Origin: Cytophagaceae bacterium
GTDB taxonomy: Bacteria > Bacteroidota > Bacteroidia > Cytophagales > Spirosomataceae
Assembly (NCBI GenBank): GCA_005791165.1
Contig: SXXW01000007.1
Location: forward strand, 1-64,000
Length of the DNA stretch: 64,000 nt
Direction: 5' to 3'
Position numbers and translations under genes: made by a program. Positions within the stretch are counted from its first letter, which is position 1, and every line of letters starts with the position of its first letter. Shown here piece by piece: positions 1 to 64,000 of the stretch. The notes under the pieces are model-generated. The model was not told the origin of the DNA and made no database searches. It saw only the letters and a list, made by a program, of their open reading frames with translations.

Positions 1-445
1 GCATCATCCGAATATCGCCAGGCTTCATATTGCCCTTTTCTGTTAATTCCTCACCTGATATAGCTTCAATTCTCGTTGGATTGTCTGCAATAGTTCGGCT
101 GCTCCTAGTTGAAGTTATTACAACTTCTTCCATTTCTTCGTTCTCAGAATTTAATAATAATTCTAGTGTATCGGACTGTGCTAATGGAAAATATAAAGTG
201 TCAATTCTTACTTCATAACCAATATGTCTGAATAAAATAATTTGCTTACCATTCGGTATATTTTTTAATTCTAAAAAGCCATTTTGGTCAGCAGTTGCAC
301 CATTCTTAGAACCTTCAAGAATTGCTGTTGCTCCTATCAGTAGTTCTTTTGTTTCAGCATCTTTGATGATGACCTTAAAGTTGTTTTGCCCGAAGACACT
401 AGTAGAACACAGAAATGCGAATAATAGCAAAATAAATCTTTGCAT
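1..445 (-). CDS. TonB-dependent receptor, N-terminal part (runs off window edge)
   Basis: The frame opens at an ATG at 445 and runs leftwards out of the window, giving the first 148 residues. Residues 1-19 look like a signal peptide. Residues about 23-100 match the carboxypeptidase-regulatory-like fold that precedes many Bacteroidota TonB receptors, with the pattern DAETKELLIGAT. Residues about 105-148 begin the plug, with EEVVITSTR followed by an EAISGEEL segment. Such proteins sit in the outer membrane and import bound substrates with TonB energy. The substrate cannot be told from this fragment. It may be island cargo or flanking chromosome, because the left island end was not found. Confidence 0.85.
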   Translation of the reverse strand, partial: MQRFILLLFAFLCSTSVFGQNNFKVIIKDAETKELLIGATAILEGSKNGATADQNGFLELKNIPNGKQIILFRHIGYEVRIDTLYFPLAQSDTLELLLNSENEEMEEVVITSTRSSRTIADNPTRIEAISGEELTEKGNMKPGDIRMM

Positions 446-665
446 TTAAAAATTATTTAAGTTGATGAACAGCTGGTCTAATAGCTGTGTAAGTTGGTTT
501 AATTATCAAAAAAGTGATTCCGAAATTAAACTTTCTAACAATTTGCAAAAGATTTCTTTTGAATCTACTTTTATTGAATATATTCAACAAAGTTAATCAA
601 AATAAAAAGCAAAGGTTACTAGGAAAATTGAAGGAGTGGTACTTCGTGTCATTTCATCTAATAGT

Positions 666-1316
666 TTAATTCCCAATCAGCCTTTTAACAATCTCAGGAG
701 AAAATGAGCATCCTCTTCTAGTCCGGTAGCCATTTAGATTCAGCTCCTTTGATATTTCGGTCAAAGAAGTATACCCTTTTTTCATTTGGAAATGTTCAAT
801 AAATGTCTTTGCAAGTTTCCAGTTCTCATTTTCAATTCTATTCCTAATGATTGATTCAACTCCTTTCCTTTTTGCCTCACTGGTTAAATTTGATGGGGTG
901 CCAAGCTTTCGAGTTTTGCTAATCTCTTTTAAGCCACTTTTGGTGCGGTTTGAGATAAGCTCCCGCTCCCATTGCGCTACACTACCAAAAATGCCTAAAG
1001 TCAATGTATTGAGCTCTGGCAAGTCAATACACCTGAGTTTAATTCCTTTATTTCTTAATGTAAAAAGAAACTCTACTTCTCTTGATAAGCGGTCTAATTT
1101 TGTGAATAATAAAGTATAACCGTTTTTTACGCATAGGTTGAGGGCTATGTTTAATTTCTCTCTGTTATTATTTTTGCCAGTTTCCTGCTCTGAAATAATT
1201 TCAACAAGTTCTCCTGAAGTAGTTTCAATAAATTGGTTAATCCTGGACTTTTGTTCTTCTAATCCCAATACCTGACGACCTGTGGATGTACGAATATAGC
1301 CTACAAATTTTTCCAT
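666..1316 (-). CDS. Small serine recombinase (resolvase/invertase family)
   Basis: A 216-residue protein with the N-terminal resolvase catalytic domain. The active-site serine is Ser11 in YIRTST, LDRLSR lies at about residues 74-79, and QWERELISNRTKSG is the expected end of the catalytic core. Residues about 140-216 fit a helix-turn-helix DNA-binding tail with a GYRTRRG motif. The length is normal for resolvases and invertases. Proteins of this type cut and rejoin DNA at short sites to resolve cointegrates or invert segments. It stands alone with 220 bp to the TonB receptor and about 115 bp to the next gene. It may be a resolution or inversion enzyme of the island, separate from the large recombinase at 11463-13016. 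Confidence 0.9.
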   Translation of the reverse strand: MEKFVGYIRTSTGRQVLGLEEQKSRINQFIETTSGELVEIISEQETGKNNNREKLNIALNLCVKNGYTLLFTKLDRLSREVEFLFTLRNKGIKLRCIDLPELNTLTLGIFGSVAQWERELISNRTKSGLKEISKTRKLGTPSNLTSEAKRKGVESIIRNRIENENWKLAKTFIEHFQMKKGYTSLTEISKELNLNGYRTRRGCSFSPEIVKRLIGN

Positions 1317-1432
1317 AAAAAATGATGTTTAGGCTAATGTAAGCGCCAATTTAACAAATGCCAAACGTTCGTTTAAGATTTGTGAAATTCGATGAAAAAT
1401 TAATTCTAAAAAGTCTAAGTGCTAGATTTTTG

Positions 1433-1786
1433 TTAAAATAACTCGCTTTTGAAGAAACGAGCTTCGCGAATTACAAAAGCAATTAGATTTAAAAAATCAT
1501 CTTTGGTTGTATTGATGGTAAGGATATCTGATGGATAATCAAGATGGCCTAGTCGTTGAGTAATGAGTAACAAGAGTTCTTTTTCTTCGATATTGAAATC
1601 CTCGATTGGCGGAGCGACCAACTTTACGGTCTGTATTGCAAGACCGGTCTCTGAGTTTTTTAAAACTAGCTTGCTAAACTCGGGGGGGATTGATTCCTGA
1701 GATATTAATCTTTTGAAATAATCACTTCGAATTAGGGATTCTAATGTATCAATCAAGGATATTTGACTTTTAGACAGTTTTTTCAT
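1433..1786 (-). CDS. Hypothetical protein, 117 aa
   Basis: I do not recognise this family. The reading frame is open from 1825, but I prefer the ATG at 1786 (MKKLSKSQ) because it overlaps the end of the upstream ribbon-helix-helix gene by 17 bases, as in a translationally coupled pair. The protein is soluble, with no signal peptide or membrane segment. Its N-terminal half is charged and helical, and its C-terminal half has hydrophobic stretches (LLLLITQ, LNLIAFVI). Pairing with a small DNA-binding protein suggests a shared role in plasmid-like maintenance, regulation or mobilisation, but nothing in the sequence proves this. Confidence 0.6.
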   Translation of the reverse strand: MKKLSKSQISLIDTLESLIRSDYFKRLISQESIPPEFSKLVLKNSETGLAIQTVKLVAPPIEDFNIEEKELLLLITQRLGHLDYPSDILTINTTKDDFLNLIAFVIREARFFKSELF

Positions 1787-1937
1787 CTGCGGTAGATTTA
1801 CGGCAAAATATTTTATAATCCTCAATCATTTCTCGGATTAATATAGACTTGGATTTGTTCTTATTAATTGATTCATCAATAAGGGTTTTAAGCTGCTGTT
1901 CAGTTAGTCTAATATTGATTTTCTTTGTTTTCTTCAT
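1770..1937 (-). CDS. Small ribbon-helix-helix-like protein, 55 aa
   Basis: This short gene starts MKKTKKINIRLTEQQLKTL. A beta strand of alternating residues (KKINIRL) followed by two helices (TEQQLKTLIDES, KSKSILIREMI) is the ribbon-helix-helix pattern seen in Arc/CopG regulators and MobC-like accessory proteins. Its 3' end overlaps the start of the next gene by 17 bases, so the two are probably co-translated. It is transcribed divergently from the gene at 2101, with 163 bp between them. Likely roles are autoregulation of the pair or DNA binding in mobilisation. The fold call is by eye. Confidence 0.65.
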   Translation of the reverse strand: MKKTKKINIRLTEQQLKTLIDESINKNKSKSILIREMIEDYKIFCRKSTADEKTV

Positions 1938-2008
1938 ATCTATAAATACTTCAAATTGTAGTACAAGACCATTTGACTTTGTAAAAAATTTAGTTTATGT
2001 TTTAATTA

Positions 2009-2072
2009 TCCCTTCCAACAACAACTTAAAGACATTTAAAAAGACCCCGGTGAGATTTGTGTAGGGAAGGGA
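2009..2072. repeat. 8-bp inverted repeat in divergent intergenic region
   Basis: TCCCTTCC at 2009-2016 is repeated in inverted form as GGAAGGGA at 2065-2072, with 48 bases between the arms. The repeat lies between a ribbon-helix-helix gene and a replication-like gene. This position suits an operator, an iteron-like element or a transfer origin, but the long spacer means it could also be chance. Confidence 0.3.
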
Positions 2073-2100
2073 CACATTTTTCATTTGGGGTTAATTTTAT

Positions 2101-2835
2101 ATGGGCAACAGTACAACCTTCCTAAGAGTAGAGAAAACAAAAAACTACACCGTGATTTTAAATTCGCTTATCACATCTACTAGTTTAACTTCTGACGAAA
2201 AATCAATTTTATTTCACATTCTGAGCTTGCCAGATGATTGGGTGATATATAAAGATTATTTTAAGAAGTATTATAGTGGCTGCATTTCAGATAAAAAAAT
2301 AGATAGCGCCTGGAAAGGATTAGAGACGAAAGGTTATTTAAAGAAGCATAGAGTTAAAATGCAGAATGGTAAATTTTCATCTTGGCATTACGAAGTTAGG
2401 GAAGTTCCTTTCACCGACATCCCAAAATCCGATATGTCGGAAAACCAAACTGTCGAGAACACGACATCTCAGAAAAAGGGGGATATACAAAGTACTAACC
2501 TACCAAATACTAATTTACAAAGTACTAATTCTAATAACTTTAATAATACTAGTAAAATACTGGGGCAAGAAAATCAAACTGAATCAAAATTGAAAAATAA
2601 AAATAATTCAAAGGATGAATTCACTAGAATAGTTAATCTTGAGGGATTAGAGAAATTATTTTCTCCTACCGGTATAAACTGGAAGCAAGAAGTCAATAAT
2701 TTACCGGTGGAAGAGTTTGTTTCAAAACATTATCAAGATATTGGAGACTCAACACCAGACAGATTAACTTTTCTTATTAAAAGCTATATTGAATTGAATA
2801 ATATTATACCTCAACCTCCCCGAAGGGGATTATGA
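2101..2835 (+). CDS. Winged-helix, replication/DnaD-like island protein
   Basis: A 244-residue soluble protein. Residues about 15-100 read as a winged-helix domain of the type found in phage and plasmid replication accessory proteins (TSDEKSILFHILSLPDDW, then a lysine-rich wing ending SSWHYEVRE). Residues about 115-170 are a low-complexity linker rich in Asn, Ser, Thr and Gln (NLPNTNLQSTNSNN). The C-terminal part (about 185-244) is helical. The layout of winged helix, polar linker and C-terminal helices is common in phage replisome organisers. Its direct partner, for example a helicase, is not in the window. Function is inferred from architecture only. Confidence 0.6.
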   Translation: MGNSTTFLRVEKTKNYTVILNSLITSTSLTSDEKSILFHILSLPDDWVIYKDYFKKYYSGCISDKKIDSAWKGLETKGYLKKHRVKMQNGKFSSWHYEVREVPFTDIPKSDMSENQTVENTTSQKKGDIQSTNLPNTNLQSTNSNNFNNTSKILGQENQTESKLKNKNNSKDEFTRIVNLEGLEKLFSPTGINWKQEVNNLPVEEFVSKHYQDIGDSTPDRLTFLIKSYIELNNIIPQPPRRGL

Positions 2836-2902
2836 ACGTAGTTCAAACCTGCGGTTTCCTCATCCCCCAATTCCGCTCACCCCCTTCTCCAAAAAGACAT
2901 AA

Positions 2903-5470
2903 TTAATCAACAGATATAACTTTTGTACATTCTTCTCCAAACTGACTAATGATTCTAACAGCCAATTTCTGGCCTGCTCGTTTTAGTTGAATTGGATGGG
3001 AAATATGACCATACAACCGGTCGAATGCTTCATCATCTATTTCCACTTTCAATGTCTTTTCCACTTTCTTTTTAGTGCTATCCTTCGCTAAACTATCCAG
3101 TCCTTTTTTCCATTTATCAAATTCGGATTTATCGCCGCCGCAAAAGAAAACTTGATTTACAACAAAGTTGCTACCATCATAATCTTCATCTACCATCCAA
3201 TATGCAATATCGTGTACGTTTCTTGGTTTTACTTCGTCTTTAATTGGGTCATAAATGTCTAGCCCTTGGATTTCTACCTGAACGTCCTTGCCCTTTCTAA
3301 TAAGTTCAATATCAGGTTCTCCTATGGTTACAAAACTTGCTGCAGATTTTGCAGGTTTCTTTTTTAACCCTTCTTGTAACAAATCATCGTGTATGCGCAC
3401 TTTAGTAACTTCAAATTTACCCATACTCATTGTTTGGGTGCTACCTTCAATATCACTTTCAAAACTAAATCCGAGTATAATTAACCAACCGGCATCGCCA
3501 CGTTGACGACACTCTTTTACTGCCTCGTTTACAGCTGTTTTACTTACTGTACCAAATTTTGGCCCTATGTGAAAGTATGCTTTTTGTTCTCCTGTTTCAG
3601 TGATGTAAAATCCTTCAGCGTGTAAATAAGAATGACTTAATAACTCAACACTACGGAAGACTACCATTTCGTCTTTTCTTCCGTTTTTAATTCCTGCACT
3701 CAACAAATGTTGTTTTATCACCTCTTCAAATGCCCCTTCTTCTTCGTTTACTCTTACTTCATCGTCTAAATCATCAGGGCTAATTGGTTCGAAATTTTGT
3801 AATGTCTCAACCGTGAACGGCCCACTAACACGAAGTAATTTTTTGTCTAGTTCAGGCTGGTCGTATAATGTTTCAGTTGCAGGCGGTTCATCATTAGCAA
3901 GATTTTTTACAGTTATATGTGGTACTGTTTTATATTTAAATCCTTGACGAATATCTCCACTTTGTTCATCATACAAGTTATAATAGGGAAATACAGCAGT
4001 CATAAGTCGCTGTTTAGCAATATTCAATGCAATCCGACTAGTGTCAATTGTAATCCATCTCCTTCCCCATTGTTCAGCTACAAAAGCGGTTGTCCCACTT
4101 CCACAAGTTGGGTCTATGATTAAATCACCTGGGTCGGTGCACATCAGCATACATCTCTCAATAACTTTTTGGGAAGTTTGAACAACGTAATCTTTTGATT
4201 GTTCGGCCATAATACCTGTCCACATATTGTTTATTTCCATCATCGGAAAGTCATCATACATATATTTTAATCTCAAAGTATATCCTGACGGAATAAGCCT
4301 ATTAAGTTCTGCTAGTTTTTGCATTCCTGCTCTATTTGTTTTCCAGCTTTTCCCAGTAGGTGGGCTATACATTTTACCCTTATATTCAAAATCGAAAACA
4401 CAACTTGGTGTTAATCCAGTTGAATTCATTGGTTGAGAAGTGAATACTTTTGCTCCTTTTGGAAGCTCTGATAGGTTGGCCCTTTCATTTAATGTTAACC
4501 TTCTAAATGTGCCATCAGTAAATTCAACGTGGTCATACGTACTATCTAATCCTATTTCTTTTTCAACATATAGTTGGCGATATTTATAATTTTCCGTTTT
4601 AGAGTACCAAAGAATATTGTCATTAACTCTTAGTATCTTATTGGTACCAATAGGCCCTTTAGTTCTAAAATGAATTTCACATACAAAGTTTTCACTTCCA
4701 AAAACTTCGTCCATTAGATTACGAACTAAATGCGTATTTTCATCTCCAATTTGGACAAAACAACTTCCTGAATCATTCAATAATTCTTTTGCAATTAATA
4801 ATCTGTCCCTTAAATAAGTTAAATACGAATGAATACCTAATTCCCAAGTATCTCTGAATGCTTTAATTTGTTCTGGCTCTCCTGTTAATGCTTCATCATT
4901 GCCATCTTTTACATCCTTGCTGTTCAATTTGATTTGCCAATTTCCCCCATATTTAATTCCATAAGGAGGGTCAACATAAATCATTTGCACTTGCCCTGCC
5001 ATTCCTTCACGTTCCAGTAAACTAGCCATTACTAAATGGCTATCACCTTGAATTAGTCTATTTGTCCATCCATCCTGATGATGATAGTATTCGCTAACTT
5101 TTTCTATTTCATCTTTTTCTAATGCATTACCAAACAGTTCGTTTACACTAAACAAATCCATTTGACTACTATGAGTTTCAGTAACCTTGTATAGATTTTT
5201 TATAAGTGTTTCTGGCGCGATGTGTTCGTGGCGGTAAAGACTTCGTATATCGACTCTTAACAAATCATCTCGGTCGTCATTACCGTACTTATTTAACCAA
5301 AATAATTCAGGGTCTTGGCCTCGATGAACAACCGGGTTTTTTGGAAGCTCTAATACCTTTTTACCATCTTGAACTTTTGCATTGGCTTCCTCATAACCAG
5401 CTTCTTCTTTACTCGGTATATGGACACGAGTATCTGTTTTGTGTTTTATGGATTCTACTTTCTTTGCCAT
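2903..5470 (-). CDS. Type III-like restriction-modification DNA methyltransferase (Mod)
   Basis: An 855-residue site-specific DNA methyltransferase of the amino-methylating (N6-adenine/N4-cytosine) class. The catalytic motif IV is DPPY at residues 167-170 ([14 protein letters not shown]). The SAM-binding motif I is DPTCGSGT at about 453-460. Motif IV before motif I is the beta-class order. The C-terminal 350 residues are a long extension that probably contributes target recognition and contact with the nuclease subunit. The ATG at 5470 shares one base with the stop codon of the upstream nuclease gene, so the two are translationally coupled. The protein would protect host DNA by methylation. 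The target sequence cannot be read from the protein. Confidence 0.92.
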
Positions 5471-8400
5471 TATATACTCTGAATTTTTTCGATTAATTGA
5501 TTTTTGATGTTACGGATGTCATTAGCTACTTCGATAAAATGCCACTCTGGATATTCGTATTTGTCCTTCAATGCATTTACTGCAGGTATCCAACGATTTT
5601 CTACAAACCATTTTTTCTCTGCTTTATCTTTGCTCATTCCACTTATTTCTATCATAAGATTCTTAATAGTCCCGTCTTTACATTTCACTCTCGCAATAAA
5701 GTCAGTGTAGTATTGCCGGTCTTTACCATCTTTGGTATAGGGTATTGTTAAACCTAAGAACTGGTTCTTTACATAACATTCCACTGATTCAATTTCCTCC
5801 AAGGTTTTAGCACAAATACCTTCCCATTCACTATCCATTACAACATAGTTAATGTGACTTTTTTCAGTTGGAAATACCTCTTTTACAGTATTGCCGTTAA
5901 CATATTTGGTGCTGCTGAATTTGTTATAATAATTAAACACTGGTCGTATATGCTCAGTTGTATTATTATCAGGGTTGATACCTCGAGCGATGTGGTCGAC
6001 TATTTTCTTAGGTTCTTCAAAATAGAGCAATCTTTTAAATCGTTGGTCAGGAATGTTCAGTAACAATACCTTCTCATTATACCATTCCTCGACAATACTT
6101 TTTAACTTATTGAACTTTTGGAAACGAGGGTTTCCTTCTTCATCACTAAAATGGTATTTGATAAGTTCCTTGGTGATTAAAAAAATCAACTCTTTATCTC
6201 TTTTTTCTAATACACCCTTAACCTCTAATTTTTCTTCATTAGGGGATATGGGACTGGTCATAATGGTTTCAGTAGGGAACTTAGAACCATCAATCTCATA
6301 ATTTTCAATATTTCTGAAATCGTGTTTTATATCGCCATCTAAGTTTTCTACTCGATATCCAACTACATTAGGAAATTCAATTTCCATTTCCGCTTGACGA
6401 GAAGGGATTGGTGCAATATGAGTTAAATCAACCGGTTGTGGTGGGGGTTCAGTTTTTCCTCCTTTGAACATTTTAAATGGAACACCAATGATGTGTGCGT
6501 ATTCAGGTGGAAACTTCTCAATTACTATTTTTCGTTTATCGTCAGTTGGATTTCCATCTTTATCATAACCCTGTAAAAAGTAATTCATTCGACGTAATGC
6601 TCTACCTGCAACTTGCTCACATAGTAGCTGGGAACCAAATGCACGTAAACCCATTATATGAGTTACAGTATTCGCGTCCCATCCTTCTGTAAGCATAGAA
6701 ACAGAAACCACACATCTTATGTGTGAACCTAATTTCCCTTGTTGACCAACAGTATTTACTACTTCACGTAAAATTTCAGCATCGGAGATTTTTTCAATAC
6801 TTCCTTGCCCGTGCATACGTGCGTAGTCTTTTTTGAACTCTTCAATTTCGGACGCAAATATTTTTTTGAAATCATCATTGATTTGTTCACCATTCTCTAA
6901 AGCATCACTGTCAATAAGTAATGTTGGGGGTCTTTTTAATGGCTTATTGGTTACTGGGTCATAATTGCTGAATAATTCTTTTGCCCCTTGAACTGTAACA
7001 ACATTCCCTTCAGCATCTTCAAACTCGTAACCAGCTATATATTTGTATACTTCCTTTGAAACCCCGGTGTTATTACATACTGCAATAAAAACAGGAGGTG
7101 CTGAAAATATATTTACCTTTTCTTCTTTGTATTTTCTTATTCCATTATAATACTCAACATAGTGATTATAAAACTGGTCTAAAGCACCTTTTACCAAAGA
7201 TGGAAGACGAGGAGGTAATTCAATGAATTTATTGCCTTCTGCTGCCGCATCTTTCTTTTGAGTTCTTTGACCTTTTTTGGGTAATTCATCCTTTACGTGG
7301 TCATACAAATTGCGTAACACCGGCATTGTTAACTCTTGAGTGTTATCGCTTTCTGGCAAGAATGGAATTTTAACTAAACCACTTTCTATTGCCTCTATCA
7401 AACCAAAGTCAGATACTACCCAAGGAAATAAACTATATGGTGTATAACCTGAACCAGTCAAATAATAAGGTGTGGCTGAAAGGTCATAAACAGATTGTAG
7501 CTTGAATTTTTTTGCTATTTCACGCAGCCCACTAAACCATACTGCTGCTCTCGCATTTTCATCCGATTCCTCATTATCGGTAGTTTTACTCTTTGATTTA
7601 GGTAAATAACAATGATGGGCTTCATCATTAAGAATGAGGACTCTACTACCTGACTTGAATTTCCCAAGTGTTCTTTTAACAACCTGAGAAAAATCTTCCT
7701 TGTTATCAGTATCAATTTTCTTTCCCTGTAAATCTACCTTACCATCAAATGGGCTCCGTTTATTACCCTGTAATATTTTAGGTTCAAACGTATGGTAATT
7801 GGTAATGACTAATCTAGCATTGAGGTTTTCCAATCGATGTTCCATATTTGAAGGAACTAACCCACGAACGCGATAATAGTCCTCTATGTCTTTTGGATTT
7901 TTATTTTTGGTATCTACAAACAAAACTCCAAGTCTACTTTTGATTGTAATCCCTGGCGCCACAATTAAAAAATAGTCTGCAAAACGGGTATCATTTCTAT
8001 ATTCTTGTCTATTGAAATAATGATAGCAAATCAAACAGGCCATAACTACCGTCTTCCCACTTCCGGTTGCCATTTTGAAAGCTATTCTAGGTAATTGGTC
8101 GGCAGGGTCTTCACTCACTGTTTGCTGCCCGTTTCTAAGCAAGTTTAAAATGTGCTGGCCAGCGTTAGATTTCTCTGCTACTTCATTTATCCAAATTGCA
8201 GTCTCGACTGCTTCTTGTTGAGCAAAGAACAGTTTTTTGGTGACAAGTCTTTCTGGGTTATTGAACCAAAAAGTTAATAATTCCTTAGTTACCCTAGTTG
8301 TATTAGGATAGCCGTTGGTTCTCCATAGTCCAACTTCTTTTCTACAAAGATTGATAATATGTGTTTGATACTCTTCAGCATCCTCATTCCATTCAAAAAC

Positions 8401-8565
8401 TTCCTTTTGCCCACTCTGTCTTGTTGGAATTACAGCCGAATCCGTTTTAAAGATTCTTCGTCCTTTACGAATATCAGTATAGTCTAAACTACCTTCCCTA
8501 TCTGTATTGTAATGCAGCCGTGGTTCGACATATGGACTGTTTAATATTGGATTGTCTGCACTCAT
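5470..8565 (-). CDS. Type III-like restriction endonuclease/helicase (Res)
   Basis: A 1031-residue superfamily 2 helicase-nuclease. Walker A ATGSGKT is at 166-172, the DEAH box at 314-317, DLSAT at 361-365, and helicase motif [11 protein letters not shown] at about 651-659. Near residue 970 a candidate PD-(D/E)xK nuclease region reads YYTDFIAR and then [17 protein letters not shown]. The usual E-x-K is EIS here, so the catalytic lysine may be one of those in the following KDKAEKK, or this may be a subfamily variant. Res is the first gene and Mod the second, the reverse of the textbook type III order. Together they would cut unmodified foreign DNA using ATP. Confidence 0.9.
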
Positions 8566-9033
8566 ATATTGACTGGTATCATTTTTATTAATTAAGTCTG
8601 CATTTGTTTAAATCCATTGTCTCAAAAAATGCTTGCCTAATAATTGCTTTAAGTAAAGCTAGGTGCGAATTGGTTGAGGCTAATCCTGGAGATAAAACTT
8701 CTTGATGGAATGATTAAAAGTAGCAAACTATGGGCAAAAAAGCAAACTGAAAAAGTGGTCGTTCTCATTGGGGGAAAAGTGAAATATTTGAAAAATTTGC
8801 AGAAATTTTTTCTTAAAAATTCAACCATTTTGCTTTTAGCAAAAGTTTGGCCAAAAATTTTTATCAAGGTAGGGTCTATCTACATTTTGGCCGTTATAAC
8901 GCCGAATTAGACCGGGGATACAGGAGTCAGGAGGGGCCTCCACCCCCACCTTGAGGGGGTACTTTCTGAAATATTTTCAAAAAAGTCGGAAAAAAATTTG
9001 GAAATTAACTACGGCATACATTATCTTTGACGT
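8566..9033. other. 468-bp non-coding stretch upstream of Res and of the orphan gene
   Basis: No convincing gene is present; two overlapping frames of 72 and 78 codons on opposite strands have unlikely compositions. The stretch should contain the divergent promoters of the restriction operon (leftwards) and of the gene at 9034 (rightwards). It contains a perfect 10-bp palindrome CGTTATAACG near 8892 and a GC-rich patch at about 8923-8960. That patch holds a hairpin with 6-bp arms, ACCCCC at 8942-8947 and GGGGGT at 8955-8960. The GC-rich patch stands out against the surrounding AT-rich DNA. Confidence 0.5.
8997..9029 (+). promoter_or_regulatory. Bacteroidota-type promoter for the gene at 9034
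   Basis: TTTG at 8997-9000 and TATCTTTG at 9022-9029 match the -33 TTTG and -7 TAnnTTTG elements of the Bacteroidota housekeeping sigma factor, with a 21-base spacer. The -7 box ends five bases before the ATG at 9034, so transcription would start at or very near the start codon. That suggests a leaderless message. Confidence 0.65.
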
Positions 9034-9612
9034 ATGAAAACACAGAACAATAAAATAGACGCAAACAAAAAGGCAGAAAAGATGCTTGGTGCAAAGATTA
9101 TAAACAAGAGCATAACTCCTACAATTGTAAGCTATGAGACTCTGTTAGAAGAATTTACAAGTGGACTGAAGTTTAAACCGGCTTTTGGTGTACAAGGTGC
9201 TGGTTTAAGTCCCAACGCTAAGAATCACCTATCAATTTTATTAAAACTACTTGAATTACATAAATCTGCGTTGGATGATATCGAAGATGCCACGTTAAAT
9301 TTTCTTGTATCCTCAATTAGTGAAAATCCGCCTGTTTACATTGCGCGAACAAAAGACATTAAAACCGACATAGAATACTTTAATGCAAAAACATTCATAC
9401 CTGTAAAAGGAGGCAAGAAGAAGGAAGTGAAAGTCTATTTGGGTAAAGCTAGTGATTTCAATAATGACACAAAAAACAATGCTGCTAGAGTATTAGGTAA
9501 AAAGCTTTTGATAAAGGCCATCAACGAAAAATTCTTGCCTTTTAATTCAAATTCCAAATTCCCTTTCAAAGAAATATTAAAATCATTAAACAAAAAATCT
9601 GACTTGAAATAG
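9034..9612 (+). CDS. Hypothetical island protein, 192 aa
   Basis: I do not recognise the family. It is a soluble, lysine-rich protein with no signal peptide or membrane segment. Residues about 1-30 are polar (MKTQNNKIDANKKAEKMLG), residues 60-105 are helical (LSILLKLLELHKSALDDIED), and residues 120-145 form a lysine-rich strand region (PVKGGKKKEVKVYLGKA). It has its own strong promoter, apparently with no leader. It is followed by about 150 bp before the ParB-methyltransferase and points the same way. A hairpin with 5-bp arms (GGCAA/TTGCC, at about 9704-9719) followed by a short T-run separates the two genes and may terminate this one. It could be a regulator or a small effector of the island. 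Confidence 0.6.
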   Translation: MKTQNNKIDANKKAEKMLGAKIINKSITPTIVSYETLLEEFTSGLKFKPAFGVQGAGLSPNAKNHLSILLKLLELHKSALDDIEDATLNFLVSSISENPPVYIARTKDIKTDIEYFNAKTFIPVKGGKKKEVKVYLGKASDFNNDTKNNAARVLGKKLLIKAINEKFLPFNSNSKFPFKEILKSLNKKSDLK

Positions 9613-9764
9613 TCAATTTTTTTTACTTAAAAACTACGAACAATAATATGATTAACATATTTTATCAAACAATCAAACCACCCTGATTTTCAAAAGTCTA
9701 ACGGCAATTTTTTTTGCCTTTTAACTACGTCAATTATAGTATTTAACTTAATTAAAATTACAAA

Positions 9765-11252
9765 ATGAAAAATTTAAAAAGCATTCGTTTAAGTGAATTA
9801 CAAATTCACCCCCTGTTTTTAGAACTTACAAATCAAACCCAGAATCCATCAATTGAATTCTCATTAAAACACAATGGTCAAAAGACGCCAATTGTAGTTG
9901 TTAAAAGAGATGATGTTTTCTTTATCATTGATGGTGTGCACCGGTACAAAGCAGCAGTTGAACTTGGTAATATCGAAACCCTCGAATGCGAGGTATTAGA
10001 TATTAAGGACGACCTGATTCTTGACGCAAGAATTACCTATAACCAGAAGACCAAGGTTCACACCTTAGAGGTTTGTCGAAACATTGAGCACATATTAGGT
10101 TTGATAGGAAGCGAACAAGGGAAACGCAACGATTTATTGGGTAACAAAAATTTAGAGGATGAAAAAGAGTATGGCGCAGCCGGAAAAGACAGGTTTGAGA
10201 AAGCCTGTGTTTTATCTGGTCTTAAATTTTCTGCGAGAACATTACGAAAACTAATGGCGGTTAATGATTTTGAGAAAGAGGATAATATACTAGACCTAAT
10301 TAATGGTATCAGTGATGGTAAATTATCAATAGACAAAGCTTACAAATTAATGAAAAGCTATTTAGATAAGTCTAGTCAAAGTGAGTCAGAAGATAATTCA
10401 TTACCAAGTATTCTTGAAAATAAAATCAATGATGTTTCATATCGATTGTTTAATGAATCATCTATGTGTATGGAAAAAATCGATGACCAGAGTGTGTCCC
10501 TGTTTATTGATAGCCATCCATATTTTAAATTACGTAGGTATCGAAATCAAATTGGATTGCGACACGGAGAAGAAAAAACTCTAGGGGAATACGTTTCTAA
10601 TTTTGTCTTATTCTGTAAGGAAAAATGGAAAAAATTGAAGCCTGGAGGAGTCCTTGTAACGATAATTGGAGAGACGTATAAAGGTGGTTATAATGGTGTT
10701 TGTACAGCTGTTGAAACTGCTTTAAAAAACGAAGGGTGGGAGATTATTGATGTTGTGATTTGGGTTAAGCAAAACCAACAGTATGCACCGCACCCTTTAA
10801 GGTTTGTAAATTCATACGAAAGAATAATTGTATTGAGAAAACCAGGAGCAGATACCTTTTTCAAAGAAGTAAAACGAGAATCTTCAGTTGGAGAATATAA
10901 GATAATGCCAACCTCAGGTGGCGGATATTATGTAGCAACCCCTGAGACTTGTATTCCAAATGTGATTATCACAAATGTTCATAATCCGGTAGAATTTAGC
11001 GAGGTCGATAAAGATTTTAGACATCAAGCACCGGCTCCTGTACAAATCTACTCAGTTTTTATAGATGCATATTCAAAGCCGGGTGACATAATCTGTGATG
11101 GATTCGCCGGGTCTGGAACCATTGGAGTTGGATTATCGATGGGTCGAAATGTCATTGCATATGAAATCGACAAGGAGTCCTACAAATTCTGTAAAGACAG
11201 ATTTGAGTACTATATGTCTAAGAATAATATTGAATTACCAATGGCTGCTTAA
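9765..11252 (+). CDS. ParB-domain / DNA methyltransferase fusion
   Basis: A 495-residue two-part protein. Residues 1-~100 are a ParB/sulfiredoxin-like domain with DGVHRYKAA at about 56-64. Residues ~100-205 look like a KorB/ParB-type helical DNA-binding linker. The C-terminal half is an amino-DNA methyltransferase. Motif I is DGFAGSGTIGVG at about 445-456. The position of catalytic motif IV reads DSHPYF at 249-254 instead of the usual (D/S)PPY. Fusions of this type occur on phages and mobile elements, usually without a nuclease, and may regulate or protect the element. The changed first proline of motif IV raises doubt about activity, although the Pro-Tyr-Phe core is kept. It heads a tight plus-strand series with the next two genes. 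Confidence 0.88.
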   Translation: MKNLKSIRLSELQIHPLFLELTNQTQNPSIEFSLKHNGQKTPIVVVKRDDVFFIIDGVHRYKAAVELGNIETLECEVLDIKDDLILDARITYNQKTKVHTLEVCRNIEHILGLIGSEQGKRNDLLGNKNLEDEKEYGAAGKDRFEKACVLSGLKFSARTLRKLMAVNDFEKEDNILDLINGISDGKLSIDKAYKLMKSYLDKSSQSESEDNSLPSILENKINDVSYRLFNESSMCMEKIDDQSVSLFIDSHPYFKLRRYRNQIGLRHGEEKTLGEYVSNFVLFCKEKWKKLKPGGVLVTIIGETYKGGYNGVCTAVETALKNEGWEIIDVVIWVKQNQQYAPHPLRFVNSYERIIVLRKPGADTFFKEVKRESSVGEYKIMPTSGGGYYVATPETCIPNVIITNVHNPVEFSEVDKDFRHQAPAPVQIYSVFIDAYSKPGDIICDGFAGSGTIGVGLSMGRNVIAYEIDKESYKFCKDRFEYYMSKNNIELPMAA

Positions 11253-11260
11253 TATTTGAT

Positions 11261-11461
11261 ATGAACCCTTCGCAATTAAAATCCCAGTTAAGTTTAGATG
11301 GAGTTAGTTTGTCTGACCAGCAGAACCTTGAAATATGGGTTCTGTTGGATAAACTAGCACGTATTGAATATAACCAATACTTGGTGGAGAAAAACTCGAC
11401 TTGCGAAGGCAATTCAAGTTCAATTATCGACATTAGCCATTTACAAAAAGATGCAGCATAA
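11261..11461 (+). CDS. Small protein (66 aa) between methyltransferase and recombinase
   Basis: The ATG lies 8 bases after the methyltransferase stop, and the stop codon ends one base before the recombinase ATG at 11463. This spacing argues for a real operon gene. The peptide starts MNPSQLKSQLSLDG and continues with an amphipathic helix (QQNLEIWVLLDKLARIEYNQYL). It has no membrane segment or cysteine motif. I do not recognise it. Given its place directly before a large serine recombinase, a directionality or control factor is possible, but that is inference from position only. Confidence 0.6.
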   Translation: MNPSQLKSQLSLDGVSLSDQQNLEIWVLLDKLARIEYNQYLVEKNSTCEGNSSSIIDISHLQKDAA

Positions 11462-11462
11462 A

Positions 11463-13016
11463 ATGAAGAACGTAATTGTATATAGTAGGGTGTCAACAGA
11501 TGAACAGGCACAAATGGGGCATTCATTGGATTATCAGGAGGAAACCATCATAAGACATTGTACATTCAAAAACTACAATGTGGTCAAGTGTTTTCAAGAA
11601 GACTACTCGGCCAAAGATTTTGAACGACCTGAATGGAAAAAGATATTGGCCTTTATTAAATCAAGTCAAAAAACATCACTAGCAATTGACAGCATCGTGA
11701 TATTAAGACCTGACCGCTATTCAAGAAATCTGATTTTATCATTCACTGAAACAACTAAACTTGCAGGATTAGGTTGTGAGGTTGAGTTTGTTGAAGGACA
11801 AGTGGATGACTCAAGTCCTGATGCACTTTTACTCCAAGCGATAGGTTATGCGCTTCCACAGGTTGAGAACTCGAAGATTAGTCGCCGTTCTAAAGAGGGG
11901 TCTCACAAGGCTCGTAAAAGTGGATGTTTTACAGGGATTGCACCAAAGGGTTACAAGAACTTTAGGCTTGATACAAAATCAACATTAGAATTCAATGAGG
12001 ATGCACCATTAATTCGAGAAGCATTTGAGAGAATGGCGAGTGGTACATATAGTGCAGATGAAATTAGACGTTGGTTAAATTCAAGAGGGATGACCTTGTC
12101 AAAAAACACATTCCTTGATATTATTCGTAACGTCACTTACACCGGCAAAATTAGGGTTAGGGAATTCAATGGAGAACCTGAACAAATTGTTCAAGGTTTA
12201 CATCCTGCATTGGTAACTGATGAGGTTTTTGCAACAGCCAATGATGTTCTTAAAGGTCGTAGACGTAATATGAAGTTTAAAGATGATAAGGCTGACCTAT
12301 ATCCATTGAAGGGACACTTAATGTGTCCAATTCACGGAAGAACATTGTCTGCATATGGTTCTAGGAGTAGAAATGGTCAGATATATCATTACTACGTTTG
12401 TACCAAGAACAGATGTCCACGATACCCAATTGACTACGCTCATAGTGAAATTGAAAGATTACTTGGTGAGGTGCAATTCTCCGCTAGAGTTATTAAGTCA
12501 TATCGTTCCATTTTAGAACGAATTTTCGAATCAGAAGACTCAAGTAGGGCAAAACTAATACAGAATACCAAAGACGAAATTCAACGTCTTAAACAACGTA
12601 AAAACCATATCCAAGACGAGTATATGGATGGGAAGATTTCATCCCTTGAATATCAAGAGTTGAAGATGAGCCTTGACACAAAAGTCTTTGAAAAAGAACG
12701 TTCCTTGAAGGAGATGAATGAAGAACTATCCCCTTACAAAGAATACTTGAATAGACACGTACCTGCATTGGAAGATTTAACCTCATTATATCAAAAAGTG
12801 GATGGTAAGACGAAGAAACAGATATTGAGCTGCATCTTTTCTGAAAAAGTCCATTTTGAAAATGGAAAAGCTGCAGCACCCAAGTACACACCACCGATTG
12901 AGGTTTTAATCAACGCCAGAGGGGTTTTGGAGGGTTCTAAAAACAAAAAAGAGACTATTTCTAGTCTCTTGTGCACTCTGGCTCCCTCTCTTGGGCTTGA
13001 ACCAAGGACCCCATGA
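11463..13016 (+). CDS. Large serine recombinase / integrase
   Basis: About 517 residues from the ATG at 11463; the frame is open further upstream, but this start follows the previous stop by one base and gives the expected N-terminus MKNVIVYSRVSTDEQ. The catalytic serine is Ser11. The resolvase core is followed by a recombinase domain, a zinc ribbon (CPIHG...CTKNRC, about residues 285-320), and a C-terminal coiled coil (KDEIQRLKQRKNH...). Such enzymes integrate and excise elements without accessory ligase. The last 12 codons (APSLGLEPRTP plus stop) are read from the complementary strand of tRNA-Asn. The native C-terminus may therefore change when the element excises. It is probably the integrase of the island. 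Confidence 0.92.
   Translation: MKNVIVYSRVSTDEQAQMGHSLDYQEETIIRHCTFKNYNVVKCFQEDYSAKDFERPEWKKILAFIKSSQKTSLAIDSIVILRPDRYSRNLILSFTETTKLAGLGCEVEFVEGQVDDSSPDALLLQAIGYALPQVENSKISRRSKEGSHKARKSGCFTGIAPKGYKNFRLDTKSTLEFNEDAPLIREAFERMASGTYSADEIRRWLNSRGMTLSKNTFLDIIRNVTYTGKIRVREFNGEPEQIVQGLHPALVTDEVFATANDVLKGRRRNMKFKDDKADLYPLKGHLMCPIHGRTLSAYGSRSRNGQIYHYYVCTKNRCPRYPIDYAHSEIERLLGEVQFSARVIKSYRSILERIFESEDSSRAKLIQNTKDEIQRLKQRKNHIQDEYMDGKISSLEYQELKMSLDTKVFEKERSLKEMNEELSPYKEYLNRHVPALEDLTSLYQKVDGKTKKQILSCIFSEKVHFENGKAAAPKYTPPIEVLINARGVLEGSKNKKETISSLLCTLAPSLGLEPRTP
12939..12970 (-). terminator. Terminator of tRNA-Asn, embedded in the recombinase frame
   Basis: A perfect 9-bp hairpin, AAGAGACTA (12949-12957) and TAGTCTCTT (12962-12970) with a four-base loop, is followed on the minus strand by a T-rich run. 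It sits 9 bases past the tRNA CCA end and fits an intrinsic terminator for the tRNA. It also lies inside the coding sequence of the large recombinase on the opposite strand. Confidence 0.75.
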
Positions 13017-13055
13017 TTAACAGTCATGTGCTCTAACCAACTGAGCTAAGAAGGA
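12979..13055 (-). tRNA. tRNA-Asn (anticodon GTT)
   Basis: A full cloverleaf is visible on the minus strand. The acceptor stem TCCTTCT (13049-13055) pairs with AGAGGGA (12983-12989). The D arm contains AGCTCAGTTGGTTAGAGC. The anticodon stem CATGA/TCATG encloses CTGTTAA, with anticodon GTT at 13019-13021. The T arm is CTTGG-TTCAAGC-CCAAG, and the discriminator is G. A CCA end is encoded at 12979-12981. The 3' half is overlapped on the other strand by the end of the large serine recombinase, pointing to this tRNA as the integration target. Confidence 0.96.
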
Positions 13056-13075
13056 GTTTGTCCTTATTGGGAATG

Positions 13076-13106
13076 CAAAAATAGGGGGCTAATTCGTTAA
13101 ATGCAA
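13076..13106 (-). promoter_or_regulatory. Promoter of tRNA-Asn
   Basis: On the minus strand TATTTTTG (13076-13083) fits the -7 TAnnTTTG box, and TTG (13104-13106) lies 20 bases upstream as a -33 element. Transcription would start about 10-20 bases before the tRNA 5' end at 13055. Confidence 0.6.
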
Positions 13107-13116
13107 GATAGCCCCC
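13076..13116 (-). terminator. Terminator of the efflux operon
   Basis: An 8-bp hairpin on the minus strand, arms at 13109-13116 and 13084-13091 (GGGGGCTA/TAGCCCCC), is followed by a TATTTTT tail, just beyond the adaptor gene stop. The tail coincides with the -7 box of the tRNA-Asn promoter. Confidence 0.65.
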
Positions 13117-13129
13117 CGTTTTTTTCAAT

Positions 13130-14545
13130 TTATTTCTTGTCTGCGCTACGATCCGCCGACTTTATTTCCTTTTTTTTCACTTTGTCGCCTTCCTTCAACT
13201 TCTTCGCAACCGTTGCATATGGGCCAAAAATGATTTCTTGGCCCTCACTCAAGCCAGAAACAATTTCAATGTTGTCAAAGTCCGATATTCCCGTCTTCAC
13301 CTGAATTTGCTTCACCTCGCCCTTATCCATCACAAATACAACCTCTTTCGTATTTTCCTTCCTGCGCTTAGCCGTATTGGCATCTTCCTGCGTAACAACA
13401 GCCGCACCACCTTTTGCCATGGCCTCATCTTTTACCTCTTCCTTTTTCGCACCTATCTCCCTTGTCGTAACCGCCGACAATGGAACGGTTAAGATTTGAT
13501 CTTTTCGATTCGTCAAAATTTCAACAGACGCCGTCATGCCCGGTTTCAACGGATATGATAATTTCCCCTTAATTAAATCGCTGTACGAACTACGTAAAAT
13601 ACGAATCTTCACCTCAAACTCCGTCACCGCATCCGTAGACATAGAAGCCGCACCCGATGAATTAGCCGAACTCGCTATCTCATATACCAATCCCTTAAAT
13701 TTGCGCTCCGAAGACGAAAATGCATCCACATCAATCATCACCGTGTCTCCCAAGCTCACCCGCGTAATATCATTCTCATTTACATTAACCCGAACCTCCA
13801 TATTATTTAAATTCGCGATCCGCAACATCTCCGTTCCCGCCATCTGCGACGTTCCCACCACACGCTCTCCTAATTCCACGTTCAACTTAGAAATGATGCC
13901 ACTCTGAGGCGCATAAATCGTCGTCTTTGTTAAATTAGTCCGCGCCTCTTTTAAAGCGGCCTCCGAACTCTTTACATTAAAATTGGCCGCTTTCACATTC
14001 GCCTTTGCCGCCTCTAAATCTTGCTTGGCTACTAAATAGGCCGACTGGAACTGATCGAAATCCGCATCCGAAATCACTTTGTCATTATGCAATTTTACAT
14101 TTCGGTCAAAATCAATTTTTGACTTACTTAATCTCGCTTCGCTTTGAGCTAAAACCGCTTTACTTTGTTCCGTACTCGCCTTCATCGCATTTACCTGCGC
14201 CTCCGCTCGAGCTAATAAACTCACATAGTTATCTGGACGTATCTTCAAAATTTCTTGGCCAATCACCACAGAATCGCCTTCGGCAACTTTCAATGACACA
14301 ATCTCCCCCGATACATCAGGAGAAACCTTCACTTCCACCTCCGGCTGTATCTTTCCCGAAGCCGAAACCTTTTCTATAATCGTTGCTTTAGCCGCCTTCG
14401 TCAACTCCACCTCCGTAGGCTCCACCTTTCCGATCCACTCCATCTTCTTGGCCAACCATAACCCTCCCAAAATCAATACGACCGCCACTACGATGATAAT
14501 CCACGTTTTTTTATTATTCTTTGTTGCCATAATTTTTTGATTCAT
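13130..14545 (-). CDS. Periplasmic adaptor subunit of an efflux pump (HlyD/MacA type)
   Basis: A 471-residue membrane-fusion protein. One N-terminal membrane segment (WIIIVVAVVLILGGLWLA) is followed by a lipoyl half-motif (GEIVSLKVAEGDSVVIGQEIL), a long alpha-helical hairpin (about residues 105-195), and a beta-barrel/C-terminal region typical of MacA. The frame starts at 14545 with an alternative ATG at 14530. It lies 77 bases downstream of a TolC-family gene in the same orientation. The adaptor would link an inner-membrane transporter to the TolC channel. No ABC or RND inner-membrane partner is in the window; the operon ends at the terminator next to tRNA-Asn. A low-complexity charged tail (KKKEIKSADRSADKK) is present. 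Confidence 0.9.
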   Translation of the reverse strand: MNQKIMATKNNKKTWIIIVVAVVLILGGLWLAKKMEWIGKVEPTEVELTKAAKATIIEKVSASGKIQPEVEVKVSPDVSGEIVSLKVAEGDSVVIGQEILKIRPDNYVSLLARAEAQVNAMKASTEQSKAVLAQSEARLSKSKIDFDRNVKLHNDKVISDADFDQFQSAYLVAKQDLEAAKANVKAANFNVKSSEAALKEARTNLTKTTIYAPQSGIISKLNVELGERVVGTSQMAGTEMLRIANLNNMEVRVNVNENDITRVSLGDTVMIDVDAFSSSERKFKGLVYEIASSANSSGAASMSTDAVTEFEVKIRILRSSYSDLIKGKLSYPLKPGMTASVEILTNRKDQILTVPLSAVTTREIGAKKEEVKDEAMAKGGAAVVTQEDANTAKRRKENTKEVVFVMDKGEVKQIQVKTGISDFDNIEIVSGLSEGQEIIFGPYATVAKKLKEGDKVKKKEIKSADRSADKK

Positions 14546-14622
14546 AGAAAGTCGCTTCGCGCCTACCTACCATTTTATGTTTTAAACCTATTATTTATTA
14601 CCTGTTACTTAATACTTATTAC

Positions 14623-16089
14623 CTAAAATGTCAAACTCTTCCCTTGGTAAAAATCCAAAATCTTAGTCCTAAATACATAGTCATATTTGGCCTGAACTAA
14701 ACTCAATTTAGCCTTATCCAAATTTGTCTTTTGTAAATTATAACTGACAAAATCAATCGTACCTGCATTAAAGCGACTTTCAGAAGCCCTAAAAGATTCT
14801 TCTAAAGCAAATACTTGTACATTTCCCGCCTCATATCTTTTCGCCGCATTCAACATATTCACATATGCCTGCTCTATATTTTGACGCAACGTTAATCGCG
14901 CGCGCTCAGCTTCTATTTCTAAATTCATCCGCTGTAAATTAGCCTGCGATACTCGAGTTTTATTGAAATTCTTGGCAAAAATAGGAATGTTTAAATTCAA
15001 GGAGATTACCTTGTTTTGCGTATTATTCAACTGATCAAAATAACCGACTGTCGTGCCCTCTCCAAACTTCATTTGGGTCGTTGTAATCGGATAGCTTTGT
15101 CCACCTATTGCGACATTTCCTAAATTAACCGTTTGGGTCCCCAAAACCTCTACGGATTTTAACGCATTGGATTGATTGGCAGACCAACTCCCATTTAAGG
15201 AAATGCTAGGTAAGCGAAAGGCCTTAGCGACTTCAATGTTTTTTGCCGCTCCCTGAACACGAAAATCCGCAGCCCGAATTAATGGTTGGGCCGACAAAGC
15301 TTTGGAATAAATATCAGCAATGCTTACATCATAGGCCTTAGAGCTTGGCACCGGAACCTGAATGCGCTCCAGCTCAAACATCTGGATGCTTGAATCATTT
15401 AACAACTGTAATAGCGTTAATTTATTGATGTCCAAATTACTTTGAAACGTGACAAGATTAGATTCTTCGTTGGCCAACTGCGCCTTCAAATCCAATAAAC
15501 TCGAATTAGCTAAAGATCCCGCACGCACCAATTTCTCCGTTCGCTCGATCTGCAAATTCGTAATCTCTGTTTGAGTTTTCGCAATGCTTAATTGATCTTC
15601 CGCATTCAAAATAGACAAATACGACAAGGCCACCTGCAAAGAAATATTTTCACGAATAGATACTAAATCCTCCCGCGTCGCCTTTAAATTAAAATCACTT
15701 TGCGAAATACTGTTTTTTAATTGGCCCCCATTAAACAACAAAACGTTGGCATTCAAGCCCACATTGTAATAATTGATGTTTCTAGAATCGTACCCGTTCG
15801 TGTAGGGATTGATGGAACGACCAAAACTCGCCGCCTGATTCATATTTCCATTGATAGAAGGCAACTGATTAAATTTTGCTTGTTGGTACGTCAGCTCCGC
15901 ATTTTGTAAATTAACTTCATAGGACCTTACATTTAGATTATGCTGCAAAGCCGTCTCCACCGCTTGCGTCAAAGTAAGTTTGGTTATTTTAGCATTTCCC
16001 TGAATCGCCGTTTGACCTTCACCCACAAAGGAAACAATGCCTAAAAGGAAAGACAACAGGGCAATCTTATTTATATTCATCTCTTTCAA
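14623..16089 (-). CDS. TolC-family outer membrane efflux protein
   Basis: A 488-residue protein with a signal peptide (about residues 1-26) and two TolC repeats. These show the characteristic long helices with regular Ala, Asn, Gln and Leu (LTQAVETALQHNLNVRSYEVNLQNAEL at the start of repeat one, written here in part, and a second repeat from about residue 260). It would trimerise into an outer-membrane channel and periplasmic tunnel. It is the first gene of a two-gene unit with the adaptor at 13130-14545 and is probably co-transcribed. Its substrate is unknown. Confidence 0.9.
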   Translation of the reverse strand: MKEMNINKIALLSFLLGIVSFVGEGQTAIQGNAKITKLTLTQAVETALQHNLNVRSYEVNLQNAELTYQQAKFNQLPSINGNMNQAASFGRSINPYTNGYDSRNINYYNVGLNANVLLFNGGQLKNSISQSDFNLKATREDLVSIRENISLQVALSYLSILNAEDQLSIAKTQTEITNLQIERTEKLVRAGSLANSSLLDLKAQLANEESNLVTFQSNLDINKLTLLQLLNDSSIQMFELERIQVPVPSSKAYDVSIADIYSKALSAQPLIRAADFRVQGAAKNIEVAKAFRLPSISLNGSWSANQSNALKSVEVLGTQTVNLGNVAIGGQSYPITTTQMKFGEGTTVGYFDQLNNTQNKVISLNLNIPIFAKNFNKTRVSQANLQRMNLEIEAERARLTLRQNIEQAYVNMLNAAKRYEAGNVQVFALEESFRASESRFNAGTIDFVSYNLQKTNLDKAKLSLVQAKYDYVFRTKILDFYQGKSLTF

Positions 16090-16174
16090 TATATTTCTGC
16101 AATGTTACGAATTTTGACGTGCCCAAAAACTGATTTTTGGATAAACGGCAAGCAATCAGGATAAAAAGCCCTAT

Positions 16175-16861
16175 TTATTGAACTACCTGGTAACGCCTTT
16201 TGGCCTCTGCTCGGGAAAATGCATTAAAATGCCACCACTCATATTCAATCGGCATAAATCCTGCCGCCTTCATCGCATTTCTAAGGATCAGCCTATTTTC
16301 ATACGCTTTCTTCGACAATTTATTGTTTGCCAAAAGCTCCTGCTCCTTAGACGGATAAGCCAATTCGCCAAAAAAATCAAACGTAGTTCCCATGTCTAAG
16401 GCCTTTCCTTTTTCATCTGCTACTGTTAAATCTATCGCGCTTCCATAATTATGAATGGAATGTTCCCGTGGATCAGCCACATAATTTTTTCGGATATTTG
16501 GCGGATACTGAGTCAAGGTATTCCATAAAATCCATTGGATCGATAAGGGTCTGGCCGCATCATAAATCAATAAATGATAGCCGGGCTTATTGGCCTCCAA
16601 TGATTTTTGTGCCTTTTTCAGCATATCCACCACTTCTTTTTGTAAATATCCATGCTGCAAACAGCCATACACATCGCGCTTCATAAAGTTATCTTGCGTC
16701 GCATATTTTAATTCGACCTTTACGCCGGGAGCCGCTCGAGTAACTTCCACTAATCCTTGCTTTCGCATCGCATCCTCATACGAACAGTTTTGTGCTCCCG
16801 CGTAATGCGAAGCAGTCAAAGCAAAAACAATAAATACGCTTAAGTTTGTCAATCGAATCAT
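16175..16861 (-). CDS. D-alanyl-D-alanine dipeptidase (VanX-like, M15D)
   Basis: A 228-residue secreted zinc peptidase. I chose the ATG at 16861 because it starts directly at the signal peptide (MIRLTNLSVFIVFALTAS). The frame is open upstream to 16894. Zinc and catalytic residues of the M15 family are present: HSIHNYGSAIDLTV supplies the metal-binding His and Asp, EWWHFN supplies the catalytic Glu and third ligand, and DAARPLSIQ has the substrate-binding Arg. Such enzymes cleave D-Ala-D-Ala. In organisms without vancomycin clusters they recycle cell-wall dipeptide. It is divergent from the next gene, with no resistance genes nearby. Confidence 0.92.
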   Translation of the reverse strand: MIRLTNLSVFIVFALTASHYAGAQNCSYEDAMRKQGLVEVTRAAPGVKVELKYATQDNFMKRDVYGCLQHGYLQKEVVDMLKKAQKSLEANKPGYHLLIYDAARPLSIQWILWNTLTQYPPNIRKNYVADPREHSIHNYGSAIDLTVADEKGKALDMGTTFDFFGELAYPSKEQELLANNKLSKKAYENRLILRNAMKAAGFMPIEYEWWHFNAFSRAEAKRRYQVVQ

Positions 16862-16916
16862 CGGAAAATGTAGAATTTCCCTAAATTTAGCCAAAATTTA
16901 TTATTCCCTTTTTCAC

Positions 16917-18152
16917 ATGGCTTTAAATTGGATTTGGTTTTTGTTTTTTGGCGTCGCTTTTTTCGTAGCTATTATCCAATTTATCTTTTTTGGCAACACG
17001 GAGATTTTCAAGATTCTAGTCGACGGCATGTTTGATTCTGCCGAAATGGCTGTGATGAAAATAGCCCTACCACTCGCCGGAGTCATGACCTTTTTTATGG
17101 GAATTTTGCAAATAGGCGAAAAGGCAGGAGCTATTCATTTTTTAGCCCGTCGAATTAAGCCCTTTTTCACCCGACTTTTTCCTGAAATTCCACAAGATCA
17201 TCCAGTCCATGGCCAAATGATCATGAACTTTTCAGCTAATTTATTAGGCCTTGATAATGCCGCGACACCCTTCGGGCTTAAAGCCATGCAAGGGCTCCAG
17301 GAAATAAATCCAGTTAAAGAAACGGCATCCAATGCCCAAATCATGTTTTTAGTTTTGCACAGCGCGGGACCTGTTTTGATCCCCTTGAGTATCATGGCGC
17401 AGCGCGCTATTTATGGCGCTCAGGATGCTTCTGACGTCTTTATTCCCTGTTTGATGGCTACCTATGCAACCACCATGACCGGTTTGATTATTGTGTCCAT
17501 CAAGCAAAAAATTAAACTTTTTGAACCCGTATTATTTGCTTGGATCTCCGGCCTAACTTTATTTTTGGGAGGGATATTGTGGTACTTTAGCCAGTTGCCA
17601 AAAGAGTCCATCGAGATTCAATCTAAAGTCTTTAGCAACGGTATTTTATTTCTATTAATCTTCTCATTTATCGCGGCCGCCTTTCGGAAAAAGATAGACA
17701 TTTTTGGAACGTTTGTCGAGGGCGCCAAAGGTGGATTCGAAACCTCCGTTAAAATTATTCCTTACCTAGTGGGTATGTTGGTCGCCATTTCTTGCCTCCG
17801 CAATTCAGGGGCGCTCGGATTTGTCGTGGATGGAATGAAGTGGCTTGTTGCACAAACGAACTTAGATAATCGCTTTACCGATGCGATGCCCACAGCCCTT
17901 TTGCATCCCATCAGCGGAAGCGGATCGCGCGCCATGATGATTGACACGATGAAAACTTTTGGTCCAGATTCGTTTGTAGGCAGGCTTGCCTGTGTTTTTC
18001 AAGGATCTGCAGAAACTATCTTGTATGTAGTTGCGCTTTATTTCGGCTCGGTCCAAGTAAAAAACATTCGCTATACGTTGTGGGCAGGTTTATTTGCAGA
18101 CCTTGTGGGAATCATTACAGCCGTGGGCGTGAGTTACCTGTTTTTTGGGTAA
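16917..18152 (+). CDS. SpmA/SpmB-type nucleoside-recognition (Gate) membrane protein
   Basis: A 411-residue polytopic membrane protein that joins two Gate-domain halves. The first (about 1-200) resembles spore maturation protein A, with FSANLLGLDNAATPFGLKAM. The second (about 210-411) resembles SpmB, with PISGSGSRAMMIDTM and VFQGSAETILYV. This fused form is common in non-sporulating Bacteroidota, where its role is not settled; transport of a small metabolite across the inner membrane is the usual suggestion. It is the only plus-strand gene between 13.1 and 31.4 kb. Confidence 0.9.
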   Translation: MALNWIWFLFFGVAFFVAIIQFIFFGNTEIFKILVDGMFDSAEMAVMKIALPLAGVMTFFMGILQIGEKAGAIHFLARRIKPFFTRLFPEIPQDHPVHGQMIMNFSANLLGLDNAATPFGLKAMQGLQEINPVKETASNAQIMFLVLHSAGPVLIPLSIMAQRAIYGAQDASDVFIPCLMATYATTMTGLIIVSIKQKIKLFEPVLFAWISGLTLFLGGILWYFSQLPKESIEIQSKVFSNGILFLLIFSFIAAAFRKKIDIFGTFVEGAKGGFETSVKIIPYLVGMLVAISCLRNSGALGFVVDGMKWLVAQTNLDNRFTDAMPTALLHPISGSGSRAMMIDTMKTFGPDSFVGRLACVFQGSAETILYVVALYFGSVQVKNIRYTLWAGLFADLVGIITAVGVSYLFFG

Positions 18153-18155
18153 TTG

Positions 18156-19619
18156 TTACTGAAGAGGAACCGACAGGGTGATGTTGGCCCCCACTAAATC
18201 TTTTTTCCAAGACCCTAGATCAGCACCTACATTAGCTGATATAAAAGCATCTTGTCCAAAGACAAAAATTTGGCGCTTCCATTGAAGGCCCACAGCGATT
18301 TGCTTTTTAACGGGAATATATTCAGAACCAAAATTTCCCATAGAATTGGTCAAGCTACCCCGAAACATCAGGTGATTTTCTCCAATCAAAGCCTCGGCTC
18401 CTATATAAAAAGCTTCTACTCGATTATTATCAAAATAAACATCTTTGGTAGCATTTAAATCCGTTTCATTATCTAAAGTCATTAAAGGGGTTCCCATGCC
18501 CTTGCCCAAATAAGTCCAACCCTCCCGATAAACACCATTATTCTGATAGTTATCAAAGCCGCGAATATTATTCGTATATCCAAATGTGGTTCCGCCTTGG
18601 GAAGTAGAATTAAAATACTCTAGGACTATTTTCAATAAACCTTTTTTGCGTTTTGTGTTATACGAAATGCCATGTAGGCCATCGGTTATATTGTTTCCAT
18701 AATATAAGGATCCGTCTTCATAATAACTTTGTCTGTAAAAAAACAATTTGCCTAGTCTGCCATCGATTTCCATGCCTACATCCACCGTTCCCAAGTGATT
18801 TCCCAGTCGATTCCAGCCATCGTTGACTCCATATTTCGCAGTGTCACCTTCCGTTGCCATAGACCTCGCCAAAACAACATAGGCATAATCCCTCAAGCCC
18901 GATGCAATCTTACCATTGCGGGCCAACTGGTTCGTTGGGTCTGGAAATTTCAACGTTCCGCCCCACTGAACTTGGTGAGTAAAGCCACCGTAAAATTTAA
19001 TGCTTGCCGTTGGCTTCCCTATGCGACCATAAAAGGACTTTTGATGCAAGTAAAAATTATCTACATCCGTGCGCTTATTATCAAAAAGGCCGTGAACAAA
19101 ATTGCCCTTAAAGCCCAAATACCCTCCTAAAAAATCAGGATGCCAATATTCATTCACAACTATTTCTAGTTTAGGTATAGGTAATGCATTTCCAGAATAG
19201 ACAAAAGAACCCGAACTTAAAGTCGAATCCATCAGCCCTTGAATATACTTTTTCCTACCTGCCGACAACTCAAATATTCCCCACTTGCCTTTCAAATACG
19301 CCTCTTGGACCAATAAATCCGCTTTAGTGTCCCCCAAATTTAATCTGCCTGAAGCCCCTAAACCCCAATCTATCTTTTTGCCCTTTCGGTATTCGACATA
19401 GGTGGAGCCGCCGACATGAACATAATTTTCTTCCGTCGGAACAGCGCCAAACTGATTTGCTCGAAGCCAAAAAGGGGTATAATTACTCGATGATAGGCCT
19501 CCGCCAAAGGAGAAAATTGGCGCAGAAGCTCTTTGACCAAAAGATGAAAAACTGAAAATACACAGGATCGCAAAAACGCCCACAACCATCACCACATTAA
19601 TTATTGCTTTTTGAAACAT
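18156..19619 (-). CDS. Capsule assembly Wzi-family outer membrane protein
   Basis: A 487-residue protein with a signal peptide (about residues 1-28) and alternating hydrophobic beta strands typical of an 18-stranded barrel. The N-terminal pattern (FSFGGGLSSSNYTPFWLRANQFG) is typical of the Bacteroidota Wzi group. It ends near a hydrophobic C-terminal strand (NITLSVPLQ). Wzi proteins sit in the outer membrane and help capsular polysaccharide attach or assemble at the surface. It is the last gene of the minus-strand capsule operon, 33 bases after the UpxY gene. Confidence 0.88.
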   Translation of the reverse strand: MFQKAIINVVMVVGVFAILCIFSFSSFGQRASAPIFSFGGGLSSSNYTPFWLRANQFGAVPTEENYVHVGGSTYVEYRKGKKIDWGLGASGRLNLGDTKADLLVQEAYLKGKWGIFELSAGRKKYIQGLMDSTLSSGSFVYSGNALPIPKLEIVVNEYWHPDFLGGYLGFKGNFVHGLFDNKRTDVDNFYLHQKSFYGRIGKPTASIKFYGGFTHQVQWGGTLKFPDPTNQLARNGKIASGLRDYAYVVLARSMATEGDTAKYGVNDGWNRLGNHLGTVDVGMEIDGRLGKLFFYRQSYYEDGSLYYGNNITDGLHGISYNTKRKKGLLKIVLEYFNSTSQGGTTFGYTNNIRGFDNYQNNGVYREGWTYLGKGMGTPLMTLDNETDLNATKDVYFDNNRVEAFYIGAEALIGENHLMFRGSLTNSMGNFGSEYIPVKKQIAVGLQWKRQIFVFGQDAFISANVGADLGSWKKDLVGANITLSVPLQ

Positions 19620-19652
19620 CCTTTTTTTTAAAAATCAAATATATAAAATTAA

Positions 19653-20129
19653 TCAATGACTTAAATTAGCCACCAATTCAAATCCCAAACTATCAATCCG
19701 CAAACGAACCTCATTCCTGTTTTTTAATCCCATGACTTCAGCAGTCTGTCCTTTAAGCGGACCGGTGTCAATCGTAATGAAGTCCCCTACTTTCACCGCC
19801 GTGTCTCCTATCACGGAAACCTCCATGTGATCCGATAAAAATTGTTGGATCGCTAAAATTTCCGCATCCTGCACCACCGCAGGTTTGTGCAACCAATACA
19901 CAAAATTAACCACGCCAAACGTTTTTCTGACCGCGGCCCCCTGAGTAACCAAATCAATATTGACAAAGACATAGGAACGAAATAATACCTCCTCCACAAT
20001 CTTTTTACGATCCGACCACTGCTTTTTACGCTTCGTTACTGGGCAATAACTCTCAATCCCGACTTCTGCCAACCTCAAAGAAACCTTTTTCTCCATCCGA
20101 GATTTTGTATATACCGCGTACCAAGCCAT
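19653..20129 (-). CDS. UpxY-family NusG-like transcription antiterminator
   Basis: A 158-residue protein with an N-terminal NGN domain (MAWYAVYTKSRMEKKVSLRL, then SYVFVNIDL) and a C-terminal KOW motif (VKVGDFITIDTGPLKGQTAE, in part). UpxY proteins bind RNA polymerase early in capsule operons and prevent premature termination, one for each locus. Here it is third in the operon, 11 bases after the dehydrogenase stop, rather than first as in Bacteroides. No upxZ-like gene is adjacent. Confidence 0.88.
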   Translation of the reverse strand: MAWYAVYTKSRMEKKVSLRLAEVGIESYCPVTKRKKQWSDRKKIVEEVLFRSYVFVNIDLVTQGAAVRKTFGVVNFVYWLHKPAVVQDAEILAIQQFLSDHMEVSVIGDTAVKVGDFITIDTGPLKGQTAEVMGLKNRNEVRLRIDSLGFELVANLSH

Positions 20130-20140
20130 CTATTCTTAAT

Positions 20141-21394
20141 TTATAACCTTGCGTCTACCAAAGTTCTATCCAATACTGATTTAATGTCAAAAATAATTCC
20201 ATTCTCGGCCTTCAAGCTCGCAAAAGGCAAATTCAAAAACTCCTGATGTGCCACCGTCAAAACAATCGCATCATAGGTTGAGGCCAATTCAGAAACCAAA
20301 TCGATGCCATGCTCTTTTTTGACTTCGGCTTTATTCGCCCAAGGATCATATACGTCCACTTCCATTCCAAAATCACGTAGCTCCCGATAAATATCAACAA
20401 CACGTGAATTTCGAATATCAGGACAGTTTTCTTTAAAGGTAATGCCCAACATCAAGGTCTTTGCGCCCCCTATTTTTTTGCCTTTTTGAATTAACAACTT
20501 GACTAATTTATTGGCCACAAACAGTCCCATGTTGTCATTTACCCTCCGGCCCGATAAAATAACCTGTGGATAATAACCCAAGCTTTCCGATTTGTGAAGC
20601 AAATAATACGGATCCACTCCGATGCAATGTCCACCCACTAACCCGGGTTTAAAATTTAGAAAATTCCATTTAGTTCCCGCAGCTTCTAGCACTTCAGATG
20701 TATCGATGTCCATGCGATCAAATATTAAGGCCAACTCATTCACAAAGGAAATATTGACATCGCGCTGTGCATTTTCAATCGCCTTACTCGCTTCAGCCAC
20801 TTTGATGGACGAAGCCTTATGAGTTCCTGCGACAATAATCGATCGATATAACTGATCCACCCAATCAGCTATTTCAGGCGTAGATCCCGACGTAACTTTT
20901 TTGATTTTCGTTAAGGTATTTACCTTGTCGCCCGGATTAATGCGCTCCGGCGAATAACCACAAAAGAAATCTTCGTTAAATTTTAATCCCGAACGCTTCT
21001 CTAGCACCGGAACACAGTCTTCCTCTGTACAACCCGGGTAGACCGTTGATTCGTAAATCACCACATCGCCTTTTTTTAAAACATGCCCTATCATTTCTGA
21101 TGCCTTTAACAAAGGCCCTAAATCAGGTTTTTTAAAATGGTCGATGGGGGTCGGAACGGTCACAATGAATGTATTGCAAGCCGACAAATCGTTTAATTCG
21201 GATGAAAATTTTAACTGATCCGAAGCCTTTAATTGGGCATCACTCACTTCCTGTGTACGATCGTATCCCCGATTTAACTCGGAAATACGCGTTGCGTCAA
21301 TATCAAAACCCAGCGTAGGATATTGTTTTCCAAATTCCACTGCCAACGGAAAGCCTACGTAGCCCAAACCTATAATCGCAATGGATGGATTCAT
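20141..21394 (-). CDS. UDP-sugar 6-dehydrogenase (TviB/WbpO type)
   Basis: A 417-residue nucleotide-sugar dehydrogenase. The N-terminal Rossmann fold has IGLGYVGFPLA. The catalytic Cys lies in GLVGGHCIGVDPYYL, and the C-terminal UDP-binding domain has LGITFKENCPDIRNSR. The details (YDRTQEV near residue 45, long spacing, PDIRNSRV) resemble Vi-antigen TviB, which oxidises UDP-N-acetylglucosamine to the uronic acid, rather than plain UDP-glucose dehydrogenases. It follows gmd by 2 bases. The product would feed capsule or O-antigen synthesis. The exact substrate is an inference. Confidence 0.88.
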   Translation of the reverse strand: MNPSIAIIGLGYVGFPLAVEFGKQYPTLGFDIDATRISELNRGYDRTQEVSDAQLKASDQLKFSSELNDLSACNTFIVTVPTPIDHFKKPDLGPLLKASEMIGHVLKKGDVVIYESTVYPGCTEEDCVPVLEKRSGLKFNEDFFCGYSPERINPGDKVNTLTKIKKVTSGSTPEIADWVDQLYRSIIVAGTHKASSIKVAEASKAIENAQRDVNISFVNELALIFDRMDIDTSEVLEAAGTKWNFLNFKPGLVGGHCIGVDPYYLLHKSESLGYYPQVILSGRRVNDNMGLFVANKLVKLLIQKGKKIGGAKTLMLGITFKENCPDIRNSRVVDIYRELRDFGMEVDVYDPWANKAEVKKEHGIDLVSELASTYDAIVLTVAHQEFLNLPFASLKAENGIIFDIKSVLDRTLVDARL

Positions 21395-21396
21395 CT

Positions 21397-22473
21397 CTAT
21401 TTTGTAAATAATTTGACGTCCGAAGCCATCATGTCTTTCACTAAGGCTGGTAGGTCATATTTTAGGGTCCAACCTAATTGTGTTTTTGCTTTTGTTGGAT
21501 CGCCGATCAACAATTCAACTTCCGTAGGGCGGAAATAACGTGGGTCAACGGCCACCACTTCTTTGCCTATGGCAACTTGGTAAAGCGGGTTATTGCATTT
21601 TGTCACCTTAGCAATTTCATTTACCCCTTCGCCAATAAATTGAACCTCTATGCCCACTTCCGCAAATGCCATTTTGATAAAATCACGAACCGTAGTCGTA
21701 ATACCTGTCGCAATGACAAAATCCTCGGGCTTTTCTTGCTGTAAAATTAACCACATCGCCTCCACGTAATCTTTGGCATGACCCCAATCGCGCTTCGCAT
21801 CTAAATTACCTAAGTAAATTTTATCTTGTTGGCCCAACGCAATCTGAGAAACACCTCGCGTAATTTTACGGGTCACAAAAGTCTCCCCGCGCAATGGCGA
21901 CTCATGATTAAATAATATTCCATTCACCGCAAACATATCATAGGCCTCTCGGTAATTTACCGTGATCCAATAGCCATACATTTTGGCTACCGCATAGGGA
22001 GAACGAGGATAAAAAGGCGTTTTTTCTGATTGTGGTACTTCTTGAACTAAACCATATAATTCAGACGTAGACGCCTGATAAATCTTTGTTTTTTTCGTTA
22101 GGCCCAACAAACGAACGGCCTCTAAAATACGAAGTGTCCCTATTCCATCTACTTGAGCCGTGTATTCCGGCTCATCAAAAGAAACTTTAACATGAGACAT
22201 CGCGCCCAAATTATAAATCTCATCAGGTTGAACATCTTGTATAATGCGTATGATATTCGTGGAATCACTTAAATCGCCATAATGCAAGTGAAAATTGGAC
22301 GAATCCACATGGGGATCTTCGTAAATATGATCGATTCGACCTGTATTGATCAAAGAGCTTCTCCGCTTAATCCCGTGAACCACATACCCTTTGGACAATA
22401 ATAATTCAGCTAAATATGCACCGTCTTGCCCTGTAATACCTGTAACAAGTGCTATTTTTTGTTTTTGAGACAT
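21397..22473 (-). CDS. gmd: GDP-mannose 4,6-dehydratase
   Basis: A 358-residue short-chain dehydrogenase-type enzyme. The N-terminal motif is [20 protein letters not shown], followed by HGIKRRSS, both diagnostic of Gmd. The active site has STSELYG and the YxxxK pair in YAVAKMYG. It converts GDP-D-mannose to GDP-4-dehydro-6-deoxy-D-mannose, precursor of L-fucose, D-rhamnose or perosamine. It is the first gene of a four-gene operon. No fucose synthetase follows, so the final sugar must be made elsewhere. Confidence 0.95.
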
Positions 22474-22593
22474 ATAAAATCAATTTTAAGCGGCCACTTT
22501 CATCGACCGCCTCCAGTTATAAGGGGCAAAATTACAAAAAATCAGGAGAGCGACACAATCAAATTTATTTATTGGGCGCCCTTCGTGTCGATT

Positions 22594-24369
22594 TTACTTG
22601 TACAAATCTAAAATGGCCGCCTCGTGCTTCGCATAAATTTGCTTGCGTTTTAATTTTAACGTGGGTGTAATCTCCCCATCTGAGATGGTAAACAAACGTG
22701 GCAATAAAACGAATTTTTTTACTTGCTCATATTTGGCCACAGAAGCCATCGTCATCAAAACCTCTTCTTCTAATTTGGCAATGACTTTTTTGTTGGCGAT
22801 CATTTCTTCCGGCGAATTTGCATCAATTTCTTGTTGCTTACACCAAACACCCAGGGCCGTAAATTCTGGAATAATCAATGCCGATGGGAATTTTTGTCCT
22901 TCGCCTGTCACCATGCATTGTTCGATAAAGGATGATTCCTTTAATTTATTTTCGACCAATTGAGGAGCCACGTATTTTCCTCCCGATGTTTTGAAAATTT
23001 CTTTTTTACGATCCGTTATTTTTAAATATTTCCCCTCCACAAAAATGCCTATGTCTCCCGTATGGAACCAACCGTCCTTATCGATCGCCTCGGCAGTTGC
23101 CTCCGGGTTTTTATAATATCCTGGCATGATCGAGTCGCCCTTGGCTAAAATCTCGCCATCCTCGGCAATTTTAACTTCCACACAATCTAAAACAGAGCCC
23201 ACGCAACCCACCTGAAAATCGGGCGGATTTACTTTGGAAATCGATATAATCGGCGAAGTTTCTGTTAAGCCATAGCCCTCCGAAATGGGGATGCCGGCAG
23301 CCCAAAATACCCGAGACAAACGCGGCTGTAAAGCGGCAGATCCCGAAGCAATTAGCCTTACTCGGCCACCCAAGGCCTCTTTCCATTTGCTAAAAATCAA
23401 TTTTCGGTAAAGTCCAAGCTTGAGAGAATCGATTAAACCCAATTTTTTCATTGGGTCATAGCTTAAACCAAACTCAATCGCTCCGAAAAATAAGGTTCTT
23501 TTAATCCCTGTAAGCTCATTGCCCTTCGCCATGATTTTATCATAGATCTTTTCTAATAATCGGGGCACCGATGTAAACATGGTCGGCTTAACTTCTCTGA
23601 TATTATCGGCAATAGTTTCCATGCTCTCGGCATAGTAGGTTGACGCGCGATAAAACAAATAAACATATATCGTCGTACGCTCATAAATGTGACACAGCGG
23701 CAAAAAGCTTAGGGTTCTATCGCCATCCATTAAGCCAAAATAATTGCCGCGATCGGTTGATTTTATGTTGCTGATAATATTATGATGCGTCAACATAACC
23801 CCTTTCGGACGCCCGGTTGTTCCTGATGTATAAATTAAGGTTAATAAATCTTCCGGTTTAACCGCATCCATCAACTTTTGTAAAACAGCCGCATCTTTTC
23901 CCTCGCCCTTTTCTTTAACAATGGACCAAGATTTCGCATCTTCTACAGGATCAAACGTGAAAATTTCTTTGACGCCTTTATTTTTCTTAGAAGCCTCCTT
24001 TGCTTTAAAATACAAGTCTTCGCCTTCAACAAACACAAATTTTACTTCGGCGTTTTCAAAGATAAATTCATAATCTTCAATCGTAATAGTGGGATAGATG
24101 GGTACCGTTACGCCCCCGATTATTTGTGTGGCAAAATCAACAAAATTCCAATGTGGTCTATTTCCCGAAATAATAGCGACTTTTTCTCCGGGCTTTAAAC
24201 CCAGTTCCAACAAGCCCAAGGCTATCGTTCGAATGTTTTCAAGTGTTTCCGCGCTGGAGTATTTTCTCCATTCGCCGTCTCGCTTTTGACAAAATAAATC
24301 AGGAATCTGATGGGTTTCCAGAGGTTTTAACAAATCGAAAACCCTCGTTAAGTTATGGTTTGTTGACAT
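22594..24369 (-). CDS. Long-chain fatty acid-CoA ligase (AMP-forming)
   Basis: A 591-residue adenylate-forming enzyme. The phosphate-binding loop reads LIYTSGTTGRPKGVMLTHHN, then EGYGLTETSP, then the hinge region GWFHTGDIG and TDRKKEIFKTSGGKYVAP. This layout matches the FadD15-like, peripheral acyl-CoA synthetases that activate fatty acids with ATP and CoA. It stands alone, with 120 bp to gmd and 61 bp to the TPR gene. Substrate chain length is not evident. Confidence 0.93.
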   Translation of the reverse strand: MSTNHNLTRVFDLLKPLETHQIPDLFCQKRDGEWRKYSSAETLENIRTIALGLLELGLKPGEKVAIISGNRPHWNFVDFATQIIGGVTVPIYPTITIEDYEFIFENAEVKFVFVEGEDLYFKAKEASKKNKGVKEIFTFDPVEDAKSWSIVKEKGEGKDAAVLQKLMDAVKPEDLLTLIYTSGTTGRPKGVMLTHHNIISNIKSTDRGNYFGLMDGDRTLSFLPLCHIYERTTIYVYLFYRASTYYAESMETIADNIREVKPTMFTSVPRLLEKIYDKIMAKGNELTGIKRTLFFGAIEFGLSYDPMKKLGLIDSLKLGLYRKLIFSKWKEALGGRVRLIASGSAALQPRLSRVFWAAGIPISEGYGLTETSPIISISKVNPPDFQVGCVGSVLDCVEVKIAEDGEILAKGDSIMPGYYKNPEATAEAIDKDGWFHTGDIGIFVEGKYLKITDRKKEIFKTSGGKYVAPQLVENKLKESSFIEQCMVTGEGQKFPSALIIPEFTALGVWCKQQEIDANSPEEMIANKKVIAKLEEEVLMTMASVAKYEQVKKFVLLPRLFTISDGEITPTLKLKRKQIYAKHEAAILDLYK

Positions 24370-24430
24370 ATTTAAATAGTTTATGAATCAAAGTTAATGG
24401 TTTGGGCCGAACCAAAATAGTACTATTAAA

Positions 24431-25945
24431 TTATTTTTTTGCATTGTTCAGCATCGTCCGTACGTCACTTACATGCAAACTACTTGGATATTGTTTGATA
24501 AACAAAAGAAAGGGCTCGCTATTAGTCGAATCGGCCAACGTTAAATAATAAAACAACGCGTCGTCACCATAAATATCCTCCGGAAACTTTTTAAAAATCT
24601 CCCAATAGATTTCTTTTGCAAGCGCATTGTCGCCTTTTTGCCTCGCCCGGGTTGCCCTAAGGTATAAAATATCATCTTGTAGGCTTTCTTGCTTGTTTTC
24701 TGTTGTCAAGAGAGCTAACAACGAATCGCCTTCTTCCCATCTTTTTTGATCATACATAAATTTAATGTTGGCAAATTTTTTCAAACCCAACTCCAATGAA
24801 TCTATTCCTGTGTTATCCTCAATGAGCAGGCTTAATTCCAGCGCGTCGTTGGCAATCTCCCTTTGGGTCCCTTGTTTTAGAATGTCTGCGAGCTCTTTGG
24901 CTAATTCAAAATCGCCTGTGTAAAAATACAGTTTAGCCGTTTTTATTTTTGCTTCATAAGCTAGTGGCGAATCTTTTACCTGCTTTTCAACTTGCGCGTA
25001 TTGAATTAATGCATCATATTTTTTACCCTTATACGTTAAGATGTCTCCAAGCTCCAGTTTCATTTGAGCCTGTAAATTATCATCGCTTTGCGTCAACAAA
25101 ATTCCTTTGTTTAAAACCAAAACCGCCGAATCTAATTGCTTAAGCTGATAGGCATACAATTTTGCTTCCTGCCAATATGAACTCATTGATATTGCATTAT
25201 CCCCTCGTTCATTTCTTAATTTTTGATAAGCGCTAATTAAACTCCTGACTTCGGCTATTTCAGGCTTTTCCTTTCTTAATACAACTTGCTCTCGGGCGGC
25301 AATGGACATTTGTTGCCAACGAGGCCTTTGGTTAGAACTTGGATAGCTTTTAATCAAATAATCAAATATTTGACTGGCCAAGGACCATTGCTGACTTTGA
25401 AAAATATACGAAGCAAATTCTAATACACGCTTACCTTGCTCATTTTTAAACCGCATGTCCAAAGCCCTTCGCTGATACCATGCCTTTTCCCAGTTCCCAT
25501 TAAAAATATAAGTACTCACCAATAACTCGATAAAATTTGGGTCATCTGGATATTGTTGGATTTTTTGAATGAATAAACGCTCGACTTCCAAAAACGGAAT
25601 TTGTTCTTCATATAAGCGATATGCAAATTGCTGCGCTAAAGATATATCTCCTGTTTTTAATAAGTTATCCACATTTTTTCCACACTCATCAAGCCATATT
25701 GATGCTAAATTATCCTCATTAAATAAATTATATGAATAATTTGAAAATAAATCACCAGTATTTACCTGATTATTGATAAATTCTCCCATTAATTTCAAAC
25801 GCTTTTTTTCGTTTTTAATTAATTGAATGGATTTGAATTCAGATTTGAATTTTTGATTGGATGTAGAATCTTGACGAATAAAGGGATGATCAAATCCGAG
25901 GACTTGATTAAAAATGAGACAGAAAAGAAAACACTTTATCCACAT
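24431..25945 (-). CDS. Tetratricopeptide-repeat exported protein
   Basis: A 504-residue protein with an N-terminal signal (CFLFCLIFNQVLGF). It is built of helical TPR-like repeats, for example KAWYQRRALDMRFKNEQG, ALIQYAQVEKQVKDSPLAYE and DFELAKELADIL. It probably acts in the periplasm as a scaffold. The ATG at 25945 is itself part of the leftmost DnaA box of the origin (25936-25944), so its promoter must lie inside the DnaA-box cluster. Its direct function is not known. Confidence 0.8.
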   Translation of the reverse strand: MWIKCFLFCLIFNQVLGFDHPFIRQDSTSNQKFKSEFKSIQLIKNEKKRLKLMGEFINNQVNTGDLFSNYSYNLFNEDNLASIWLDECGKNVDNLLKTGDISLAQQFAYRLYEEQIPFLEVERLFIQKIQQYPDDPNFIELLVSTYIFNGNWEKAWYQRRALDMRFKNEQGKRVLEFASYIFQSQQWSLASQIFDYLIKSYPSSNQRPRWQQMSIAAREQVVLRKEKPEIAEVRSLISAYQKLRNERGDNAISMSSYWQEAKLYAYQLKQLDSAVLVLNKGILLTQSDDNLQAQMKLELGDILTYKGKKYDALIQYAQVEKQVKDSPLAYEAKIKTAKLYFYTGDFELAKELADILKQGTQREIANDALELSLLIEDNTGIDSLELGLKKFANIKFMYDQKRWEEGDSLLALLTTENKQESLQDDILYLRATRARQKGDNALAKEIYWEIFKKFPEDIYGDDALFYYLTLADSTNSEPFLLFIKQYPSSLHVSDVRTMLNNAKK

Positions 25946-26239
25946 AGTATAATTAAAAGAAATAAAAATTTAAATATATCTTTTTTGTTCTTCATTATTG
26001 TTCTCTGTGGATAAGTGTATAAGTATTATTTAGGTTTGTAATGAGCAGATATTTAAACACTTAGAATTTATAATTTACTTTTTACTATGTGGATAAGTTT
26101 TCATTTGACTGTGGATAAATAGAGACTTATCCACATGTTCGTGGTTGTTTTTAATTGTGCACAATTAGCCTTAATTTTTGTGGATAATATGTGTATAATT
26201 ATGGCACTTATCCACACTAGTTTTGGGTACTTATCAACA
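25936..26239. other. Candidate chromosomal replication origin (oriC): DnaA-box cluster
   Basis: Seven exact copies of the DnaA box TTATCCACA occur in about 280 bp: forward at 25936-25944, 26127-26135 and 26208-26216; reversed (TGTGGATAA) at 26006-26014, 26088-26096, 26110-26118 and 26179-26187. A near-consensus box TTATCAACA is at 26231-26239. The stretch 25946-26005 is extremely AT-rich and suits a DNA-unwinding element. No credible gene covers 25946-26216. A 9-mer of this type is expected by chance about once in 130 kb per strand, so this density is a strong signal. mnmG, a classic origin neighbour, and three parS sites lie 2.5-6 kb to the right. Confidence 0.88.
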
Positions 26240-27854
26240 AATCAGTTATTTGAAAATTGGCTTTTAGTTTTACTTTTCCTTCTAAGTAAAACACGCTTTC
26301 GGGCTTTGTTTTTAGAATAAAATTACCAATGTCCCTATATCCATTTTTATTCTTATCCTCTATAGCTCTAATGATATAGATACCTGGTTCCACATGTAAA
26401 AAATTAAATTTTTGGCTTGTGTTCTGTTCATATAAGACTTGCATGTTAGATGCATTAAGAAGCTGAACGATGTAGTTATTTGGTTGTTCGCCCACACGAC
26501 CCTCAATGCTTCCATACTCTTCCAAATCTTGGAATTGAAAGGCTTGTTTTTGGAGGTCACTGGAATCGTTTTCTGCACTAACGAAAGCGCCCTTTTCTAA
26601 ATTCAGAAGAAACTTCTCTCGGTAAGGCAAAAAAGATCGCTTAATGGTTAACTCATTGGAATATTTGTTCCACGCGTATGCTTCATCGGGTAGCGTGATC
26701 GTTTCGTTTTCTTCCGTTTTAAATTGGACGCGCTTGCAGTCCCAGGAAACGACCGGTTTTGGAAACGTTAGGACCAGAGAATCTTCGGGTGAAACATATT
26801 TACCTTGAACGGGTAAAAAGCTTACCTGCAAGGGCGTTTGTGTAACTTTTTCTTTTCGTATTAATTCACGGAACTTTACTTTTAGGGGTATTTTATAGCT
26901 TCTGTTTAATGAATCAACAAGGTTGGCATTCAAGAATAGTGTATCTTTTACCTCTTGGTTTTTGACATAAATCCGGATGTTTTTATTTCCTTCTATCTGA
27001 TAAATTAAGTCTTTTTTATTTTCTAATTCTAATTCTTTAATGCCTCGACTCATTTCATATAGAACCGTTTTTGCTGTACTGGTTATTTTGGATATTTTTA
27101 ATGGATCAAGGTTTTGAAGTGAAATAGAAAAGTTTTTGGTTTCATTTTTATTTAAGTTAAAAAATGATTCAGTCATAAAGTCGACCGGCTCTTTATTCGA
27201 GTTGTACAATAAGTTGTTGTTGCCGTCTAGAAATGCCGCCATATAATATTTGCCCTGTGCAAGATTTTCAAGTGTATAAATTCCTGAGGTATCCGTTTTC
27301 GAGAAATAATAGGGTTTGGTCTTGTCTATTCTAAGTGTATCATTATAGGGATAAAGCCCCACTAATACATTTTCAAAAGCTTTATTTTGGTCGACCAATT
27401 TGATTTTTCCTGTAATGCTTAATGAGTCAATCGTGTTTGATGTACTAAAAACGAGCTTGATGTTTTTACCAGCATTTCTTTCTGATACATCTTCTATCGA
27501 ATTTCTAAAATTGAATGTGTAGGTCGTTTGGTCTTTTAGGGCGCTATCTAATAATATGCTTAAGCCATTTGGCCTTATACGAGTTTGGTAGGTTCCAATA
27601 TTAGGGGTAATGAGTAATTCTTGATTTAAATTTCGAACATTGATGTATTCATTAAAGGTTAGTTCTAATTTTTTCCCCTTGTAATTTATACTCTTGTTTA
27701 TCGGAATAGAGGTGACCAACTTAGGAGCGAGCGTATCTTTTTTCCCACCCGGAGGGTTAGCCATTTGGGCACAACTTTGAATGATTAAGAAAGTCGTGAT
27801 GAATAAAAAGAAAAGGAGAACAACCTGTTTACTTCGAAGATCAGACATGCTCAA
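26217..27854 (-). CDS. Ig-like-domain lipoprotein (Big_5 type)
   Basis: A 545-residue lipoprotein. After a hydrophobic signal (VVLLFFLFITTFLIIQSC) the lipobox Cys is at about residue 28, followed by AQMANPPGGKKDTLAPKLV. Residues about 40-135 are the bacterial Ig-like domain (LTFNEYINVRNLNQEL ... TYTFNFRNSIEDVSE). The rest is beta-rich, ending with a carboxypeptidase-regulatory-like segment (YIIRAIEDKNKNGYRD). This family is widely kept in Bacteroidota but has no assigned role. Its stop codon touches the origin region, and its start overlaps the upstream methyltransferase by 14 bases. Confidence 0.82.
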   Translation of the reverse strand: MSMSDLRSKQVVLLFFLFITTFLIIQSCAQMANPPGGKKDTLAPKLVTSIPINKSINYKGKKLELTFNEYINVRNLNQELLITPNIGTYQTRIRPNGLSILLDSALKDQTTYTFNFRNSIEDVSERNAGKNIKLVFSTSNTIDSLSITGKIKLVDQNKAFENVLVGLYPYNDTLRIDKTKPYYFSKTDTSGIYTLENLAQGKYYMAAFLDGNNNLLYNSNKEPVDFMTESFFNLNKNETKNFSISLQNLDPLKISKITSTAKTVLYEMSRGIKELELENKKDLIYQIEGNKNIRIYVKNQEVKDTLFLNANLVDSLNRSYKIPLKVKFRELIRKEKVTQTPLQVSFLPVQGKYVSPEDSLVLTFPKPVVSWDCKRVQFKTEENETITLPDEAYAWNKYSNELTIKRSFLPYREKFLLNLEKGAFVSAENDSSDLQKQAFQFQDLEEYGSIEGRVGEQPNNYIVQLLNASNMQVLYEQNTSQKFNFLHVEPGIYIIRAIEDKNKNGYRDIGNFILKTKPESVFYLEGKVKLKANFQITDLLISTQN

Positions 27855-28725
27855 AAATATATAAATTACTTGAATAATTTCCCTTCCCGAAATATGCGCT
27901 TATGTTGGACCACAAGCCGATAATAAACGAGCTAATAAATTTCTTCTTGCCCGTTTTATATTCGTGACTTAGCAATGAAATATAAAAACTATCAAAAATC
28001 TGACCCCTTTTTGATTTTAATTTGAAGCCATGTTTTTTAGCCAAGGACTTGATCGTGATTGGGTCGAAATGGTAGATGTGCCTTGGCACATCGTAAGCCG
28101 CCCAATGTTCTTTAAAATAGTTTGAATCAAAACTTTTTGAATTAGGCAGTGCCAAAATTAATACTCCCTCATTCGTAATCCTTGATTTAAAAAATTCGAA
28201 ATATTCGTCGAGTTCGTACACGTGTTCCAATACATGCCAAAGCGAAATCAATCTAAATTTTGCTTCTTTTGGAATAGCTTTAATCGACGGATATATGTCG
28301 ATCCCCAAGGTAGCTTCTGCTCTCGCGGCGGTGGCAGGATCCAACTCCATTCCGCTAATTTTCCAACCGGATTTTTGACAAGCATGAAGAAAATGCCCAT
28401 TTCCGCAACCAATATCTAACAGCTCAAGGTTACCCGTTTTCTCTTTCTCAATCCAGCCTGTTTTTTGTTTTAATGTAAAATTTCTAACTAGGTGGTAGAG
28501 CTTATTGATGATTCCCTCTTGGGTGTCGCTATGTGATATATAATTGTCGGACTTATAATAAGGTCCCGCTTCGTTGGCTTTTGGCCTAGGATTTGTAAAC
28601 AGTAATTCGCAGGCCTGGCAACGAGTGATCTCGAAATTTTCATTGGAGACGGTATAATCTTTTGCCGTTAAAAAGGGCAATATTTTTGTTTCACCGCAGG
28701 CAGGACAAGTGCTTAGTTTTTCCAT
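27841..28725 (-). CDS. Class I SAM-dependent methyltransferase with N-terminal zinc-ribbon
   Basis: A 294-residue protein. Two Cys pairs near the N-terminus (CPACG and CQACELLF) form a likely zinc ribbon. The SAM-binding motif I is LLDIGCGNGHFLHAC at about residue 100, with LWHVLEHVYEL as the post-II region. Such proteins resemble UbiG-like or sugar methyltransferases; the substrate is unknown. Its 3' end overlaps the lipoprotein gene by 14 bases, and it follows mnmG by 2 bases, so the three are probably one transcript. Confidence 0.85.
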   Translation of the reverse strand: MEKLSTCPACGETKILPFLTAKDYTVSNENFEITRCQACELLFTNPRPKANEAGPYYKSDNYISHSDTQEGIINKLYHLVRNFTLKQKTGWIEKEKTGNLELLDIGCGNGHFLHACQKSGWKISGMELDPATAARAEATLGIDIYPSIKAIPKEAKFRLISLWHVLEHVYELDEYFEFFKSRITNEGVLILALPNSKSFDSNYFKEHWAAYDVPRHIYHFDPITIKSLAKKHGFKLKSKRGQIFDSFYISLLSHEYKTGKKKFISSFIIGLWSNISAYFGKGNYSSNLYIFEHV

Positions 28726-28727
28726 GA

Positions 28728-30587
28728 TTATCGACCCATAAACAAAAGTAAAATGGAAACATCAGAAGCCGAAACTCCGGAAATCCGACTTGCTTGGCCA
28801 ATGGTTTCTGGCCTAATGGCTTTTAGTTTTATTCTTGACTCTGTGGACAAGGTTTTGATTTTATCATAATCAAAGTTTGCGGGAATACTTAAGTCTTCCA
28901 TGGTTTTCATTTTGTCTACCATCAGCCTTTCCTTCTCTATATAGCTCTCGTATTTTACAATGATTTCCACTTGCTCTAATTCCTCATTCGTATAGCCGTT
29001 TTTAATTTCTTTGAAATGCTCATTGGTCAGCAATGCCTCAAAACTTAAATCAGACCGCCTTAATAAATTAACTAATGGCGTGCCTTCTCGGATGGGAGAA
29101 CTTTGATTATTTTCAAGCCAATCGTTTATATTTTCAGGGCGAATTTTAATCGTTTTTATTTCATTCATGAGAGCAGCCACATTCGATTTTTTCTGAACGA
29201 AGCGATCCATTCTTTTTTGAGTGGCTAGGCCCAGTTTATATCCTTTGTCGGTTAATCGCTCATCCGCATTGTCTTGTCTGAGCAAGGTTCTAAACTCCGC
29301 TCTCGACGTAAACATACGGTAGGGCTCATCTGTTCCTTTGTTGATCAAGTCGTCAATCAAAACACCTATGTAGGCATCTGATCTCGACAAGGTAAAAGGA
29401 TCTAAATGATGTGTTTTTTGGTGGGCATTAATCCCCGCCATGAGTCCTTGGCAAGCCGCCTCTTCATATCCCGTTGTCCCATTTATTTGGCCCGCAAAAA
29501 ATAGACCGGGAATTTTTTTAGTTTCAAGCGTCGACTTTAATTGGGTCGGCGGGAAATAGTCATATTCAATCGCATATCCAGGCCTAAACATTTTAGCTTT
29601 TTCAAATCCCGGAATTAAACGAATCGCCTCAAATTGTATTTCTTCGGGCAAAGATGTCGAAAAGCCATTGACATATATTTCTACGGTTCGCCAGCCTTCT
29701 GGTTCCACAAAGATTTGATGGCTGTCTTTATCGGCAAAGCGATTAATTTTATCTTCAACGGATGGACAATAACGCGGCCCTAATCCTTTGATTCTGCCAG
29801 CAAACATGGGTGATTTATCAAAGCCTTTTCTTAATGCTTCGTGAACTTTTAAATTCGTATGCGTGATCCAGCAAGAGCGCTGTTCCTTAATATGGGTCTC
29901 GCTCAAATATGAAAAAGAGCTTGGGTTTTCATCTCCCTTTTGCTCTTCCATCGCAGCATAATCTAAGCTCCTTCCGTCTACCCTAGGCGGCGTGCCGGTC
30001 TTCATTCTGCCCGACTCAAAACCCAACTCAAGCAATTGTTCTGTAAGCCCCAATGCCATCGGCTCCGCCATTCTTCCTCCACCAAAATTCTTCTCCCCTA
30101 TGTGAATTAAACCATTTAAAAAAGTCCCATTGGTTAACACGACACTAGGCGCAAAATAGCTCATGCCCATGCGCGTCTGGACCCCTTTTACTTCATCATC
30201 TTCTATGATGAGTTGTTGGACCGAGTCTTGCCAAAAATCAACATTCTTATTTTCTTCCAACGCCCAACGCCATTCCTCCGCAAATCTCATTCGGTCCGAC
30301 TGACACCTAGGCGACCACATCGCTGGACCCTTTGATCGATTCAGCATCCGAAATTGAATCATGGTTTTGTCGGAGATGATTCCAGACATTCCACCCAAGG
30401 CATCGATTTCCCGCACAATCTGTCCTTTGGCCACCCCACCCATGGCCGGGTTGCATGACATTTGCGCAATGGTTTGCATGTTCATCGTAATGAGCAAAAC
30501 GCGCGAACCCATTTGTGCTGCCGCATGTGCAGCCTCACAACCTGCGTGTCCCGCTCCTACTACTATGACATCATATGTATTTTGCAT
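28728..30587 (-). CDS. mnmG: tRNA uridine-5-carboxymethylaminomethyl modification enzyme MnmG (GidA)
   Basis: A 619-residue FAD protein. The N-terminal dinucleotide motif is VVGAGHAGCEAAHAAAQMG, followed by the family signature NPAMGGVAKGQIVREIDALGG in part, and a C-terminal helical domain ending SGVSASDVSILL. With MnmE it installs the cmnm5 group on the wobble uridine of several tRNAs. Its closeness to oriC is a long-known feature in many bacteria and supports the origin call. A TAAATTTG -7 box (30589-30596, minus) ends one base from the ATG, and a perfect parS lies immediately upstream. Confidence 0.97.
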   Translation of the reverse strand: MQNTYDVIVVGAGHAGCEAAHAAAQMGSRVLLITMNMQTIAQMSCNPAMGGVAKGQIVREIDALGGMSGIISDKTMIQFRMLNRSKGPAMWSPRCQSDRMRFAEEWRWALEENKNVDFWQDSVQQLIIEDDEVKGVQTRMGMSYFAPSVVLTNGTFLNGLIHIGEKNFGGGRMAEPMALGLTEQLLELGFESGRMKTGTPPRVDGRSLDYAAMEEQKGDENPSSFSYLSETHIKEQRSCWITHTNLKVHEALRKGFDKSPMFAGRIKGLGPRYCPSVEDKINRFADKDSHQIFVEPEGWRTVEIYVNGFSTSLPEEIQFEAIRLIPGFEKAKMFRPGYAIEYDYFPPTQLKSTLETKKIPGLFFAGQINGTTGYEEAACQGLMAGINAHQKTHHLDPFTLSRSDAYIGVLIDDLINKGTDEPYRMFTSRAEFRTLLRQDNADERLTDKGYKLGLATQKRMDRFVQKKSNVAALMNEIKTIKIRPENINDWLENNQSSPIREGTPLVNLLRRSDLSFEALLTNEHFKEIKNGYTNEELEQVEIIVKYESYIEKERLMVDKMKTMEDLSIPANFDYDKIKTLSTESRIKLKAIRPETIGQASRISGVSASDVSILLLFMGR

Positions 30588-30588
30588 G

Positions 30589-30596
30589 CAAATTTA
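30589..30596 (-). promoter_or_regulatory. Possible -7 box for mnmG
   Basis: TAAATTTG on the minus strand fits the Bacteroidota -7 consensus TAnnTTTG. It lies directly before the mnmG ATG, which would give an almost leaderless transcript. The parS site begins 7 bases upstream of the box. This could be a chance match. Confidence 0.4.
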
Positions 30597-30602
30597 ATTG
30601 GG

Positions 30603-30618
30603 TGTTTCACGTGAAACA
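30603..30618. promoter_or_regulatory. parS site 1 (perfect 16-mer)
   Basis: TGTTTCACGTGAAACA is an exact match to the ParB-binding parS consensus known from Bacillus and shared across bacteria. It lies in the 41-bp gap between mnmG and ybeY, about 4.4 kb from the DnaA-box cluster. Confidence 0.93.
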
Positions 30619-30628
30619 CGTATCGTAT

Positions 30629-31051
30629 TTATATGTTTTTAAGGTGTTCGTTTTCCTTATTTCGCATCAACTCTTTTTGCGCCTTGTCTTTGTCTTTGTA
30701 TCCGGCAAGATGCAATAAACCATGAACCATCACTCGCTTTAATTCGGAGTCTTTGGTGTCAAATTTTATCGCATTGTCACGCACCCTTTCAATGGAAATA
30801 AATATATCCCCCTCAATCATTTTTGGATCTTCTGAATTGTCAAAAGTGACAATGTCGGTTAAGGTGTCGTGGCCCAAATACTTTTGATTGATGTCCAATA
30901 AATAGGCATCCGAACAAAATATATAATTCAGCTCTCCTATGGCAAAGCCTTCTGCCTTGGCCGCATCTTTTAACCAGGCCTTGTGCTTTAGCTTTTCCTT
31001 TAACCCAAATGCTATGTCTTCTGTTAGGAATGTGATCATATTTAATTTCAA
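30629..31051 (-). CDS. ybeY: Endoribonuclease YbeY (rRNA maturation)
   Basis: A 140-residue metalloprotein. The motif DTLTDIVTFDN and the metal-binding HGLLHLAGYKDK are diagnostic. In the usual HxxxHxxGYDH pattern the third ligand is His; here the corresponding residue is Asp, a variant I recall from other Bacteroidota. YbeY acts in 16S rRNA 3' processing and ribosome quality control. The frame starts at 31051, with a possible second ATG at 31039. It is 9 bases after yraN. Confidence 0.93.
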   Translation of the reverse strand: MKLNMITFLTEDIAFGLKEKLKHKAWLKDAAKAEGFAIGELNYIFCSDAYLLDINQKYLGHDTLTDIVTFDNSEDPKMIEGDIFISIERVRDNAIKFDTKDSELKRVMVHGLLHLAGYKDKDKAQKELMRNKENEHLKNI

Positions 31052-31060
31052 ACTACGAAT

Positions 31061-31414
31061 TTACGAAAAAGCATCTTCGAAATGCTCTATTTTGATGGCT
31101 TGAGGGTAAAAATTAACCGAAATCGCGTCAAAACGAATCTCTTTGTGCCAATTTTTATCCATTTGATAGTCATTTGCCGCCTGAAATAACATGTGTTTTT
31201 TATGTTCTCCAATGCGATCTTCCGGATTTCCGTAAAATGCTTTTTGTAAAGACTTTACTTCTATAAAAATAATTAGGGCTCCTATTTGTCCAATGATATC
31301 TACTTCTGCCCTGCCCGACCTATAATTTTTCTCAAGAATTTGATAGCCCATATTCGTTAAATACTGGGCCACTAGACTTTCTGCTTGTTGTCCCTGCTTT
31401 AAATGTTTCGCCAT
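31061..31414 (-). CDS. YraN family protein (UPF0102)
   Basis: A 117-residue protein with the restriction-nuclease-like core of the UPF0102 family: GQQAESLVAQYLTNMGY, EKNYRSGRAEVDIIGQ and IIFIEVKSL. These give the E...D...E-x-K pattern of a PD-(D/E)xK fold. The biological role is still undefined, though nuclease or Holliday-junction activity has been proposed. It is upstream of ybeY and divergent from lipB. Confidence 0.92.
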   Translation of the reverse strand: MAKHLKQGQQAESLVAQYLTNMGYQILEKNYRSGRAEVDIIGQIGALIIFIEVKSLQKAFYGNPEDRIGEHKKHMLFQAANDYQMDKNWHKEIRFDAISVNFYPQAIKIEHFEDAFS

Positions 31415-31455
31415 TCTCGTATATTTGTTTTGGTCAAAGTACGCGCTTTGTTTTT

Positions 31456-32217
31456 ATGATTAGAAGTGTTGAATCCCATATGTACCATCAGAACAAAAAA
31501 GTCCAAGTAGTTGATTTAAATCTTGCCCCCTACCAAGAAGCATGGGATATGCAAGAAAGGCTTATGTCGGACATATCAGCAATCAAATTGGCTAATCGGA
31601 ATTTAGCACTGTCGGATCAAGCACTAACGCCTAATTACCTTTTGTTTTGCGAACATCCTCATGTCTATACATTAGGTAAAAGCGGAGACGTGTCTCACCT
31701 TTTAATGCAGGAAGAGTTTTTGCATACCATCAACGCAAGCTTTTTCAAAACAAATAGAGGGGGCGACATTACGTATCATGGGCCGGGCCAACTCGTTGGC
31801 TATCCTATTTTTGACCTAGAGAATTTTTACACCGATATACATTTGTACTTAAGAATGCTGGAAGAAGCCATTATTCTCACGTGCCAGGACTATGGCTTGT
31901 TGGCCGGCAGAATTAACGGCTTGACTGGCGTGTGGATTAATCACGAATCAGACCAAGCAAGGAAAATCTGCGCTTTTGGGGTGAAAGCATCCCGCTGGAT
32001 CAGCATGCATGGATTTGCATTTAATATCAAGCCCGACTTATCCTATTTTTCTCACATCGTGCCCTGTGGGATAACAGAAAAAGGAGTGACGTCTTTAAGC
32101 CAAGAACTAGGCGTTGATGTCAATGAATTAGAGGTAAAAGAAATCGTTTTAGGCCACCTTAGTGCATTGTTTGAATTTGAAATCATTCGCGTTCCACGTG
32201 AAACCCTATTCGCATAA
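31456..32217 (+). CDS. lipB: Octanoyl-[acyl-carrier-protein]:protein N-octanoyltransferase LipB
   Basis: A 253-residue enzyme with the family motif NRGGDITYHGPGQLVGYP, the segment GVKASRWISMHGFAFNI and the catalytic Cys in HIVPCGI. It transfers octanoate from acyl carrier protein to lipoyl domains in the first step of lipoate formation. The start at 31456 gives an N-terminus slightly longer than usual; the ATG at 31480 is an alternative. Its last codons contain the second parS site. Confidence 0.95.
   Translation: MIRSVESHMYHQNKKVQVVDLNLAPYQEAWDMQERLMSDISAIKLANRNLALSDQALTPNYLLFCEHPHVYTLGKSGDVSHLLMQEEFLHTINASFFKTNRGGDITYHGPGQLVGYPIFDLENFYTDIHLYLRMLEEAIILTCQDYGLLAGRINGLTGVWINHESDQARKICAFGVKASRWISMHGFAFNIKPDLSYFSHIVPCGITEKGVTSLSQELGVDVNELEVKEIVLGHLSALFEFEIIRVPRETLFA
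32190..32205. promoter_or_regulatory. parS site 2 (variant), inside the end of lipB
   Basis: The core GTTCCACGTGAAAC at 32191-32204 matches the parS consensus GTTNCACGTGAAAC, the variable third T being C as in some Bacillus sites. It is read in lipB as the codons for Val-Pro-Arg-Glu-Thr. Confidence 0.85.
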
Positions 32218-32227
32218 ATAAATTAAT

Positions 32228-32243
32228 CGTTCCACGTGAAACA
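32228..32243. promoter_or_regulatory. parS site 3 (variant), between lipB and the exonuclease gene
   Basis: The core GTTCCACGTGAAAC at 32229-32242 is identical to site 2 and lies 38 bases from it, just before the ATG at 32247. Three such sites within 1.7 kb are typical of a chromosome centromere near the origin. Confidence 0.87.
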
Positions 32244-32246
32244 AAA

Positions 32247-32972
32247 ATGGAGACTATAAAAAACTTTAAGAACACATTATTTATTGACATCGAAACGGTA
32301 AGCGGATCCGAGAATTTTTCCTCAATTTCAGATCGAATGAAAGATTTTTGGGTAAAAAAAGCGAAGAATTTAGCCAATCCGGCTAATATTTCATTCGAGG
32401 AAATGTATTTTGAACGGGCGGCTTTGTATGCCGAGTTTGGTAAAATTATTGTCGTGGGAATGGGATTTTTGTTTGTCAATAAACAAGGTGAGTTATCATT
32501 GAAAGTCAAGACTATCGCTAATGCAGATGAAAAAGAGTTGCTAATAGAGTTCATTGACTTTATTAATAAGACATATAAATCTAGGGAGTTGACATTAGTG
32601 GCTCATAATGGAAAGGAATTTGATTTCCCTTATTTGTGTAGGAGAATGCTGGCGAATCGACTTGAAATCCCCAAATCGTTGCAGTTACAAGGCAAAAAGC
32701 CATGGGAGATTATACACCAAGATACCATGGAAATGTGGAAGTTTGGTGATCGGAGAACTTATAGTTCATTGGAATTATTGGCCGAATTAATGGGAATAGA
32801 GGGCGCAAAAATTGACCTATCAGGGGATCGAGTAAACTATGTTTTTTATAAGGAAAAAGATTTAGATCGAATTGCAGCTTATTGTGGGGATGATGTTATC
32901 ATTGTGGCCCAACTATACCTAAGGTTTCATTTCTTGAATATTGTTGAGCCACAGAATATAGAAAAGATATAA
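32247..32972 (+). CDS. 3'-5' exonuclease (DEDDy, PolB-like proofreading fold)
   Basis: A 241-residue nuclease with the three Exo motifs: FIDIETV (Asp and Glu), LVAHNGKEFDFPYL (Asp), and RIAAYCGDDV with Tyr and Asp in the YxxxD form. This family of stand-alone DNA polymerase B-type exonucleases is common in Bacteroidota and probably removes 3' nucleotides during repair. No catalytic residue is missing. It follows the third parS site by 4 bases. Confidence 0.88.
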   Translation: METIKNFKNTLFIDIETVSGSENFSSISDRMKDFWVKKAKNLANPANISFEEMYFERAALYAEFGKIIVVGMGFLFVNKQGELSLKVKTIANADEKELLIEFIDFINKTYKSRELTLVAHNGKEFDFPYLCRRMLANRLEIPKSLQLQGKKPWEIIHQDTMEMWKFGDRRTYSSLELLAELMGIEGAKIDLSGDRVNYVFYKEKDLDRIAAYCGDDVIIVAQLYLRFHFLNIVEPQNIEKI

Positions 32973-32975
32973 TTC

Positions 32976-33611
32976 CTATAGTATTTTAGCCGGATTTCCG
33001 AAGACTCGCTTTCCAGCAGGTATATTTTCTATCACAACGCTCCCTGCTCCTACTGTTGATCCTTTGCCGACGGTCAAGCTTCCGACGATGGTTGAACCAA
33101 TACCTACAAATACATTTTTGTCAATTTTAGCTCCTTTGCCGATAGTGGTCCCAGCGCCAATTTGAGAGAACTCTTCTATGATTACACCTGTTTCAAGCGT
33201 TATACCTGGACCAATGATTACATTATCTGATATTTTAGTTTCTGGTGATATGATGGATCCCGCGCCTATATAAATTCCATATGACAAACTCTTTACATTA
33301 GCGATTAATGCGTTCGGATGAATGGCATTGACCGGTTTAGTTTTTCTGTCCTCTTCGATGGTCTCAATCATCTTCTTTCTTTCAATAGGGTTTTCTAAGG
33401 CGACAAATACACCACAGGTTTTGCCAATTAAATCCCAATAGGTGTTTTCTTCTGTGTTCCCCAATACTGGAATTTCTCCTATTTCTGTACCTTGTTTTTT
33501 GGGATCATCGTCTAAAAAACCGTAGATAATTACGTTGTTGATTTGTAAAATGTGAGCTACTTCTATGGCAAATGGATTTACGCCAATAATAATTACGGGT
33601 AATGAAGTCAT
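32976..33611 (-). CDS. NeuD/PglD-like sugar O- or N-acetyltransferase
   Basis: A 211-residue protein. The N-terminal half is a Rossmann-like domain (PVIIIGVNPFAIEVAHIL). The C-terminal half shows left-handed beta-helix hexapeptide repeats (IGAGSIISPETKISDNVIIG, and similar). This two-part architecture is that of NeuD/PglD acyltransferases, which acetylate nucleotide-activated or sialic sugars. Its start codon overlaps the M14 peptidase stop by 4 bases. The sugar target is unknown. Confidence 0.85.
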   Translation of the reverse strand: MTSLPVIIIGVNPFAIEVAHILQINNVIIYGFLDDDPKKQGTEIGEIPVLGNTEENTYWDLIGKTCGVFVALENPIERKKMIETIEEDRKTKPVNAIHPNALIANVKSLSYGIYIGAGSIISPETKISDNVIIGPGITLETGVIIEEFSQIGAGTTIGKGAKIDKNVFVGIGSTIVGSLTVGKGSTVGAGSVVIENIPAGKRVFGNPAKIL

Positions 33612-34798
33612 TTGGATTGGTTTATTTTATTTGTGTAATCGATTAAATTAAAAGCAATTTGATTGTTACATGTCATTTGTAAGGAGCTGTAATTTTTTCC
33701 TTTTTCAATGGTCTCATGTTCGTATAATTGATAATTACTCGCGTCAATTACTGTGAGTCCTGAGTATATGCTAAGGTCTCCAATTTCTTCTAGCGTCCAT
33801 GCAAATTCAATTTTGCCATCGACATATTCTTCACAGATATTGAGGCCTATGTCGGCCCTAATATTTTTGTTTAAAGGCGCATTGATTAGCTTAATATCAA
33901 ATATATTTCTCTCGTTGGTTAGTAAGCATTCATAGGTTGAGATTTCTTCGGTTTTCCATTCTTCGGTGGCTATCGCACAGAAGGCGTCTAATAATAAACA
34001 AGCATTCGTTTTGCGGAGTGATTGTTTTTCTAGGTCCCATCCGGCTCCTCCAGATTCTAGTAGTATGAGTCCAAATCCCTTTGATTGAAAATAATCGCCG
34101 AATGCCCTTGCGTTATATTCATCGGTCCATTTGGCGATTTTATTTGGGTAAATTTCTTGAACAATTTTAGTTAATCTATTGGCTAATTTCCCTGCCCTTA
34201 ATCGAGCATCTGTCCATGTTCCGGACTCGTCTCCTGTGGTTGCTAGTAAGGCTATGTGAGTTTGATGTGTAGTATTTCCTACCGAGTATAATCGATGCTG
34301 ATCGTGTAAATTAAAGGAGAATAATGGATTAATAGTATGCGCCCAGTCGTGTAAAATTTTAGCTTCCGGTGAGTTTAATTTACCTGCATCTCTATTCATA
34401 TCTATGCCTAATGCGGTTTCTCTTGTCCATCTCTCAGCGCCATCCGCATTTAATCTTGGAATAATAAATAAGGTAATTTTCTGATGTAATTTTTCCCTAA
34501 ATTCAGAAAGGTCACCTCCTTTTTGAGATAAAAAAAGAAAAATATCAGCTAATGCCATCGTAGCCGTTGCCTCATCGCCATGCATTTGCGACCATGCACA
34601 AATATGGATGGGTCCTACGCCAAATTTTACTTGGTGTATAGGTTTTCCTTCATATGTTTGACCTATTTCCGAAACGTCTAACAAGGGACTTTTCTTCCAT
34701 TCATCGATCAATTGTAACCATAGGACATAGGAGAAAGCTCGTTCTTTAATTCGAGTCTCCTTGAAGGAATCGTAATGCTTTTCAATATTTTTATACAT
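33608..34798 (-). CDS. M14-family zinc carboxypeptidase
   Basis: A 396-residue peptidase. I chose the ATG at 34798, which overlaps the CLC gene stop by one base; the frame is open to 34825. Zinc ligands appear in QMHGDEATATM (His and Glu), and NLHDQHRLYSV has the third His. The catalytic Glu is probably in the LLESGGAGWD region. There is no signal peptide, so it may be cytoplasmic, unlike most secreted M14 enzymes. Substrates are unknown, but peptide or peptidoglycan fragments are possible. Confidence 0.87.
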   Translation of the reverse strand: MYKNIEKHYDSFKETRIKERAFSYVLWLQLIDEWKKSPLLDVSEIGQTYEGKPIHQVKFGVGPIHICAWSQMHGDEATATMALADIFLFLSQKGGDLSEFREKLHQKITLFIIPRLNADGAERWTRETALGIDMNRDAGKLNSPEAKILHDWAHTINPLFSFNLHDQHRLYSVGNTTHQTHIALLATTGDESGTWTDARLRAGKLANRLTKIVQEIYPNKIAKWTDEYNARAFGDYFQSKGFGLILLESGGAGWDLEKQSLRKTNACLLLDAFCAIATEEWKTEEISTYECLLTNERNIFDIKLINAPLNKNIRADIGLNICEEYVDGKIEFAWTLEEIGDLSIYSGLTVIDASNYQLYEHETIEKGKNYSSLQMTCNNQIAFNLIDYTNKINQSK

Positions 34799-36027
34799 TA
34801 TTGATAGGGTGTTTTTGGGATCCATTTGGCAACCATTTGAGATTTAAATAAACCCGTATTTCCTGATGTGTACATCACGAGGCAAGTTACGATTAAATAA
34901 CACGCCCAAGCAGATGGGCCAAAAAGTTCAATGCCTAAGCACAATCCCGTGATTGGGGTTTTCGTTAAGCCACAGTACAAAGATACAAATCCGATGGCAG
35001 CTAAAAATGCATGGGGCAATTGGATCCATTCGGAAAGCGAAGAACTCGCATGAGACCCTATTAAAAACAATGGGGTTGCCTCCCCTCCTTTAAAACCTAA
35101 TGCAAGACTTAGTGCCGTTGCCATTAATTTCGATCCAGCAAATGCTATATTGGAATAAGTATCTTGAAAGGGCTGCAATAAATATTCCGATCCTAAACCA
35201 ATACTCATTTTGAAGATAGGAATTTGAAACAGGGCGAAGAGAATTATACCCGAAATGAGTCCTTTGAGAATCGATTGTTTAGGCAATTGGCCAAGCAGTT
35301 TTGAAATATTCGATTCTAGGCGCTTATAAATCAGTCCAATTATACCTAAAAAAAGGCCTATACAAATCAATTTAGCCCAAAATAGCATTGAAATTGGAGG
35401 TAAAAAAACAAGGGGATAAAATAGATGTTTTGTACCCCACACGTGTAAACTAGTGAAATTCGCTAAAAAAGAAGTGGAAGCGCAAGCAATTAGCGATCGC
35501 CAATGAATTTTTCCAACCGTCCCTATTTCTAGTCCAAAAAAGCAACCCGCCAACGGAGTTCCAAAAACGGAAGAAAATCCAGCGGCCATTCCAGCTCGAA
35601 TCCAAATGGATTTTTCTTGTGAAGGGCAGTTCAATTTTTGTAAAGCTATTTGGGCCACATTTCCCCCGAACAAAACCGCGGTTCCTTCCCTTCCTACCGA
35701 AGCGCCGACCAAATGACTTAACCAAGTACTGGCAATGGCATAGATTCCCGAAATACCTGCTTGGGGAGCAATTTGTAATGATGGATCATTTAATTGGTCG
35801 ACTAGATTATTTGCGTTCGAATGAATAAACTTAAATGGATATGTTTTAATGACATGGAAAAAGATTCCGACTAAAGGAAGTCCATATAAAAGCCACGGTG
35901 TTTCGTTTCGAATCCATGCGATTTGATCTAATCCCCAAAGAAAGAGGGAAGACATGGATCCTACTAGAAGGGAAATACTAACTAAAATCCCCAACCTTGT
36001 AATCAGATAGATCGGTTTTAATTCCAC
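34798..36027 (-). CDS. CLC-family chloride channel/antiporter
   Basis: A 409-residue protein with about ten membrane segments. Conserved CLC motifs are visible: VGASVGREGTAVLFGG (gating-glutamate loop, GREGT in place of the common GREGP), FFGLEIG and GFKGGEATPLFLIGS. The usual anion-binding GSGIP loop near residue 90 is not recognisable. CLC-F fluoride antiporters show similar departures, so anion specificity may not be chloride. It is the first gene of a minus-strand unit with the M14 peptidase and acetyltransferase. Confidence 0.88.
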   Translation of the reverse strand: MELKPIYLITRLGILVSISLLVGSMSSLFLWGLDQIAWIRNETPWLLYGLPLVGIFFHVIKTYPFKFIHSNANNLVDQLNDPSLQIAPQAGISGIYAIASTWLSHLVGASVGREGTAVLFGGNVAQIALQKLNCPSQEKSIWIRAGMAAGFSSVFGTPLAGCFFGLEIGTVGKIHWRSLIACASTSFLANFTSLHVWGTKHLFYPLVFLPPISMLFWAKLICIGLFLGIIGLIYKRLESNISKLLGQLPKQSILKGLISGIILFALFQIPIFKMSIGLGSEYLLQPFQDTYSNIAFAGSKLMATALSLALGFKGGEATPLFLIGSHASSSLSEWIQLPHAFLAAIGFVSLYCGLTKTPITGLCLGIELFGPSAWACYLIVTCLVMYTSGNTGLFKSQMVAKWIPKTPYQ

Positions 36028-36068
36028 AGGGTAAAAATTTGTTTCAAAGGTAAGAATATTATTTTCCC

Positions 36069-36076
36069 TACCTTTG
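36069..36076 (+). promoter_or_regulatory. -7 box for the DEAD-box helicase gene
   Basis: TACCTTTG exactly fits TAnnTTTG and ends 24 bases before the ATG at 36101. It gives a short leader, as expected in this phylum. Confidence 0.6.
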
Positions 36077-36100
36077 CAAAGTTAAACAAAGCCAATTCTG

Positions 36101-37567
36101 ATGAGTGAATTTTTACGTTTGGGATTGAATCCACAATTACAACGCGCTTGCGATGTGGTTGGATATTCTTTACCAACTCCCATTCAGGAGAAGGCAATTC
36201 CCTTATTATTGCAGGGTCATGACGTTTTAGGAATAGCTCAAACGGGAACTGGTAAGACGGCAGCGTATGCTTTGCCGATTTTAATGCGGTGCAAATACAC
36301 GCAAGGGAACTTACCAAGAGCCCTTATTTTAGCTCCAACTCGTGAACTTGTCATGCAAATTCATGAAGTGATGGTGGGTTTGGCACAGTTTACCGACTTA
36401 AGAATTTTAGCTCTTTATGGAGGCTTAGGTCCTAAAACGCAAATCCAAACGCTAGAAGCCGGGGTAGATATTTTAGTTTCAACCCCCGGTCGGTTTTTAG
36501 AATTATACCGGAAAGAAGCCATAGGAACAAAAGATCTTAAATACCTGATATTAGACGAGGCAGACAAAATGATGGACATGGGATTTATGCCACAGATTCG
36601 TCAAATTTTAGAAAAAATACCTTACAAAAAGCGTCAAAATGGATTGTTTTCGGCAACTTTTCCCGAGAAAGTGGAAAACCTTTCCCATGAATTTTTAGAA
36701 TTTCCGCATAAAATTGAAGTTACACCTCAGGCTACTCCGGCAAGCCAAGTCACACAATTTGTTTTTGAAGCGCAAAATGTTCAAACCAAATTGAACGCAC
36801 TTGCACACTTCTTGCAAAACCCTGAATTTGAGAGAGTTATGATATTTTGTAGAAGCAAGGATATTGTAAACCAGGTGGAAAAATATTTAAGCTTTAGGGT
36901 TGTTCCTGTGGATCAAATTCGAGTGATACATTCCAACAAAGGTCAAAACACGCGGATAAATGCGATGCAGCAATTTCGAGAAGGCAGCATTCGGGTTTTG
37001 GTTACGACGGATGTAGCGTCTCGCGGTATCGATATTCCTAAGGTTTCACATGTGATCAATTTTGACGTACCATTAATCTACGAGGATTATGTGCATCGGA
37101 TTGGAAGGACAGGAAGAGCAGAGCAAGTGGGCGAATCGATCACATTTATCACGTTAGCTGAGACTTATCATTGGCATAAAATTGAGGAAATTATACATCA
37201 AAAAATAGATATTTCATCTTTGCCAAATGACATAAAAGTGGAAGAGACACCATTTTTAGAACATCAGGATATGCTGAGGTCGGTTGACGAGCAGCGAAAA
37301 AGAGAGGACCCAGATTTTAAAGGCGCCTTTCATGATAAAAAATGGGTGATTAAGGCTAGAGCCAACGGAAATAAAGCTGCACTGAAAGGATTAGGTAAAA
37401 ATGGATTAACGCGAAGTGGGGCAGTTGCTCAGGGAGTTAAAACCGGACCTAAATCAAATGGCAAAACGGCAGGCAAACCAGGACCGAAGGGCCCGGATCG
37501 CAATAATCGACCAGGAAGAAATTCAAAATATAAGACCGCCGCACCAGGAAATAAAAAGAAACGATAG
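36101..37567 (+). CDS. DEAD-box ATP-dependent RNA helicase
   Basis: A 488-residue RNA helicase with the full motif set: the Q motif (PTPIQEKAIPLL), Walker A AQTGTGKTAA, DEAD in LDEADKMMDMGF, SATFP, and HRIGRTGRAEQ. Residues about 390-488 are a basic, glycine-rich tail with repeated Lys and Asn (GNKAALKGLGKNG, then GPKGPDRNNRPG), typical of RhlE-like helicases that bind RNA non-specifically. It likely acts in rRNA or mRNA remodelling. The TACCTTTG promoter upstream is exact. Confidence 0.95.
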   Translation: MSEFLRLGLNPQLQRACDVVGYSLPTPIQEKAIPLLLQGHDVLGIAQTGTGKTAAYALPILMRCKYTQGNLPRALILAPTRELVMQIHEVMVGLAQFTDLRILALYGGLGPKTQIQTLEAGVDILVSTPGRFLELYRKEAIGTKDLKYLILDEADKMMDMGFMPQIRQILEKIPYKKRQNGLFSATFPEKVENLSHEFLEFPHKIEVTPQATPASQVTQFVFEAQNVQTKLNALAHFLQNPEFERVMIFCRSKDIVNQVEKYLSFRVVPVDQIRVIHSNKGQNTRINAMQQFREGSIRVLVTTDVASRGIDIPKVSHVINFDVPLIYEDYVHRIGRTGRAEQVGESITFITLAETYHWHKIEEIIHQKIDISSLPNDIKVEETPFLEHQDMLRSVDEQRKREDPDFKGAFHDKKWVIKARANGNKAALKGLGKNGLTRSGAVAQGVKTGPKSNGKTAGKPGPKGPDRNNRPGRNSKYKTAAPGNKKKR

Positions 37568-37576
37568 ATTTGTGAT

Positions 37577-38248
37577 ATGAAAATAGTAAAATTAATCATG
37601 TTGTTGATGTTTGTGTCAACGCTAGCTTGGGCTCAAAAGCCCGTTAAATACCAAGTATTATTTGGTAATAAAACGTTGCCACAAAAAGACAAATTGGAGT
37701 TAGACCAGTTTATTACTAGTTGCGATGCAAGTTTTGAATCTAGAAAAGAAGCGGCTAATTTCTTCGCTGAACGCGCTTGGGAGTTTGTTGCCTCAGGCAA
37801 ATTGGATACTGCTACTTATCGATTTAACCTGGTAAATGCGTTGGACACGTCAAGTATAGATGCCTTTTGGGGTTTAGGGGTTATTTCATTTCAGCGAAAG
37901 GATTATCCTTTGGCTAAGCAATTATTGGCAAAAGGATTAATCTCTGATCCAACTCAGGCGCTCATGCGCGTGGACTATGCCATTGTACTTTTGAGTTGTT
38001 ATTTAGATGGCAAGGATTGTGGAACTTTGGCAGAAGCGGACGCGGAGTTGGCCCAGTCTTTAAAAGACGAACCAAAGAACGCCAATGGGTGGATGAAGCG
38101 GAGTCAAGTAGCTTTTTATCAAGAAAAGTACGAACTCGCGTGGACCTATTTTCACGAATGCAGGTCATTGGATATATTGCAAATGGACTTGAATTTTGGT
38201 AGCCAATTGGCCGAAAAAATGCCAGATCCTAAAGGAATTTTTAAATAA
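37577..38248 (+). CDS. TPR-repeat exported protein, 223 aa
   Basis: A signal peptide is present (MKIVKLIMLLMFVSTLAWAQ), and TPR-like helices follow (IDAFWGLGVISFQRKDYPLA, then ANGWMKRSQVAFYQEKYELA). It is probably periplasmic. It starts 9 bases after the helicase stop and ends just before the next gene, so the three likely share a transcript. No function can be assigned. Confidence 0.8.
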   Translation: MKIVKLIMLLMFVSTLAWAQKPVKYQVLFGNKTLPQKDKLELDQFITSCDASFESRKEAANFFAERAWEFVASGKLDTATYRFNLVNALDTSSIDAFWGLGVISFQRKDYPLAKQLLAKGLISDPTQALMRVDYAIVLLSCYLDGKDCGTLAEADAELAQSLKDEPKNANGWMKRSQVAFYQEKYELAWTYFHECRSLDILQMDLNFGSQLAEKMPDPKGIFK

Positions 38249-38254
38249 TGAGCA

Positions 38255-39742
38255 ATGGGATTTCGTTCTTTTTTTGCCAAACCCTTTGCTAAACGAGTTG
38301 TCAAAAAACATCGTTTAAGTCATCAAAATGCGTTAGAGAGACAGGATTTTTGGCTGTCGCATCATTTAAAAAAAGCCGAAAATACGATCTTTGGGCAGGC
38401 TTTTACATTCGCCAAAATCAGAAACTATCTAGAATTTAAATCAATCGTCCCAATCGCCGAATATGAGGATTTAAAATCGTATATCGACGAGATGGTCATG
38501 GGGGCGGAAAATATTTTATGGCCAGGAAAGCCGGCATATTTTGGCAAAACATCGGGTACAACTTCTGGAGTTAAATACATTCCCATTTCAAAAGAGTCCA
38601 TGCCATTTCATATTCAAGGGGCGAGAGACGCTCTTTTGCATTATGTTTTTTACAGTGGCAATGCGGCTTTTTTAGATCGGAAATTAATCTTTTTATCAGG
38701 TTCTCCTGCATTGGATATTAAAAATGGGATACCTACAGGCCGATTATCTGGTATCGTAAATCACCATGTTCCTGGTTATTTAAGGGGGAATCAATTGCCG
38801 ACTTATCAGACGAATTGCATGGATGATTGGGAGGAAAAACTTGCGGCGATTGTTCAGGAAACGCATACGCAGCGGATGGGATTAATCTCAGGAATTCCAC
38901 CTTGGGTTCAGATGTATTTTGATCGGCTGGAGGAGTTGACTGGCCAAAAAGTGGGCGATTTATTTCCAGATTTTCAATTGTTTGTCACCGGAGGGGTCAA
39001 CTTCGAACCTTATAGGCAAAAATTAATGTCGTCGATAGGCCGCGAGGTCGATGTGCTTGAGACCTACCCAGCATCTGAGGGCTTTATAGCTTTTCAGGAT
39101 TCAAGCGGGGAAGAAGGGTTATTGCTTAATGTGGACGGAGGTATTTTTTATGAATTTGTGCCTACGGAAACGTATTTTTCAGCCCAACCGAAGAGATTGT
39201 GTTTGGCGGAAGTAGAGTTAGGCGTAAATTATGCCCTTTTATTAACAACGAATGCCGGTCTTTGGGCCTATTCCATTGGTGATACGGTTAAATTTGTATC
39301 CCTAAACCCATATCGAATTATTGTCACAGGCAGGATTAAGCATTTTATTTCGGCATTTGGCGAACATGTTATTTCGGAGGAAGTCGAGCGAGCGATGAAA
39401 GCGGCTTTGTCGGCATGTCCAGAGGCCAATATTGTTGAGTTTACGATAGCCCCTCAAATTAATCCTGCTCCTGGCGAGCTTCCTTATCATGAGTGGCTCG
39501 TGGAGTTTTCGAAGAAACCGAAAAACATTTCTTTGTTTAAAGATGCTTTGGAAAAATCCATGCAGCAACAAAATATTTACTACAAAGACTTGATTGTTGG
39601 CGGCATTTTGCAAACACTCGTTTTAACTCCGTTGAAGAAAAATGCATTTATCAATTACATGAAATCGGAGGGAAAATTAGGGGGACAAAACAAGGTTCCT
39701 CGATTATCCAATGATCGATTAATTGCCGATAAGCTAAGTTAA
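38255..39742 (+). CDS. GH3 auxin-responsive-promoter family protein (adenylating acyl-amino synthetase fold)
   Basis: A 495-residue member of the GH3 family, homologous to plant acyl-amido synthetases. The ATP loop FGKTSGTTSGVKYIPIS and ETYPASEGFIAF are characteristic, as is the ISAFGEHVISEEVERAM segment. Bacteroidota carry copies of unknown substrate; adenylation of a carboxylic acid and transfer to an amine is the likely chemistry. Its end overlaps the convergent acyltransferase by 9 bases. Confidence 0.9.
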   Translation: MGFRSFFAKPFAKRVVKKHRLSHQNALERQDFWLSHHLKKAENTIFGQAFTFAKIRNYLEFKSIVPIAEYEDLKSYIDEMVMGAENILWPGKPAYFGKTSGTTSGVKYIPISKESMPFHIQGARDALLHYVFYSGNAAFLDRKLIFLSGSPALDIKNGIPTGRLSGIVNHHVPGYLRGNQLPTYQTNCMDDWEEKLAAIVQETHTQRMGLISGIPPWVQMYFDRLEELTGQKVGDLFPDFQLFVTGGVNFEPYRQKLMSSIGREVDVLETYPASEGFIAFQDSSGEEGLLLNVDGGIFYEFVPTETYFSAQPKRLCLAEVELGVNYALLLTTNAGLWAYSIGDTVKFVSLNPYRIIVTGRIKHFISAFGEHVISEEVERAMKAALSACPEANIVEFTIAPQINPAPGELPYHEWLVEFSKKPKNISLFKDALEKSMQQQNIYYKDLIVGGILQTLVLTPLKKNAFINYMKSEGKLGGQNKVPRLSNDRLIADKLS

Positions 39743-40660
39743 TTTTATAATTTTGGCTCCCAAAATAGGCATCAATAAGACGAGTATGCTGGCGATTAAC
39801 ACTGGGATTCCAATGGCCCATAAAAAGCTAATCCAAAGAGCCAAGTAGATGGGGTAGGTAAATAACAAGGCCGCAAAAAGCACCGAATCAAAAAATACGG
39901 TTTGCTTAAATTTCAAGTCAACACCATATTCAATCAATCGATAATAGGGAAGGTGGAAATAATAGGAAAACCCATGTGAAATAGATGTTTTTTCCATCGG
40001 AACATGGATATTTTTTGACATTTCTTGCATCGCGGAAGCATTGAAAACAAGGCGGTCACTCGGTTCAATAATGGGTTTTATGGACGTGATTTCAGAGATG
40101 TCAATATTCACAATTTTGCCTATTCCTCTAAATGAATTATATCCGATTCCGATGACATGAACATGGGGAAAAACGGCAAGGGCATGCAGCGTTTCTAAAA
40201 TTCTAGAGGCGCCTTTTTTAAATGGTTGTATGTCATGTGTGTTTAAACAAATGCCTTCAATGAAGATTAAAACAGCGCCGCCCTTTTTAATGATGTTAAC
40301 AGATTCCTGAAAGGTGTGACTATTTCTGTGCAAATGTTCCTTCCCTTCCCTTGCCCTAAAAACGGGAATCATGCCAATGGATCGGAGCAGGTATCCAAAA
40401 ATGGGATTTTGGAAAACGTCTCCTCGGGCTAAAAAATGTATTTTTCTTTGATAAAAGGCGCCAATAATGACCGCGTCTAAAAACGAATTTGGGTGGTTGG
40501 CCACCAATAAAAGGGGACCCTTGGAATTTAAATATTGCTGATTCGCGATGTTTACCCTGGGGCAAAATATCCTTAGCGCAAGCCTTACCCAAAACTTTAA
40601 AAAATTAACCACCCGATATAATTTAAGATTAAATCTAAATAATAAAATCGCTTTGTGCAA
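39734..40660 (-). CDS. PlsC-type acyltransferase
   Basis: A 308-residue membrane-associated glycerolipid acyltransferase. The catalytic motif NHPNSFLD (HxxxxD) is at about residues 56-63, and FIEGICLN takes the place of the FPEGT block. Two hydrophobic segments near the C-terminus (YPIYLALWISFLWAIGIPVL, in part) suggest membrane anchoring. The exact acceptor, possibly lysophosphatidate or an ornithine lipid, is not known. It is convergent with the GH3 gene. Confidence 0.85.
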   Translation of the reverse strand: MHKAILLFRFNLKLYRVVNFLKFWVRLALRIFCPRVNIANQQYLNSKGPLLLVANHPNSFLDAVIIGAFYQRKIHFLARGDVFQNPIFGYLLRSIGMIPVFRAREGKEHLHRNSHTFQESVNIIKKGGAVLIFIEGICLNTHDIQPFKKGASRILETLHALAVFPHVHVIGIGYNSFRGIGKIVNIDISEITSIKPIIEPSDRLVFNASAMQEMSKNIHVPMEKTSISHGFSYYFHLPYYRLIEYGVDLKFKQTVFFDSVLFAALLFTYPIYLALWISFLWAIGIPVLIASILVLLMPILGAKIIKLT

Positions 40661-40701
40661 CGTTCTTAATTAGCTTAAATTTATGGAAATATTCAGAATA
40701 C

Positions 40702-41157
40702 ATGGAAAAAATAGCAAAACAACTGGCGGAATTATCAGCGAATATCGCTCTATTTGAGAGACAAAATGCGGCCGTATCAAACGCAAGTATTGGTTGGCAA
40801 ATAGACCATTCATTACGAGTAATGAATCAAGTTGTTGCTGCTTTAATTCGTTCAAATCCAGATGAGTATAAGCCTAAATTTAATTGGCGCAAAACATATG
40901 TATTTTTAACGAAGAGAATCCCTAGAGGAAAAGTGAAAGCTCCAAAAGGCATTTTACCTACGGAAGAAATCACGGAATCGAGCTTACATTCAGCCATTGA
41001 ACTAGCCAAAGAAAACATTCTTTTATTAGGGAATTGCAACCCAAACCACTTTTTTGAACATCCTTTTTTTGGTCAGGTAAATGTTCGTGAAACGTATGTT
41101 TTTATTGAGGTGCACACGGAACATCATTTGAAAATAATAAGAGATATGTGTAAGTAA
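40702..41157 (+). CDS. DinB-like protein (DUF1569 type)
   Basis: A 151-residue protein with the four-helix DinB fold. Metal-binding His patterns are visible in WQIDHSLRVMNQVV and in HTEHHLKIIRDM, with HPFFG between them, a layout I associate with DUF1569. Members may be metal-dependent thiol or transferase enzymes; the specific role is unknown. A 207-bp gap follows, before the Nramp gene. Confidence 0.75.
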   Translation: MEKIAKQLAELSANIALFERQNAAVSNASIGWQIDHSLRVMNQVVAALIRSNPDEYKPKFNWRKTYVFLTKRIPRGKVKAPKGILPTEEITESSLHSAIELAKENILLLGNCNPNHFFEHPFFGQVNVRETYVFIEVHTEHHLKIIRDMCK

Positions 41158-41364
41158 TTTGATACAATCGCATACGAAAAACGTGATTGCCTTAGATAAT
41201 AGCCATAATACGGTCACGGTTTTAGATAAAGCCAAATTGATTTTCAATAGCGTCACGCCTTAAAATAGTTTTCTGATTTTGCGCATTTTTTGATAAAAGC
41301 CCAATTTGCCTAGGAAGGCAAGGGGTTAGAAATTTGTACCTTGTGAAATATTAGCGCAATATTC

Positions 41365-42624
41365 ATGGCATCAATCACATCAAAAATCCTTCGTTATTGG
41401 AAAGTAATAGGGCCTGGTTTAGTCACAGGTGCGAGCGACGATGATCCTTCGGGCATTGCAACCTATTCGCAAGCCGGGGCCGCTTTTGGATTGTCGACAC
41501 TTTGGACTTCCATTGTTGCATTTCCATTAATGGCTGCCATTCAAAAAATGTGTGCCAGAATAGGTTTGGTTACGAACCAAGGATTAACCGGCGCCCTTAA
41601 ATCGCATTATCCCAGGCCAATTCTGTACATCATGTTAATATTTAGTTCCCCCGCCATCGTCATGAATATTGGAGCCGATATAGCAGGGATGGGCGCTGTT
41701 GGGAACTTACTTTTTCCTTCGATTGACGCCATGTTTTTCAGTGTATTTTTCACCATTTTACTTCTGGGGCTAATCATTTATTTGCCCTATACCCAAATAG
41801 CCTCTATTTTAAAGTACCTCTGCATCGTTATTTTGGTTTACTTTATTGTCCCCTTTTTGTATAAACAAGATCTTGTTGAGATTGCAAAATCGACCTTCAT
41901 CCCAACGATAAAATTTGACAAAGATTTTATTGCCATTATTGTCGGCATATTAGGCACGACGATTTCTCCTTATCTTTTTTTCTGGCAAGCTTCCGTGGAA
42001 GTAGAGGAAATGAAACACAAAAAGCATCACGTGATGGTCAATAAAAAAATCATTCATGAAATGAATCAGGATGTTGATTTTGGAATGACCGTTTCGGGAT
42101 TTGTGATGTACTTTATTATTTTAACAACGGGAACGGTTTTATATCAAGGCGGCATTCATCAAATAGACACGGTTGAGCAAGCGGCCATGGCCTTAAAACC
42201 ATTGGCAGGAAATTTGGCCTATTTGCTTTTTGCCATCGGGGTTATAGGAACGGGGCTGATTGCCATTCCTGTTTTAAGTGGGTCACTCTCTTATATTTTC
42301 ACCGAGACATTTGGGTGGGAACAAGGGCTGGATAAAAAATTCCATCAGGCAAAAGGATTTTATACCATTATTGCCCTTTCATTGCTTTTGGGTTTATCGC
42401 TGAATTATGTAGGCATTTCGCCGATGAAAGCTTTAATTTATACAGCCGTTTTGTATGGATTAACAGCACCGGTGCTGATTGCTATTATTTTACATATTTC
42501 AAATAATAAGCAAATTATGGGGGAAAATGTGAATGACTTAAAGGCTAATATTATGGGATTTGCTGCATTAATCATCATGACCTTGGCGGCGGGAACCTTA
42601 ATATACATGCAAATTTTTGATTAG
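41365..42624 (+). CDS. Nramp-family divalent metal transporter (DPSG variant)
   Basis: A 419-residue protein with about eleven membrane segments. The metal-binding site on helix 1 reads DDDPSGIATYSQ in place of the DPGN of canonical MntH. The helix 6 site reads TTISPYLFF in place of the usual Met-Pro-His. The metal-ligating Met is thus lost, as in Nramp-related transporters with a preference for harder ions. It probably takes up a divalent cation, but manganese specificity should not be assumed. Confidence 0.88.
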   Translation: MASITSKILRYWKVIGPGLVTGASDDDPSGIATYSQAGAAFGLSTLWTSIVAFPLMAAIQKMCARIGLVTNQGLTGALKSHYPRPILYIMLIFSSPAIVMNIGADIAGMGAVGNLLFPSIDAMFFSVFFTILLLGLIIYLPYTQIASILKYLCIVILVYFIVPFLYKQDLVEIAKSTFIPTIKFDKDFIAIIVGILGTTISPYLFFWQASVEVEEMKHKKHHVMVNKKIIHEMNQDVDFGMTVSGFVMYFIILTTGTVLYQGGIHQIDTVEQAAMALKPLAGNLAYLLFAIGVIGTGLIAIPVLSGSLSYIFTETFGWEQGLDKKFHQAKGFYTIIALSLLLGLSLNYVGISPMKALIYTAVLYGLTAPVLIAIILHISNNKQIMGENVNDLKANIMGFAALIIMTLAAGTLIYMQIFD

Positions 42625-42632
42625 GAAAAAGG

Positions 42633-43118
42633 TTAGTTTTTGACTTTAAAAGTCCAATGCATGTTGAATTCAGCGACCACAATTCCATCCGAATTTTTAC
42701 CGGTAGATAGGCAAGTGATTTTAGTACTTTCCCCTGTTTTGATGGCTTCTTCTACCGCCATTTCGATTTCTTTTCCCTGATCGCAGCTGAATAATATGAC
42801 CCCTGTAGCTTTTTTTAAAAACTTGGCTTCCATCCCTTCTACTAACATACTAACTTTCGGGGATCTTTGGTATACCTGCGATAAGGCTAACATCCCGCTG
42901 CACATTTCCGCCGCCATAGCTTCTACCGCAAAGTACATAGACCGAAAAGGATTTTGATTAAACCACGAAAGTTTAATGCGAACGACGCAAGTCTCCGCAT
43001 CAAAGTGTTGTATGCTCAAACCAGCAAAAAATGCAGAGGAGAGCTTTTGAAATAAAAAAAACTTCAATAGAATGGGTTGCGTAATGATCGACTTGAATTT
43101 ATGAAATGAAGGATTCAT
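42633..43118 (-). CDS. DUF4442 hotdog-fold thioesterase-like protein
   Basis: A 161-residue protein of the DUF4442 group related to hotdog thioesterases. Recognisable patterns are RIKLSWFNQNPFRSMYFAV and then AMAAEMCSGMLAL, followed by beta strands. Members resemble acyl-CoA thioesterases but often lack a tested activity. It is convergent with the Nramp gene, 8 bases apart. Confidence 0.8.
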   Translation of the reverse strand: MNPSFHKFKSIITQPILLKFFLFQKLSSAFFAGLSIQHFDAETCVVRIKLSWFNQNPFRSMYFAVEAMAAEMCSGMLALSQVYQRSPKVSMLVEGMEAKFLKKATGVILFSCDQGKEIEMAVEEAIKTGESTKITCLSTGKNSDGIVVAEFNMHWTFKVKN

Positions 43119-43240
43119 GTGATGAAATAAAAATTATCCTTGAATTAGTACTGCAAATAGCTAAGTAAAATAGGTTCTAAATTCGCTTTTAAAATTCAAC
43201 GAATATAGCAATTTAATTTTCCTTCCACCTGATAATTTCG

Positions 43241-43248
43241 TAACCTTG
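43241..43248 (+). promoter_or_regulatory. Possible -7 box for the malic enzyme gene
   Basis: TAACCTTG differs from TAnnTTTG at one base and lies 42 bases before the ATG at 43291. It is a weak match. Confidence 0.35.
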
Positions 43249-43290
43249 CGCTAGATTTATCAAGAATCTGATTATCATCAACAAACGAAT

Positions 43291-45579
43291 ATGGCCGATA
43301 AAAATACATTAAAAGAAGAAGCTCTTCATTACCACGCAAAAGGTAGACCAGGAAAAATTGAGGTTATTCCATCTAAAGAAACGGCGTCTCAAAAGGATTT
43401 GACATTAGCCTATTCCCCAGGTGTCGCGGATCCTTGTTTAGAAATTGCTGCTAACCCAGAAGATATTTATAAGTACACTGCGAAAGGAAATTTGGTCGCC
43501 GTAATTTCTAACGGAACCGCTGTTTTGGGTCTTGGAGATATCGGCCCCGGAGCGAGTAAACCCGTGATGGAAGGGAAGGGTTTGCTTTTTAAAATCTATG
43601 CGGATATTGACGTGTTTGACCTTGAGTTGAATACCAAAAATGTGGACGAGTTTGTTCGAACGGTCAAAATTTTAGAGCCGACCTTTGGCGGGATTAATTT
43701 AGAGGATATTTCAGCACCGGAATGTTTTGAGATTGAGGAGCGATTAAAGGCAGAATTGGATATTCCGGTGATGCATGATGACCAACACGGAACCGCGATT
43801 ATTAGTGCGGCGGCTTTACTAAATGCATTGGAAATTGTCAAAAAAGATATATCAAAAGTTAAAATTATCATCAATGGCGCTGGCGCATCAGCTACTTCTT
43901 GTACGCGGCTTTATTGTTCTTTAGGTGCGCAAAAACAAAACATTTTAATGTTTGATTCCAAAGGCCTAATTCACCCAAGCCGTACCAATTTAGATGGGCG
44001 GAAAGCTGAATTTGCCAATGATCATTTTTCGCCAGAAACAAGCTTGACGGAGGCTTTAGTGGGCGCAGATGTATTCGTCGGCCTTTCAAAAGGAGATATT
44101 CTTTCAGGAGAAATGATTAAGCCAATGGCCCCAGATTGCATTGTTTTTGCGATGGCAAATCCAACGCCTGAGATTTCTTATGAAAAAGCATTGAATGCTC
44201 GCAAAGACATTATTTTTGCGACAGGTCGGAGCGACTATCCAAACCAAGTGAATAATGTTCTTGGATTTCCCTACATTTTTAGAGGGGCACTGGATGTGAG
44301 ATCCAAAGTGATCAACGAAGACATGAAATTGGCCGCCGTGTATGCGCTGGCTGATCTGGCTAAAAAGCCTGTTCCTGACATTGTTAATTTGGCCTATGGA
44401 CAAGACAATATTGTTTTTGGCCGAGAGTATATTATCCCTAAACCCGTGGATCCCCGACTCTTAATTACGGTTGCACCAGCGGTGGCATTGGCCGCAATGA
44501 AGTCTGGTGTTGCCAAACATCCCATTGAAAACTGGGAAGCGTATGAACTTCAATTATCTAAGCGATTAGGACTTGATAATACGTTGATGAAAGTGATTAT
44601 CAACAAAGCAAAAACCAAACCTAAGCGAGTGGTCTTAGCTGATGCTGAAAATCTATCGGTTTTAAAAGCAGCCCAAGAAGTATTGCAGGAAGGGATTGCA
44701 ACGCCCATTTTATTAGGAAACCAGGAGGTAATACAACAAATTTTAAATGAAAATTCAATAAAGCTTCCAGGGGTAGAAATTATAGATCCTTATTTGCCAA
44801 TAGCGGACGAAGATAAAGAACGAGCCAATCGGTATAGCGAGTTATTATTTATACGCCGTCAAAGACAAGGGTTAAACAAAGCGGAGGCCCAAAAAATCAT
44901 TCGAAGAAGAAATTATTTTGGGAGTATGATGGTCAGTACGGGAGATGCGGACGCCATGATTGGTGGAATGAGTCGCAATTATCCTGATACAGTTCGACCC
45001 GCTTTGCAGGCTATTGGACGAAAAGAGGGTGTGCAAAAAGTGTCAGGAATGTATATTTTGATGACCCGTTTTGGACCCTTATTTTTAGCAGATACAACGG
45101 TTAATTTTAACCCAAGTGCAGAGGAAATCGTTGAGATCGCGGAGTTGTCGGCCAAGCAAGTCGAAAAGTTTAATATCAAACCTCGCATCGCTTTGATCAC
45201 CTATTCAAATTTTGGAAGTGCAGAAGGAGAAGACGCTAAAAAGATGAAAAGCGCGGTCCAACTATTAAAACAAAGAAATCCCAATATGATTGTTGACGGG
45301 GAAATTCAAGCCCATTTACCCTTCAACATCGAGTTGCTGAAAGAGAATCACCCTTTTAGTGAGTTAGCTGAAAAAGGGGCAAATGTCTTAATTTTTCCTA
45401 ATTTATCCTCTTCTAATATTGCCTATAATTTGGTCAAAGAAATAGCCGGAATTGAAAAAATAGGACCGATTTTATTAGGGCTTAAAAAACCAGTACATGT
45501 GTTGCAACTAGGCTCATCGACCAGAGAAATTGTGAATATGATAGCCATTGCAGTCGTGGATGCACAAATGAGTAAATAA
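43291..45579 (+). CDS. maeB: NADP-dependent malic enzyme with C-terminal phosphotransacetylase-like domain
   Basis: A 762-residue MaeB-type enzyme. Residues 1-~430 are the malic enzyme part ([39 protein letters not shown]). Residues ~430-762 form a phosphate acetyltransferase-like domain ([34 protein letters not shown]), which in MaeB is regulatory rather than catalytic. It decarboxylates malate to pyruvate, making NADPH. It shares one base with the start of the next gene. Confidence 0.95.
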
Positions 45580-45983
45580 TGATACAAGTACAAACACAAA
45601 TTCAGACCTCATTAGAAACAGTTTGGGATTGTTTTACAAACCCCAAGCATATTGTTCATTGGAATTTCGCCTCTCCCGATTGGCATTGTCCCAAAGCGAC
45701 CAATGACCTTATCGAAAGCGGAGAATTTCACTATACCATGGCGGCAAAAGACGGTTCTTTTGAGTTTGATTTTTGGGGAACTTTCACACAAATAGAACAA
45801 TTTAAAAAATTAGAAATCGTGTTAGGCGATGGCAGAAAGATGTCCGTTATTTTCGAGTCTAAAGGAGGAGAAACAACCCTAACAGAGCTTTTTGAGCCCG
45901 AGTCAGAAAATTCACATGAGCTCCAGAGAGAGGGTTGGCAATCAATATTATTTAGTTTTAAAAACTATGTACAAGCTTTATGA
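45579..45983 (+). CDS. SRPBCC/AHSA1-like domain protein
   Basis: A 134-residue START-like protein of the AHSA1 type. It begins [19 protein letters not shown] and contains PKHIVHWNFASPDWHCP, a pattern common in Bacteroidota members. Such proteins bind hydrophobic ligands or act as co-chaperone-like factors. It overlaps the malic enzyme gene by one base and the following gene by four, so it is within an operon. Confidence 0.85.
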   Translation: MIQVQTQIQTSLETVWDCFTNPKHIVHWNFASPDWHCPKATNDLIESGEFHYTMAAKDGSFEFDFWGTFTQIEQFKKLEIVLGDGRKMSVIFESKGGETTLTELFEPESENSHELQREGWQSILFSFKNYVQAL

Positions 45984-46852
45984 GGCTTTTAACTTATTTC
46001 GTTTTTCTTGTTTCATTTGCTGCATTTTCCCAAAAAAATCCCTACGAAAAGGAAATAGCTACCTTTCGTCAAATACGTATTGACAGCTTAAAGCATGAAA
46101 ATGGATACCTTAATTTATCCGGATTATTTTGGTTAAAAGAAGGTGAAAATACCATAGGTGCCGACCCCAAAAATGATTTTAATTTTCCCGCAGAACATTC
46201 AGATTCTTTTTTGGGTAAAATTATTTTGAATAAAGGAGTTGTAACGTTTAAATCAAGCCAAGCAAATCAAGTGTTTTCATTGGGCCAACCGGTAACCGAA
46301 ATGGTCATTTTTCAAGATAAAAAAGTTGTTGTTTTGGAACACAAATCGCTTCGTTGGTTTATCATTAAACGGGGAGATAAATATGCGCTCCGACTCCGTG
46401 ATTTAGACGGAGAATATGTGCGGAACTTTAAGGGCATCACCTATTTTCCTTTGGATACTTCTTGGCGAATTATAGCAAAATTTGTGCCTACCCAAGGGAA
46501 ACAATTACGCATCACCGATATTACAGGGCGTACTTATTTGGAGGATTCGCCGGGGGTATTACACTTTACGAAGGGGGGCCAGAAATTTACTTTGGAAGCG
46601 GGTGGAACCGTGGACGAATTTTTTATTGTATTTGGAGACTTAACCAATAAAAAATCTACGTATGGCGGAGGCAGATTTTTATATGCCGATAGGCCGGATA
46701 AGGATGGAAACGTTATTTTAGACTTTAATAAATCGCTAAATCCACCTTGCGAGTTTACCCCTTTTGCGACGTGTCCATTGCCAACTAAAGAGAATAAAAT
46801 GAATGTGGAAGTTGGAGCAGGCGAAAAATCAACAGGATTTTCTAAGCATTAA
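45980..46852 (+). CDS. DUF1684 exported protein
   Basis: A 290-residue protein with a signal peptide (MRLLTYFVFLVSFAAFSQ). Its mature part matches DUF1684: ENGYLNLSGLFWLKEGENT at the start, RDLDGEYVRNFKGITYFPLD in the middle, and NKSLNPPCEFTPFATCPLP near the end. The function is unknown; a beta-rich fold with a possible ligand site is likely. The ATG at 45980 overlaps the previous stop. Confidence 0.88.
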   Translation: MRLLTYFVFLVSFAAFSQKNPYEKEIATFRQIRIDSLKHENGYLNLSGLFWLKEGENTIGADPKNDFNFPAEHSDSFLGKIILNKGVVTFKSSQANQVFSLGQPVTEMVIFQDKKVVVLEHKSLRWFIIKRGDKYALRLRDLDGEYVRNFKGITYFPLDTSWRIIAKFVPTQGKQLRITDITGRTYLEDSPGVLHFTKGGQKFTLEAGGTVDEFFIVFGDLTNKKSTYGGGRFLYADRPDKDGNVILDFNKSLNPPCEFTPFATCPLPTKENKMNVEVGAGEKSTGFSKH

Positions 46853-46936
46853 AAAAATTCGAATTTCTCATTAGTTTATTTAATTTAGTATTTTAATTTA
46901 AAGCGTATTTCAGCAAAAGTCGATATAGCAATTAAT

Positions 46937-47788
46937 GTGTATGGAAAGCCTTTTCAAACGGCTTTAGCTATTCGTTCCCTAATTAAATATTCTGGAGATC
47001 ATGTAGGTAGAATTTTCATCAAATTAGAAAAAAAACAACCCTTTGGTTTTGATGAAAATCAATTGAGAGATTTATTGAAAGATCTGGATGTCGTTTATTA
47101 TAAACCCTCTCTGTTTTTGGGATGGTGGCAGATTCAAAAGAGAAATTGGGTCAATAAATTACTCTTTAAAATTCCAATGTTTCGATTTTCCATTAGGTAC
47201 CAATATCCTTGGGAAAAAACGGAAGCCAATTATCTCTTTTTATCTCACAATGACATGGTTTTTCATGGGGATATTTTATCCAACTACATAAGTAAAATCG
47301 AAGATAACATAGCCATAGGACATGTAGGGCAATGTTGGAATTGCCCAGCACATAAAATTCATTGTGATGGAGATCGTTATTGGGACTATAGGCCAACGAT
47401 GGACGAGCTTTCCAATTTGTATAAAAATTGGCCTGTGAATCGAGCCGTAATCTGGGGACTTATTCAGCCAGGAAAAGCGAGTTGGCCCCTACCAGAATGT
47501 CGCTTGAACGAACATGCCGCCTTAATTAATATGCAAATTGCACGCAAGCTTACGGCCCCGAAGGGCTCATTTTCTCCCATCGGTTTAATGACCATGGACA
47601 TCGGAATTAAATGGTTTCAAGATGCTGCAAATGCCGGATACAAAGTCATTCACGACTCATTTTTCAAGTATGCCAAACACGGGATGTTTAATGAAGCCGG
47701 TTCTGGACATGGAGCATTATTTGATGAGAACCTGTATAACAAAGAAGAATCATTGGCCAAAGAAATGCTAGAGTCTAAGTCTTTTTAG
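46937..47788 (+). CDS. Glycosyltransferase-like hypothetical protein; start uncertain
   Basis: A protein of about 283 residues counted from the GTG at 46937. The frame is open from 46889, and a plausible first beta strand (KVDIAINVYGKPFQ) begins upstream of that GTG. No ATG, GTG or TTG precedes it in frame, so the start may be a rare codon or the gene may have lost its start. NYLFLSHNDMVFHGDIL resembles a glycosyltransferase metal-binding strand (DxD-like), and CRLNEHAALINMQ lies further on. It could be a family GT-A-like enzyme for surface glycans. The exact family is not recognised. Confidence 0.6.
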   Translation: MYGKPFQTALAIRSLIKYSGDHVGRIFIKLEKKQPFGFDENQLRDLLKDLDVVYYKPSLFLGWWQIQKRNWVNKLLFKIPMFRFSIRYQYPWEKTEANYLFLSHNDMVFHGDILSNYISKIEDNIAIGHVGQCWNCPAHKIHCDGDRYWDYRPTMDELSNLYKNWPVNRAVIWGLIQPGKASWPLPECRLNEHAALINMQIARKLTAPKGSFSPIGLMTMDIGIKWFQDAANAGYKVIHDSFFKYAKHGMFNEAGSGHGALFDENLYNKEESLAKEMLESKSF

Positions 47789-48300
47789 TTTTTCTCAAAC
47801 CATTTGGCATAATCGATATAATTCATCGCAGTCCGCATGAATATTTCTGCCGCCTCAGGACTTACCGGTTTTAAATATTTTGCAGGATTGCCCGCATAAA
47901 TACTGCCAGAAGGCACACGTGTATTTTGAGTGACAACGGCCCCAGCGGCAATGATACTACCTGTTTCAATATAGGCCCCATCCATGATGATGGCCCCCAT
48001 TCCTACTAGAACAGAATCTTCAATCGTACATCCATGAACAATGGCATTGTGCGCGATCGAAACATAATTTCCAATCGTCGTTTCCGTTTTTTGATAAGTA
48101 CAATGAATTACGGCACCATCTTGAATATTGGAATGATGGCCAATCTTGATTTTATTGACATCGCCTCTTATCACCGCATTGAACCAAATGGTACAAAAAT
48201 CGCCTATTTGGACATCGCCTACAATCGTGGCGTTGGGCGCTTGCCAATTGTTACTTCCAAATTGCGGGGATACCCCTTTTACCGGTAAGATTAGTGCCAT
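47785..48300 (-). CDS. Gamma-class carbonic anhydrase-like hexapeptide protein
   Basis: A 171-residue left-handed beta-helix protein. Three zinc-ligand His residues are in place: GAVIHCTYQ, and the pair in SIAHNAIVHGCTIEDS. Repeats such as VLVGMGAIIMDGAYIETG are regular. Members of this YrdA/CaiE-type group may hydrate carbon dioxide or bind metals without activity. It is convergent with the glycosyltransferase-like gene, overlapping by 4 bases. Confidence 0.88.
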   Translation of the reverse strand: MALILPVKGVSPQFGSNNWQAPNATIVGDVQIGDFCTIWFNAVIRGDVNKIKIGHHSNIQDGAVIHCTYQKTETTIGNYVSIAHNAIVHGCTIEDSVLVGMGAIIMDGAYIETGSIIAAGAVVTQNTRVPSGSIYAGNPAKYLKPVSPEAAEIFMRTAMNYIDYAKWFEKN

Positions 48301-48310
48301 GTGTTGGTAT

Positions 48311-48823
48311 TTATTCAGGCCATTTGCCTTGTAATTTCATCACTTTTTCAATGACATCTCGAACTGCACCCTGTCCACCTTTATATGGCGACACGTATTT
48401 AACCGCCGATTTAATTTCTGGAATCGCATCAGCAGGACAAGTACTCAATAATTTGGGTCTTTGTAAAATTTTTAAATCAGGCGTGTCATCCCCCATATAT
48501 AAAACTTGATCCTCCGAAATGCCTATTTTTTTAAGCCAAGAAAGGTAGGTGCTCAATTTATCCTGCCCGCCTAAACTCATGTAAATGTCTTGAAACTTTA
48601 AATTTTCTAGCCTTTTTTTGACTCCAAGATGTCCGCCTCCCGAGATAACACATAATGAAAATTCTGCCTCTCTCGCCTTTTCTATGGCATAACCATCCCG
48701 AATAAAAAAACTTCTAAAATGCTCCCCCGTTTCCAACACATGTACTTGCCCATCCGTCATGACCCCATCCACATCAAAAACAAATGCTTTTATACTTGAA
48801 AACAATGAGAGTACGTTATTCAT
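48311..48823 (-). CDS. KDO 8-phosphate phosphatase (KdsC-like HAD hydrolase)
   Basis: A 170-residue HAD phosphatase without a cap domain. Motif I FDVDGVMTDG carries the nucleophile Asp; VISGG is motif II, and MGDDTPDLKIL is motif IV. This length and pattern match KdsC, which removes phosphate from KDO-8-phosphate in lipid A-core synthesis. It lies 10 bases upstream of the carbonic anhydrase-like gene on the minus strand. No other KDO gene is nearby. Confidence 0.88.
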   Translation of the reverse strand: MNNVLSLFSSIKAFVFDVDGVMTDGQVHVLETGEHFRSFFIRDGYAIEKAREAEFSLCVISGGGHLGVKKRLENLKFQDIYMSLGGQDKLSTYLSWLKKIGISEDQVLYMGDDTPDLKILQRPKLLSTCPADAIPEIKSAVKYVSPYKGGQGAVRDVIEKVMKLQGKWPE

Positions 48824-48888
48824 ATAGGTAATATTAGCCCCAAATATCTTAAATTTTTATGTATTTTTACCTTCTTTTGAGTTTGATT

Positions 48889-51800
48889 ATGCCAAAATCG
48901 TTGCGCCATATAAAGATTCTGTCTTATTTAATTTTTGCCTTTGTTTATTCATATAGAGGTCAAGCGCAATCAATTTCAGGAAAACCAGATCGCTTAGCCC
49001 AAGAAGTTAAATCCTGGATTTCAACGAGCAAGTTTAAGGATGCTCCTAAAATTGGCGATCAGTTTTCTAGTTTATGGGGGTCTAAATTTCTGAGCCAACA
49101 ACAAACCGCAGAGATCCAAGAAATAGTCATTCTGATGCCAAAAAATGGATTTCGAACCCCCAATTTGGCTTATTTCTTTATCAGAAATGTGGTGCAGATT
49201 CCCAATGATTCCCCACTATTTTTCGATTTTATCGCTGTTTGGAAAAAATTATTGGATCAAAAAGATGCTAAAACTGCTATGGTTTTGGCGGAGCAATTGG
49301 ACTCCTGGTTTTATACCAAACAATTAATTCAAACTGGAAATCTGACCATAAGCATTCAAGGCAACTTGCGAATTCTGTGGCCCACGATCAAAACAAAATT
49401 AGCAGATACTTTACAAGTAACGGCTCAGAGTGATGGTTGGGATACCGAATCGCCCCTATCAGACGCTCCTGTGGCCGATTATTATGATGAGCAATCCTCA
49501 TGGTTCTCACCTAGCAAAGCTTTGGACGGCCCAAGATTTACTTGGGAAAAACCCGAAGTTCGATTCAAAATAGGCAAGGATAGCCTTCGATTAGAAAGCA
49601 AGGAATTCTCATGGTTATTAAAGGATAAGTTCGGAATAGGTACTGATGCGGATTTGGGAGGAGCTATTTGGGGAATCCCAAATTCCAAGCTAACATTAAA
49701 TGATTGGGAAATATTACCTCGGTCCGCGAGTCTTTTGGGCATCAAATCTCTGTTAACATTGGAGGGGAAGGCCAACGAAGGGATGTCTAAAATTTCCCTA
49801 AAACGAAAAACAGGCGCGCCTAATTTTAATTTGGAATTTCGTTCGAATGAAAATATAAAAGAACCTATTGTTGGGGCATTTGGTACAGCGAAAGGCCGAC
49901 TATGGATCCAAGGAAATAAATTGGGCCTATTGGCTTCGCGGGAGGCGGCCCAACTAGAAATACTGAAAAATAAAAAGATGATTGCCCGTGTTTTGGCACC
50001 CTCTTTTTGGATTTCACCCGAGGGTTCTATCGATATCCCCAAAGGTTCTTTTGTGACATACATCGGAGTGAAGGACTCTTTGTATCATCCTCTCATTCGG
50101 GGAAATTGGTACGCAAAAGATCAAACCTTACACATTAAAAAATTAGAAGGAATAGCCGAGGAAAGACTTTTGTTTGAAGATTCATATCATCAAATTAGAA
50201 TTTCCGCCGACTTAGCTATTTTAAAAAGAAATACAGATAGAATTGATTTTTACCGCGTCTCAGGAAAGTCTCAAGTGCCCGCCTGGATAGAATCTTTCGA
50301 TTATTATAGTCCTGACCGAATCGAAATGTTGCAAGGCACTTTAACATTCAACCCAATGCGCGTTCTGTATAATTTCCTCATCGAGTCTAAACGCAATTGG
50401 GCTTATTATGGTGATATTTTAGAGAAAAATAATAAGGAGTATAAAGCATTGATGCCAGGTTTTAATACCTTCATTAAGGCGGGCTACATTCAATATGATC
50501 CCAAAACGGACATCATGTCCTTTACCAAAATGGGGAGGCATTATGCCCAAGTACAATTTGCGAAAAAAGATTTTGACAAATTTTTTGTCGCCTCCAATGC
50601 GAATCAAATTTCCCGCGATTCCGCCAATATATCTATTGACATAGCCGCTCAAAAACTTATCGTCCGAGGAGTAAAAGAGGTTACGGTTTCAGATTCCTTA
50701 AAAGCAAATTTTATCCCTTCAGACCGGCAAATTGTCTTTAGCAGAGGGAGGGATTTTGATTTTAAAGGGGAAATTAAAATTGGAAATTATCGGTTTAGAG
50801 GCCCTTTGTTTGATTTTAATTTTTCTAATTTTTCGGTCAATTTTAAAGAAATAGATTCCATTACATTTTTGCCCAAATTGAAAGACGGCTCCTTGGGGAA
50901 TAGAGAATTGGGGGGCCAATTTAAATATGGGGCGGGAACTATTTTATTAAGTCCGCCGAATAACAAATCGGGCCGATTGGGCGTGGCAGAATATCCTAAA
51001 CTCATTATCCCTACGGGAGTAATCTCCTATTTTAATGAGCCTTGGCGTGCAAAAGGCGTATATGGCAAAGAGTTTTATTTTAAAGTCCCGCGCATTGAAT
51101 TAGATAGTCTTACCCAAAAAGAAATTAAGTTTGAAGGAAGCTTTTATACCGACGGCCTCATTCCTACTTTAAAGGTTTCGCTAGTATTAATGCCCGACCA
51201 GTCTTTTGGGTTTAGGTATACCAGTAAAGCTCCTTTGGATTTGTATAAAAAACAAGCCAAATACATCATGTCTGAGCCATTGCTGATGGATAAATTAGGC
51301 TTACGCGCTTCCGGAACATTGCAGATATTAAGCCTTTCGTCTATTCAAAAGTCGACCTACTTTTACCCTGATTCTTTGATATCTACTGCTCTAGAGGGAA
51401 AAATGGCATCAAATTATCAAGGAAAAAACATATTTCCAGAGACCAAATGGGCCGCCCATATGTTAAATTGGCGCCCGAGTCTAGACAGCCTTTGGGTGAA
51501 ACCCATAAAAAATCAGATTGCATTTTATCAAAACCAAGTTCGCCTAGACGGGCAAATGGGGGTGCATAATAAAAAGGTTTTTGCCCGCGGAAAACTTGTC
51601 TTTGGGGATGGAGTTTTTATCTCCAATCATTTTAATTTAGCCTTTTCTCTTTGGCAAACGAATCAAAGTGAAATGCGCATAGGAAGGCAGATGCCTTCTT
51701 TTAAGCCTGCCATTTTCACCAAATCAATTACAGCGGAGGCTAATTTATTGACCCAAAAAGTCTCGATTAAACCGAGTAGCGAAACGCTTTCGAGCCGAGA

Positions 51801-53628
51801 AGAAAGCCCAATTATTTTCCCATACATTGCCTATCAAAGTATTTTGACGGAAGCACTTTGGGATCTGAAAGCTGAACGATTTAAGATGTTTGGCAAATCT
51901 GGTTTCGAGCTATCTCGTTGGCTTGAGGACAGTACAAGTACTTCATTAGACAGTACGTCGATGACCCTGAAAAATCGGATTTTGACTAGCGCAGGTCAAG
52001 AAACGCAAGGATCAATTAAGGCGTTTTCTGCTGAATATGATTTAAAAGCTCAGTTTTTACAATTAGGAGGCGTTCAGCATGTGGCTATCGGTGCAGCTTT
52101 TGTATTTCCGGCTAAAGGCTTATTTGCGATTCAAAAGGATGGCCAATTTAAACCATTTTCTGGGGCAAGGGCTATGCTGGATCCTTTAAATAATCTCCAT
52201 AAATTATCAGATTTACGTGTCATCGAAGCTAATTCAGATGCCTGGAAGGGAGAAGCCAATTACTTGTTGCCACGAAGCGATGGAGATACAGTGGCCATCC
52301 CTATTAAAAACTTCGAATTCTTGAAAGTGGAGAATCCTGCTCCAGCCTCAGCTAAAACTAAATCATCTGCTGCAGAGCCTTTGCAATGGGTTCAAGCAGA
52401 AGGCTTAATTCCTGAAAAATCTCCCATCTTGCTTAGTGAACATCAGCAATACAAGGGAGAAGTTAATGTGGTTTCAAAAATGCCATTCTTAAAACTAAAG
52501 GGATTTATTCGGCCTTTGATTGGCTTGAAAAATTTCCGTTCGGCTTGGATCCCCTTTGAAAATGCGAAAGGCGAATCGGCCAATTTACGTTTAGATGCCA
52601 ATCTGCGCGATGAGGCTGGCAGACCTGTTACGGCAGGAATTTTTATTAATGCCGATAATAAATTGTATCCTACTTTTTTAGGACCTTTTTCAGATGAATT
52701 AGACCCCGTGCTTTTTTCTGCTCAGGGGGAAGTGAATGAAGGTAAAGAATCATATGAAATCAAAGGTAAATCGAGCGAATTGAGGCTATTTATTGATCAG
52801 AAAAGAATGGAAGCCAATGGCCCTGTTCAGTTGTTTACGGGCAACGAAGGAATTAAGTCTTTTGGTAAAATTAATTTGTCTACCGATACTTTGAGCCCAA
52901 GAATAGAGGCTTGGCTAAGCATCCAATACCCCATTCCGGCCACCGTTTTAAAAGTAATGGGAGATCGGATTGTTAAATATAATTTGGATGAAGGCTACAT
53001 TTCTACTTCAGCCGATGAGCCGGAGGATCGCGATGAATACCTAAAAAGAGTGGAGTTTTTATTGAAAAAACCATTGGTTGATCCTATTCGGACGAAAATG
53101 GATCAGGCACATATGGCCCTTGACAAAGTGTCTCCCGAATTTGCCAAAAACATAAATTTTTCAAAAGTACATTGGGCCTGGTCGGCGAATACAAGCTCAT
53201 TTTATAGCCTGGGCGGATTGCCCTTAGTTAATGTGGGACCCGTGGATATTAATAGTACGGTAAAAGGATACATGGAGGTAATTAAGAAGCCGAACAAAGA
53301 AGAGTTTTATGGGTATTGGGAATTATCCGAAGATCTTTGGTATTATTTTGCGTACTTTAACGGCGAATTAGGGGTATTTTCTTCAGACAATCAATTTTTG
53401 GCAGCTATTCGTGAAGCGGTTAAAAATGAAAAAGTAGATAAAAAAGACAAGGATATTGTGCGGGTAGTGGAAGCGGCGGCAGATGAAAAGGATACTTTTT
53501 TGAAACGCTTTTTGTTGTATTACAGACAAACAAGCGTAACGAAAAAAGCAGTGAATGCCAAAAAGCAAGCCCCTGTTAAAGAAGCACCTAAGTCCACAAA
53601 ACCTAAAACAAAACAAGGCGGATTTTAA
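48889..53628 (+). CDS. Giant exported protein of unknown function (about 1579 aa)
   Basis: The frame is open from 48859, but the ATG at 48889 gives a clean signal peptide (MPKSLRHIKILSYLIFAF, ending near YRGQAQ). I do not recognise a domain. It is rich in alternating beta strands with many Trp, Tyr and Phe, and has a long middle with repeated Asp-Ser-Leu motifs (KDSLRLESKEF, DSITFLPKLKDG). The C-terminus is lysine-rich low complexity (VNAKKQAPVKEAPKSTKPK). Its size and export signal suggest a cell-surface or periplasmic protein. It is followed at 9 bases by the acyltransferase gene, so the two may be co-transcribed. Confidence 0.75.
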   Translation: MPKSLRHIKILSYLIFAFVYSYRGQAQSISGKPDRLAQEVKSWISTSKFKDAPKIGDQFSSLWGSKFLSQQQTAEIQEIVILMPKNGFRTPNLAYFFIRNVVQIPNDSPLFFDFIAVWKKLLDQKDAKTAMVLAEQLDSWFYTKQLIQTGNLTISIQGNLRILWPTIKTKLADTLQVTAQSDGWDTESPLSDAPVADYYDEQSSWFSPSKALDGPRFTWEKPEVRFKIGKDSLRLESKEFSWLLKDKFGIGTDADLGGAIWGIPNSKLTLNDWEILPRSASLLGIKSLLTLEGKANEGMSKISLKRKTGAPNFNLEFRSNENIKEPIVGAFGTAKGRLWIQGNKLGLLASREAAQLEILKNKKMIARVLAPSFWISPEGSIDIPKGSFVTYIGVKDSLYHPLIRGNWYAKDQTLHIKKLEGIAEERLLFEDSYHQIRISADLAILKRNTDRIDFYRVSGKSQVPAWIESFDYYSPDRIEMLQGTLTFNPMRVLYNFLIESKRNWAYYGDILEKNNKEYKALMPGFNTFIKAGYIQYDPKTDIMSFTKMGRHYAQVQFAKKDFDKFFVASNANQISRDSANISIDIAAQKLIVRGVKEVTVSDSLKANFIPSDRQIVFSRGRDFDFKGEIKIGNYRFRGPLFDFNFSNFSVNFKEIDSITFLPKLKDGSLGNRELGGQFKYGAGTILLSPPNNKSGRLGVAEYPKLIIPTGVISYFNEPWRAKGVYGKEFYFKVPRIELDSLTQKEIKFEGSFYTDGLIPTLKVSLVLMPDQSFGFRYTSKAPLDLYKKQAKYIMSEPLLMDKLGLRASGTLQILSLSSIQKSTYFYPDSLISTALEGKMASNYQGKNIFPETKWAAHMLNWRPSLDSLWVKPIKNQIAFYQNQVRLDGQMGVHNKKVFARGKLVFGDGVFISNHFNLAFSLWQTNQSEMRIGRQMPSFKPAIFTKSITAEANLLTQKVSIKPSSETLSSREESPIIFPYIAYQSILTEALWDLKAERFKMFGKSGFELSRWLEDSTSTSLDSTSMTLKNRILTSAGQETQGSIKAFSAEYDLKAQFLQLGGVQHVAIGAAFVFPAKGLFAIQKDGQFKPFSGARAMLDPLNNLHKLSDLRVIEANSDAWKGEANYLLPRSDGDTVAIPIKNFEFLKVENPAPASAKTKSSAAEPLQWVQAEGLIPEKSPILLSEHQQYKGEVNVVSKMPFLKLKGFIRPLIGLKNFRSAWIPFENAKGESANLRLDANLRDEAGRPVTAGIFINADNKLYPTFLGPFSDELDPVLFSAQGEVNEGKESYEIKGKSSELRLFIDQKRMEANGPVQLFTGNEGIKSFGKINLSTDTLSPRIEAWLSIQYPIPATVLKVMGDRIVKYNLDEGYISTSADEPEDRDEYLKRVEFLLKKPLVDPIRTKMDQAHMALDKVSPEFAKNINFSKVHWAWSANTSSFYSLGGLPLVNVGPVDINSTVKGYMEVIKKPNKEEFYGYWELSEDLWYYFAYFNGELGVFSSDNQFLAAIREAVKNEKVDKKDKDIVRVVEAAADEKDTFLKRFLLYYRQTSVTKKAVNAKKQAPVKEAPKSTKPKTKQGGF

Positions 53629-53637
53629 CCCATCATT

Positions 53638-54426
53638 ATGGCATCCAAACTGACAAAATTATTTCAATTTATGGATACGCTTGGCATAGGCGAAAGGGAT
53701 CCTTTCGGCAATCCAATCGTTTTCAAGCGTATCATCATGATCGTCATGGGGTTTTTGACCTATAGCCGTTTGCGTTTTTACAATAAGACCATTATCAAGG
53801 GCACGGAATATTTGGACGAACTTCCCGAAAATGGAATCCTCTTTTTGCCCAATCACCAGACCTATTTTATGGATGTGATTTGTTTGTATCATATCTTTTT
53901 TTCGGTCAAATGGGGTATTAAAAATTCCATCAATTACCCCATTTATTTATTGGCCCCAAGGTCTAATTTATTTTATGTCGCAGCGGCTGAGACGATGAAA
54001 GAGGATGGCTTGTTGCCAAAAATATTTGCGCAAGCGGGGGCTATTTTAGTCAATCGTTCTTGGAGGGCAAAAGGAGAAGATGTAAAACGCGAAGTGGATT
54101 TAGAGGCGGTATCCAAAATAGGAAAAGGCTTAAAATGCGGTTGGGTGGTTAGTTTTCCCCAAGGAACCACACGCGCTTTTGCGCCCCTGAGAAAAGGGAC
54201 GGCCCATTTAATAAAGGGCGAAAATCCTTTGGTTGTGCCTGTCCGAATTAATGGATTTAGAAGGGCTTTTGATAAAAAAGGCTTGTTGATGAAAAAGCGG
54301 AATACAAATTTAACGGTAGAATTTAGAGAGCCCATACGCTTTAATCCGGAAGATTCTGTCGACGCAATCATGCAAAAATTAACCATGGAGTTGGGTTTAG
54401 ATATGGACGATGCAAACCAAGACTAA
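53638..54426 (+). CDS. Lysophospholipid acyltransferase-family protein
   Basis: A 262-residue PlsC-like acyltransferase. The catalytic block LFLPNHQTYFMDVICLYH has the HxxxxD motif, and SFPQGTTRAF stands in for the FPEGT block, with Gln in place of Glu. It has no clear N-terminal signal but contains hydrophobic stretches (IIMIVMGFLTY). Acyl transfer to a glycerolipid is likely; the exact role is unknown. Its 3' end overlaps recO by 17 bases. Confidence 0.85.
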   Translation: MASKLTKLFQFMDTLGIGERDPFGNPIVFKRIIMIVMGFLTYSRLRFYNKTIIKGTEYLDELPENGILFLPNHQTYFMDVICLYHIFFSVKWGIKNSINYPIYLLAPRSNLFYVAAAETMKEDGLLPKIFAQAGAILVNRSWRAKGEDVKREVDLEAVSKIGKGLKCGWVVSFPQGTTRAFAPLRKGTAHLIKGENPLVVPVRINGFRRAFDKKGLLMKKRNTNLTVEFREPIRFNPEDSVDAIMQKLTMELGLDMDDANQD

Positions 54427-55096
54427 GGGACTTGTTCTACATAATTTAAAGTACCGAGAAACATCGTTGTTGGTGACTATTTACACCGCCGAATTCGGAA
54501 TTGCATCCTACATAGAAAATGGGGTACGGTCGGCCAAGGCGAAGCACAAAATGGCGCTGTTCCAACCCTTGACCCTGTTGGACCTAGAAGTTTTTCACAA
54601 ACCAGGCCGTGGGCTTCATCGAATTTCAGAAGCAAAATGCTATTTTCCTTATCGCCAAATTCCTTTTGATGTAGGCAAATCAAGTATTGCTTTATTTTTA
54701 AGTGAGATATTAGGCAAAGTTTTAAAAGAAGAAGAAGCGAATTTTCCTTTGTATGATTTTTTAGAGGAATCGTTCCAATTTTTGGATGGAGCCCAAGGGA
54801 ATTATGAAAATTTTCATATCCAATTTCTTTGGAATTTGGCCTCATTTTTAGGCTTTGCACCCGGAAGTACGGAGGAGTTGATCGACCAATTAAAACAGTC
54901 TCAATTTTCAGGGGCAAATGCCATTGATGCTACATTATTGAGCGACCTTGTTATGGCCAATTATGGCGAGTCTTTTATAATTTCTAGGGCCCAACGAAAG
55001 GAATATTTGTCCGGACTTTTGTATTTTTATCGGTTGCATATGGAGTCCTTCGGTGAACTTAGGTCTTGGGAAATTTTGCAAGAAGTTATGGCATGA
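54410..55096 (+). CDS. recO: DNA repair protein RecO
   Basis: A 228-residue RecO. The N-terminal OB fold (TKGLVLHNLKYRETSLLVTI, in part) and the YFPYRQIPFDVGKSSIALFL segment of the helical domain are typical of Bacteroidota RecO. The zinc-cysteine motif seen in many RecO proteins is absent. It loads RecA onto SSB-coated DNA with RecR. It overlaps both neighbours, which indicates tight translational coupling. Confidence 0.9.
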   Translation: MQTKTKGLVLHNLKYRETSLLVTIYTAEFGIASYIENGVRSAKAKHKMALFQPLTLLDLEVFHKPGRGLHRISEAKCYFPYRQIPFDVGKSSIALFLSEILGKVLKEEEANFPLYDFLEESFQFLDGAQGNYENFHIQFLWNLASFLGFAPGSTEELIDQLKQSQFSGANAIDATLLSDLVMANYGESFIISRAQRKEYLSGLLYFYRLHMESFGELRSWEILQEVMA

Positions 55097-56475
55097 AATA
55101 TAGTATATCCGTCGCCAAAGAAAATTGGCTCCAAATAACCTGTGAGTTCCAACCTAAGAAATTGGGGAGGCTGAAAATAGGATTGCCTATCTGGCGACCG
55201 GGGCGATATCAAGTACAAAACTTTGCGAAAAACATACCTGAAATTACAGCCTATCGGGAAGAAAAACAGGTTTCAATAGCCAAGATTGAATCTTCGGTTT
55301 GGGAAATAAATTGCACAGAAATTGTACCCATTAAGATCGTATATACCTATTTTGCGGTTCAGCGAGATGCGGGAGGTTCGGTGGCAAATGCGGAAATGTT
55401 GTACATTAATTTTGTCAATTGCCTCGTTTGTCCCCTAGGTTTTGAAAATCAGGGATGCGAAGTGACGATCAAATTTCCGGGCCAATGGCAATTTGCGACC
55501 TCTTTGGCTTTTAAAAATGATGTGTTTCAAGCGCGAACCTATCGGGAATTAGTGGATTCCCCTTTTCTTGCGGCGACAAAAATCTTTTCATTTTCCTGGA
55601 AGGAAGCCGGGGCCCAATTTTTTATTCAGGGCATAGGCCCATCCACTGTTTTTACGGAACAATTGATTGACGCGTATCAAAAAATTGTTGCTTATCAATG
55701 TGCCTGGATGGGGGAATTGCCGGTGAAGAAATATCATTTTTTACATTGGATTTGCCCTGAACCTTTTTATCACGGAGTGGAACATACCAAATCCACGATG
55801 ATGGTCATGGGCCCAGAGGACCGAGCATGTTACGATGATTTAATCGGACTTGCTTCGCATGAATTTTTTCATGTTTGGAATATTGCCACCATAAGGCCAA
55901 AGCCATTATTGCCTTATCGCTATGGCGAAATTACGTATTTTGATACGGCCTGGATTGTGGAAGGCGTGACGACATATTTGGGGGATTGGTTTTTAAAAGC
56001 CTCAGGCGTCATTCATGAAGAGGAATATTTGAATTTACTCTTGGGGAATTTGAAATTACATTTTGACCGAGATCGTTATTCGGTTCAGTCGCTCACCCAG
56101 AGTTCGATGGATTTATGGCTCGACGGTTACGGCTCTTCCACCCCTGGAAAGCGAGTGTCCATTTATTTTAAAGGAGCAATTGTTGCCTTGGGTTTAGACT
56201 TATTAATCCAACAAAAATTTAGGGGCACTAAGTCCATTCGAGAGGTGATGCAACAGATGAATGCTCACTATGGACATTTGAAAAAAGGATATGAAACAAT
56301 TGATTTTTTTAGGATAGTCGAAGAAGTATATGAAGCACCGTTAACTGAGTTTTGGAACGTTTGGGTATTAGGGTCGGAGGATTTATTCGGACCATTGGCC
56401 ACCATTTTACGAAATTCAGGATTAGATTTATCGGAAGATTCTACGGTGGGACTTCAGCTCAACAAAATTTTCTAG
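55093..56475 (+). CDS. M61-family metallopeptidase (glycyl aminopeptidase-like)
   Basis: A 460-residue protein. The ATG at 55093 overlaps the recO stop (ATGA); the frame is open to 55066. The zinc motif is GLASHEFFHVWNIATIRP (HExxH), and the third ligand is probably in WIVEGVTTYLGDW. M61 enzymes of Bacteroidota usually carry a C-terminal PDZ domain and reach about 600 residues; this one ends without it. There is no signal peptide. Confidence 0.88.
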   Translation: MKYSISVAKENWLQITCEFQPKKLGRLKIGLPIWRPGRYQVQNFAKNIPEITAYREEKQVSIAKIESSVWEINCTEIVPIKIVYTYFAVQRDAGGSVANAEMLYINFVNCLVCPLGFENQGCEVTIKFPGQWQFATSLAFKNDVFQARTYRELVDSPFLAATKIFSFSWKEAGAQFFIQGIGPSTVFTEQLIDAYQKIVAYQCAWMGELPVKKYHFLHWICPEPFYHGVEHTKSTMMVMGPEDRACYDDLIGLASHEFFHVWNIATIRPKPLLPYRYGEITYFDTAWIVEGVTTYLGDWFLKASGVIHEEEYLNLLLGNLKLHFDRDRYSVQSLTQSSMDLWLDGYGSSTPGKRVSIYFKGAIVALGLDLLIQQKFRGTKSIREVMQQMNAHYGHLKKGYETIDFFRIVEEVYEAPLTEFWNVWVLGSEDLFGPLATILRNSGLDLSEDSTVGLQLNKIF

Positions 56476-56645
56476 TTTTTTTTCGATTGCCGACTCAATT
56501 TTGAGGAAATAATATTTCTTTTTAGGCTTTTTATTTGAGCGAATGTTAAAGAATTGAAATATAAGTTTACTTATTTTCTTTTAAGTATATATTATGTCGA
56601 ATGAGGGCGCTATCAATTTTCTAATTGTTTTAGAATTTTGTAGTT

Positions 56646-56990
56646 ATGAAAGACTTCGCCGCTCGAATTCGAAAAATTAGAAATGCTAAGGATTATAGCC
56701 AAGAGTATGTGTCTATGCAATTAGGCATAACCATGTCGGCCTATTCGAAAATTGAACGAGGAATCACAGATCCTTCCTTGTCCAGGATGATGCAAATTGC
56801 CGCAATTTTGGAATTTGAATTATCTGATTTTTTTCAAGTTAAAAATAGCTCAGAAACACCAAATTGGGAAGAAGAATCAAAGTTCCAAGAATATGGTTTT
56901 GTTACTCGGAAAGAGTTTGCTGAATATGTGCGAATGGTCACCGAATTACAAGCCAAATTGAACGAGATTCAGAACAAATTATCGCAATAA
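56646..56990 (+). CDS. XRE-type helix-turn-helix regulator, 114 aa
   Basis: Residues about 5-62 are a Cro/CI helix-turn-helix (IRKIRNAKDYSQEYVSMQLG, then YSKIERGITDPSLSRMMQIA). The C-terminal part is a short helical tail (EYVRMVTELQAKLNEIQNKL) that may dimerise as a coiled coil. It has a 170-bp upstream gap and lies 39 bp before hemB. Target genes are unknown. Confidence 0.88.
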   Translation: MKDFAARIRKIRNAKDYSQEYVSMQLGITMSAYSKIERGITDPSLSRMMQIAAILEFELSDFFQVKNSSETPNWEEESKFQEYGFVTRKEFAEYVRMVTELQAKLNEIQNKLSQ

Positions 56991-57003
56991 AAATTATATT
57001 CTG

Positions 57004-57011
57004 TACCTTTG
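57004..57011 (+). promoter_or_regulatory. -7 box for hemB
   Basis: TACCTTTG exactly fits the TAnnTTTG consensus and ends 18 bases before the hemB ATG at 57030. It shows that the TTG start at 57009 lies within the promoter and is not the true start. Confidence 0.65.
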
Positions 57012-57029
57012 TTTTCTAATTTAATTTCG

Positions 57030-58001
57030 ATGTTACAAAGGCCCCGTAGAAATCGTTCAAGTGCTGTAATTCGTTCCATGGTCGAGGAAACTAGACTTTC
57101 CGTGAAGGACATGTTGTTTCCTTTATTCGTCATGGAGGGGAAAAATGTAAGCACCGAAATCAAATCCATGCCCGGCATTTATCGCTACTCAACGGATTTA
57201 TTATTAAAAGAAATTGAATCATGTGTCCAATTGGGCATCCAATCGTTTGCCCTATTCCCTCAAATTGCAGAGTCAAAAAAAGACTCTATGGCTACAGAAA
57301 GCCATAAAAAAGGGTCTCTTTATTTAGAGAGCATTTATGAAGTAAGCAAAAGATTTCCTGAAATCAGTCTCTTAACGGATGTTGCGATGGACCCATACAG
57401 TTCGGATGGGCACGACGGAATTGTTCAAGGAGGCCAAATTTTAAATGATGAAACGTTACCTGTTTTAGCTAAAATGGCCATTGCCCAAGCACAAGCAGGT
57501 TCTAAATTGATCGGCCCCTCAGATATGATGGATGGCCGCATCGGATATTTGCGCGAGTCATTGGACGACGCGGGATTTTCACATGTGGGTATTATGGCCT
57601 ATACAGCTAAATACGCATCCGCTTTTTATGGACCCTTTCGGGATGCACTTGAGTCTGCGCCTAAGTTTGGCGATAAGAAAACCTATCAAATGAATCCGGC
57701 TAATCGCCGTGAAGCATTAATCGAATTGGAATTAGATGAATCCGAAGGGGCCGATTTTTTAATGGTCAAACCGGCTTTGGCCTATTTAGATATCATTTCT
57801 CTGTTAAGGGAAAATTCGCATTTGCCCATCGCCGCTTATAATGTATCAGGGGAATATGCGATGGTAAAAGCGGCGGCCCAACAAGGTTGGATTGATGGGG
57901 AAAAGGCCATGCTGGAATGTTTGTTGTCCATCAAACGTGCAGGAGCCCAAGTGATTTTAACCTATTTTGCCAAAGAGTTTGCTCAATTAAAAATTTCATA
58001 A
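57030..58001 (+). CDS. hemB: Porphobilinogen synthase (delta-aminolevulinic acid dehydratase)
   Basis: A 323-residue enzyme from the ATG at 57030 (MLQRPRRNRSS). The active-site lysine is in FLMVKPALAYLD. The metal loop reads LLTDVAMDPYSSDGHDGIV, rich in Asp and without the three cysteines of the zinc type, so it is a magnesium-type HemB. It joins two 5-aminolevulinate molecules into porphobilinogen for haem. It has its own promoter and precedes purM by 3 bases. Confidence 0.95.
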   Translation: MLQRPRRNRSSAVIRSMVEETRLSVKDMLFPLFVMEGKNVSTEIKSMPGIYRYSTDLLLKEIESCVQLGIQSFALFPQIAESKKDSMATESHKKGSLYLESIYEVSKRFPEISLLTDVAMDPYSSDGHDGIVQGGQILNDETLPVLAKMAIAQAQAGSKLIGPSDMMDGRIGYLRESLDDAGFSHVGIMAYTAKYASAFYGPFRDALESAPKFGDKKTYQMNPANRREALIELELDESEGADFLMVKPALAYLDIISLLRENSHLPIAAYNVSGEYAMVKAAAQQGWIDGEKAMLECLLSIKRAGAQVILTYFAKEFAQLKIS

Positions 58002-58004
58002 ATT

Positions 58005-59174
58005 ATGTCGTCTGATCGCTATATGCAACGAGGGGTTTCTGCCTCAAAAGAAGATGTTCATCGGGCGATTGCCAATCTAGACAAGGGAGTTTTTCCAGGC
58101 GCTTTTTGTAAAATTTCACCCGATATTTTGGGCGGCGACCCAGCGTATTGCAACATTATGCACGCGGATGGAGCAGGAACAAAGTCTTCTTTGGCCTATT
58201 TGTATTGGAAAGAAACAGGAGATATTTCGGTTTGGCGCGGCATTGCACAGGATGCAGTGGTGATGAATACAGACGATTTGATCTGTGTGGGGGCAACGGA
58301 CCAAATGCTACTTTCGTCTACGATAGGGCGAAATAAAAACGTAATTCCAGGAGAAGTTATAGCCGAGATTATCAACGGAACCGAGGAAGTTTTGCAAATG
58401 TTACGCGATCATGGCGTGGGAATTTATAGCACGGGTGGGGAAACGGCAGATGTGGGGGATTTAGTGCGAACGATTATTGTGGATAGTACGGCCATAGGCC
58501 GTATGAAACGCAGTGATGTGGTTTCAAATACTAATATTCAGGCAGGAGATGTGATTGTTGGCTTGGCTTCTGATGGCCAAGCAACCTATGAAAATAAATA
58601 CAATGGGGGGATGGGAAGCAATGGCTTGACTTCTGCTCGGCACGATGTTTTGGCTAAATATTTAGCTACAAAATATCCAGAAAGTTATGATCCTTCCGTT
58701 CCTGAGTCATTGGTTTATTCAGGATCTAAGCAATTAACGGATGTTGTGGAGGGTGTGGATTTGGATGTGGGCCAACTCATATTATCTCCGACTAGGACCT
58801 ATGCGCCAGTGATTATGGCCATATTGAAGTCGATGAGATCTCAAATCCACGGCATGGTGCACTGCTCAGGTGGTGCGCAAACCAAAATTTTGCATTTTGT
58901 CAACGATGTACACGTCGTGAAAGATCATTTATTTCCAATTCCGCCGCTTTTTGATTTAATTCAAAAAGAAAGCGGAACGGATTTTAAGGAAATGTACCAA
59001 GTATTTAACATGGGACACCGCATGGAATTATATGTGTCTCCTGAACGCGCAGAAGAAATTATTCAGATATCCGAATCCTTCGGAATTCCAGCTCAAATAG
59101 TCGGTCATGTGGAGGCTTTTTCAGGTAAAAAGCTGACCATCAGAAGTTCTTTTGGGGAATTTATTTACGAATAA
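58005..59174 (+). CDS. purM: Phosphoribosylformylglycinamidine cyclo-ligase (AIR synthase)
   Basis: A 389-residue PurM-type ATP-binding enzyme. The N-terminal HADGAGTKSSLAYLYWKETG, the MNTDDLICVGA segment and TGGETADVGDLV are the expected phosphate- and substrate-binding motifs. It makes AIR in purine synthesis. The length is that of the Bacteroidota form, longer than E. coli PurM. It starts 3 bases after hemB stops, which suggests a joint transcript. Confidence 0.92.
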   Translation: MSSDRYMQRGVSASKEDVHRAIANLDKGVFPGAFCKISPDILGGDPAYCNIMHADGAGTKSSLAYLYWKETGDISVWRGIAQDAVVMNTDDLICVGATDQMLLSSTIGRNKNVIPGEVIAEIINGTEEVLQMLRDHGVGIYSTGGETADVGDLVRTIIVDSTAIGRMKRSDVVSNTNIQAGDVIVGLASDGQATYENKYNGGMGSNGLTSARHDVLAKYLATKYPESYDPSVPESLVYSGSKQLTDVVEGVDLDVGQLILSPTRTYAPVIMAILKSMRSQIHGMVHCSGGAQTKILHFVNDVHVVKDHLFPIPPLFDLIQKESGTDFKEMYQVFNMGHRMELYVSPERAEEIIQISESFGIPAQIVGHVEAFSGKKLTIRSSFGEFIYE

Positions 59175-59186
59175 TTTATTCCTCAC

Positions 59187-59217
59187 TTGTAAATTTGAAA
59201 ATATCTTTTTAGATTTG
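59187..59217 (+). promoter_or_regulatory. Promoter of the rplU-rpmA operon
   Basis: TTG at 59187-59189 and TAGATTTG at 59210-59217 are spaced by 20 bases, a good match to the phylum's -33/-7 promoter. The leader to rplU would be about 65 bases, long enough for regulation by ribosomal protein. Confidence 0.7.
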
Positions 59218-59286
59218 CACCCCCATTTAAAGGGCTTTTAAAGGTAAAGACCTGGCCTCGTGGGATTCACTTAAATACATAATATA

Positions 59287-59601
59287 ATGTACGCAATCGT
59301 AGAAATTGCCGGGCAGCAGTTTAAAGTAGAAAAAGACCGGACCGTATATACCCACCGTTTGGCGGGCGAGGAAGGCGCTGCACTGGTTTTCGACAAGGTA
59401 TTACTTGTTGACAAAGGCGGAGATGTGACCGTAGGAGCACCCACAGTAGCGGGAGCTAAAATCACAGGAAAAATTGTTGCACACGTTCGTGGAGAAAAAG
59501 TTTTGGTCTTCAAGAAGAAACGTAGAAAGAGTTATCAAAAAATGAATGGTCACCGTCAAAACTTGACCAAAGTTTTAATTGAGTCAATTACTTTAAAATA
59601 A
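59287..59601 (+). CDS. rplU: 50S ribosomal protein L21
   Basis: A 104-residue protein that starts MYAIVEIAGQQFKVEKDRTV, with the 23S-binding KKKRRKSYQKMNGHRQNLT near its end. It is full length. It is followed by rpmA after 40 bases, the universal order. Confidence 0.97.
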   Translation: MYAIVEIAGQQFKVEKDRTVYTHRLAGEEGAALVFDKVLLVDKGGDVTVGAPTVAGAKITGKIVAHVRGEKVLVFKKKRRKSYQKMNGHRQNLTKVLIESITLK

Positions 59602-59641
59602 GTCTACAATTAGCGTTTTGAACGCATAAATTTATAAAAAA

Positions 59642-60037
59642 ATGGCACATAAGAAAGGCGCCGGATCATCCAAAAACGGGCGCGAATCACATAGTAAACG
59701 ATTAGGCGTTAAGTTGTTTGGTGGCCAAGCAGTTATTGCAGGAAATATTATTGTACGTCAAAGAGGTACAGCTCATAATCCAGGAGAGAATGTTGGATTA
59801 GGAAAAGATCATACATTGTTTGCTTTGTCAGATGGTGTGGTTGCATTTAAAAAAGGATTTAAAGGTCGTTCATTTGTACATGTGTTGCCAGCAGTTGCTG
59901 CTTCACCTGTGGCAAAAGCACCTGTAAAGAAAGCGGCTCCTGCTCCAGTAGCGGAAGTTGTAGCAGATGAAGTAGCTGTTGAGGCGGCTCCAAAAGCTAA
60001 GAAAGCTCCAGCAAAAAAGGCTGAGGCTGCTGAGTAA
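59642..60037 (+). CDS. rpmA: 50S ribosomal protein L27 with long C-terminal extension
   Basis: The first ~85 residues are a normal L27: [20 protein letters not shown], then [19 protein letters not shown]. The start lacks the cleavable N-terminal extension seen in some Firmicutes. Residues ~86-131 are an Ala/Lys/Pro/Val-rich tail (for example [14 protein letters not shown]), absent from standard L27. It is probably flexible and solvent-exposed. It sits before a strong terminator. Confidence 0.96.
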
Positions 60038-60059
60038 TTCATTACAACAAACTATCAAG

Positions 60060-60088
60060 AACCTAGCATTTTCATGCTAGGTTTTTTT
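60060..60088 (+). terminator. Intrinsic terminator after rpmA
   Basis: ACCTAGCAT (60061-60069) pairs with ATGCTAGGT (60074-60082) around a four-base loop and is followed by a run of T. A strong hairpin of 9 bp, 23 bases past the rpmA stop. Confidence 0.88.
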
Positions 60089-60112
60089 GTTTTAAAGAAA
60101 CATAATTGGAGC

Positions 60113-60120
60113 TACCTTTG
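60113..60120 (+). promoter_or_regulatory. -7 box for the NifU-like gene
   Basis: TACCTTTG exactly fits TAnnTTTG, 21 bases before the ATG at 60142. A TTG at 60087-60089 is a candidate -33 element. Confidence 0.6.
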
Positions 60121-60141
60121 TTATTAATATTAAAATGAATT

Positions 60142-60735
60142 ATGGAAACGCCACAAATACATATTTATACTGAGTCTACCCCTAATCCACATTCTATGAA
60201 ATTTGTTTTCAATGTGGAATTATTGCCAGAAGGACTTTCATTTGATTATTCACAACCTGCTGATGGCTTGACAAAAGAGAAATCATCTCCTTTGGCCGTG
60301 GCTCTTTTTGGATTTGAGTTTGTTCGTCGGGTATTTATTACGAGTAATTTCATTACGGTCACCAAGGGGGAGGCGACTTTATGGGAAGATGAATTATTTG
60401 GCATTAAGCAGTATTTGAAAAAGTATTTCGAAGAGAAAAAGCCAGTATTTTCATTGCCTGAATCTGCTGCTGATAGCAGCTCTGATGATTCGGATACCGA
60501 GATTATAGGAAAAATTAAAAATGTATTGGAGCAATATGTAAGACCTGCCGTAGAATCGGATGGGGGAGCCATTTCTTTTCACTCTTTTGATGAGGAGATA
60601 GGCCAAGTAAAAGTACTTTTACAAGGGTCTTGTTCAGGTTGTCCATCTTCCCAAATGACGCTTAAAGCCGGGATTGAAGCGTTAATGACACGTATGATTC
60701 CTGAGGTGAAGGAAGTGGTGGCGGAAGGAGTTTAA
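60142..60735 (+). CDS. NifU-family Fe-S cluster scaffold (Nfu type)
   Basis: A 197-residue protein. Residues 1-~85 are the Nfu N-terminal domain (IYTESTPNPHSMKFVFNV). Residues ~120-197 are the NifU C-terminal domain with the CxxC in LLQGSCSGCPSSQMTLKAGI. The linker is acidic and Ser-rich (AADSSSDDSDTE). It assembles or transfers [4Fe-4S] clusters to target enzymes. It has its own promoter and ends at a two-way terminator. Confidence 0.92.
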   Translation: METPQIHIYTESTPNPHSMKFVFNVELLPEGLSFDYSQPADGLTKEKSSPLAVALFGFEFVRRVFITSNFITVTKGEATLWEDELFGIKQYLKKYFEEKKPVFSLPESAADSSSDDSDTEIIGKIKNVLEQYVRPAVESDGGAISFHSFDEEIGQVKVLLQGSCSGCPSSQMTLKAGIEALMTRMIPEVKEVVAEGV

Positions 60736-60751
60736 GACCTACTCAAAATAG

Positions 60752-60793
60752 AAAACAGCCATAAAAACGTTTCATTTTTATGGCTGTTTTTTA
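60752..60793. terminator. Bidirectional terminator between nfu and tpiA
   Basis: AAAACAGCCATAAAAA (60752-60767) and TTTTTATGGCTGTTTT (60775-60790) form a long hairpin with A and T tracts on both sides. It serves both convergent genes. Confidence 0.85.
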
Positions 60794-60798
60794 TTTCT

Positions 60799-61560
60799 TT
60801 AAAACGAAGTAGCTATGGTAATAAAGTCAGCTGCAACTAAAGAAGCACCACCTATTAAGCCACCGTCCACATCTGCACAGGCGAATAATTCTTGCGCATT
60901 TTTTGCATTGCAACTTCCACCATATAAAATGGAGCAATTATCCGCAGCGTTTTGGCCATATTTTGTGGCCAAATGTCCACGTAAATAAGCATGCATTTCT
61001 TGTGCTTGGTCAGAAGAAGCCGTTAATCCTGTACCTATTGCCCAAATGGGTTCGTAAGCAATCACCACTTTAGCAAAATCCTCGGCCGATAAATGGAATA
61101 AACTTTCGGTTAATTGTTGGGCTACAAAAGCTAAAAATTCTCCCCCTTCACGAAGGGCTAAACTTTCTCCACAACAAAAAATAGGGGTCAAGCCAGCAGC
61201 CAAGGCTGAGTCCACTTTGCCAGCTAATTGAGCATTTGATTCCGCAAAATATTGTCGGCGCTCTGAGTGTCCTAAAATGACATAAGAAATGCCCGAAGTG
61301 GCTAACATGTTAGCTGATATTTCTCCTGTATAGGCACCAGAGGATTTTTCGTGGCAATTTTGAGCGGAAACGGCTAAATTAGAGATGCCTGAAACAGCTT
61401 TATTTACCTCAGAAATAAATAGAGAGGGAGGAGCCATAATTACTTGAACGTCTTTTGAAACATCCGTTTTAACTAATTGGGCTACTTCATTCGCTAAAGC
61501 AATTGCTTCAGCAGCTGTTTTATTCATCTTCCAATTTCCTGCTACGATCTTTTTTCTCAT
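60799..61560 (-). CDS. tpiA: Triose-phosphate isomerase
   Basis: A 253-residue enzyme. GNWKMN holds the catalytic Lys, ILGHSERR the catalytic His, and IAYEPIWAIGTG the catalytic Glu; the phosphate loop is LYGGSCNAKN. It interconverts dihydroxyacetone phosphate and glyceraldehyde 3-phosphate. It is alone on the minus strand, divergent from the next gene with 151 bp between. Confidence 0.97.
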   Translation of the reverse strand: MRKKIVAGNWKMNKTAAEAIALANEVAQLVKTDVSKDVQVIMAPPSLFISEVNKAVSGISNLAVSAQNCHEKSSGAYTGEISANMLATSGISYVILGHSERRQYFAESNAQLAGKVDSALAAGLTPIFCCGESLALREGGEFLAFVAQQLTESLFHLSAEDFAKVVIAYEPIWAIGTGLTASSDQAQEMHAYLRGHLATKYGQNAADNCSILYGGSCNAKNAQELFACADVDGGLIGGASLVAADFITIATSF

Positions 61561-61711
61561 GATTTCATTTTTTTAATTATCCCCAAAATTACGATTCCTT
61601 TTTCGTGATTGAAAATTACATTGAAAAAATCAATCGTAAATCCTCAAAGATTCAGGCATTTCCCGTATTTTCACACATTATTTTGCCCACCCAAAATTTG
61701 ATATTTTTTAC

Positions 61712-64000
61712 ATGAAGCGCATTCACATAGTCATTATTTTATTTTTAAGTATTTCAGCAAAAGGCCAGACTAATTTATTTCCTCATGCCCAACAAAAATG
61801 GGTAGATTCCGTTTTTGCCACCTTGAGCGTCGATCAAAAAATTGGCCAAGTATTAATGCCACGCGGGAACTCAAATCCAGTGTACGATACCACTCGCCTG
61901 TTTTCAATCATTCGGGATTATCACGTGGGGGGATTTGTTCTTTTTGCTGGATACCCTACGGTTCAGGCCCAATTGGTCAACGAGCTTCAAAAGCGATCAA
62001 AAGTGCCTCTTTTTATCGGCATGGATTTGGAGTGGGGCCTTAACATGCGATTAGATTCTACGGTGCGATTTCCATACCAAATGACCCTAGGTGCGATGCA
62101 GGGAAATGATGCGCTCATCGAGAAGATGGGGTTTCAAATAGCCCAACAATGTAAAAGGATAGGCGTGCATATTAATTATGCACCCGTTGTGGATGTTAAT
62201 AATAATCCGGCAAATCCGGTGATCAACTTCAGATCGTTTGGTGAAAATCGGGATTTAGTAACTCAAAAGGCGTTGGCCTACATGCGCGGACTTCAAAAAG
62301 GGGGTATTATTACTTCTGCTAAGCATTTTCCAGGACATGGGGATACGGGCGTAGATTCGCATTACGACATCCCTGTACTTCAGCATACTCGAAATCGGCT
62401 CGATAGCCTGGAGCTTTTTCCCTATAAAGAATTGATTGCGAAGGGTCTCCAAGGAATTATGGTGGGACATTTGAGTATTCCTTCGCTCGATTCCACAGCG
62501 TCTTTAGCGAGCACCATGTCTAAGCCTATCGTCACTGGACTTTTGCGAGATGAAATGAAGTTTGAGGGATTGGTATTTACAGATGCCATGGACATGAAGG
62601 GTGCTACCAAAATGTTTCCTGAAGGTACGGCAAACGTAAAAGCTCTCTTGGCCGGCAATGATATATTAGAAACGTTCGTGGATGTACCCGCGGCATTTAA
62701 TGCGATTAAGACGGCATTAGATAAAAATGAAATAACCATCGCAGATCTTGATAAAAGAGTTAAACGGATTTTGAATGCGAAAGCATGGGCCGGACTAGAT
62801 CAATTGCAAGCGATTCAAATACAAGACCTAATCAAGGATTTAAATCCAGTCCAATCGGAGGTTTTGAAAAGGCAATTAGCCGAAAAGTCCATCACCCTTT
62901 TAAAGAACAGTGAAAGCATTCTACCGCTTAGGCGTTTAGATACATTAAAGATTGCGACTTTGGCGATCGGGAAGGCTAATTATGGTGCTGTTTTCCCAAC
63001 AGAATTTCAAAAAATGGCCGAGAACTATGTGGAAATGGCACATTTTTATTTAGATGAATTAAGTCCTGATTCTACTGTTTTGCGGGTTGAGAAGGAATTG
63101 GAAAAATACAATACGGTGCTTGTGGGGATTCATGGAATCTCTTACCGACCGGCCAATAATTACGCCATCAAAGCGCCTATTCAAGCTTTGGTGAAGCGCT
63201 TCTCCACATCAAAAGCAATTGTAACTCATTTTGCCAATCCATTTACACTGACCCAATTTGAAAACTTGAATCGGGCCTCGGCATTGATTATGACGTATCA
63301 GGATGGGATAGCCCAACAAGAAGCTGCGGCGGAGGTGATTTTTGGTGGAATTGCCGCAGAGGGGAAAATGCCGGTAAGTGCTTCGAAAGACTATCCTTTT
63401 GGTTTAGGGGTTGTGACTCCAACTTTGGCTAGATTGCAATATAATGTATTGCCCGAGGCAGTTGGAATACAAGGAAATTATTTGGCTCAGCAAGTGGATT
63501 CCTTAGCTAATTTGGCTATCAAAATTAAAGGAGCTCCAGGCGTAGTTGTGCTCATTGCCAAGGAAGGGAAAGTTATATATCATAAGGCCTATGGCAACCA
63601 AATTTATGAAACGAATGACCCATTAAAAAAATCAGATATTTTTGATTTAGCGTCGATCACCAAGATTTCTACCTCGGTACCTGCATTGATGCATTGGCAA
63701 GATCAAGGAAAATTTTCGGTTCAAAATACCATGGGGGAATTTATTCCAGCACTGGCGAATAGCAATAAAAAGGATTTGAAATATGAGGATATTTTGACGC
63801 ATCAAGCAAAATTAAAAGCCTGGATTCCTTTTTGGCAAGATTATATTGACAGCACCGACATGATTGCGCATAGCAAGAAATTCAATGAAATGTATGCCAA
63901 AGATGAGATGAAATATTCTTTTGTAGAGAAGTATTTCACGAAGTCGGCGGGGGAAGAACGTGTAAAGAAAATTATTCGCCAAAAGAAAGATTTATGGGCC
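61712..64000 (+). CDS. Glycoside hydrolase family 3 (NagZ-type) fused to a beta-lactamase-like serine hydrolase (cut by window edge)
   Basis: The frame opens at the ATG at 61712, with a signal peptide (MKRIHIVIILFLSISAKG), and is open to the window end (763 codons seen). Residues ~30-350 are a family 3 glycosidase: KHFPGHGDTGVDSHYD, and the nucleophile Asp in GLVFTDAMDM. Residues ~370-560 are the second family 3 domain. From about residue 590 a serine-hydrolase (beta-lactamase/DD-peptidase) domain begins, with the SxxK motif in DLASITKIST. Such fusions may recycle cell-wall glycan. The C-terminus is outside the window. Confidence 0.92.
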   Translation, partial: MKRIHIVIILFLSISAKGQTNLFPHAQQKWVDSVFATLSVDQKIGQVLMPRGNSNPVYDTTRLFSIIRDYHVGGFVLFAGYPTVQAQLVNELQKRSKVPLFIGMDLEWGLNMRLDSTVRFPYQMTLGAMQGNDALIEKMGFQIAQQCKRIGVHINYAPVVDVNNNPANPVINFRSFGENRDLVTQKALAYMRGLQKGGIITSAKHFPGHGDTGVDSHYDIPVLQHTRNRLDSLELFPYKELIAKGLQGIMVGHLSIPSLDSTASLASTMSKPIVTGLLRDEMKFEGLVFTDAMDMKGATKMFPEGTANVKALLAGNDILETFVDVPAAFNAIKTALDKNEITIADLDKRVKRILNAKAWAGLDQLQAIQIQDLIKDLNPVQSEVLKRQLAEKSITLLKNSESILPLRRLDTLKIATLAIGKANYGAVFPTEFQKMAENYVEMAHFYLDELSPDSTVLRVEKELEKYNTVLVGIHGISYRPANNYAIKAPIQALVKRFSTSKAIVTHFANPFTLTQFENLNRASALIMTYQDGIAQQEAAAEVIFGGIAAEGKMPVSASKDYPFGLGVVTPTLARLQYNVLPEAVGIQGNYLAQQVDSLANLAIKIKGAPGVVVLIAKEGKVIYHKAYGNQIYETNDPLKKSDIFDLASITKISTSVPALMHWQDQGKFSVQNTMGEFIPALANSNKKDLKYEDILTHQAKLKAWIPFWQDYIDSTDMIAHSKKFNEMYAKDEMKYSFVEKYFTKSAGEERVKKIIRQKKDLWA

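Follow-up and report, generated by a model that had tools for sequence, protein, structure and literature searches.

An origin at the GC-skew switch, with multiple DnaA boxes and far from dnaA, has been described in PMC4755523, where such a distance is called common in Bacteroidetes with reference to DoriC. In Flavobacteriaceae, the corresponding sections of two studies place the origin at or beside mnmG using Ori-Finder 2022 and GC skew (PMC11278836; PMC12843772). In the former study, an automatic assignment that put the origin at dnaA was at odds with the skew, and the ori and ter labels in a figure legend are reversed relative to its text. The oriC of Escherichia coli and Yersinia is located between gidA and mioC according to the relevant passage of PMC10225481, and the basal unwinding system of Bacillus subtilis is given in the corresponding part of PMC8287927 as a DnaA box plus a DnaA-trio, with the trios on the 5' tail. 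In the literature searched, no paper pairing Aquirufa with an origin of replication was found, while an Aquirufa entry in DoriC is possible.

Here, we describe a DnaA-box cluster at 25936-26239 of a 64-kb stretch of DNA (hereinafter the window, meaning the whole stretch analysed), which we regard, with a probability of about 0.93, as the DnaA-dependent oriC of the main chromosome of an Aquirufa-like bacterium, unlinked to dnaA. The genome is a 2.57-Mb draft of 42 contigs, 84% complete, and the window lies within contig C33 (69,192 bases). The host was placed by its MnmG with Aquirufa and kin, as an Aquirufa-like member of Cytophagales. Its MnmG shared 97-98% identity with three metagenome genomes, two of which bear the label Spirosoma fluviale, and 85-86% with two named isolates of Aquirufa.

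DnaA boxes and the AT-rich element

Seven exact TTATCCACA boxes on both strands were found by exact matching in the window within 281 bp (25936-26216), together with the near box TTATCAACA, as the preliminary description of this DNA had stated (Table 1). The whole draft contained 62 exact boxes, of which these seven form the densest cluster, and the Poisson probability of at least seven in 281 bp at the genome background rate was ~5e-20. An equal or denser cluster elsewhere, named in the preliminary description as a finding that would speak against its reading, was absent from all 42 contigs; the runner-up was a group of 4 exact boxes in 116 bp (C39:52240-52355). The window as a whole held nine exact boxes, compared with a mean of 0.74 and a largest count of 4 in window shuffles. 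The argument from chance thus held for seven boxes in 281 bp, whereas a single match to the 9-mer is, by the shuffle mean, less rare than had been implied. For the outlying box within the TPR ORF, a box at matching distance from mnmG was present in the 3 closest relatives (L042-L044).

Table 1. Positions of genes, DnaA boxes and the predicted unwinding element in the window.
Feature	Position	Strand	Remarks
TPR-repeat protein, left neighbour	24431..25945	-	weak TPR matches; many relatives have homologues beyond the boxes
Outlying (eighth nearby) exact box	25665..25673	+	within TPR ORF
Predicted oriC core (DnaA-box cluster and unwinding element)	25936..26239		box search, stability scan, alignment
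Exact DnaA box	25936..25944	+	faces into AT-rich element; overlaps first codons of TPR ORF
AT-rich DNA unwinding element, 61 bp	25945..26005		predicted; 85% A+T; stability scan
Exact DnaA box	26006..26014	-	far side of AT-rich element, facing inward
Weak box TTATACACT	26014..26022	-	2 mismatches; adjoins 26006 box, giving a near-tandem pair
Exact DnaA box	26088..26096	-	
Exact DnaA box	26110..26118	-	left half of inverted pair, 8-bp gap
Exact DnaA box	26127..26135	+	right half of inverted pair
Palindrome AATTGTGCACAATT	26153..26166		weak box TTGTGCACA on each strand
Exact DnaA box	26179..26187	-	
Near box TTATACACA	26190..26198	-	
Exact DnaA box	26208..26216	+	touches end of Ig-like ORF
Near box TTATCAACA	26231..26239	+	within Ig-like ORF
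Ig-like (Big_5) / DUF2141 protein, right neighbour	26217..27854	-	
SAM-dependent methyltransferase	27841..28725	-	
mnmG (gidA), landmark gene	28728..30587	-	TIGR00136, 847 bits (cut-off 524.85)
ybeY	30629..31051	-	

The interval 25946-26216 contained no ORF of at least 80 aa, and the ORFs that border it on either side agree with the earlier placing of the cluster in a gene-free gap between a TPR gene and an Ig-like gene. The AT-rich stretch that had been noted after the leftmost box was recovered by the stability scan. The least stable 61-mer of the window begins at 25944, between the two leftmost boxes, and the 61-mer at 25945-26005 ranked 4th of the 63,940 in the window. In an alignment of the window with ten Aquirufa-like loci, the AT-rich element was flanked by inward-facing boxes in all 11 sequences; the homologues of the boxes at 25936 and 26006 were each exact in 9 of the 11 and carried one mismatch in the other 2. 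Gene orientation turns near 31.4 kb in the window. Rfam at the gathering threshold matched nothing in the window but the tRNA-Asn (GTT) at 12979-13055, which was also the only tRNA found.

A second conserved group of DnaA boxes was observed at G000:C39:52240-52355 (L122:7241-7356), where a PRA-PH/MazG-like gene on one side and a Cro/C1-type HTH gene on the other flank 3-4 exact boxes and the motif TTGTGCACAAGTGTGGATA. Of the 38 genus genomes searched, the present one among them, 15 carried the motif, and each of these loci had 3-4 exact boxes together with both genes. The palindrome TTGTGCACAA is common to this group and the predicted oriC. The group on C39 is possibly a DnaA reservoir or a DnaA-regulated promoter.

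Position of dnaA and GC skew

The dnaA gene sits on contig C7 and not on C33, in accordance with its reported absence from the window, and no exact box was found in the 19 kb taken about the gene. The encoded DnaA retains the domain-IV signature GGRDHSTVIHA, which we take to be linked to the TTATCCACA box. The distance between dnaA and mnmG amounted to 0.21-0.49 of the genome in five sampled relatives. In three single-contig chromosomes of the family (G124, G190 and G051) dnaA lies 1.2-1.7 Mb from the mnmG locus, and in G007, a member of the same genus, it is at base 449, almost opposite mnmG. A search based on proximity to dnaA would miss an origin at the box cluster, as had been pointed out, though Ori-Finder 2022 is described as scoring skew, box clusters and lineage-specific indicator genes too (relevant passage of PMC10225481). 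Weaker second Bac_DnaA-domain matches were detected besides dnaA in 3 of 20 relatives (G066:C1:4040832-4041167, G055:C1:3035288-3035521 and G190:C1:1267644-1267946); these perhaps represent related AAA+ proteins.

Chromosome skew was sampled in 20-kb stretches, with the mnmG stretch left out, on five chromosomes of relatives (G190, G124, G051, G028 and G007). A model with the origin at mnmG and the terminus opposite was scored with a permutation test on raw skew. Agreement was found for 18 of 19 stretches in G124, which had the cleanest skew of the five (P 0.0002, best breakpoint 179 kb from mnmG), for 17 of 19 in G190 (P 0.0002, 257 kb) and for 17 of 19 in G051 (P 0.0024, 240 kb); these three offsets fall within the sample spacing, and the switch is located coarsely. 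These three chromosomes have one sign change of skew near the mnmG locus and the reverse change on the far side of the chromosome, giving a clear switch at the homologous site in 3 of 5. The switch was partial in G028 (9 Mb), with 13 of 19 stretches in agreement (P 0.011, 972 kb), and the single-contig G007 had 25 of 39 in agreement (P 0.115, 607 kb). The skew score was higher at mnmG than at dnaA in all five sampled chromosomes.

After a crude correction for gene strand, skew on the two sides was -0.154/+0.150 in G124, -0.035/+0.021 in G190, -0.025/+0.026 in G051 and -0.018/+0.017 in G028, and it was positive on both sides in G007 (+0.011/+0.073). A block of mostly positive skew was observed in G007 (C1:250000-850000) where negative skew was expected; an inversion or an assembly error there would explain the misfit of this genome.

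Within the window, GC skew at fourfold sites left of 26 kb was -0.18 for plus-strand and -0.14 for minus-strand genes, and right of 26 kb it was -0.02 and +0.12, respectively; the first 13 kb had almost none (-0.04, +0.06). Nine pooled Aquirufa-like loci in mnmG orientation gave -0.16/-0.05 on the left and +0.06/+0.38 on the right (the last value on 198 sites), with right-side genes slightly negative at 3 of the 9 genus loci. The minimum of raw cumulative skew in the window was at 31,670, 5.4 kb from the boxes. Skew inside the window is roughly consistent with an origin at the boxes.

These data bear on a reading in which the cluster only regulates initiation, as a DnaA reservoir or reactivation site, and the true origin lies elsewhere; datA and DARS of E. 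coli are sites of these kinds. The smaller conserved cluster on C39 shows that box clusters are not confined to one place in the genus, and in G124 the skew switches near mnmG without an exact box cluster there, just two near-boxes being found ~1.6-1.85 kb past the gene. Nevertheless, the cluster is the densest of its genome, it contains the least stable element of the window, and the skew of three relatives flips near the locus, which makes a purely regulatory role very unlikely.

The locus in related genomes

From 592 relatives confirmed in the scan of named genomes, the 80 best mnmG loci were used; 73 of these 80 contain the stretch 1.5-3.3 kb past mnmG, and three groups were drawn among them by hand. 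In 10 Aquirufa-like loci this stretch had 3.61 exact boxes per kb, compared with 0.027 in the rest of the locus; the corresponding values were 1.86 and 0.135 for the next 20 loci, and 0.26 and 0.032 for the remaining 43. At least 2 exact boxes were present in the stretch in 10/10, 14/20 and 5/43 of these loci, respectively, and the position of the cluster is thus conserved among relatives. In many Cytophagales loci, boxes were found ~2.5-3 kb beyond the 3' end of mnmG, between the Ig-like gene and usually a TPR gene. The full order mnmG-methyltransferase-Ig-like-[boxes]-TPR was found in loci of Larkinella and Fulvivirga; Runella and Emticicia had the same order except for the methyltransferase, which was missing. 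Among the loci with the label Chitinophagaceae, which include short ones, no homologue of the Ig-like or TPR protein was detected.

In G007, the sole single-contig genome among genus members with listed contig counts, the densest cluster sits beside mnmG, with 10 of the genome's 42 exact boxes packed into 425 bp. The only five-box group within 400 bp in G051, which has 97 boxes, also sits at mnmG, and so does the one exact triplet within 70 bp among the matches listed for G028.

The inverted box pair was rejected as a family-wide mark: an exact pair with a 4-20 bp gap occurred in just 25 of 161 genomes, 14 of which have it no more than 5 kb past mnmG, and six of the Aquirufa genomes surveyed lacked it. 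In many drafts of the family, mnmG was observed at a near-constant distance of ~8.2-8.7 kb from a contig end, which suggests that a repeat, perhaps an rRNA operon, has a set place near the origin. Ribosomal RNA genes, sought in 4 genomes as a guide to orientation, gave no match in any of them.

The start of the TPR ORF at 25945 puts the boxes directly upstream of this gene, as would be the case in a DnaA-controlled promoter region. Five Aquirufa-like loci (L045, L046, L048, L050 and L051) keep the boxes with no TPR homologue found at the site, the next window protein matched there being an AMP-ligase. In addition, a promoter needs neither seven boxes over 280 bp nor a skew switch, and this explanation is less probable still than a regulatory site. 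Plasmid origins also carry DnaA boxes, but an integrated plasmid or other mobile replicon hardly merits consideration, as the flanks include housekeeping genes whose order is for the most part shared by many Cytophagales loci, a scan of ten neighbouring proteins revealed no replication-initiator family, and the genus keeps the cluster, with at least 2 exact boxes in all ten loci holding the stretch.

The origin reading and known systems

The origin proposed in the preliminary description is supported by the densest box cluster of its own genome, by the conserved site, and by a skew flip that in relatives lies near the locus and not near dnaA. The simplest account is a standard oriC, in which DnaA would load on the boxes and melt the adjoining AT-rich element. 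DnaA supplied from the distant dnaA gene would bind the double-stranded TTATCCACA boxes on both strands, and the resulting complex would melt the 61-bp element between the inward-facing boxes at 25936 and 26006. Helicases would then be loaded at the melted element, from which two forks are predicted to depart in opposite directions.

This assignment locates the origin of an Aquirufa-like bacterium and leaves the general picture of bacterial initiation unchanged. The landmark ybeY-mnmG-methyltransferase-Ig-like gene-[oriC]-TPR gene transfers, with gaps, to many Cytophagales loci, including those in drafts, and would aid metagenomic estimates of growth rate that draw on read depth from origin to terminus. 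In G124 and G051, both single-contig assemblies numbered from dnaA, the numbering begins 1.2 and 1.7 Mb, respectively, from the mnmG locus.

The opening geometry was examined with the DnaA-trio rule (three or more NAN trios within 16 bp of a box, on the strand of the 5' tail; PMC8287927), applied in both strand geometries. The set comprised 200 boxes in 37 hand-picked loci, taken from the stretch 1.2-6.5 kb past mnmG (the window, G190, G051, G028 and 33 of the best 80 mnmG loci). By the bare rule, trios stand beside three window boxes, with one run of 5 at 26127, and none of these three runs falls inside the element at 25945-26005; chance alone would give such trios at 57% of boxes, and 5 in a row at 12%. 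Over the whole set, runs of the published polarity did not exceed shuffles, which gives a canonical DnaA-trio no support above chance: runs of at least 6 occurred once vs 7.5 in shuffles, and the mean run was 2.31 vs 2.58. On the opposite strand, NAN runs of at least 6 were found at 18 of the 200 boxes vs 5.8 (sd 2.3) in shuffles. All 18 belong to 11 Aquirufa-like sequences, which are close kin, and the excess is therefore taken no further than a testable variant. In the window, 8 consecutive NAN triplets extend from each bracket box on the box's own strand. Inward boxes at both ends, with A-rich trio-like repeats on their own strands, could guide DnaA filaments onto the strand opposite to that used in B. 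subtilis, from both sides at once; we consider such an Aquirufa variant unlikely.

The likeness to the unwinding system of B. subtilis lies in the near-tandem boxes adjoining the AT-rich element. The difference is that trio runs of the published polarity are no longer than in shuffles, and that long NAN runs occur on the other strand, in Aquirufa-like sequences only.

The oriC of E. coli, with TTATCCACA-type boxes on both strands, an AT-rich element and dnaA elsewhere, resembles the present locus in all these features and in the nearby mnmG (gidA). Unlike in E. coli, two genes and 2.5 kb separate mnmG from the predicted origin here, and mnmG is oriented toward it.

A further likeness is to other Bacteroidota oriC regions given by Ori-Finder and DoriC, which likewise lie at a skew switch, with multiple boxes and far from dnaA in PMC4755523 and at or beside mnmG in the two Flavobacteriaceae studies. 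Those belong to different families; the present description covers the locus in Aquirufa-like bacteria and relatives, with the neighbouring genes and the predicted unwinding element. As an origin away from dnaA, including one beside mnmG, is already described in print for Bacteroidota in the sources cited above, the predicted oriC is a further case of a known type.
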